Positions 1 to 24,087 of a stretch of 24,087 bases of DNA are shown here, one piece after another. Source of the DNA: a virus; IMG/VR virus record IMGVR_UViG_3300047444_000714, positions 1 to 24,087 of that record. The stretch is one strand, 5' to 3'. Within the stretch, counting starts at the first letter, position 1. Each line of letters begins with the position of its first letter. The translations under genes and the position numbers were made by a program. The notes under the pieces are model-generated. The model did no database searches, was not told the DNA's origin, and was given only the letters and a program-made list of their open reading frames with translations.

Positions 1-210
1 TGACGTGCTGGTGCTGATATGGTTCACTTTCGCCTCGTAGTGGCAGTGTTTATCACCCAGCGGTGACGCGCTCCACTCGCAGTCGTGGGGGATTGAAAAA
101 ACGGTCACATCCTTCAATGGAACGTCATATTTCACTGAGAAGTACAGTCGGCTAGAGCCCCAGGACTCCCATACCCACCACACCAGGACTATACAGATCA
201 CGCTTTTCAT
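1..210 (-). CDS. Hypothetical protein with N-terminal hydrophobic segment (3' end beyond window)
   Basis: An open frame begins with ATG at 208-210 on the minus strand and stays open for 70 codons to the window edge, so its C-terminus is missing. The first residues (MKSVICIVLVWWVWES) form a short hydrophobic stretch, consistent with a signal peptide or membrane anchor. The following part carries the pattern HDCEWSASPLGDKHCHYE, with two Cys and several His. I have an impression of similar small secreted or anchored proteins in environmental proteobacterial genomes, but I cannot name a function. The start lies 10 bp after the stop of the upstream leftward gene, with AAAGAGAA as a ribosome-binding site, so the two form an operon. 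It could be a phage gene or a host gene next to a prophage end. Confidence 0.65.
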   Translation of the reverse strand, partial: MKSVICIVLVWWVWESWGSSRLYFSVKYDVPLKDVTVFSIPHDCEWSASPLGDKHCHYEAKVNHISTSTS

Positions 211-220
211 TTCTCTTTGT

Positions 221-427
221 TTACCCCTTCTTCGCCTTCTTCTTCGCCGCTTTCACGGTTCCCGCCCGCTTGGCCCTTCGCGCCTCAGACGCCGCGGCCT
301 TGTCCGGGTTTTCGGCTCGCCACTTCTCCCAACGGGATTCAGCCGCCGCGCGCTGGGCATCACGCTTCTGTTTTTCCGACATGCCCTTCCAACGAAGTCT
401 CCCGGCTTCCTCGGTAGTCATTACCAT
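221..427 (-). CDS. Small highly basic protein, possibly DNA-binding
   Basis: This 68-residue protein is rich in Lys, Arg and Ala. It has an N-terminal part with two Trp (RWKGMSEKQKRDAQRAAAESRWEKW) and a lysine-rich tail ending TVKAAKKKAKKG, like histone-like tails. A nucleic-acid-binding role is an inference from charge only. Start choice is open: ATG at 425-427 or ATG at 419-421. Neither has a convincing Shine-Dalgarno sequence, and the predicted promoter -10 box (435-440) would put the transcript start at about 428, so the message may be leaderless. The gene is the first leftward one from the divergent operator region and is followed closely by another small gene. Repressor control is likely because an operator-like dyad lies in its promoter. 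Confidence 0.72.
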   Translation of the reverse strand: MVMTTEEAGRLRWKGMSEKQKRDAQRAAAESRWEKWRAENPDKAAASEARRAKRAGTVKAAKKKAKKG

Positions 428-434
428 GTCGATC

Positions 435-463
435 AGTATACACCATGCCAGCCCTGGTATCCA
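435..463 (-). promoter_or_regulatory. Leftward promoter containing an operator-like dyad
   Basis: Read on the minus strand, a TATACT -10 box (435-440) is preceded by a 17-bp spacer and a TGGATA -35 box (458-463, 4 of 6 to consensus). The spacer is almost filled by the dyad at 445-460. The assignment rests on consensus only. Confidence 0.5.
445..460. promoter_or_regulatory. Operator-like dyad, copy 1
   Basis: The sequence is ATGCCAGCCCTGGTAT, an inverted repeat of 7-bp arms around CC with one mismatch between arms. It matches copy 2 (515-530) at 15 of 16 bases, including the asymmetric CC centre. It occupies the spacer of the leftward promoter. This is typical of a repressor site such as a phage CI/Cro-type operator. 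The cognate regulator is not recognised in the window. Confidence 0.6.
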
Positions 464-509
464 TAAGCATTTTTAATGGTGATTTCCGTCCGTTGGTCTC
501 ACTTTCCTA

Positions 510-538
510 TTGCCATGCCAGCCCTGGCATGTAATACT
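510..538 (+). promoter_or_regulatory. Rightward early promoter containing an operator-like dyad
   Basis: TTGCCA (510-515, 5 of 6) and AATACT (533-538, 4 of 6) are spaced by 17 bp, with the dyad at 515-530 covering the spacer. A start near 545 would give a short leader before the ribosome-binding site AGGAC and the ATG at 562. The layout mirrors the leftward promoter. Confidence 0.5.
515..530. promoter_or_regulatory. Operator-like dyad, copy 2
   Basis: ATGCCAGCCCTGGCAT is a perfect 7-bp inverted repeat around CC. It is 70 bp from copy 1, in the same orientation by its CC centre, and lies at the equivalent place in the opposing promoter. One regulator could therefore shut both directions. Confidence 0.6.
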
Positions 539-561
539 CAGTTTGTACCCAGGACAAACCA

Positions 562-819
562 ATGACAACCACCACCTACGAAACGATGCGCGATGAACTG
601 ATGGAGAAGATCGACGCCCTCGAAGCCAACGAGCCCGAATGCACCTGCGAGCAGGTCGATGCGGACGTGTACGACAACCGCCACTGCGGCGTCTGCAACG
701 AGCAGAGCGCCTGGAACCGGGAGTTCCTGGCCCTCCAGGCGGAACTCAGGGACGTGATGGACATGTTCCGCTATCAGGCATCCGGCGAGGGCGCCTGGTC
801 TGAAGAGGATGCGGCGTAA
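562..819 (+). CDS. Small acidic Cys-containing early protein
   Basis: This 85-residue acidic protein is the first rightward gene after the operator region. It has a CTC pair (Cys27, Cys29) and an HCGVC group (His41, Cys42, Cys45), spaced like a small zinc site, flanked by helical, Glu-rich segments. I do not recognise the family. The ATG at 562 has AGGAC 6-7 bases upstream. The next gene begins 23 bp after its stop, so it is probably the head of the rightward early operon and under the same dyad-containing promoter. Function unknown; a protein-interaction role is only a guess. Confidence 0.75.
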   Translation: MTTTTYETMRDELMEKIDALEANEPECTCEQVDADVYDNRHCGVCNEQSAWNREFLALQAELRDVMDMFRYQASGEGAWSEEDAA

Positions 820-842
820 GAATCAGAACAAGGAGAACCACC

Positions 843-1100
843 ATGCAAGCTATCGACATGAAACAGAAGTACGAACTTTGGCAGCAGGCCCTCTCGCAAC
901 TCGAAGTTGCCGTCGAGCAACTCGACCAGGCGCACGCCACGCTGAAGGATTGCGACCTGGAAGACACGGTGCCGGCGCGCTGGCAGCGGATGGACAACGG
1001 ACACCTGCGGCTCCACGTCCAGCACCCGCTGAACATCGAGCAGCTCGTGAACTCGGCGATGGGGCTGCTCGCAACGCTGAAAGAAGAGGAGCTCGCATGA
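843..1100 (+). CDS. Small helical early protein
   Basis: This 85-residue protein starts at an ATG with a strong ribosome-binding site, AAGGAGA, 6-7 bases upstream. The first half (residues 7-40) is predicted from heptad-like Leu/Val/Gln spacing to be a long alpha helix, possibly a coiled coil. A central WQRMDNGHLRLHVQH segment looks like a short beta hairpin, followed by a second helix. No catalytic motif is visible and I do not recognise a family. Its stop overlaps the next start as ATGA, so the zinc-finger gene that follows is translationally coupled to it. An adapter or inhibitor role would suit its size and position, but this is inference. Confidence 0.75.
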   Translation: MQAIDMKQKYELWQQALSQLEVAVEQLDQAHATLKDCDLEDTVPARWQRMDNGHLRLHVQHPLNIEQLVNSAMGLLATLKEEELA

Positions 1101-1279
1101 AACAGGTATGCACTTGCGGCGAGTCGGTTGACCTCCAGCACTTGTACACCGAATGCAGCCGGTGTTACCGCCTGCTGCACGTCGAATGCGCTCTCGGACA
1201 CGGCGAGCAGGAGTGGTGCGAGGCCTGCGCGCCGCCGAAGGTGGGAAGACGAGTACGGGAAGAAAGGAAGGTGGCCTAA
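1097..1279 (+). CDS. PHD/RING-like C4HC3 zinc-finger mini-protein
   Basis: The 60-residue frame starts at the ATG at 1097, which overlaps the previous stop (ATGA). A much longer upstream extension in this frame would run over the previous gene and is not needed. Residues 5-44 hold eight possible zinc ligands in order: Cys5-x-Cys7, 12 residues, Cys20-x2-Cys23, 4 residues, His28-x2-Cys31, 9 residues, Cys41-x2-Cys44. This Cys4-His-Cys3 order is that of PHD and RING-variant cross-brace fingers, although the last spacing is short for a PHD finger. Related prokaryotic RING-type fingers exist in bacterial ubiquitin-like systems. The C-terminal tail is basic. It may bind protein or nucleic acid; a simple double zinc ribbon is the main alternative. 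Confidence 0.8.
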   Translation: MKQVCTCGESVDLQHLYTECSRCYRLLHVECALGHGEQEWCEACAPPKVGRRVREERKVA

Positions 1280-2176
1280 ATGGCGACGAATGGAACGAAC
1301 GGAGTTGCGGCGGCCGGTGTTACAGCACCCGCCGCCGCGGTGGTCATTGCCCCAGGACAAACCGAAGCGCTGACCCAAGTACAGAATAGCGAATCGCTGG
1401 AGCTCGCGATCAGCCGCGACCCGGCGATTGTACTGGCCGAAGCTCAGAAGGCCGCGGCCGCCCTGCGGGACGTGATCAGCCGCAAGGAACGCCCGGTCAA
1501 ATTCAACAACGAGCAGTACCTCGAGTTCGAGGACTGGCAGTGCGTGGGCCGGTTTTACGGCATCACCGCGGGTGTCCGCAGTGTGAAGATGGTCGAGTTC
1601 GGCGATATCCGCGGCTTCGAAGCTACCGCCGATGCGCTACACGCCGGCACGGGTCAGGTGATCTCCACCGCCATCAGCATGTGCCTCAACGAGGAACGTA
1701 ACTGGTCGAACAAGCCGCTCTTTCAGTTGATGAGCATGTCCGAAACCCGGGCCTGCGCGAAAGTTCTGCGAAATGTCCTGAGTTGGGTTGTAGTTTTAGC
1801 GGGCTACCGCCCGACGCCGGCGGAGGAGATGCAGGGTGTTCCCGGCTGGAACAACGAGCCGATCGACACCGGCGGCGCGCAGCAGGGAACGCGGGAAGCC
1901 GCCCAGAACGTCGCCGCTCGCAAGATCACTGAGCTCAAGGCGAAGAAGAGCGCGAATCCCGATCCGAATCCGAAGCCGTGGCGCACGCATGGCGAGTTCC
2001 TGGCGCTCTGCGAATTGCTGCGCGAGAGGGTCGGCGAGGTGCGCTACAGCGAGGAGCTCGACCTGGCCGGGATCGAGAGCCCGCGGGACTTCATCAACCG
2101 GCAGGACGTGAAGGGCGCACTGGCCTTCCATAACCGCCTCGCGTTGATCGCGGAAGCGGAAGGGCGGCTGCAATGA
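1280..2176 (+). CDS. Phage protein, possible single-strand annealing/recombination protein
   Basis: This 298-residue protein has a low-complexity Ala/Thr N-terminus (1-45), a core domain at about residues 55-185, a basic linker and a helical C-terminal domain (about 230-298). The core motifs are PVKFNNEQYLEFEDWQ, GFEATADAL and SMSETRACAKVLRNVLSWVVVLAGY. The last motif resembles the helix of phage Rad52/ERF-type annealing proteins, where an Arg-Ala-rich helix follows a beta-rich core. That similarity is a reading by eye and not a database match. Position among early genes and just upstream of an HNH nuclease would suit recombination. The start is the ATG immediately after the previous TAA, with AAGGTGG as ribosome-binding site. 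The next gene overlaps its stop. Confidence 0.8.
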   Translation: MATNGTNGVAAAGVTAPAAAVVIAPGQTEALTQVQNSESLELAISRDPAIVLAEAQKAAAALRDVISRKERPVKFNNEQYLEFEDWQCVGRFYGITAGVRSVKMVEFGDIRGFEATADALHAGTGQVISTAISMCLNEERNWSNKPLFQLMSMSETRACAKVLRNVLSWVVVLAGYRPTPAEEMQGVPGWNNEPIDTGGAQQGTREAAQNVAARKITELKAKKSANPDPNPKPWRTHGEFLALCELLRERVGEVRYSEELDLAGIESPRDFINRQDVKGALAFHNRLALIAEAEGRLQ

Positions 2177-2262
2177 GGATCCTCCGCGACTGGCTCACGG
2201 CCGCGGCGGTATTCGCGGTCCTCTACGTTTTCATCGTCGTTGCGCTCGGGCTCGGACGTTGA
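2173..2262 (+). CDS. 29-residue single-span membrane peptide
   Basis: The ATG at 2173 overlaps the stop of the previous gene (ATGA) and the TGA at 2260-2262 overlaps the TTG start of the next gene. The peptide begins MRILRDWLTAAAVF and consists of a basic N-terminus followed by one hydrophobic helix (about residues 7-27). It fills exactly the otherwise empty gap between two coupled genes, which supports it being translated. It could be a small inner-membrane effector or only a coupling ORF. Proteins this short cannot be assigned by sequence. Confidence 0.55.
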   Translation: MRILRDWLTAAAVFAVLYVFIVVALGLGR

Positions 2263-2633
2263 AGCGCACACCCCTCAAGCGATTTACCCCACTGAAGCGC
2301 GGATCCTGGAGCCGGGGTCCGCGTGTCCGTCGCAGCCCTCGTCCCGGTAAATCGCGCAAATACCTGGACTGGATCCGCTCACTGCCGTGCTGCGTGGCGG
2401 ATTGCGGAGAGCCGGCGCAAGCGGCGCACTGCGGCGATCACGGCATGTCCCAGAAGGCGCCCGACACGCAAGCAATCCCGCTATGCGCTGCTCATCACTT
2501 GTGGGAGTACTGCGGAAGCTATCACCGGCTGGGGAGACGTGGGTTTGAGGTTCGGTACGGGCTGGATATCGAATCGATCATTGGGCGGCTGCGTCGCGAA
2601 TTCAGTCGGAGCCGTCCGTCTCTTGCGGCATAA
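2259..2633 (+). CDS. HNH-type endonuclease-like protein
   Basis: This 124-residue protein has a very basic N-terminus (1-35). A zinc/nuclease core follows, with Cys44, Cys45 and Cys49, an AAH motif (His57), His61, the segment PDTQAIPLCAAHH (Cys76, His79, His80) and GSYH (His89). The AH...C-x2-HH arrangement is typical of small phage HNH/Ref-like nucleases, which nick or cut DNA during recombination or replication. The start is TTG at 2259, coupled to the preceding peptide stop, because no ATG lies before the conserved core. Its 3' end overlaps the convergent leftward operon by 32 bp, with no terminator seen between them. Confidence 0.82.
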   Translation: MKRTPLKRFTPLKRGSWSRGPRVRRSPRPGKSRKYLDWIRSLPCCVADCGEPAQAAHCGDHGMSQKAPDTQAIPLCAAHHLWEYCGSYHRLGRRGFEVRYGLDIESIIGRLRREFSRSRPSLAA

Positions 2634-2937
2634 CCCATTGTTCTTTGCTCGTGGGAGGTCCGCTCTTGAACGTGCGAACGCGCCACGCGCGGAAGTCGAG
2701 CAGCACCTGGAACGCGCGGTTCAAGTCCAGACCCACTTTCTCCTGCATGAACGACAGCATGAACGCATCCTGCTCGGCGGCCTCCGCGGCCTCAGTAATT
2801 GCCCGGGCGTGATCGCGGGCTTCCTCGGTCGTCATCTGCGCGATGATCTGGTTATCGAGCAGCAGTTGCACGAAGGGCTGGCCGGCCTTGTTCACTCCGG
2901 ACTGGTGCCACAACCGCCGATCTCGCTCACCCTTCAC
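2602..2937 (-). CDS. Conserved small phage protein, function unknown
   Basis: This 111-residue protein is the last gene of the long leftward operon. It begins at GTG (2935-2937), which overlaps the upstream stop as GTGA. Residues 12-35 (SGVNKAGQPFVQLLLDNQIIAQM) look like a beta hairpin with a ligand-like polar turn. They are followed by an Ala/Glu-rich helix, RDHARAITEAAEAAEQDAFMLSFM, and a C-terminal helical part. I recognise this layout from environmental phage genomes, always unnamed. Its stop lies inside the 3' end of the rightward nuclease gene, so the transcripts of the two operons are complementary over 32 bp. Confidence 0.8.
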   Translation of the reverse strand: MKGERDRRLWHQSGVNKAGQPFVQLLLDNQIIAQMTTEEARDHARAITEAAEAAEQDAFMLSFMQEKVGLDLNRAFQVLLDFRAWRVRTFKSGPPTSKEQWVMPQETDGSD

Positions 2938-3260
2938 TGCGGCTTTCCCTTCGGCCGTAAATCGACGGCTATCGCCTCTGCGGCCCGGCGAAAGCGCCGC
3001 TGGTAGGACGTGATTTCGTCCCAGAGCCCGGGCTGCTTCTTGTATTCCGCTATCTCTTCGGGAGTGGGCCTGCGTATCGTCATGTCGGGGTTGAACGTGA
3101 GTAGTTCCCCGCAGTACAGGCAGACGTTGATATCGCCCGGTTGAGGAAGCGATCCGTGTTCACTACTCGCCGCCTCGATCCGCTGGCCGCAGTTGGGACA
3201 ATGCTGTTTGGGCAAGTCGGTGCTGTCGGCCAGCAGGATGACGTCGAGATTCTTTGCCAT
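2934..3260 (-). CDS. Zinc-ribbon phage protein
   Basis: This 108-residue protein has a four-Cys zinc ribbon, Cys21-x2-Cys24 (QHCPNCGQ) and Cys47-x2-Cys50 (CLYCGELL). A segment typical of small phage zinc proteins follows (RRPTPEEIAEYKKQPGLWDEI), then a basic tail. A structural zinc site for protein or nucleic-acid contact is likely; the partner is unknown. The ATG lies just after an embedded GAGGTGA ribosome-binding site inside a duplicated start cassette (3256-3287). Its 3' end overlaps the next gene by 4 bp. It is one of five zinc-ribbon proteins in this operon. Confidence 0.82.
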   Translation of the reverse strand: MAKNLDVILLADSTDLPKQHCPNCGQRIEAASSEHGSLPQPGDINVCLYCGELLTFNPDMTIRRPTPEEIAEYKKQPGLWDEITSYQRRFRRAAEAIAVDLRPKGKPQ

Positions 3261-3287
3261 CAGTTTTTCACCTCATCGCGAATTTGC
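3256..3287. repeat. Start-codon cassette repeat, copy 1
   Basis: These 32 bases match 3507-3538 with two mismatches. On the minus strand the repeat reads as the coding end QIRDEVKN, a stop, and the ATG of the next gene, with the ribosome-binding site GAGGTGA inside it. In this copy the coding part is a relic, because an in-frame TGA lies only eight codons upstream of the QIRDEVKN segment. Confidence 0.75.
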
Positions 3288-3299
3288 TTTGTAAGAGTC

Positions 3300-3337
3300 A
3301 AACGGAGTCAGAATGCGCCGTAGGACTTTCGATCCTT
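3300..3337. other. Interrupted 31-base match to the scaffold gene
   Basis: Bases 3300-3310, 3317-3322 and 3324-3337 are identical to 19150-19160, 19161-19166 and 19176-19189 in the scaffold gene, in the same order on the plus strand. The differences are a 6-base insert here and a 9-base segment there. The stop of the leftward gene 3308-3511 lies within the patch. The leftward operon RNA would be complementary to the scaffold mRNA here. Confidence 0.6.
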
Positions 3338-3511
3338 GTGCTCTACTTCGATGAGTTTATAAAGCAGGCACTTCTCACAGTAGAAGGTATCCTCGTGTGC
3401 CCATCGCCGGTAGCCCGTTTCGTAGGTGTCGCTGGCCTTCAAAAATACAAATTTGTGGTCGCATGGAGTTGATTGCTCTGATTCGGATCGCTCCGTTGTT
3501 TCCTTCGCCAT
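3308..3511 (-). CDS. Small zinc-binding phage protein
   Basis: This 67-residue protein has Cys17-x-His19 (CDHKF) and Cys45-x2-Cys48 (YCEKC), likely holding one zinc, around a beta-rich centre (KFVFLKASDTYETGYRRW). The N-terminus is polar and Ser/Glu-rich. The last residues (KDRKSYGAF) are encoded by the strand opposite the patch that matches the scaffold gene, so the C-terminus may have been built by recombination. The ATG at 3511 lies within the second start cassette, with GAGGTGA as ribosome-binding site. Unlike its neighbours it is separated from the next gene downstream by about 47 bp. Confidence 0.7.
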   Translation of the reverse strand: MAKETTERSESEQSTPCDHKFVFLKASDTYETGYRRWAHEDTFYCEKCLLYKLIEVEHKDRKSYGAF

Positions 3512-3538
3512 CAGTTCGTCACCTCATCGCGAATTTGC
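3507..3538. repeat. Start-codon cassette repeat, copy 2
   Basis: This is the intact partner of 3256-3287. On the minus strand it encodes the real end (QIRDEVTN) of gene 3511-3750, its stop, and the ATG of gene 3308-3511. The stop and start overlap as TGATG, and GAGGTGA serves as ribosome-binding site. Confidence 0.75.
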
Positions 3539-3750
3539 ACATACCCCGCCTCTTTGAGCTTCCCGCGCAGCATATCCAGATTACTCTCAAACTGCGGATT
3601 ATGATCGTGTCCGAGTACCCAACAGAGCGCGTCCAGCCCGGCCGCCAGAACAATCTGCTCCTCAGGATTGGCGGAAACGTCGGTTTCTCCGGCGAGGATC
3701 GACACCAGCGTATCGTGGGCGCGGATGATTTCGTCCTTGGTGCGCATCAC
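3511..3750 (-). CDS. Conserved small phage protein, function unknown
   Basis: This 79-residue, mostly helical protein has the recognisable stretch MMRTKDEIIRAHDTLVSI followed by EEQIVLAAGLDALCWVLGHD. I have seen this pair of helices in many environmental phage proteins, always unnamed. The start may be ATG at 3748-3750 or the second ATG at 3745-3747; both overlap or abut the upstream stop (TGATGATG). The last codons double as the ribosome-binding site of the next gene. No catalytic residues stand out. A small helical-bundle binding protein is the most one can infer. Confidence 0.8.
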   Translation of the reverse strand: MMRTKDEIIRAHDTLVSILAGETDVSANPEEQIVLAAGLDALCWVLGHDHNPQFESNLDMLRGKLKEAGYVQIRDEVTN

Positions 3751-3896
3751 TCAAACGCCCCATGCCGGCGTGCCAGGCGCCGTGCAGTGCGCCGTTCGTT
3801 GCGCCGCGGGTCGCGATCGAGCAGGGTTGCGGCAACGAAAGCGAACGGCACCAGGATCACTCCGACCGCGGCGATAATCAGAACCAAGCCGATCAT
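3747..3896 (-). CDS. Small single-span membrane protein with basic tail
   Basis: I place the start at ATG 3894-3896, which overlaps the upstream stop as ATGA, giving 49 residues. The longer frame to 3944 would cover almost half of the upstream gene. Residues 2-25 (MIGLVLIIAAVGVILVPFAF) form one transmembrane helix. The rest is strongly basic (DRDPRRNERRTARRLARRHG) and would lie in the cytoplasm by the positive-inside rule. It may anchor something at the membrane or be a small lysis or exclusion factor; the context among early genes does not decide. Confidence 0.65.
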   Translation of the reverse strand: MIGLVLIIAAVGVILVPFAFVAATLLDRDPRRNERRTARRLARRHGAFE

Positions 3897-4018
3897 TGCG
3901 GACACCCCCACTCGGTTACCAGGATCCGGCCGCATTTCGGGCACGTCGTTGTGCGGTCCGGAGTGAGGATCTTCTCTCCGCAGATGCAGAGAAACTCGTA
4001 GATGCTCTTGGCGTTCAT
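3893..4018 (-). CDS. 41-residue zinc-ribbon protein
   Basis: The ATG at 4016-4018 overlaps the upstream stop (ATGA), and the gene ends in an ATGA overlap with the membrane-protein gene. The protein carries Cys11-x-Cys13 (CICGEKI) and Cys26-x2-Cys29 (CPKCGRI), a complete single zinc ribbon with little else. A longer reading frame in phase exists, but it would overlap the DUF7694-like gene and is not supported. The function is unknown; such stand-alone ribbons in phages often bind a host protein or nucleic acid. Confidence 0.68.
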   Translation of the reverse strand: MNAKSIYEFLCICGEKILTPDRTTTCPKCGRILVTEWGCPQ

Positions 4019-4440
4019 ATCTGCCCCGTTCCCCATGTGAAGTCCGGCAGTGCCGGCTTGCCGTCCATGCGTGCGTAGAGATGGAGCACGTAGGGGTTCA
4101 CATTCACGTATTCCTTCTCCGACGGGAAAACCTGATAGGCCCATCGATCCGGTCCGATGAAGTCGTGCTTCACGCGCTTGATCTCGTTGAAGTCTGGCAG
4201 ATAGAACTCGCCGCGTCCTTTGCGGCCGCAGACGGAAGCGTGGACCCAAATCTCTCCGTCGTCGTAGCGGCAAACTGAGAAAATCACCTGGAGGTTTCCG
4301 CGCGTGAAGACGCCGCCGCTTCCCTGCCAGCCCTCGATGTATCGCCAGGACGGGGGCACACGCGAGAGGACGGCCCGCACGACGCCGGGTTCGACATAGG
4401 CGCGTTGCTCAATGGCGTCGATCTGTTCCTGGGTAATCAT
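4015..4440 (-). CDS. DUF7694-like phage protein
   Basis: The start at ATG 4438-4440 overlaps the upstream stop as ATGA and gives 141 residues. An in-frame upstream start at 4464 is less likely. The body reads WRYIEGWQGSGGVF, then VIFSVCRYDDGEIWVHASV, then KRVKHDFIGPDRWAYQVFP and EYVNVNPYVLHLYARMDGKPALPDF. This series of beta strands with conserved Trp and Asn is what I associate with the DUF7694 family found in many phages and actinobacteria, of unknown function. The family call is from memory. The protein is soluble and has no obvious catalytic motif. Confidence 0.78.
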   Translation of the reverse strand: MITQEQIDAIEQRAYVEPGVVRAVLSRVPPSWRYIEGWQGSGGVFTRGNLQVIFSVCRYDDGEIWVHASVCGRKGRGEFYLPDFNEIKRVKHDFIGPDRWAYQVFPSEKEYVNVNPYVLHLYARMDGKPALPDFTWGTGQI

Positions 4441-4712
4441 GCGTGCCTCGCTTTCTCCCGGCAATCCACCATCTGCGGTATTCCGAGAATTCCGGCGGCC
4501 TCTCCCTGTACGTTGCGCACCTCGACGCTCCCCGATGGTACCCGCGTGTCGATCAGGTACTCGACGTGTCCATCGCTCTTCTGGAACTTGAGGAGCTCGT
4601 CCCGCAGGAAGGCGTAGGTGAATGCCGACAGAGTGACCAGGATGCGGTCCTGGGAGGTCTGCTTCCGGGCCTCGGCCACGGCGCGGATGACGTGGTTGAT
4701 ATTCAGCGTCAC
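4437..4712 (-). CDS. Small phage protein, function unknown
   Basis: This 91-residue protein begins MTLNINHVIRAVAEARKQTSQ and has alternating helices and strands. A central segment, ILVTLSAFTYAFLRDELLKFQ, precedes beta strands at YLIDTRVPSGSVEVRNVQG. The repeated hydrophobic-charged pattern suggests a compact alpha/beta fold. I do not recognise the family. The start overlaps the upstream stop by 4 bp (ATGA-type) and the stop overlaps the next start, so it is tightly coupled on both sides. Confidence 0.78.
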   Translation of the reverse strand: MTLNINHVIRAVAEARKQTSQDRILVTLSAFTYAFLRDELLKFQKSDGHVEYLIDTRVPSGSVEVRNVQGEAAGILGIPQMVDCREKARHA

Positions 4713-4942
4713 AGGATCATCCTCAGAGGAATCGCCTCAATCGCGGCGCTCGGCTTGCGCTGCTCGGCCAGCTCGCGCTCGAACTGGCTGGTGTCGAGCG
4801 ACTCGTGGACGGCAACCCGGGTAATGTAGCAGTGCACCGGGATGCCGCTGTCGGTGTGCCCTTCCCAGATGCGAGCGGGAATGCTGCCCGTGGGAGTCTC
4901 GAGGATCACCATTTTGGTCGTGCTTTCAATTATGAGTTTCAT
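4709..4942 (-). CDS. Small beta-rich phage protein
   Basis: This 77-residue protein has an N-terminal beta-rich part, LIIESTTKMVILETPTGSI, followed by PARIWEGHTDSGIPVHCYITRVAV. A C-terminal helix follows (FERELAEQRKPSAAIEAIPL). The PARIWEG...SG motif is familiar from uncharacterised phage proteins. There is no clear active site. Both ends overlap neighbouring genes by 4 bp. It may bind a small ligand or a host protein, but nothing in the sequence settles this. Confidence 0.78.
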   Translation of the reverse strand: MKLIIESTTKMVILETPTGSIPARIWEGHTDSGIPVHCYITRVAVHESLDTSQFERELAEQRKPSAAIEAIPLRMIL

Positions 4943-5076
4943 GGGAAGATCACCGGCTCATCGGGGTTTTCCATTAGAAAGCGGATTACGGCCTTGAGCC
5001 GGAGCTCTCGCTCCAGCCGGCGACTGGGCCGCAGTATATCGAGCAGCTGCTGCCAAATCGAGATTCTCTTGAACAT
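4939..5076 (-). CDS. 45-residue helical protein
   Basis: I choose ATG 5074-5076, which overlaps the upstream stop as TGATG. The longer frame to 5187 would cover half of the upstream gene. The protein begins MFKRISIWQQLLDILRPS and continues with a basic amphipathic helix, RRLERELRLKAVIRFLMENP. It is probably one or two helices that associate with membrane or protein. The family is not recognised. Evidence that it is real is the coupled overlap at both ends and coding-like composition. Confidence 0.6.
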   Translation of the reverse strand: MFKRISIWQQLLDILRPSRRLERELRLKAVIRFLMENPDEPVIFP

Positions 5077-5300
5077 CACTTCGTTTTCCTCATTTCGTCC
5101 ACGTCGGTGAATTTGATTCCTTCGCCCTGAAACACCGCCTGCGCGGCCGCGCACAGGATGGCCTCGTTCTGAAGGGTCGGCGCACAACCGTAATGCTCGA
5201 GCATCTCGCGGCTGTCGATATGCATCGCGTTTCCCGCGTCAACGTAGATGCCCGGGCTGATGCGTTCCATACCGCGCTTCCAGGCGTTGGGATCGTTCAT
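5076..5300 (-). CDS. Small phage protein with MNDPNAWKR start, paralogous N-terminus 1
   Basis: The start at ATG 5298-5300 overlaps the upstream stop (ATGA) and gives 74 residues. Residues 1-9 (MNDPNAWKR) are identical to the start of the next gene upstream (5297-5488), and the DNA there is a 28-bp repeat. The remainder (ISPGIYVDAGNAMHIDSREMLEHYG, then CAAAQAVFQGEGIKF) is unrelated to that neighbour and resembles small unnamed phage proteins that end in an AAQ...F helix. A duplicated start cassette joined to a different body is the simplest reading. Confidence 0.75.
   Translation of the reverse strand: MNDPNAWKRGMERISPGIYVDAGNAMHIDSREMLEHYGCAPTLQNEAILCAAAQAVFQGEGIKFTDVDEMRKTK
5273..5300. repeat. 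MNDPNAWKR start cassette, copy 1
   Basis: These 28 bases match 5461-5488 with two mismatches. They cover the start codon and first nine codons of gene 5076-5300 on the minus strand. Confidence 0.8.
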
Positions 5301-5488
5301 TCGTGTGGTCCCCTCTGCGCATGATTGCTCCCATCCGTTTCCCGGTATCGAATCGGGTGCCAATCACAATAGGTGTCCGTCGCGGTGTGGCCGAACATCG
5401 CCTCGCATCGGTGAATGTGGACGCAGTCTCCACAGGTCTTTCCTTGTGGTAGGTCCATTTCGCGCTTCCAGGCGTTCGGATCGTTCAC
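5297..5488 (-). CDS. Cys/His-rich zinc protein, paralogous N-terminus 2
   Basis: This 63-residue protein starts at GTG 5486-5488, overlapping the upstream stop as GTGA. After MNDPNAWKRE the core has CGDCVHIHRC (Cys19, Cys22, His24, His26, Cys28), MFGH (His34) and CDWHP (Cys41, His44). This is a compact metal-binding domain that I recognise as a recurrent small phage protein in which CGDC...RC...CDW...P is conserved. Its function is not known. It shares its first codons with the next gene through a 28-bp duplicated cassette. Confidence 0.8.
   Translation of the reverse strand: MNDPNAWKREMDLPQGKTCGDCVHIHRCEAMFGHTATDTYCDWHPIRYRETDGSNHAQRGPHE
5461..5488. repeat. MNDPNAWKR start cassette, copy 2
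   Basis: Partner of 5273-5300. The start codon here is GTG, one of the two mismatches. The repeat covers the first nine codons of gene 5297-5488. Confidence 0.8.
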
Positions 5489-5682
5489 GGTATCTCCTCC
5501 ATCGCTTCGGTCATTTCGAGGCCGGCCGCACGCATGTCGAATTCCTCGGTTTCGGGCCGCATCACCCAGATCAGCATATGGTGGGCTCCCCGTAAGTAGT
5601 CGCAGTTGCGGCCGTCCGGCAATGCGTAGAGCAGTCCGGCCAGGATGCGCTCGTACTTCTCGATGTGTTCCGGTTTTTGCAC
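5485..5682 (-). CDS. Small phage protein, function unknown
   Basis: I choose the GTG at 5680-5682 because GAGAGGAG lies at the right distance upstream, whereas the longer start at 5718 would overlap the previous gene by 32 bp. The 65-residue product begins MQKPEHIEKYERILAGLLYA. It has a first helix, a LPDGRNCDYLRGAHHMLIWV segment, and a C-terminal helix, AAGLEMTEAMEEIP. I cannot assign a family. The upstream gene ends 4 bp before this start and supplies the ribosome-binding site inside its last codons. Confidence 0.7.
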   Translation of the reverse strand: MQKPEHIEKYERILAGLLYALPDGRNCDYLRGAHHMLIWVMRPETEEFDMRAAGLEMTEAMEEIP

Positions 5683-5686
5683 GGTA

Positions 5687-5917
5687 TCACTCCTCTCGTG
5701 CATTCGGTTTACTGGCACGCTCCGCTTCGGCCAAAGCCGCCCGCGCTGCCCGTACCGCCGCCCGAAGCGTCTTGCCGCGGAACCCAGGAGTGCCGCGCAC
5801 GTCTACGTACCAGCACCGGCCATCGTCGTCCTCATCTAATGCATCGTGCCAGTCGCTGCTCACCGCAACTTCCCCGTGCTGGCTTTCGAGCCAATCGAGC
5901 ATCTCGGTATCGCTCAT
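5687..5917 (-). CDS. Small acidic phage protein of a recurrent family
   Basis: This 76-residue protein begins MSDTEMLDWLESQHGEVAVSS. It continues with the strand-turn region WHDALDEDDDGRCWYVDVRG and ends in an Ala/Arg-rich helix (RAAVRAARAALAEAERA). The opening M-(S/T)-D-x-E-M-L-D-W-L-E and the final helix are hallmarks of a common unnamed phage family. GGAGG lies upstream of the ATG at 5915-5917. A 21-bp gap separates it from the upstream gene. No enzymatic motif is seen. Confidence 0.8.
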   Translation of the reverse strand: MSDTEMLDWLESQHGEVAVSSDWHDALDEDDDGRCWYVDVRGTPGFRGKTLRAAVRAARAALAEAERASKPNAREE

Positions 5918-5938
5918 CGAGCCTCCGCCATGCGCCGA

Positions 5939-6307
5939 TCAATCTCGGCGTAGCGCTTTCTCGCGTTCGGTATTGAGGTGCGGGTACTTCTCCCGTACCA
6001 GCTTCATCGCTTCATCCGGGGCCAGCCCGGTGCTTCGCAAGTACAGGCCGTAGAGGCACCCCAGCATGCCGTCCCGCTCCCGGTTCTTGGCCGGCTCCTG
6101 GAGTTTGCGCCGGGGCTGGCGCTTGGGCTTCAGCGGGTAGGTCTCCTGGACGCTCGCGATCCTGGCGCCGCAGTCGGTGCAACGGGATCCGGGCTTGGCG
6201 GCGATCATCTGGCCGCACCTAGGGCAGGGCAGTGTACTCTTGCGGCCGTCATGCACCAATGTGACAGTGTCATCGGTTCCGGTCACTACGCGGACAATGT
6301 GCGTCAT
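5939..6307 (-). CDS. Zinc-ribbon phage protein with basic linker
   Basis: This 122-residue protein has a short beta-rich N-terminus (residues 3-20) and a zinc ribbon, Cys28-x2-Cys31 and Cys43-x2-Cys46 (CPRCGQ...CTDCGA). A strongly basic linker follows (KPKRQPRRKLQEPAKNRERDG), then a C-terminal helical region (EAMKLVREKYPHLNTEREKAL). The basic linker next to a ribbon suggests nucleic-acid binding, which is an inference. Its ATG overlaps the upstream stop by 4 bp. It sits directly downstream of two probable replication genes, so a replication accessory role is possible. Confidence 0.78.
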   Translation of the reverse strand: MTHIVRVVTGTDDTVTLVHDGRKSTLPCPRCGQMIAAKPGSRCTDCGARIASVQETYPLKPKRQPRRKLQEPAKNRERDGMLGCLYGLYLRSTGLAPDEAMKLVREKYPHLNTEREKALRRD

Positions 6308-6873
6308 TCTTCGTCTTCCTCGGGATCGTCGGCGGTTTTGTTCGGTTCGTCTTCCGGCTCTTTATTGGACTCCTCGCGGGTCTGGCGCTCCTGTTGCGCC
6401 CGCATGATATCCAGCATGGCGGCGCGCACGTTGTTGGCCTCGCGCTCTTTCCGTTGGCGGTCCTCGATGGGATCTTTGACGCGGCCCAGCTTCCAGTCAT
6501 ATCCTCGCTTGCACCACTCGGGCAGCGTCGTCATCCAGTCCGATCCAGAATGCACGGGCTTACTCCAGCCCTGGTCGGACGCGACCTCGGACATCGGCAC
6601 AAACTCAGGCTCTTCCACCTGGTCGAGGGGGCGGTACTTCTGGCTGTAGATCCCGCGCAACTTCGCCATGCCGCCCGCATCGCGCCAGTCGGAGATCTGC
6701 TCGACGGCGGCTTCGAGCAGCCAGTCGAGGGCCTCTTTCGACTCGATGAACTTCTGAAGGTAGCGAACGATCAGGGTCCGGGCCGTGGCGCCCTTGGGAA
6801 AACCGGACGGACCGAGGAAATCGGCTAAGGTTTGTACGGCATCGATATAGTCGTCTTCTGTTGGGAGTGGCAC
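6304..6873 (-). CDS. Putative replication-associated phage protein
   Basis: This 189-residue protein starts at GTG 6871-6873 with GAGGT upstream, overlapping the stop of the initiator gene's last codons. The N-terminal two thirds is well ordered (YIDAVQTLADFLGPSGFPKGATARTLIVRYLQKF, then EALDWLLEAAVEQISDWRDAGGMAKLRGIYSQKYRP). The C-terminus is charged and probably disordered, ending DDPEEDEE. I recognise the helical core from environmental phages, unnamed. Directly after the initiator, a helicase-loader or primosome partner would be expected here, as in lambda O-P, but no AAA+ Walker motif is present. That role is therefore only a positional guess. Confidence 0.78.
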   Translation of the reverse strand: MPLPTEDDYIDAVQTLADFLGPSGFPKGATARTLIVRYLQKFIESKEALDWLLEAAVEQISDWRDAGGMAKLRGIYSQKYRPLDQVEEPEFVPMSEVASDQGWSKPVHSGSDWMTTLPEWCKRGYDWKLGRVKDPIEDRQRKEREANNVRAAMLDIMRAQQERQTREESNKEPEDEPNKTADDPEEDEE

Positions 6874-6880
6874 GTTAACC

Positions 6881-8095
6881 TCACGCGCTGCTCGTCTTCA
6901 GGTTCTGCGCGTGCGAACGCAGCAGGGCCTTCATCTCGCGTTTCTCTTTCTCCTGGGGCGTTTCCGGGGAGGTGGATGTGCCGTTTGCGAGCCACGCCTC
7001 GAAGGCTTTGCGGGATCGCAGGAAGGCGGCCGCGTGCTTATTGAGAAAACCGAAAGGCCGGGTCAGATTCTTGTTTTGCGTCAAATGCTGGAGCACGCGC
7101 AGCAACAGCCCGGGCTCGATGTCGCGGCGGGCGTCACGGCACTGCCGGATCAGGCCTTCGACCTGTTCGTCGTTGGCGGTCTTGTCGAGTGAGTGGAGGT
7201 GGTCGCGTACAGGCTCGAATTCGTCGGTTTCGGGCTTGGCCTTCGTTGGATTGGAACGGGCGATCGGCGGCGGCGTTTTCCCCTCGTCCGCCGCCGCCGC
7301 CGGTCCCCCCGTTTTCAATATCTCTGGCGCAGACGCACTCTTCTTATTCAAAGCTTCTACAGTTCTATAGATAGGGGCCCCATTTGTCCGGAACGTGGCG
7401 GACACGTTGTCCGGAACGTCCCGGACAAGTTGTCCGACGGTTCCGGACAAGTCAGAATCCGCCGGCAATTCGGTCTTCTCCACTTCTTCGCCATCAGCGA
7501 CCGGCGGCACCCAGGTCTCGCGTTCTCGCTTCCAATCCTGTAGAATCTCTAGTTGGATAGACCGGAGGCCTGCTTGCGCTTGAGCCACAGTGGACTGCAG
7601 TTGTTCATGAATCAACCGTGTGGCGGGCCTTCGGTCGAGCCAATATGTTGTAAATAAACCGAATTTCGCCACATCTTCGCTTTTGTCCGATACATCCGGA
7701 CAGAGGGGAACAAGAGGCGAAAATCCATCCCACTGGGTCATACGATCTTCGTCTAAAATGACCCATCCTCTCGCCGCGCAAAACTGAACCGCCTCGCTAA
7801 CGCGCCGCCGGTCCATCCCGGTCTCTTTGGAGCAATCTGCTCGTGATTTTTCCCTTCCGTTCGGGTGAACCGGACGGTCTGAGTGATTGCCGGCCGCGTA
7901 CAACGTGAGCCACGCCATGAAGCGGGACGGGCCGTCCACGTCGGGATCGCACATCATGCGGACCAGCATGGCGTTGAACTGCGGGCTGAACGGCGCAGCA
8001 TTGTGGCGTGTGAACCACTCTGCGAATCGCTCGTTCGAATACGGCGCTACTGGGCCGGGCATCGGCGTCTCGCGGATCGGCGTGGCGGTACTCAC
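6881..8095 (-). CDS. Replication initiator-like protein (lambda O-type layout)
   Basis: This 404-residue protein starts at GTG 8093-8095 with GGAGG upstream, overlapping the leader ORF stop. Residues 20-130 look like a winged-helix DNA-binding domain, including SRADCSKETGMDRRRVSEAVQFCAARGWVILD, which reads as a recognition helix and wing. A Ser/Pro/Ala/Asp-rich linker (about 205-290) follows, then a helical C-terminal domain (about 295-395). The linker is encoded by tandem DNA dyads flanked by AT-rich DNA (7339-7450). That is the same plan as lambda gene O, where the origin iterons lie in the middle of the initiator gene. Primosomal or other DnaD/Replic_Rep-type functions are alternatives. 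Family membership is by layout, not by a specific motif. Confidence 0.75.
   Translation of the reverse strand: MSTATPIRETPMPGPVAPYSNERFAEWFTRHNAAPFSPQFNAMLVRMMCDPDVDGPSRFMAWLTLYAAGNHSDRPVHPNGREKSRADCSKETGMDRRRVSEAVQFCAARGWVILDEDRMTQWDGFSPLVPLCPDVSDKSEDVAKFGLFTTYWLDRRPATRLIHEQLQSTVAQAQAGLRSIQLEILQDWKRERETWVPPVADGEEVEKTELPADSDLSGTVGQLVRDVPDNVSATFRTNGAPIYRTVEALNKKSASAPEILKTGGPAAAADEGKTPPPIARSNPTKAKPETDEFEPVRDHLHSLDKTANDEQVEGLIRQCRDARRDIEPGLLLRVLQHLTQNKNLTRPFGFLNKHAAAFLRSRKAFEAWLANGTSTSPETPQEKEKREMKALLRSHAQNLKTSSA
7339..7450. other. Candidate replication origin (tandem dyads plus AT-rich stretch)
   Basis: Three dyad units lie end to end at 7384-7405, 7407-7428 and 7430-7450, at 23-bp intervals. 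Unit 2 has 8-bp arms TTGTCCGG/CCGGACAA around 6 bp. Unit 3 has 7-bp arms TTGTCCG/CGGACAA around 7 bp. Unit 1 has the same left arm and a degenerate right arm. The adjoining 7339-7374 is clearly AT-rich within a GC-rich gene. Iterons beside an AT-rich melting region inside an initiator gene is lambda-like. No replication data exist here. Confidence 0.55.
7683..7703. repeat. Isolated TTGTCCG dyad in initiator gene
   Basis: The site is TTGTCCG-ATACATC-CGGACAG, 21 bp, with one arm mismatch. Its centre differs by only one base from the centre of the site at 10145-10165. It lies about 230 bp from the tandem cluster, in the same gene. Confidence 0.6.
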
Positions 8096-8154
8096 CGGAC
8101 ACCTCCGGCGATCATCTGTGTACGAAAAGTAACTGTTCTAAGTAGGGCATTCAT
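8092..8154 (-). CDS. 20-residue leader ORF coupled to the initiator gene
   Basis: ATG at 8152-8154 has CAGGAG six bases upstream, the clearest ribosome-binding site in this part of the operon. The frame encodes MNALLRTVTFRTQMIAGGVR and stops at TGA 8092-8094, which overlaps the initiator GTG as GTGA. This geometry fits translational coupling that sets initiator output. The peptide itself shows no motif. A chance ORF is possible because it is short. Confidence 0.5.
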   Translation of the reverse strand: MNALLRTVTFRTQMIAGGVR

Positions 8155-8335
8155 AGTAAACTCCTGCACACGAGTGAAATTGTGGGCTTGCAAGAACGCC
8201 TGAGGCGGGTAAAATCTAAGACAGGGCGTGAGTAGTCATCCACTCACGTGCCTTCGCTTAGCTCGGCGTTCTTATGCACACGTGCTTGGCTCAATCCCGT
8301 TACCTTGCGAGTCCTGGAAGAGAGCTATGTACGTG
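8155..8335. other. Non-coding region with nested inverted repeats
   Basis: No convincing gene is seen. AAGAACGCC (8192-8200) and GGCGTTCTT (8265-8273) are exact 9-bp inverted repeats. Inside them CGTGAGT (8227-8233) pairs with ACTCACG (8242-8248) around an 8-base loop. A weak rightward promoter (TTGCAA at 8188-8193, 16-bp spacer, TAAAAT at 8210-8215) would start a transcript near the inner hairpin. The leftward operon promoter must also lie in or near here, but I could not find a strong one. It may be a structured RNA, operator or leader. Confidence 0.4.
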
Positions 8336-8581
8336 TTATTCGGCGGCGCCGGGCGGCGGTCGGATGAATTTGGGCGGGCTCACGAATGGCCGCGGCCCAA
8401 AGGCGAAAGTGACATAGTGCAGGTTGATCTGGCGGTTTAGATAACTTGCATTATTGAATCCGTGGTATCCGTGGTCTGGCTGACACAAACCAATAGAAAT
8501 AAAGTGGTTCGGGCTCTCGGGCTCCGGGGCGGAAACTCGCGCGGGGCCTGAGTGCCTGTTGCTGCTGACCGTATTGTTCAT
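8336..8581 (-). CDS. Small protein of unknown function
   Basis: I choose ATG 8579-8581, preceded by GGGAAGGGGA, giving 81 residues; the longer open frame to 8809 lacks support. The N-terminus is polar (MNNTVSSNRHSGPARVSAPE). The middle, NHFISIGLCQPDHGYHGFNNASYLNRQINLHYVTFAFGP, is rich in Asn, His and Tyr and looks beta-rich. The C-terminus is Pro-rich. The family is not recognised. Two mutually exclusive hairpins lie in its leader (8593-8631). It stands alone between non-coding stretches, which is unusual in this packed genome. Confidence 0.5.
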   Translation of the reverse strand: MNNTVSSNRHSGPARVSAPEPESPNHFISIGLCQPDHGYHGFNNASYLNRQINLHYVTFAFGPRPFVSPPKFIRPPPGAAE

Positions 8582-9012
8582 GGGTCCCCTTCCCTCACCA
8601 TCATGTGAGGATGAAGGAGCGACGATGATGGTCGGTGAACGGGGAGTCCACCGGGCGCCGCCCCTCCAATGCTCTACACAGCGCACGACCGCTGCGGCCC
8701 CGATCTGGTTCGTGGCCGAACCGAGGCAAGACCAAAGTATCCGAAAGTAACCGAGGATGCAAGCGGAAAATCGTTCCGCGCGCACCCACAACGATCTAAA
8801 AGCGTGCATTCATGAATGGCTTTCTTGAACAGCCTTTCACCATTCTGTGCACTACCAAAAATACTGCCCGAGTCTGTCGCCCGGGTCTACCCTGTTATAC
8901 ACCAGCAACCGAACTTTTGGGCCTTCGGAATTTGGGATAATTGAAGCGAAAAGCCTTTCACTTCACGCCCTGACATCAACCTTCCCCAGGTGGTGGCCGG
9001 GCGATTTTGTTC
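8582..9012. other. Gene-poor stretch with leader hairpins and a 12-bp palindrome
   Basis: I see no supported gene in these 431 bp. CCTCAC (8593-8598) can pair with GTGAGG (8605-8610). Overlapping it, CCATCAT (8598-8604) can pair with ATGATGG (8625-8631), so the two hairpins exclude each other. CATTCATGAATG (8807-8818) is a perfect palindrome. AGCCTTTCAC occurs twice (8831-8840 and 8952-8961). The region is less GC-rich than the genes and probably contains the promoter for the 8336-8581 gene. Confidence 0.4.
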
Positions 9013-9558
9013 CTAAGCGGCTGGAACGGCGTGAAATGCGCGATTCGTGGCCGCGATCCGGGCCGCAAGTAGATCGTGAACGCAACAAAGCATCCGGGCT
9101 CGTTCATCCTCCCTCAGATCGCGAAGCAGGGTATCGAGGAACTCAGCGGCCTCCCGGCTCAGTACGCTGATATCCGGTTCGACCGGCTGGGCGCCGCTGC
9201 GGGCGAGCTCCCGCACGATGGCCGGGTGCAGGTAGCTGAACCATTCCCCATCCATCGAGTAGCACCGGGTTACCTCGATCCAGGCCTCGCGTTCCCATCG
9301 CCAGAGCACGTACATGCACTCGCCCTTGTACGGGCAGACGCCGGCTCGCGCCCGCGGTGAAATCGTACATTCGAGCAGCACCGGCATCCGCGGCGCTGCG
9401 GAAGTGGGCCAGAGTGCAGCCTTGGGGATCGTCTTGCCTGGACGAAAGATAACCTGTTCGAGGTCCCACGGATAGCGCGCCAGTCGAGGGGCGCGCAGGA
9501 TCAGGGCGCAGTAAGGGCCGGCCTCCCGTCGATGGCCGGAGTGGGGGAGAGTGACCAT
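9013..9558 (-). CDS. Conserved phage protein, function unknown
   Basis: This 181-residue protein begins at ATG 9556-9558 without an obvious ribosome-binding site; a nearby leftward promoter would leave a very short leader. Residues 75-105 hold the most distinctive part, CPYKGECMYVLWRWEREAWIEVTR, a beta hairpin following a Cys-x5-Cys pair. The C-terminal third is helical (EAAEFLDTLLRDLREDERARMLCCVHDLLAARIA). I have seen the C-x-Y-VLWR-hairpin pattern in unnamed environmental phage proteins. It faces the rightward gene at 9633 across a 74-bp divergent gap. Confidence 0.75.
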   Translation of the reverse strand: MVTLPHSGHRREAGPYCALILRAPRLARYPWDLEQVIFRPGKTIPKAALWPTSAAPRMPVLLECTISPRARAGVCPYKGECMYVLWRWEREAWIEVTRCYSMDGEWFSYLHPAIVRELARSGAQPVEPDISVLSREAAEFLDTLLRDLREDERARMLCCVHDLLAARIAATNRAFHAVPAA

Positions 9559-9632
9559 CGAACGAACATACAGCAGCCGAATCCCTGTGGAAAAGTTGTA
9601 AAGCTATGCGATTCTGTTGAAAAGGGTCGCAA

Positions 9633-10088
9633 ATGACAGAAGCGAAACGCATAGAGATGGTGGATGAGTTCGGGGCGCTCTCGGACGAGCTGGCCCGGAT
9701 CGCGCCCGCCATACAGCGGCATGCGCTGCTCAAGGCCGAGATCGAGAGCTGGTACCGGCAAGAGCCGCCGGACGAGAACTACGTTGCCGTGGGAACCCGC
9801 TACGAGGTCCAGATCGGGGTGCGGGAGTTCCGGCGCAAGATCACGACGATCGGCATGACGAGGTTGTTCACCGTGCTGGGCAAGGTGAAATTCCTCGGCC
9901 TCTGCACATTTCCGCTGACCCTGATGGACCAGGTCACGACCATCGCGGACCAGAACCGGATTTGCGAAAAGAACCGCACCGGACCACGCAGCATTAAGTC
10001 CGTGGCGCTGGTCATCGAGGCGCCGGCCAAGCAGCAATCCAGGAGAAAGCCCCCGGCAGCTACCTCGACGGAGGCGGTAAGTGCTTGA
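9633..10088 (+). CDS. Conserved phage protein, possible nuclease inhibitor-like
   Basis: This 151-residue protein starts at ATG 9633 with AAAGGG upstream. It opens with a helix (MTEAKRIEMVDEFGALSDELARIAPAIQRHALLKAEIESWY), then the strand-rich GTRYEVQIGVREFRRKIT. A helical TRLFTVLGKVKFLGLCTFPLTLMDQV follows, then a basic tail. The initial helix with its charged spacing recalls phage Gam-type host-nuclease inhibitors, but the protein lacks their full coiled coil. I recognise the family only as an unnamed phage protein. It opens the rightward middle operon. Confidence 0.78.
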   Translation: MTEAKRIEMVDEFGALSDELARIAPAIQRHALLKAEIESWYRQEPPDENYVAVGTRYEVQIGVREFRRKITTIGMTRLFTVLGKVKFLGLCTFPLTLMDQVTTIADQNRICEKNRTGPRSIKSVALVIEAPAKQQSRRKPPAATSTEAVSA

Positions 10089-10116
10089 CGTATTACGGTG
10101 ATTAGCCTCAGAATGG

Positions 10117-10131
10117 GCTAGAAGTTCTAGC
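10117..10131. promoter_or_regulatory. 15-bp palindrome in intergenic region
   Basis: GCTAGAAGTTCTAGC is a perfect 7-bp-arm palindrome around G. It lies 13 bp left of the TTGTCCG dyad in a 130-bp gap that otherwise holds no gene, and is likely a regulator site. Confidence 0.45.
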
Positions 10132-10144
10132 GTTACATTAACAA

Positions 10145-10165
10145 TTGTCCGATACGTCCGGACAA
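10145..10165. promoter_or_regulatory. Intergenic TTGTCCG dyad matching the origin units
   Basis: TTGTCCG-ATACGTC-CGGACAA is a perfect 7-bp-arm dyad, 21 bp long. It has the same architecture as unit 3 of the candidate origin and almost the same centre as 7683-7703. A further half-site TTGTCCG lies at 10219-10225. I found no other full copies in the window. Confidence 0.6.
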
Positions 10166-10218
10166 CCTGATTTCCCGGCCGTTCCCCGCGGCTGTACCGC
10201 CTTAGCGAGACCTACCCG

Positions 10219-10491
10219 TTGTCCGCCCACGCGCCACGTTTAATCTGCGTCGAGCCTGCCGGCAATTTCGTGACCCGCAATCGCGCACAGCGGTTCGTGA
10301 ATCATGGCCGTGCCGAGTGGACCGACGACACGTTCCGGGCGATCCGGTTCTTTCCGCAATTCGCCAGCAAGCTCACCAGCCTGGTTGCGCCCTGGAAGGC
10401 CTGCTATCGCACGACGGAAGCCGCGGTATTGCCGCCCTCGATCGAATGGCTGCAACGTCTTTACCCGATATTTACGACCGAAAGCGAGTAA
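10219..10491 (+). CDS. Small phage protein, start uncertain
   Basis: The frame is open from 10171 to the stop at 10491. I give the TTG at 10219 as start (90 residues), but it has no good ribosome-binding site, and CTG 10192 or a non-standard start is possible. The sequence ICVEPAGNFVTRNRAQRFVNHGRAEWTDDTFRAIRFFP reads as a coding beta-rich domain and ends in a helical PSIEWLQRLYPIF. The family is not recognised. The start overlaps a TTGTCCG half-site, so a bound regulator could block both transcription and translation. Confidence 0.55.
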   Translation: MSAHAPRLICVEPAGNFVTRNRAQRFVNHGRAEWTDDTFRAIRFFPQFASKLTSLVAPWKACYRTTEAAVLPPSIEWLQRLYPIFTTESE

Positions 10492-10497
10492 TCACCA

Positions 10498-10872
10498 ATG
10501 CCATATCAGGAACCTCCGAATCCGAATCTCTGCACGTTCGCCACTGCCAGCGACCTGGCCGGCCGCCTCCAGGACATCGGCGTTAATGTGGGCACGATCT
10601 ATGAAATTCTCGAGAACGGCGAGAAACTCGATACAACGGACGACCGCTACGTGACCGACGGTCTGATGTATCAGTACGTGGCGACGATCTGGGACGGCCC
10701 GGAGCAAAGCCTGTCGGTCACCAACGCGATGTTTGTGTCGAAAGGGTATAACACGCAAACGTTCACGCAGCTGGCAACCGTGGCGGGCAAACCCGATCCC
10801 GCCGCGGCCATCATGGCGCTACACGGCGTAGCCCGGGGCGTGAATGCGGTCTTGACCAAGCAGATGGAGTGA
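10498..10872 (+). CDS. Phage protein, function unknown
   Basis: This 124-residue protein begins at ATG 10498, 6 bp after the previous stop. Its first half (TFATASDLAGRLQDIGVNVGTIYEILENGEKLDTTDDRYVTDGLMYQYVATIW) mixes helices and strands. The second half includes TQTFTQLATVAGKPDPAAAIMALHGVARGVNAVL, likely helical. No catalytic or metal motif is visible and I cannot name a family. It is co-oriented with the adjacent small membrane-protein gene, whose ribosome-binding site lies in the last codons here. Confidence 0.7.
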   Translation: MPYQEPPNPNLCTFATASDLAGRLQDIGVNVGTIYEILENGEKLDTTDDRYVTDGLMYQYVATIWDGPEQSLSVTNAMFVSKGYNTQTFTQLATVAGKPDPAAAIMALHGVARGVNAVLTKQME

Positions 10873-10875
10873 AGG

Positions 10876-11076
10876 ATGTACTGGCTCATTCAACTCATCG
10901 TCATCCTGGTCCTGGTCGGCCTGGTGCTGTGGATCGTCTCGCAGATCCCGATGGACCCCGTTATCGCGCGCATCATCCGCGTGATCGTGATCGTCGTCGT
11001 CTGCGTGTGGTTGCTGTATCTGCTGGTGGGCTTGTTTGGTGCTGTTGGTATTCCGAATCCGCCCCTGAGGCGTTGA
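10876..11076 (+). CDS. Small two-span membrane protein (Thivi_2564-like)
   Basis: This 66-residue protein has two hydrophobic helices, about residues 3-23 (WLIQLIVILVLVGLVLWIVS) and 35-58 (IRVIVIVVVCVWLLYLLVGL). They are separated by the short loop QIPMDPVIARI. The IPMDP-x-I-xx-I loop followed by a second helix with V-x-WLL is what I associate with the Thivi_2564 family of small bacterial and phage membrane proteins of unknown function. GGAGTGAAGG precedes the ATG. It could be a host-derived membrane modulator; a holin role is conceivable from topology but there is no lysis gene next to it. Confidence 0.72.
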   Translation: MYWLIQLIVILVLVGLVLWIVSQIPMDPVIARIIRVIVIVVVCVWLLYLLVGLFGAVGIPNPPLRR

Positions 11077-11079
11077 TCG

Positions 11080-11113
11080 AAAACAAAAGCGCCGCCCCCC
11101 GAAGAAGCGGCGC
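11080..11113 (-). terminator. Leftward intrinsic terminator-like hairpin
   Basis: GCGCCGC (11089-11095) and GCGGCGC (11107-11113) form a 7-bp GC stem with an 11-base loop. Read leftward it is followed by TTTTGTTTT (11080-11088), a good intrinsic terminator. Read rightward there is no T tract. No leftward gene is seen between here and the recombinase, so it may block antisense transcripts. Confidence 0.55.
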
Positions 11114-11211
11114 GGCAAGTTCCCAGTAAACTCTTTCGCTCGAATTGATAGACGGTACTGGCGTGAAAAATGGTACTCGACGGCTGCACTCGTTGACTGC
11201 ACACTGACCGT

Positions 11212-11859
11212 ATGAATGCAGCTATCTACGCAAGAGTCAGCACCACTGATCAGAACTGCGAAATGCAACTGACCGAATTACGGACGTACTGCGAACGTCG
11301 CGGGTGGACCATCTCCGCGGAATACGTCGATACCGGATGGAGCGGCGCCAAGGCCTCGAGGCCGCAATTGAACCAGCTGAAGCAGGACGCCAGGAAGCGG
11401 CGCTTCGACGTGGTGATCGTCTGGAAGTTGGACCGTTGGGGCAGGAGCGTCACCGACTCGATCGCCGGCATCCAGGAGCTCGTCAGCCTCGGGGTGCGGT
11501 GGATCGCGGTTACGCAGAACCTGGACACCGACGAGTCGAACCCGATGGCGCGGTTCCTCCTGCACATCATGGCCGCGTTCGCCGAACTCGAGCGGGAGAT
11601 GATTCGGGAGCGGGTGCGGGACGGTATGAGGCAGCACCGGACCAACGTGAAGGCTGGCAGGCTGGGCAAGGACCTGCACACGAAGTCCGGCAAGGATCTG
11701 CCGGCGGGACGGCCACCGAAGATATTCCCGCGGGATGAGGCCGCCGAACTGCGCGCCGGGGGCATGAGCTGGCGCGACATCGGGGAAGCCCTCAACGTGC
11801 CGTTTGCGACGGTCCGCCGGGCCCTCGCGAATGCCGCCCCACCCCCAGGTGTGTCATAA
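11212..11859 (+). CDS. Small serine recombinase (resolvase/invertase type)
   Basis: This 215-residue protein has the N-terminal catalytic domain of small serine recombinases. AIYARVST carries Arg8 and catalytic Ser10, GWSGAKASRPQL follows, and KLDRWGRS includes Asp74, Arg75 and Arg78. Residues 120-150 form the long dimer helix (LEREMIRERVRDGMRQHR). A C-terminal helix-turn-helix follows at about 185-210 (AAELRAGGMSWRDIGEALNVPFATVRRAL). The length is that of Gin/Tn3-resolvase-type enzymes, which invert or resolve DNA, and not of large serine integrases. No ribosome-binding site precedes the ATG. Short repeats in front of it (GGTACT at 11154 and 11172; CTGCAC at 11184 and 11197) could be parts of a recombination or control site. 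Confidence 0.9.
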   Translation: MNAAIYARVSTTDQNCEMQLTELRTYCERRGWTISAEYVDTGWSGAKASRPQLNQLKQDARKRRFDVVIVWKLDRWGRSVTDSIAGIQELVSLGVRWIAVTQNLDTDESNPMARFLLHIMAAFAELEREMIRERVRDGMRQHRTNVKAGRLGKDLHTKSGKDLPAGRPPKIFPRDEAAELRAGGMSWRDIGEALNVPFATVRRALANAAPPPGVS

Positions 11860-11974
11860 ACCTGTTTTTGAACCCCCTATCCGATGTTGATAATAAAGGA
11901 CGACTTACGGCATTTTAGGGCCGTGTTGGAACGTGTACCTTTCGACACCGGGCGGGTAGAAAACGGTAGGTCCG

Positions 11975-11995
11975 GTGGCTCGTCCGGTGAGCCAC
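11975..11995. repeat. Stem-loop upstream of terS
   Basis: GTGGCTC (11975-11981) and GAGCCAC (11989-11995) form a 7-bp stem around a 7-base loop. It lies in the 360-bp non-coding gap between the recombinase and terminase genes, next to a larger dyad. Confidence 0.55.
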
Positions 11996-12003
11996 TGGGG
12001 CGG

Positions 12004-12037
12004 GCGCCGGTGGCGGGCGGCCGCCTGCCGGCGGCGC
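12004..12037. repeat. 34-bp GC-rich dyad upstream of terS
   Basis: The sequence folds back on its centre at 12020/12021. Of 17 arm positions, 14 are Watson-Crick, two are G-T and one is a G-G mismatch. It is almost pure G and C and is not followed by a T tract, so it is not a typical terminator. It is a candidate protein-binding or packaging site. Confidence 0.6.
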
Positions 12038-12072
12038 ATTTAGACGTGTTTGGACAGCATAAAAAAAGAGAA

Positions 12073-12225
12073 ATGGCACATTCGTGCCGTCACAGTGATG
12101 AATTACCGGGCAGTGGAAAGGGCCGAATGACTGCGGAAAGTTACACCACAAAAAAAGGGATATGTCGCAACCCTGCCCGCTTCAATGAGGCCGCAGTCAT
12201 CCAGCGCACCCAGTATATTACGTGA
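12073..12225 (+). CDS. Possible 50-residue ORF coupled to terS
   Basis: ATG at 12073 is preceded by a purine-rich A/G tract, and the stop at 12223-12225 overlaps the terS GTG as GTGA. A second in-frame ATG at 12127 has a better site (GGAAAGGG) and would give 32 residues. The sequence has no motif (MAHSCRHSDELPGSGKGRMT, then ESYTTKKG). The coupled overlap is the main reason to list it. Confidence 0.35.
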   Translation: MAHSCRHSDELPGSGKGRMTAESYTTKKGICRNPARFNEAAVIQRTQYIT

Positions 12226-12572
12226 CGGCAAAACAACGTGCTTTCCTGGCTGCTTACGGCAAAACGGGGATTATCGGCGACTCCGCCAGGAAGGCAAAGA
12301 TCGCCCGCCAGGATCACTACAACTGGCTGCCGAATTCGGAATACGCCGCGGCGTTCGAAGCCGCCCGTGAAGAATCGATTGAACTCCTCGAAAAGTCCGT
12401 CCGCCAGCGGGCGATGCGGGCCAGGAAACCGAGCGATCTCTTGTCGATCTTCCTGCTCAAGGCCGCGCGCCCGGAGAAGTATCGGGATAACGCCAAGGTC
12501 GAGATGAGCGGACCTGGTGGTGGGCCTGTAGTGGTGGAAGTGAAGTTCGTTACGCCGAAGCCCAAGTCATGA
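12222..12572 (+). CDS. terS: Terminase small subunit
   Basis: This 116-residue protein starts at GTG 12222. The N-terminus, KQRAFLAAYGKTGIIGDSARKAKIARQDHYNWLPNSEYAAAFEAA, is a helix-turn-helix typical of terminase small subunits, which recognise the packaging start site. A helical oligomerisation segment (EESIELLEKSVRQRAMRARKPSDLLSIFLLKAARPEKYRD) follows, then a Gly/Pro-rich tail that probably contacts the large subunit. It overlaps the terL start as ATGA. The family call comes from the FLAAY-K-G...A...R...HYNW and LK-x-RPEKYR signatures. Confidence 0.9.
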   Translation: MTAKQRAFLAAYGKTGIIGDSARKAKIARQDHYNWLPNSEYAAAFEAAREESIELLEKSVRQRAMRARKPSDLLSIFLLKAARPEKYRDNAKVEMSGPGGGPVVVEVKFVTPKPKS

Positions 12573-13834
12573 TCGAAGCTGAGTTCCCCGACAAGCTGGC
12601 GTTCCTGTTCGACCCGCACCGCTACAAAGTGGCATACGGGGGCCGGGGGGCTTCGAAGAGTTGGAACTTCGCGCGAGCCCTGCTGCTACAGGGAGCCCAG
12701 AAGCCGTTGCGGATTCTTTGTGCGCGCGAGCTTCAGAAGTCGATAGCCGATTCGGTGCATAAACTCTTGTGCGATCAGATCGAGTTGCTGGGGCTGGACC
12801 GCTTCTACAGCATCGAGAAGGCCCGCATCTACGCAGCGAACGGCACCGAGTTCTTCTTCTTCGGCCTGAAGCACAACCCCGACGCGATCAAGAGCGCTGA
12901 AGGCGTGGATATCGTATGGGTCGAGGAAGCGCAGTCGGTTTCGCACGAATCGTTCAAGATGCTGATACCGACGATCCGCAAAGAGGGATCGGAGATCTGG
13001 CTGTCGTTCAATCCGGAACTTGAAACCGACGCCGTATACGAGCGCTTCGTGACGTCGCCGGCGCCCCCGGACAGCGTAGTGGTGAAGATCAACTACGATG
13101 ACAACCCGTGGTTTCCCGAAGCGCTCCGGAAGGAGATGGAGCATACCCGCGCGACCGACCCCGACGAGTTCAACCATGTCTGGGAAGGGTGCGTTATTTC
13201 GTTGCTCAAGAGCGCGATTTACGCCAACGAACTACGGGCAGTTGACCGCGAGGGCCGCATCCGGAGCGTGCCCTATGATCCGGTGCGCCCCGTCGACTGC
13301 TTCTGGGACCTCGGCTACGGCGACATGACCGCGATCTGGTTCGCGCAGAGCTTCCCGTTCGAGTACCGGCTGATCGACTACATCGAGGACTCGGGACGGA
13401 ATATCCAGTGGTATCTCCAACAGATGCAGTCCCGCGGGTACGTCTACGGAACCGACTGGCTGCCGTGGGACCTCGGCCTGCACGCGGCGGCGATGGGCTC
13501 GGGCAAGTCGATCGAGGAGCTGATGAGGCTGGCCGGCCGCAAGGTCCGTATCCTGCCCAAGCTGCCGGTAGTGGACGGCATCAACGCGGCGAGGACCATC
13601 TTCCCGATGTGCTGGTTCGACCAGGAGCGGTGCGCGGAGGGTTTACGGGCATTGCGGCTATACCGCTACGGCGAGATTAAGACCACCGAGCACGTCAGCA
13701 GGGATCCGCTTCACGACCGTAATTCCCACGGTGCCGACAGTTTTCGTTATTTCGCCGTCGGCATCAAGCAGCCGAAGCCCACGGTAGTTCCGCCGGCGCG
13801 GCCTCCGCTAAGGCCGGTGAGTGCTTGGTCGTAA
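12569..13834 (+). CDS. terL: Terminase large subunit (PBSX/terminase_3 type)
   Basis: This 421-residue DNA-packaging motor has an N-terminal ATPase and a C-terminal nuclease. Walker A is GGRGASKS (24-31). Walker B is VDIVWVEE (113-120), ending in the catalytic acidic pair. The coupling motif region is WLSFNPE (144-150). The RNase H-like nuclease has acidic residues at Asp247 and Asp252 (FWDLGYGD), Asp301 (WDLGLH) and Asp390 (HGADSFRY). The length and motifs fit the PBSX-type large terminase family, which cuts concatemers and translocates DNA into the prohead. It is translationally coupled to terS. A Pro-rich tail ends the protein. Confidence 0.96.
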   Translation: MIEAEFPDKLAFLFDPHRYKVAYGGRGASKSWNFARALLLQGAQKPLRILCARELQKSIADSVHKLLCDQIELLGLDRFYSIEKARIYAANGTEFFFFGLKHNPDAIKSAEGVDIVWVEEAQSVSHESFKMLIPTIRKEGSEIWLSFNPELETDAVYERFVTSPAPPDSVVVKINYDDNPWFPEALRKEMEHTRATDPDEFNHVWEGCVISLLKSAIYANELRAVDREGRIRSVPYDPVRPVDCFWDLGYGDMTAIWFAQSFPFEYRLIDYIEDSGRNIQWYLQQMQSRGYVYGTDWLPWDLGLHAAAMGSGKSIEELMRLAGRKVRILPKLPVVDGINAARTIFPMCWFDQERCAEGLRALRLYRYGEIKTTEHVSRDPLHDRNSHGADSFRYFAVGIKQPKPTVVPPARPPLRPVSAWS

Positions 13835-13914
13835 ATGCCCCTGGATGGGGCGAAGGCAGGTTGCGGGCGGTAACGGGCAGAGGCGGGCGGCTTGTTGAAG
13901 GAGGAAAGAACATT

Positions 13915-14118
13915 ATGGCAGAGCTGAGCGCGAAAGCGAGAAAGAAGCTGCCCGCGAGCGTGTTTGCAGGACCGGACCGGAGTTACCCGATACCGGATAA
14001 GACTCACGCCAGTAACGCGAAGGCCAGGGCCACGCAGATGCTCGCCAAGGGAAAACTATCCGCGAGTGCTGCGAGCCGCATCAGAGCCCGCGCAAACGCG
14101 ATTCTCGGTAGCAAGTGA
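13915..14118 (+). CDS. Small basic phage protein
   Basis: The ATG at 13915 has a near-perfect AAGGAGGAAAG upstream, giving 67 residues; an upstream start at 13825 would overlap terL. The sequence LSAKARKKLPASVFAGPDRS, followed by YPIPDKTHASNAKARATQML, is a recurrent phage motif. In it a K-x-R-x-x-LP-x-x-FAGP-x-RSYPI-x-D-x-x-HA core is followed by helical Ala/Arg-rich residues. Its function is unknown; the position suggests a virion or assembly component. An 80-bp gap separates it from terL. Confidence 0.8.
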   Translation: MAELSAKARKKLPASVFAGPDRSYPIPDKTHASNAKARATQMLAKGKLSASAASRIRARANAILGSK

Positions 14119-14396
14119 TGAAGGTTCGGACGAAGTACGGGACACAGCACGTTGTTCAGATGCAGCTTATCAGGGGCGGCAGAATCGCTATCGCCCACTG
14201 CCAGACGAATCTCTTTGATCAGGGCGACCTCAAGGAGCTGAACGCATACCTCAACAAGCTGGCGGCCAAGGACTATATCAGCCCAAAAGCCGCAGCCAGG
14301 AATATCGCCGAAGCGAAGCGCATGTTGGCGTTGGACCGAAAAGTCAAGGCCGCGGGTATGCATTCGCCAATCGTCGCCGCTGGAGGGAAATTATGA
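14118..14396 (+). CDS. Small phage protein between terminase and portal
   Basis: This 92-residue protein can start at ATG 14118 (TGATG overlap with the previous stop) or at the in-frame GTG 14115. The first part is beta-rich (TKYGTQHVVQMQLIRGGRIAIAHCQT) and the second helical (LKELNAYLNKLAAKDYISPKAAARNIAEAKRMLAL). The family is not recognised. It is coupled with both neighbours. A possible role in head assembly comes from position only. Confidence 0.75.
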   Translation: MKVRTKYGTQHVVQMQLIRGGRIAIAHCQTNLFDQGDLKELNAYLNKLAAKDYISPKAAARNIAEAKRMLALDRKVKAAGMHSPIVAAGGKL

Positions 14397-14659
14397 AGAG
14401 CACGCTACACCGTCTCGAGATCGCGCCGTCCAGTAACGGCGGTTTCACCGTCACCCACCATATGAAGCCCATGCCCACGCACAGCCGCGGTTCAGCGTTC
14501 GGGGGCATGTCCATGTCGAGCGCAGAACCGAAAGTTCACACGTTCGGGAAGGGCGAGCACGCCGCGCTCACGGCACATCTCGCGAAGGCCTTGGGGCTAT
14601 CGAACGCCGGCGAGGAGCAGGAAGAGGCCGACACCGGCAAGGAGAAAATCCAGGCGTGA
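14393..14659 (+). CDS. Small phage protein of a recurrent virion-region family
   Basis: This 88-residue protein begins MKSTLHRLEIAPSSNGGFTV, then TVTHHMKP, and ends with HTFGKGEHAALTAHLAKALGL and a Glu-rich tail. The L-H-R-L/I-E-I-x-P-x-x-N-G-G-x-T-V-x-H pattern plus a C-terminal FG-x-x-E...AHLA-x-x-L-G helix is one I know from many environmental phages, located near terminase or portal genes. It has no known function. It overlaps the previous and following genes by 4 bp. Confidence 0.78.
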   Translation: MKSTLHRLEIAPSSNGGFTVTHHMKPMPTHSRGSAFGGMSMSSAEPKVHTFGKGEHAALTAHLAKALGLSNAGEEQEEADTGKEKIQA

Positions 14660-15300
14660 CGGGAGCGGATCGCGCGGAAGTAAACCGGTTCCTCCAACGC
14701 CACGGGTTCGGCGAGCTGTCCGACCGCGGGCTATTGCCGCAACTCGCGCTCTGCATCGAGGACGAGACGACGCTCAAGCGCATCCTGAACCTTACGGCGC
14801 CCGAGGAGCGGACGACGTGTTACGAGGCGTTACGGCCCTTCCTACGCTTTGTACCGCGCCCTCTGGACGTGCTGCTCTCCGAGATCGCGATGGACGCGGA
14901 GATCCGGCAGCTTCCCGTGATTACGGAAAATGGCGGATTGCGTGCGTTCAACGTGCCGGAGGTGCAGAGCGCGGTGGACAAGGCTATGGCTACCGGCACG
15001 CTGGAGTTGATGTGTGGGCGATGCACTTTCGCGCAGCAGATTCCCGCGATCAGCCGTGAGTTCGCGATGCAACTGGCGCTGGAGCAGGGATGGACGCAGA
15101 AGGCCGCTGTGCTGCGATGCCCGACGTGCAGCGAGTTGCTGGGGATGCCGGCGTGGAAGCTGGAGGTGCAATATGCCGTGGACACCGAGACAGGTTCGAC
15201 TACTTCTATCGAAGGCCTCACCACTGACGCCGCAGCAGCAGGACAAGATGAAGGCCGAGTTACACCGGGACCCGTCGATGGGCAGGAAGCGCAAGGGTAG
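14656..15300 (+). CDS. Zinc-ribbon phage protein with overlapped 3' end
   Basis: This 214-residue protein starts at GTG 14656, coupled as GTGA. The N-terminal half is helical (residues 5-80), with a phage-typical ERTTCYEALRPFLRFVPRPLD. Two Cys pairs, Cys120-x2-Cys123 (CGRC) and Cys155-x2-Cys158 (CPTC), make a split zinc ribbon. The last 42 codons share DNA with a second gene in another frame (15173-15328), and the protein there is low in complexity (STTSIEGLTTDAAAAGQDEG), as often seen when one frame of an overlap is the younger. Its function is unknown; it may be an internal virion or nucleic-acid-binding protein. Confidence 0.8.
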   Translation: MTGADRAEVNRFLQRHGFGELSDRGLLPQLALCIEDETTLKRILNLTAPEERTTCYEALRPFLRFVPRPLDVLLSEIAMDAEIRQLPVITENGGLRAFNVPEVQSAVDKAMATGTLELMCGRCTFAQQIPAISREFAMQLALEQGWTQKAAVLRCPTCSELLGMPAWKLEVQYAVDTETGSTTSIEGLTTDAAAAGQDEGRVTPGPVDGQEAQG

Positions 15301-15328
15301 CGCGGCGTTGAAGAAGCCTCCTGGCTAA
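15173..15328 (+). CDS. 51-residue basic protein nested out of frame
   Basis: ATG at 15173 has TGGAGGT about six bases upstream. The product starts MPWTPRQVRLLLSKASPLTP and continues QQQDKMKAELHRDPSMGRKRKGSAALKK. I recognise this MPWT-x-x-QVR-x-LLS-x-x-SPLT...KMK-x-ELH-x-x-P-x-x-G-x-x-KKG signature from many phages and prophages, usually a small protein near the portal. It overlaps the zinc-ribbon gene by 128 bp in a different frame. Its TAA stop overlaps the leftward moron's TAG in the shared bases CTAA. It is basic and helical, so nucleic-acid binding is plausible. Confidence 0.85.
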   Translation: MPWTPRQVRLLLSKASPLTPQQQDKMKAELHRDPSMGRKRKGSAALKKPPG

Positions 15329-15759
15329 CTCGCCTTGTCGGCAATATGCGAATGCTTCAGCCTGTTTTCGCGAAACATGTGCCAGGCCTTCTTCCAGTCT
15401 CCCGGGGCAGTCCGGTACAGATCGGAGGCTTGAATCTCCCGAAGGCTCAGACCGGATCCTTCAAGCGCATTCATTGTCCAGGTGAACGATACTTTTCCAA
15501 AGCGAGGCATCCGCGCAGGATACGCAGTATTTAGGACGTCTTCTCTCGTGATTGCCCCGTTTGTACCAGTGCGGTAATTAAGGAAGCAGTTGATGGGTCT
15601 CCCGTGTTCTTCCATCAAGGTGAAGAAAAGCCCCTCGCTGTCAGTCTCTCCGGGCTCCACTGATCGGGGCGTGATCGTTAACTTCGGTTCCTGGCTTTCC
15701 AGAAACCGCGTCAGAACGTCGCGGATTTGCCGTATCAGTTCCAGATAGTCATCGCTCAC
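15325..15759 (-). CDS. Leftward moron gene in the late module
   Basis: This 144-residue protein is encoded against the direction of all surrounding late genes, with noticeably lower GC than them. It starts at GTG 15757-15759. A strong GGGAGGGAG lies too far from it (13 bases) but at the right distance for a four-codon mini-ORF, ATG CCG GTG TGA (15756-15767), whose stop overlaps the GTG. The protein begins MSDDYLELIRQIRDVLTRFL (helical). It then has beta-rich GLFFTLMEEHGRPINCFLNY and FGKVSFTWTMNALEGSGLSLREIQ, ending in a basic helical tail. The family is not recognised. Orientation and composition point to a moron that could be expressed from a prophage. Confidence 0.7.
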   Translation of the reverse strand: MSDDYLELIRQIRDVLTRFLESQEPKLTITPRSVEPGETDSEGLFFTLMEEHGRPINCFLNYRTGTNGAITREDVLNTAYPARMPRFGKVSFTWTMNALEGSGLSLREIQASDLYRTAPGDWKKAWHMFRENRLKHSHIADKAS

Positions 15760-15782
15760 ACCGGCATTGTAACTCCCTCCCC

Positions 15783-17948
15783 GTGGCTAAGAACGAAGAG
15801 CTTTTGCGCGAGATCCAGGAAAACTACAAGCGTGCCTGTAGTTACTGGAAGGACGCCCGCGAAGAGCGCAAGACCGACCTTGCGTATATTTGCGGCGATC
15901 CGTGGACCAAGGCCGAGCGCGATGCCCGCGACGACGCAGGCCGTCCAGTGTGCAATCACGACGAACTCAATCAGTACGTGAACCAGAGCATCAATCAATT
16001 ACGGATCAACAAACGTGGCATCAAGGTCGAGCCCAGCGACGAAGCGACGAGCGACAAAAGTGCGGAGTTGCTGCAAGGGAAGATCAGGGCCATTGAGTAC
16101 GACTCGAACGCCCAGGCCGCGTACCTGTCAGCGGCGCAGAACATGCTCGAAGGCTCTTACGGCTTCTTCCGCATTGGCCGTCGTTGGGCGTCTCAGGACC
16201 CTGACGACCGCAGCCCGGCCGCCTTCGATCAGAAGATCGTCATCAAGAACATCCCGAACCCGGACAGCGTGCTCTACGACTGCGACGTGATGGATCCGGA
16301 CTGGTCGGACGCAGACTGGTGCTTCGTGCTCGAGCCGATGCCCCTCGAAGACTTCAAGCGCGAGTATCCGCACGCCGAGAAAATCGACTTCACGTCTGAA
16401 GACCGCATGAAGTCGCCCGACTGGATCCAGGACAAAACGGTCTTAGTCGCGGAGTACTGGCGGGTGCGGACGAAGCGCTCGAAGCTCTACAAGCTCGCAA
16501 GTGGTGAGATCGTGGACACGCTACCGAAGGGAGAGACCGCGGAGGCCACCAGGGACGTAGACAAGCGCGAAGTCTGGTGCTACCAAACCAACGGCGTCGA
16601 GATCCTGCATGAACCCGAAAAGCCGGAACCGGGCGACCAGATCCCGATCGTGGCCTGTATCGGGATGGAGCGGTGGGTGGACGAAGGCGGCGGCGCGAAG
16701 CGGATGCTGTTCTCGCTCGTTCGGCTGGCGCGGGATCCGCAGAAGACGTTGGCGTACATCGTATCGCAGCAGATGGAGGAGGCCGGACTATCGCCGCGGT
16801 CACCTTATGTCGGATACGTCGGGCAGTTCGAAACGGACCGCGAGGCCTGGGAAGGCGCGACCAAAGTCGCCCACGCGATGCTGCAAGCGGACCCGATACC
16901 GGATAGCTCCAACGGGCAGATTCTGCCGTTGCCGATCAGGAACCCGTTCACGCCGAATTTCGCGGCGTATGAGGTAGCAAAGGATTCCTGCCGGCGTGCG
17001 ATCCAGGCCGCGATGGGCATCTCGCCTTTACCGACGAGCGCACAACGCGAGAACCAGAAGAGCGGTATAGCATTGCAGCGCATCCAGAGCGCTGAGCAGA
17101 CCGGATCGTTTCACTTCGTAGACGGCTTCGAGCGTGCGCTCATGCGGGCCGGCAGGATCATCGACTCGTGGATCCCGACGGTGTACGACCGGGAAGGGCG
17201 CGTCGAGCCGATCCGGACCGCGGACGACACCCAGAAACTCGTGACGCTGAACACGCAGGCGCCGTACCTCGACCAGCAGGGGCAGCAGCAGCACCACATG
17301 CTCGCGGATGGCTCGCACAACGTGACGGTGAGCGTGGGACCGTCGAGCGACTCGCAGAAGGAACGGGCGCAGGACTTCCTCGAGCAGATGATCCCCAACC
17401 TGCCGAATCTGCCGATTCCGCCGCAGAACCAGGCGAAGATCCTGGCGCTGTCGATACAGATGCAGCAGATGGGACCGCGCGGGGACATGATCGCAGAACT
17501 GATATCACCTCCCGCTACCGGTCCGGAGATCCCTCCGCAGATGCAAGCGCAGATGCAGCAGGCACAACAGACCGCCCAACAGCTACATGCCTATGCACAA
17601 TCCCTAGAGGCCGAGATTGTGAAGTTGCAGCAAAAGGAACAGGCGCACGTCGTGGACAACGAGTACAAGCTCCAGTTAGAGCGCATGAAGATCGAGGCGC
17701 AACTCGCCACAGCCGAAATCAATACAAAGGCGCAAGTCATCAGCGAGCGGGTGCAGATGATTAACGACATGTGGGCAAAGCTCCACGATCAGACGCACGA
17801 GGCGGCATTACAATCCGCAGATTTCGCACATGAGGCGAGCCTGAAGGCTATGGATCACGGGCAGCAGGAAGACATGCAGCAGGCGGCCGCACAACAGGCC
17901 GCGCAACAGCCGGACCAGGCGCAGGCTCAAGCGCAGCCGGCGGGATAA
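15783..17948 (+). CDS. Portal protein (P22 gp1-like)
   Basis: This 721-residue protein matches the length of the P22 portal (725). The dodecameric ring sits at one head vertex, gates DNA entry and holds the tail. Diagnostic segments include an N-terminal helix ENYKRACSYWKDAREERKTDLAYICGDPW, then CNHDELNQYVNQSINQLRINKRGIKVEP, PNPDSVLYDCDVMDPDWSDADWCF, and a crown/barrel-like Gln/Ala-rich C-terminal helix (about 580-721). The P22-family call rests on these and on the adjacent scaffold and coat genes. The GTG start has no visible ribosome-binding site and lies only 23 bp from the divergent moron start. Confidence 0.93.
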   Translation: MAKNEELLREIQENYKRACSYWKDAREERKTDLAYICGDPWTKAERDARDDAGRPVCNHDELNQYVNQSINQLRINKRGIKVEPSDEATSDKSAELLQGKIRAIEYDSNAQAAYLSAAQNMLEGSYGFFRIGRRWASQDPDDRSPAAFDQKIVIKNIPNPDSVLYDCDVMDPDWSDADWCFVLEPMPLEDFKREYPHAEKIDFTSEDRMKSPDWIQDKTVLVAEYWRVRTKRSKLYKLASGEIVDTLPKGETAEATRDVDKREVWCYQTNGVEILHEPEKPEPGDQIPIVACIGMERWVDEGGGAKRMLFSLVRLARDPQKTLAYIVSQQMEEAGLSPRSPYVGYVGQFETDREAWEGATKVAHAMLQADPIPDSSNGQILPLPIRNPFTPNFAAYEVAKDSCRRAIQAAMGISPLPTSAQRENQKSGIALQRIQSAEQTGSFHFVDGFERALMRAGRIIDSWIPTVYDREGRVEPIRTADDTQKLVTLNTQAPYLDQQGQQQHHMLADGSHNVTVSVGPSSDSQKERAQDFLEQMIPNLPNLPIPPQNQAKILALSIQMQQMGPRGDMIAELISPPATGPEIPPQMQAQMQQAQQTAQQLHAYAQSLEAEIVKLQQKEQAHVVDNEYKLQLERMKIEAQLATAEINTKAQVISERVQMINDMWAKLHDQTHEAALQSADFAHEASLKAMDHGQQEDMQQAAAQQAAQQPDQAQAQAQPAG

Positions 17949-17949
17949 C

Positions 17950-18222
17950 ATGACAGGCATGACCAGGAAAGAAGTCGATGAGCGCATCGTGGCCCGTTTC
18001 ATGGAACTCGGGTGTACCCGCGAACAGGCCATAAAGCAACTCGAAGGTCCGAAGTGCCCATATATCGGATATGAGGGACAGTTCGATGAGCTTTGGACCC
18101 ATGTCGAGCGAGCGACCCAGGCCATCAAGGCGGCAGACATTTGGCCGAAGCCATGCATACCGGATTTGTCCGCCTATGAACGGGCCAAGAAGAAGTTATG
18201 TCCGAAGAAACCGCAGCAGTAG
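17950..18222 (+). CDS. Small protein between portal and scaffold
   Basis: This 90-residue protein starts at ATG 17950 (second in-frame ATG nearby at 17959), one base after the portal stop. It has an N-terminal helix (RKEVDERIVARFMELGCTREQAIKQL), a CPYIGYEGQFDELWTHVERATQ middle and a basic C-terminus. I do not recognise the family. Its 3' end overlaps the scaffold start by 25 bp in another frame. Position suggests an assembly-related helper. Confidence 0.75.
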   Translation: MTGMTRKEVDERIVARFMELGCTREQAIKQLEGPKCPYIGYEGQFDELWTHVERATQAIKAADIWPKPCIPDLSAYERAKKKLCPKKPQQ

Positions 18223-19238
18223 AGACGCAAGCACCGGAGTCGTCAACCGGATCAGAAACGCCGGCAATCGAAATCCCCCGCAGCGGTCCAGAGTACGCCG
18301 AATGGCGCATGACCGGAAAGCTGCCGGGAGACAAGCCGAAAACCGAGGACTCGACACCCTCCAAGGATTCCGGAGAAGAGGCCGCACCGGAAGCGGCAAC
18401 CAAACCACCACCACAGCGCCAGGCCGGGGCAGACGCCCGGTTGCGTGAGATTCTCGCCGATCTGAAACAGGCCGGTCTCACGCCGAGTGAACTGAAGACG
18501 TTCAAACGTGAGGCCCAGCGGGAGGCAGAGCGTAAACCGGAGTCGCGACCGGAGCCTCGGCAGGAAGCCGCACCGCCGCCGCAGCAGAAGGGCCCTGAGC
18601 CTCCGAAGAAGCCCGTTTACAGCGAGTACGAGGATTGGGAGAAGTACGAGGCCGCCAAGGACAAGTACACCGAGGACCTGGCCGACTACAAGGTGCAGCT
18701 GGCGATCGCCAAGGACCGCCAGGATCGCGCACAGGCCGAGTCCCAGAAGACCTGGCAGACGAAACTGGCCGAAGCGTCGGAGCGTTACGGCGCCGAGGCG
18801 GAAACGGCAATTGTCGATACGGCGCGCGCGATTTCGGGGGACCAGGATATCCACCCCGCGGTCAAGGCGATCCTGGACGACTCGTCGGTCTTAACGGATC
18901 TGCTCTATGTGATGGGTAGCAACGAGTCGTCGATGAAGGAGTTCGTTAGCCTCGCGCGCTCCAATCCGGGCCAGGCGATCCGCAAGGCCGTACTGCTCGA
19001 GCGGCTCGTGCTCGAGGAGCTCGCCAAGCAGAAGGGCGGCGGCACACCGGAGCGGGCCGAGGACGGCAAGTTTCAAGCTGCGAAGAAGATCAGCCAGGCG
19101 CCGCCACCACCACGCGAGGTTAATGGGCGTGCCGGACCGCCCCCGGATGAAACGGAGTCAGCCGTAAAGAATAACGACTTTCGATCCTTCCGCGAAGCAG
19201 AGAATCGGAAGGCAATCGCGAAACTGAAGGGACTGTAA
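18198..19238 (+). CDS. Scaffold protein
   Basis: This 346-residue protein lies between portal and coat genes, where P22-like phages have their scaffold (303 residues in P22). It is charged and low in complexity, with acidic and Pro-rich N-terminus (1-150) and long helical segments (about 150-290, EKYEAAKDKYTEDLADYKVQ). The C-terminus is basic and helical (FRSFREAENRKAIAKLKGL), as required for coat binding. The call comes from position, composition and C-terminal charge. A stretch near the C-terminus (19150-19189) recurs in broken form in the leftward early operon (3300-3337). Confidence 0.82.
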   Translation: MSEETAAVETQAPESSTGSETPAIEIPRSGPEYAEWRMTGKLPGDKPKTEDSTPSKDSGEEAAPEAATKPPPQRQAGADARLREILADLKQAGLTPSELKTFKREAQREAERKPESRPEPRQEAAPPPQQKGPEPPKKPVYSEYEDWEKYEAAKDKYTEDLADYKVQLAIAKDRQDRAQAESQKTWQTKLAEASERYGAEAETAIVDTARAISGDQDIHPAVKAILDDSSVLTDLLYVMGSNESSMKEFVSLARSNPGQAIRKAVLLERLVLEELAKQKGGGTPERAEDGKFQAAKKISQAPPPPREVNGRAGPPPDETESAVKNNDFRSFREAENRKAIAKLKGL

Positions 19239-19370
19239 AGTAGTAAGCTCTGACGCCCCGCGGCTTCGTCACCCGCACCGTTGTACCTGCCGTAACGGAG
19301 AATTCGACACCTCCTTTGGCGTTTTCGTCGCCCCGCCAGCGAAGCCCCAGATTGAGCCCAAAGGAGAGCT

Positions 19371-20609
19371 ATGGCAGCCAATACCTTCCTCAACACCTCA
19401 TGGGTGTCGATGGAGATACTCCGCTTACTGGTGAACAAACTCACGGTCAGCGAGTACTTCAATCGCTCCTGGGAAAAAGACTTTGATAAGGAGTTTGCAG
19501 TAGGCAGCACCATCCAGGTCAAATTCCCGCAGCGCATGTTAACCAGCGACGGCATGGGATACCAGCCCCAAGCCATCACGCGCATCGCAACCACGATCAG
19601 CCTGGATCAGTGGATACAGTGCAGCTTCGAATGGGATGACTACGAAGCCGCGGTCAAGTTAGAACGCAGCCAGGCCGAACTAACCGAGAACTACCTCGAC
19701 CCGGCCGCCGCGGCCCTGGCCCAGGAGTACGACTCACGCTGTGCGAAGTTCGCGTATCAGAACGCCTCGGGCGTCGTAGGCACACTCGGCACGGACCCGG
19801 TCGGAATCACGCCGTATTACCAGGCTCGCCAGTATCTGTTGCAGAAGGCGTGCCCCCCCGGTAAGCGTTCGATGTGCATCTCGTCGGGGATGATGTCCAC
19901 CCTCGGCGGAGCCATCACGAACGTGTTCAATCCGGGTGACGAGATCAGCCGCATGTTCAAAGAGGGCTATCTCGGGCGTTTGGCCGGCTTCGATTTCTTC
20001 GAGAGTCAATCGCTCTACTCGCACACGGCCGGAACGTGGGCCAGCGCAGTCTCGGTGAGCGGGGCCAACCAGTCGGGCACCGCTCTCACGGTCACGGCCC
20101 CCGCCGGCGCAACCTTCAACGTCGGCGACAAGGTCTCGATTCTGAACGTGAACATGGTCAACCCCATGACACGCCGGATCTCGGGTCCGAAAACGGCGAT
20201 GACGTTTACCATCACTACGGCACTTACTGCCGTGGGCGGCGGCGGCGACATCATCAACATCCTGCCGGCCATCTACGGTCCCGGCAGCCAGTATCAGAAC
20301 GTGGACGCGCTGCCGGCCAACAGCGCCGCGCTCACCCTGTGGCCGGGCACGACCTCGCCCAACGGCAAGGTGGGCACGGTGGGTCTCGGACTCTCCCGGT
20401 TCGCGTTCGCGTTAGTCGGCGCGAAGCTGTACGTGCCGAAGGCCGTCGAATCCGCGGGCCAGGCGCACGATCCCGACTCGGGTATCGCCATCCGCAAGGT
20501 GAAGGCCTGGGATCCGGTCAGAAGTATGCAGGTCAACCGCATGGACTCTCTGATGGGCATGGGAAACCTGTATCAGGACAACGGTGCGGTCACGGTCGTG
20601 GGTGCGTAA
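19371..20609 (+). CDS. Major coat protein (P22 gp5-like, HK97 fold)
   Basis: This 412-residue protein is close to the P22 coat length (430). N-terminal motifs NTSWVSMEILRLLVNKLTVSEYFNRSWEKDFDKEFAVGSTIQVKFPQR and LDQWIQCSFEWDDYEAAVKL match P22-type coat proteins. An inserted region at about 222-300 (GANQSGTALTVTAPAGATFNVGDKVSILNV) resembles the telokin-like I-domain seen in that family. The capsid is built from this protein around the scaffold. AAAGGAG lies upstream of the ATG, and a 130-bp leader follows the scaffold gene. Confidence 0.93.
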   Translation: MAANTFLNTSWVSMEILRLLVNKLTVSEYFNRSWEKDFDKEFAVGSTIQVKFPQRMLTSDGMGYQPQAITRIATTISLDQWIQCSFEWDDYEAAVKLERSQAELTENYLDPAAAALAQEYDSRCAKFAYQNASGVVGTLGTDPVGITPYYQARQYLLQKACPPGKRSMCISSGMMSTLGGAITNVFNPGDEISRMFKEGYLGRLAGFDFFESQSLYSHTAGTWASAVSVSGANQSGTALTVTAPAGATFNVGDKVSILNVNMVNPMTRRISGPKTAMTFTITTALTAVGGGGDIINILPAIYGPGSQYQNVDALPANSAALTLWPGTTSPNGKVGTVGLGLSRFAFALVGAKLYVPKAVESAGQAHDPDSGIAIRKVKAWDPVRSMQVNRMDSLMGMGNLYQDNGAVTVVGA

Positions 20610-20621
20610 AGGAGAACGACA

Positions 20622-21035
20622 ATGCCAAGAGTATCTTCACACTTCTCCATTCAGGATCCGCGCTTCGGATCCGTCGTTTTCTTCACGACCACCCCGGCAA
20701 CCATCTCGGCTGATGCGGCCGTCACCTACACGACCGATCAGGTGCTGGGCGGCATGATCATCCATTCCAGCCTCACAACGGGGCGCACCGCCACGCTGCC
20801 TACCGCCGCGCTTCTCGCCGAAGCCATCCAGGGCGCCTTCGTCGGGCTCACCTTCAACTTCACCGTGGCACCCACCGGGGGCACGCTCACGGTCGCCGTG
20901 GGAACCGGGGGAACGGCGGTGGGCACCATGACGTGCGTCACGACCGCGTTCAAAACATTCGCTATCCGGTTCACCAACGTCGGCATCGGCACCGAAGCTT
21001 ACAGCGTGTATTCTTTGGGCACAGCTACTGCGTAG
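20622..21035 (+). CDS. Beta-rich putative head decoration or head-associated protein
   Basis: This 137-residue protein follows the coat gene by 12 bp with AAAGGAGA as ribosome-binding site. It is Thr/Val/Gly-rich (QVLGGMIIHSSLTTGRTATLPTAALL and FNFTVAPTGGTLTVAVGTGGTAV), with repeated beta strands. Its position suggests a decoration or stabilising protein on the outside of the capsid. This is inference from location and fold; a tail component is possible. Confidence 0.7.
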   Translation: MPRVSSHFSIQDPRFGSVVFFTTTPATISADAAVTYTTDQVLGGMIIHSSLTTGRTATLPTAALLAEAIQGAFVGLTFNFTVAPTGGTLTVAVGTGGTAVGTMTCVTTAFKTFAIRFTNVGIGTEAYSVYSLGTATA

Positions 21036-21043
21036 GCAACAGC

Positions 21044-21460
21044 ATGCGGAGATACGAACTCGCCCTCGGCAACAAAGTCGATGCGTTGATCAAGGAGATC
21101 GAGCGGCTGGCCGCCTTCGGGTACGTTCCGCAAGGCGGCATCGCCGTCTCCGAGGCCTACGGGCGGCTGGGTCAGGCGATGGTGCTGCCCGACCTCGCAC
21201 TGGCCACCGTCACGCTCTTCCCTACCGCGGTAACCGTCCCGAACCGGGGCGGAAGCGGAAGCGTCAACGCCACTCTCACGGATCCGGGGACATGGGAGGT
21301 GGACCCGGCCTCGATACCGCCCTGGCTCACCATCACGCCGGTGGGATTGCAGACCGCCGACGTCTCGATCGTGTACACGGGCGCCGCCAATACGACGGGG
21401 GCGGCGAGGCAGGCCGTCGTCAAGGTCAATACGGCAACTCTGACATTCAGCCAATCCTGA
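21044..21460 (+). CDS. BACON/Ig-like domain virion protein
   Basis: The ATG at 21044 gives 138 residues; the longer frame to 20933 overlaps the previous gene and is not favoured. Residues 1-45 are helical, beginning MRRYELALGNKVDALIKEIE. Residues 65-138 read as a BACON-type Ig-like domain: TWEVDPASIPPWLTITPVG, then SIVYTGAANTTGAARQAVVKV and a closing TLTFSQS strand. BACON domains bind glycans or mucin and occur on phage surface proteins. Here the domain probably decorates the head or tail and helps attach to a surface. The exact family was judged by eye. Confidence 0.72.
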   Translation: MRRYELALGNKVDALIKEIERLAAFGYVPQGGIAVSEAYGRLGQAMVLPDLALATVTLFPTAVTVPNRGGSGSVNATLTDPGTWEVDPASIPPWLTITPVGLQTADVSIVYTGAANTTGAARQAVVKVNTATLTFSQS

Positions 21461-21521
21461 TTGCTCCTTCGCGACTACGGGGCGCTCTGGTTCGACGGGG
21501 GCGTCCCGCCTTTTTCACCGT

Positions 21522-21884
21522 ATGCCGATCAACGAATCGAAGTTCCCACGGCGCGGCGGTATGACCGCGGCACAGAAACGCGAAGCTGAAATCGCTCTCT
21601 ATGGAGTAGGAGGTGGCGACAACATGCCACAACAGAAGAACGAGCACGAACTACCCACGGCGCCGCCGGTGGGAACGATGGACTTGAACAACCCGCCCAG
21701 GATGCCGTATCACTTCGAGCCCTTCCCAGCGACCCTGTACAAGGGCCGCGAGAACCGCATCGTGCAGAACGAAGCGGAACAGAAGGACTGGATGAGCAAG
21801 GGCTGGAAGAAGCAGCCGGAGCCCGAAGGCGTTGAGGCCGAAGAGCACGAAGCGGAGCCCAAGCCCGCCGAAAAGAAGAAGTAA
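21522..21884 (+). CDS. Charged virion-region protein, start uncertain
   Basis: The frame from ATG 21522 encodes 120 residues. An internal ATG at 21624 has a strong AGGAGGT upstream, though about nine bases away, and would give 86 residues. The middle, RMPYHFEPFPATLYKGRENRIVQNEAEQKDWMSKGWKKQPE, is the recognisable part: a P-x-x-LYK-x-G...V-x-x-x-x-E pattern found in small phage virion-region proteins. The C-terminus is a Glu/Lys/Pro-rich tail (EAEEHEAEPKPAEKKK). It has no enzymatic motif. It precedes the gp4-like gene without a gap. Confidence 0.65.
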   Translation: MPINESKFPRRGGMTAAQKREAEIALYGVGGGDNMPQQKNEHELPTAPPVGTMDLNNPPRMPYHFEPFPATLYKGRENRIVQNEAEQKDWMSKGWKKQPEPEGVEAEEHEAEPKPAEKKK

Positions 21885-22625
21885 ATGCCGTTTGTCGATG
21901 CCGACATCTTGTATCCTGCGCTGAGGCTGGCGCGGGTGACCGGCGGCCCGGGGAGGACAGCTTCCCCGGACCAGATCCAGGACGCATTCCAGAGCCTCAA
22001 CAGGATGGTGGATTCCTGGAGCACACTGCGGGGCCTGATCTTCTCGATCCAGCGTCAAGAGTACGTTCTCACGCCGGCGAAGCCCGTCTACACCATCGGG
22101 CGAGGGGGCGGCGCCGACTTCGTTGCGGACCGTCCCACGCGCATCAACGACGCGAACGCGATCATCACCACGGGAGCGAGCAAGGTGCACTTGCCGATCC
22201 GCATCCTGAGTCCCGCGGAGTGGGCGCAGATCCGGCTGCGGGAGTTTCCCATCACGTTCCCCACGATGATGTACCCCGACTACAGTTCTCCGAATTGCAG
22301 CCTGTACTTCTGGGGAACGCCCACCGCATCGCCGGGGCTCGAATTGTGGACCTGGCAGCAGATGCATCAATTCGCGTTTTTCGACGACCCGATCATCGTG
22401 CCCCCTGGCTACCTCGATGCTTGCGTGTACAACCTGGCGGTGCGGATGGGCGACACCTTTGGGACGACGCAGGCGATGAGCCCCAACGTGTTCGCCGATG
22501 CCAGGCGGACGCTCGCGCTGGTGAAGGGGCTCAACATGCCATCGACGGAGATCGCGAGCGCGGATATCGGAACGTCGAGCAGGCCGAAAGCAGATTTCAA
22601 CTACCTTAGCGGCGGACCCGCGTAA
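21885..22625 (+). CDS. Head completion / tail accessory protein (P22 gp4-like)
   Basis: This 246-residue protein directly follows the charged gene and fits the place of P22 gp4, which stabilises packaged DNA and connects portal to tail. Residues 22-52 (GGPGRTASPDQIQDAFQSLNRMVDSWSTLRGLIF) match the typical helix-loop-helix of this family. VYTIGRGGGADFVADRPTRIND matches the beta-strand core. It is longer than P22 gp4 (166), with an extra C-terminal region including VYNLAVRMGDTFGTTQAMSPNVFADARRTLAL. The family call is based on these remembered signatures. Confidence 0.82.
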   Translation: MPFVDADILYPALRLARVTGGPGRTASPDQIQDAFQSLNRMVDSWSTLRGLIFSIQRQEYVLTPAKPVYTIGRGGGADFVADRPTRINDANAIITTGASKVHLPIRILSPAEWAQIRLREFPITFPTMMYPDYSSPNCSLYFWGTPTASPGLELWTWQQMHQFAFFDDPIIVPPGYLDACVYNLAVRMGDTFGTTQAMSPNVFADARRTLALVKGLNMPSTEIASADIGTSSRPKADFNYLSGGPA

Positions 22626-22640
22626 TTCAAGGAGAACATC

Positions 22641-23042
22641 ATGGCGCTCGTTGTCCCAAATGGTGCGGAGATCATTGCGCTCAGTTATCTGCTCGGCAAG
22701 GTCACGACAACCGAGAACGTGGTCCTGCGTCTCTACACAAATAACATCACCCCCGCCGAGACAGACACGGCGGGCACGTATACGGAGGCGTCGGGCTTTG
22801 GCTACGCGAGCATCACGCTGACGGGTGCATCGTGGACGATCACGGGCGGAAACCCAACGAGCGCGGTGTACTCGCAGCAGACGTGGACGTTCACAGGTGC
22901 TTTGGGGAATGTGTATGGTTACTACACCACGAGGGCGTCGAGCGGCGACCTGGTGTATGCGGAACGCTTCACCGACGGACCCTATAACATCGTGAACAAC
23001 GGGGATCAAATTAAGCTGGCGGCAAGCCTGCAGGCCGAGTGA
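22641..23042 (+). CDS. Virion-associated protein of unknown role
   Basis: This 133-residue protein has AAGGAGA before the ATG. It is beta-rich, with the recognisable pattern VVLRLYTNNITPAETDTAGTYTEASGFGYASITLTGASW and a Gly/Thr-rich C-terminus. I recognise this as a common tail-region phage protein of unknown role, frequently placed next to tail fibre genes. It likely forms a small structural or adhesion module. Confidence 0.75.
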   Translation: MALVVPNGAEIIALSYLLGKVTTTENVVLRLYTNNITPAETDTAGTYTEASGFGYASITLTGASWTITGGNPTSAVYSQQTWTFTGALGNVYGYYTTRASSGDLVYAERFTDGPYNIVNNGDQIKLAASLQAE

Positions 23043-23110
23043 TCGCCGTTCTTCACTTTGTTGCAGCGCCCTGCTGCGGGTCCACCGACATTCGAAGAGA
23101 GCACATCTAA

Positions 23111-23983
23111 ATGGCCCTTCAACTCCTCGATCTTTTCGAGACGACGCTATCCGCCAGTTATACGGCGGGAGGTTCTTCGCTGACGCTCACGTCCGTCAGT
23201 GGCCTGCCGTCGTCGGGCGATTACTGGATTGCCGTATACGATCCGGCGAATGCCGCGAGCACCTACGAGGTCTTCAAAGTCACGGGCGCGGCCAGCGGCT
23301 CGGTAATCCCCGTAACCGGGGAGAAGGCATACGGCAGCGTGCTGACCGCATCGGCGCTTACCCAGCTAAAGCTGGACATTAACGGTTCAGGCATCTCGAT
23401 CTACACGGGTGTCGGCCGCCCGGATGGCGTAGGGCCGGACCTCGCGCCGCACAACATGACATCGAATACGGCGCCGTCCCCCTATGTTGCATCCGCATCG
23501 AGCGAGTTGAACCCGGCGTGGAAGGCCTTCGACGGCACGACGGGAATGTGGACCTCTACCGGCAGCACGGGATGGCTCAAACTGGACCTGGGGTCCGCCA
23601 AATCTCTGGGTAAATACGGATGGAAGAGCGGCCCTTCCGGCAATCCGCAACAGCACCCCAGGAACTGGACCTTCTCCGGCTCGAACGACAACAGCACGTT
23701 CAATACCGTGGATACTCAGACGGCCATTGCGTCGGTGGGTTCATCGGTCACTCAGCTATTCACCATGTCTCCGACGGTGGCGTATCGCTTTTGGAAATTC
23801 GATGTGACGGTGATCAACGGCGGCAGCAACGTGGAGTTTGACGAATTCTACCTCTATCAGGCCGCCACTGTGTTTACCGGCGGGGTGACCGGCGATCTGT
23901 ATTTAGACACGTCCGGTCTGGGATTGTACGGACCCAAAACGTCCGGTGGAGCATGGCCCTACATAGGGAAACTGTCTCCGTAG
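23111..23983 (+). CDS. Discoidin (F5/8 type C) domain receptor-binding candidate
   Basis: This 290-residue protein has an N-terminal beta-rich segment (1-100) that may attach it to the virion. Residues 115-250 form an F5/8 type C galactose-binding-like domain. It contains SPYVASASSELNPAWKAFDG, WTSTGSTGWLKLDLGSAKSLGKYGW, RNWTFSGSNDNSTFNTVDT, and YRFWKFDVTVINGGSNVEFDEFYLY. The C-terminus (GDLYLDTSGLGLYGPKT, then GGAWP) is a motif seen in phage tail-fibre proteins. Such domains bind carbohydrates, so this is a likely adhesin. The start is ATG 23111 with GAAGAGAG upstream. Confidence 0.82.
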   Translation: MALQLLDLFETTLSASYTAGGSSLTLTSVSGLPSSGDYWIAVYDPANAASTYEVFKVTGAASGSVIPVTGEKAYGSVLTASALTQLKLDINGSGISIYTGVGRPDGVGPDLAPHNMTSNTAPSPYVASASSELNPAWKAFDGTTGMWTSTGSTGWLKLDLGSAKSLGKYGWKSGPSGNPQQHPRNWTFSGSNDNSTFNTVDTQTAIASVGSSVTQLFTMSPTVAYRFWKFDVTVINGGSNVEFDEFYLYQAATVFTGGVTGDLYLDTSGLGLYGPKTSGGAWPYIGKLSP

Positions 23984-24001
23984 GCCGAGAGCCGATGCGG
24001 T

Positions 24002-24087
24002 GTGATCAAGACATCCCAATTAGGGCAGGCATGGCTCGGCCAGTCGCAGGTGGCGGGATACGGGGTGGAGGCCGATGGCTCGCACTC
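24002..24087 (+). CDS. 5' end of a probable virion protein (cut by window edge)
   Basis: GTG at 24002 opens a frame that stays open to the edge (28 codons): MIKTSQLGQAWLGQSQVAGY, then GVEADGSH. It resembles the N-termini of small phage structural proteins that begin with a polar TSQLGQAWLGQ pattern. A different frame from ATG 23995 is open too but is Arg/Gly-rich and less protein-like. There is no strong ribosome-binding site. Confidence 0.5.
   Translation, partial: MIKTSQLGQAWLGQSQVAGYGVEADGSH

Follow-up and report, generated by a model that had tools for sequence, protein, structure and literature searches.

Introduction

Lambdoid phages carry their iterons and an AT-rich tract in the middle of gene O, the AT-rich tract being required for unwinding, and within lambda O the iterons fall between the DNA-binding and the helicase-recruiting domains (PMC7466680). 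A similar placement is described for the RepA_N plasmid pSK41, where four Rep boxes occupy a central position in rep, the N-terminal domain binds them, and the central, ori-encoded domain serves as a linker; in pPR9, an HTH_36 N-terminus takes the place of that of RepA_N (PMC5703833). The architecture of an origin inside the initiator gene is therefore already known, and the locus described here would be a new member.

We analysed a stretch of viral DNA of 24,087 nucleotides, hereafter the window (positions 1 to 24,087 of IMG/VR record IMGVR_UViG_3300047444_000714), which has a GC content of 60% and carries P22-like portal and coat genes. Like lambda ori and the origins of Stx phages (PMC7466680), it has dyad iterons in the middle of a putative initiator gene and an AT-rich flank, with the same polarity. 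Unlike lambda, it uses another iteron sequence, with three tandem and two isolated dyads (four in lambda, six in Stx phages), its protein has no detectable sequence relation to O, and no P-like loader was recognised in the window. It also differs from pSK41 and pPR9, which are Gram-positive plasmids with a different binding site, and its 404-aa protein has no Pfam match to the RepA_N domain. Altogether, we consider it probable that the gene at 6881-8095 (minus strand), with its dyads and AT-rich tract, contains a lambda-type in-gene replication origin, which would lie at about 7340-7450. An earlier note on this DNA had suggested a lambda-ori-like layout, and that suggestion is now supported in the window and, independently, by dozens of other phages for which the iteron was the only search criterion, as well as by a relative identified through its portal gene.

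Results

Five dyads and an AT-rich tract

The features of the locus are as follows.

6881..8095, minus strand: putative replication initiator gene, an ORF of 404 aa with a GTG start, first in the leftward early operon
7703..7954, minus strand: probable winged-helix (HTH_36-like) DNA-binding domain, residues about 48-131, profile-profile match
6884..7219, minus strand: C-terminal helical region, residues about 293-404, helices in single-sequence AF2 models, pLDDT 40-60
6304..6873, minus strand: next gene of the operon, an ORF of 189 aa
7344..7373, no strand: AT-rich tract, candidate DNA unwinding element, the most AT-rich 30-mer of the window
7384..7405, no strand: dyad 1 (iteron), TTGTCCGGAACGTGGCGGACAC, TTGTCCG-N8-CGGACAC
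7407..7428, no strand: dyad 2 (iteron), TTGTCCGGAACGTCCCGGACAA, TTGTCCG-N8-CGGACAA, perfect
7430..7450, no strand: dyad 3 (iteron), TTGTCCGACGGTTCCGGACAA, TTGTCCG-N7-CGGACAA
7683..7703, no strand: dyad 4, TTGTCCGATACATCCGGACAG, isolated, inside 6881-8095 (minus strand), directly after the winged-helix coding region
10145..10165, no strand: dyad 5, TTGTCCGATACGTCCGGACAA, isolated, intergenic

The pattern TGTCCG-N5..9-CGGACA matches five times in the window, compared with a mean of 0.01 and a maximum of 1 in dinucleotide shuffles. Dyads 1-3 start 23 and 23 bp apart, so that the three 21-22 bp TTGTCCG dyads at 23-bp spacing described in the earlier note are indeed found at 7384-7450; its count holds for this cluster but had missed dyads 4 and 5. 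The centre of the dyads is not constant (7 or 8 nt), and the half-sites of dyads 1-3 alternate N3 and N7-8 with a period of 22-23 bp, about two helical turns.

The codon phases of the four dyads inside the gene are 0, 1, 0 and 2, and the peptides that they encode (VSATFRTN, LVRDVPDN, LSGTVGQ and LCPDVSDK) are unrelated. Because they span all three reading frames, conserved amino acids do not explain them. When the codons of the gene were shuffled 20,000 times with the protein and its codon usage kept fixed, 19,226 shuffles contained no dyad, 763 contained one, 11 contained two and none reached three, compared with four in the actual gene. What is repeated is thus DNA, not peptide, and amino-acid repeats as the source of the dyads, a possibility that the earlier note had itself raised, are ruled out by the codon phases and the synonymous shuffles.

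The AT-rich stretch that had been noticed beside the dyads proved to be the extreme of the 24 kb: 7344-7373 is 73% AT (window mean 40%), and just 0.04% of 50-bp windows have a lower nearest-neighbour stability. It lies 11 bp from dyad 1 and, read along the gene, follows the dyads (3' side). GC skew had been put forward as a check on the origin; its cumulative minimum, at 6686, is compatible with an origin here but confounded by gene direction. The stretch of about 900 bp between the early and the rightward genes (8096-9012) lacks a convincing gene and includes the window's most AT-rich 50-mer (at 8111) and a perfect DnaA-box-like TTATGCACA (at 8272).

The N-terminus of the putative initiator weakly resembles HTH_36 initiators at the profile level

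The 404-aa protein has no match in Pfam or PHROG up to E 10, to lambda O or any replication-initiation family included, and no close relatives were found in viral contigs, genome contigs, phages or plasmids; by these searches, membership of the lambda O family was not detected. In profile-profile comparisons with hhalign, its N-terminus matched three heavily overlapping HTH_36-type initiator profiles with scores of 22-23 (E 2-4e-4, probability 16-21% only), compared with at most 12.1 for 30 shuffles and at most 15.1 for other window proteins, the highest of which was the serine recombinase, which has its own HTH. Residues 48-131 align over the entire HTH_36 domain. Three other profiles (a DnaD-like subset and the epsilon15 type) gave no match with the N-terminus, and direct searches with HMMs built from TGTCCG initiators did not reach the protein, profile-profile comparison alone doing so.

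AF2 models of the full-length protein and of the domain were of low confidence. The single-sequence model of the domain shows a helix-helix-(strand)-helix-helix order with a core pLDDT of about 70 and an unresolved wing, its helices standing at matching places; Foldseek searches with it returned nothing meaningful. We regard an N-terminal winged helix as probable, from a weak profile match. Dyads 1-3 correspond to residues 216-238 of 404 and dyad 4 to residues 131-138, which places the array after the putative winged helix and within the gene. The earlier note had set the dyads in a linker between a winged-helix and a C-terminal domain: the linker agrees with the low predicted order of residues 216-238, while the winged helix depends on that weak match.

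Residues about 293-404 are a candidate helicase-recruitment part. The 189-aa product of the next gene, with no family match in Pfam or PHROG and no relatives found, is a candidate helicase-loader partner by position only.

TGTCCG arrays recur inside phage initiator genes

Viral contigs were scanned, blind to their proteins, for TGTCCGN{6,9}CGGACAN{1,5}TGTCCG. At least 120 contig stretches matched, and a control with the scrambled arm TGCTCG matched 108 in the whole collection; the first count being a lower bound, the contrast between the two rests on clustering and not on raw counts. At least six half-sites within 150 bp were present at 74 of the 118 TGTCCG loci listed vs 3 of the 108 control loci, even though TGCTCG is the commoner hexamer elsewhere in its own loci. 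A looser first scan for dyads had yielded predominantly single dyads among the matches listed, and an exact search for the isolated dyad core recovered six contigs with no sign of an array.

The TGTCCG arrays lie mostly within ORFs, where they encode peptides in several frames. When 48 array-covering ORFs were drawn at random, 15 matched phrog_678 ('replication initiation O-like'), 14 phrog_270 ('replication initiation protein'), 14 phrog_428 and 13 phrog_391. In 48 control ORFs (TGCTCG), no initiation family was found among the 25 commonest PHROG families, single matches being possible below those. Most of the TGTCCG matches listed fell in linkers of phage replication initiators, of "O-like", DnaD-like and HTH_36 types, unlike those of the scrambled-arm control, and an HTH_36 match was obtained in 20 of 55 selected array ORFs. 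With our own profiles, 38 of the 95 array ORFs with at least four half-sites were of the HTH_36 or epsilon15 type, with a median array start at residue 109; the remaining 57 fall outside both profiles, some being initiators by PHROG and some GC-rich ORFs whose arrays may be due to chance. Around 53 arrays, a 30-mer whose AT content reached at least the 99.9th percentile of the locus was found in 38% of 3' flanks, 3.8% of 5' flanks and 1.5% of random positions.

Adjacent half-sites outside the searched pattern favour direct spacings of 11 and 22-23 bp and, where divergent, gaps of 3-4. These distances correspond to helical turns, as would be expected if proteins were bound next to one another. 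The exact geometry of the window (N3 and N7-8 alternating, period 22-23) was seen in five contigs among the matches listed, and all five code for HTH_36 initiators of a single family, in which the array immediately follows the winged helix. Like the HTH_36 initiator genes L187, L208, L229, L381, L382 and others, the window gene combines the same half-site with the N3/N7-8 alternation and the 22-23 bp period, and, as in the L187 type, its array occupies the linker that follows the winged helix, which is probable in the window, with an AT-rich tract 3' of it. The symmetric unit of the L187 type is CGGACA-N3-TGTCCG, whereas the better conserved unit of the window is TGTCCG-N7/8-CGGACA, which also occurs as isolated sites, and the proteins are similar at the profile level only. 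In tblastn searches, the L187 and L160 initiators each retrieved about 100 Mycobacterium phage records. Dyads far from the cluster were present at 6 of the 120 TGTCCG loci listed, so that dyad 5 of the window, 2.7 kb away, is unusual for the class.

The same half-sites are found in cultured phages. Salmonella phage epsilon15 and Pseudomonas phage phiPSA1 each have five TGTCCG/CGGACA half-sites, all within the annotated initiator gene, the rest of the 3.4 kb examined containing no others; their initiators belong to another protein family (profiles without overlap with HTH_36), and the spacing is partly different. In epsilon15 (L388, 1501-2178), the TGTCCGC half-sites of the initiator gene are followed by the purine run AGAGAAGAGAAG, which is also present in phiPSA1 and in Klebsiella phage BUCT711.

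Phages with TGTCCG in their initiator genes range in GC content from about 32% to 74%. By sequence, the TGTCCG iteron is not peculiar to the phage of the window but recurs in many phage initiators, and the best reading is that it is a widely used initiator half-site. The earlier view that the iteron is unrelated to that of lambda stands in that the sequence differs, with the qualification of this recurrence. A literature search, which covered sources other than subscription journals, found no description of TGTCCG phage iterons.

The position of the array is conserved while its sequence follows the initiator

The closest structural relative with an early region, contig L150/L151 (39.9 kb), was found via its portal protein (41% identity). 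In its HTH_36 initiator gene, four GGTGTCA..TGTCACC-type dyads come immediately after the winged helix, and an AT-rich tract lies 3' of them. At the corresponding place, initiators of other phages have GGGCAC (a Bradyrhizobium phage), GGCCAC (a Geobacillus phage) or ATGCCA (a Klebsiella phage). In these sequences, the location of the array is conserved among initiators, while its sequence follows the initiator. In a distant portal relative (24.5%), the HTH_36 initiator gene (L140, 5084-6004) has five ACCCGT hexamers after the winged helix. A further contig, L126/L152 (G003; 17.3 kb, from another metagenome), begins at about 12140 of the window, encodes proteins identical to those of the window from there on and extends past the window end, the product of 23111-23983 being the first to differ (95.7%).

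Other functions for the dyads are improbable

The dyads might be operators of a phage transcription regulator, some falling inside a gene by chance, with no origin involved. Dyads 4 and 5 are isolated, as operators are, and dyad 5 is intergenic, ahead of the rightward genes and about 30 bp downstream of a promoter-like TTGACG-18-CAGAAT (10085-10114). However, the window has no recognisable repressor gene, three of the five sites are tandem in a coding region, far from a promoter and beside the AT-rich maximum, and in other phages the TGTCCG arrays are in initiator genes and rarely elsewhere. We therefore consider a purely regulatory role unlikely. In a lambda-type origin, dyad 5 could still act on the rightward promoter or, through looping, be coupled to the origin.

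A role as RNA hairpins in the initiator mRNA, acting on translation, stability or attenuation, is considerably less probable. The transcript of 7370-7470 does fold at -52.4 kcal/mol vs -34.4 kcal/mol for shuffles (z -5.3), but every DNA dyad folds as RNA and the loops are not conserved. Moreover, direct repeats and overlapping palindromes at helical-turn spacing are also seen among the half-sites of other phages, which favours a protein on duplex DNA over RNA.

We give similarly little credence to a resolution or recombination site in which the three dyads would be accessory sites for the small serine recombinase (resolvase/invertase type; gene at 11212-11859). Classical res sites do consist of three dyads, and the window has a recombinase of the appropriate type (no large integrase was recognised). 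However, known res subsites are longer than the 21-22 bp seen here, and the dyads are inside a different gene, 3.8 kb away from that of the recombinase, whereas a res site would be expected to have three dyads of at least 25 bp adjoining the recombinase gene. No such dyad is present in contig L153, which covers 2.1 kb upstream of a recombinase with 61% identity to this one.

Finally, partition (ParB-like) centromeres or copy-control sites around a phage-plasmid initiator were rejected as equally improbable. Inverted repeats dispersed near a replication gene are reminiscent of the centromeres of phage N15, but no ParA or ParB gene was noticed among the window ORFs and the class-wide association is with initiators.

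Discussion

A lambda-type origin would work as follows. The N-terminal winged helix of the 6881-8095 product would bind the TTGTCCG half-sites in the linker-coding stretch of its own gene, and a nucleoprotein complex of several initiator dimers, assembled on the three tandem dyads, would put strain on the AT-rich tract. The strands would open at 7344-7373, and the C-terminal part, perhaps with the product of the next gene, would load the host DnaB helicase. Points against this reading are that the protein matches no initiator family directly and its winged helix only modestly at the profile level, that dyads 4 and 5 stand apart from the cluster, and that the dyad centre varies in length.

This reading locates the probable origin of the window's phage and assigns a putative function to an orphan gene. 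Its iteron pointed to a large number of phage initiators that carry this half-site at the corresponding position, so sequence alone could suffice to locate origins in many uncultured phages. A further question is why one hexamer recurs across initiators without detectable relation; epsilon15 and phiPSA1 offer cultured phages that carry these half-sites. We suggest, tentatively, that initiators of at least two mutually dissimilar families (the HTH_36 type and the epsilon15 type), possibly with the window orphan as a third, share the TGTCCG origin half-site. If so, initiators could recognise each other's origins, and such cross-recognition would be relevant to phage interference, to satellites and to the recombination of replication modules.
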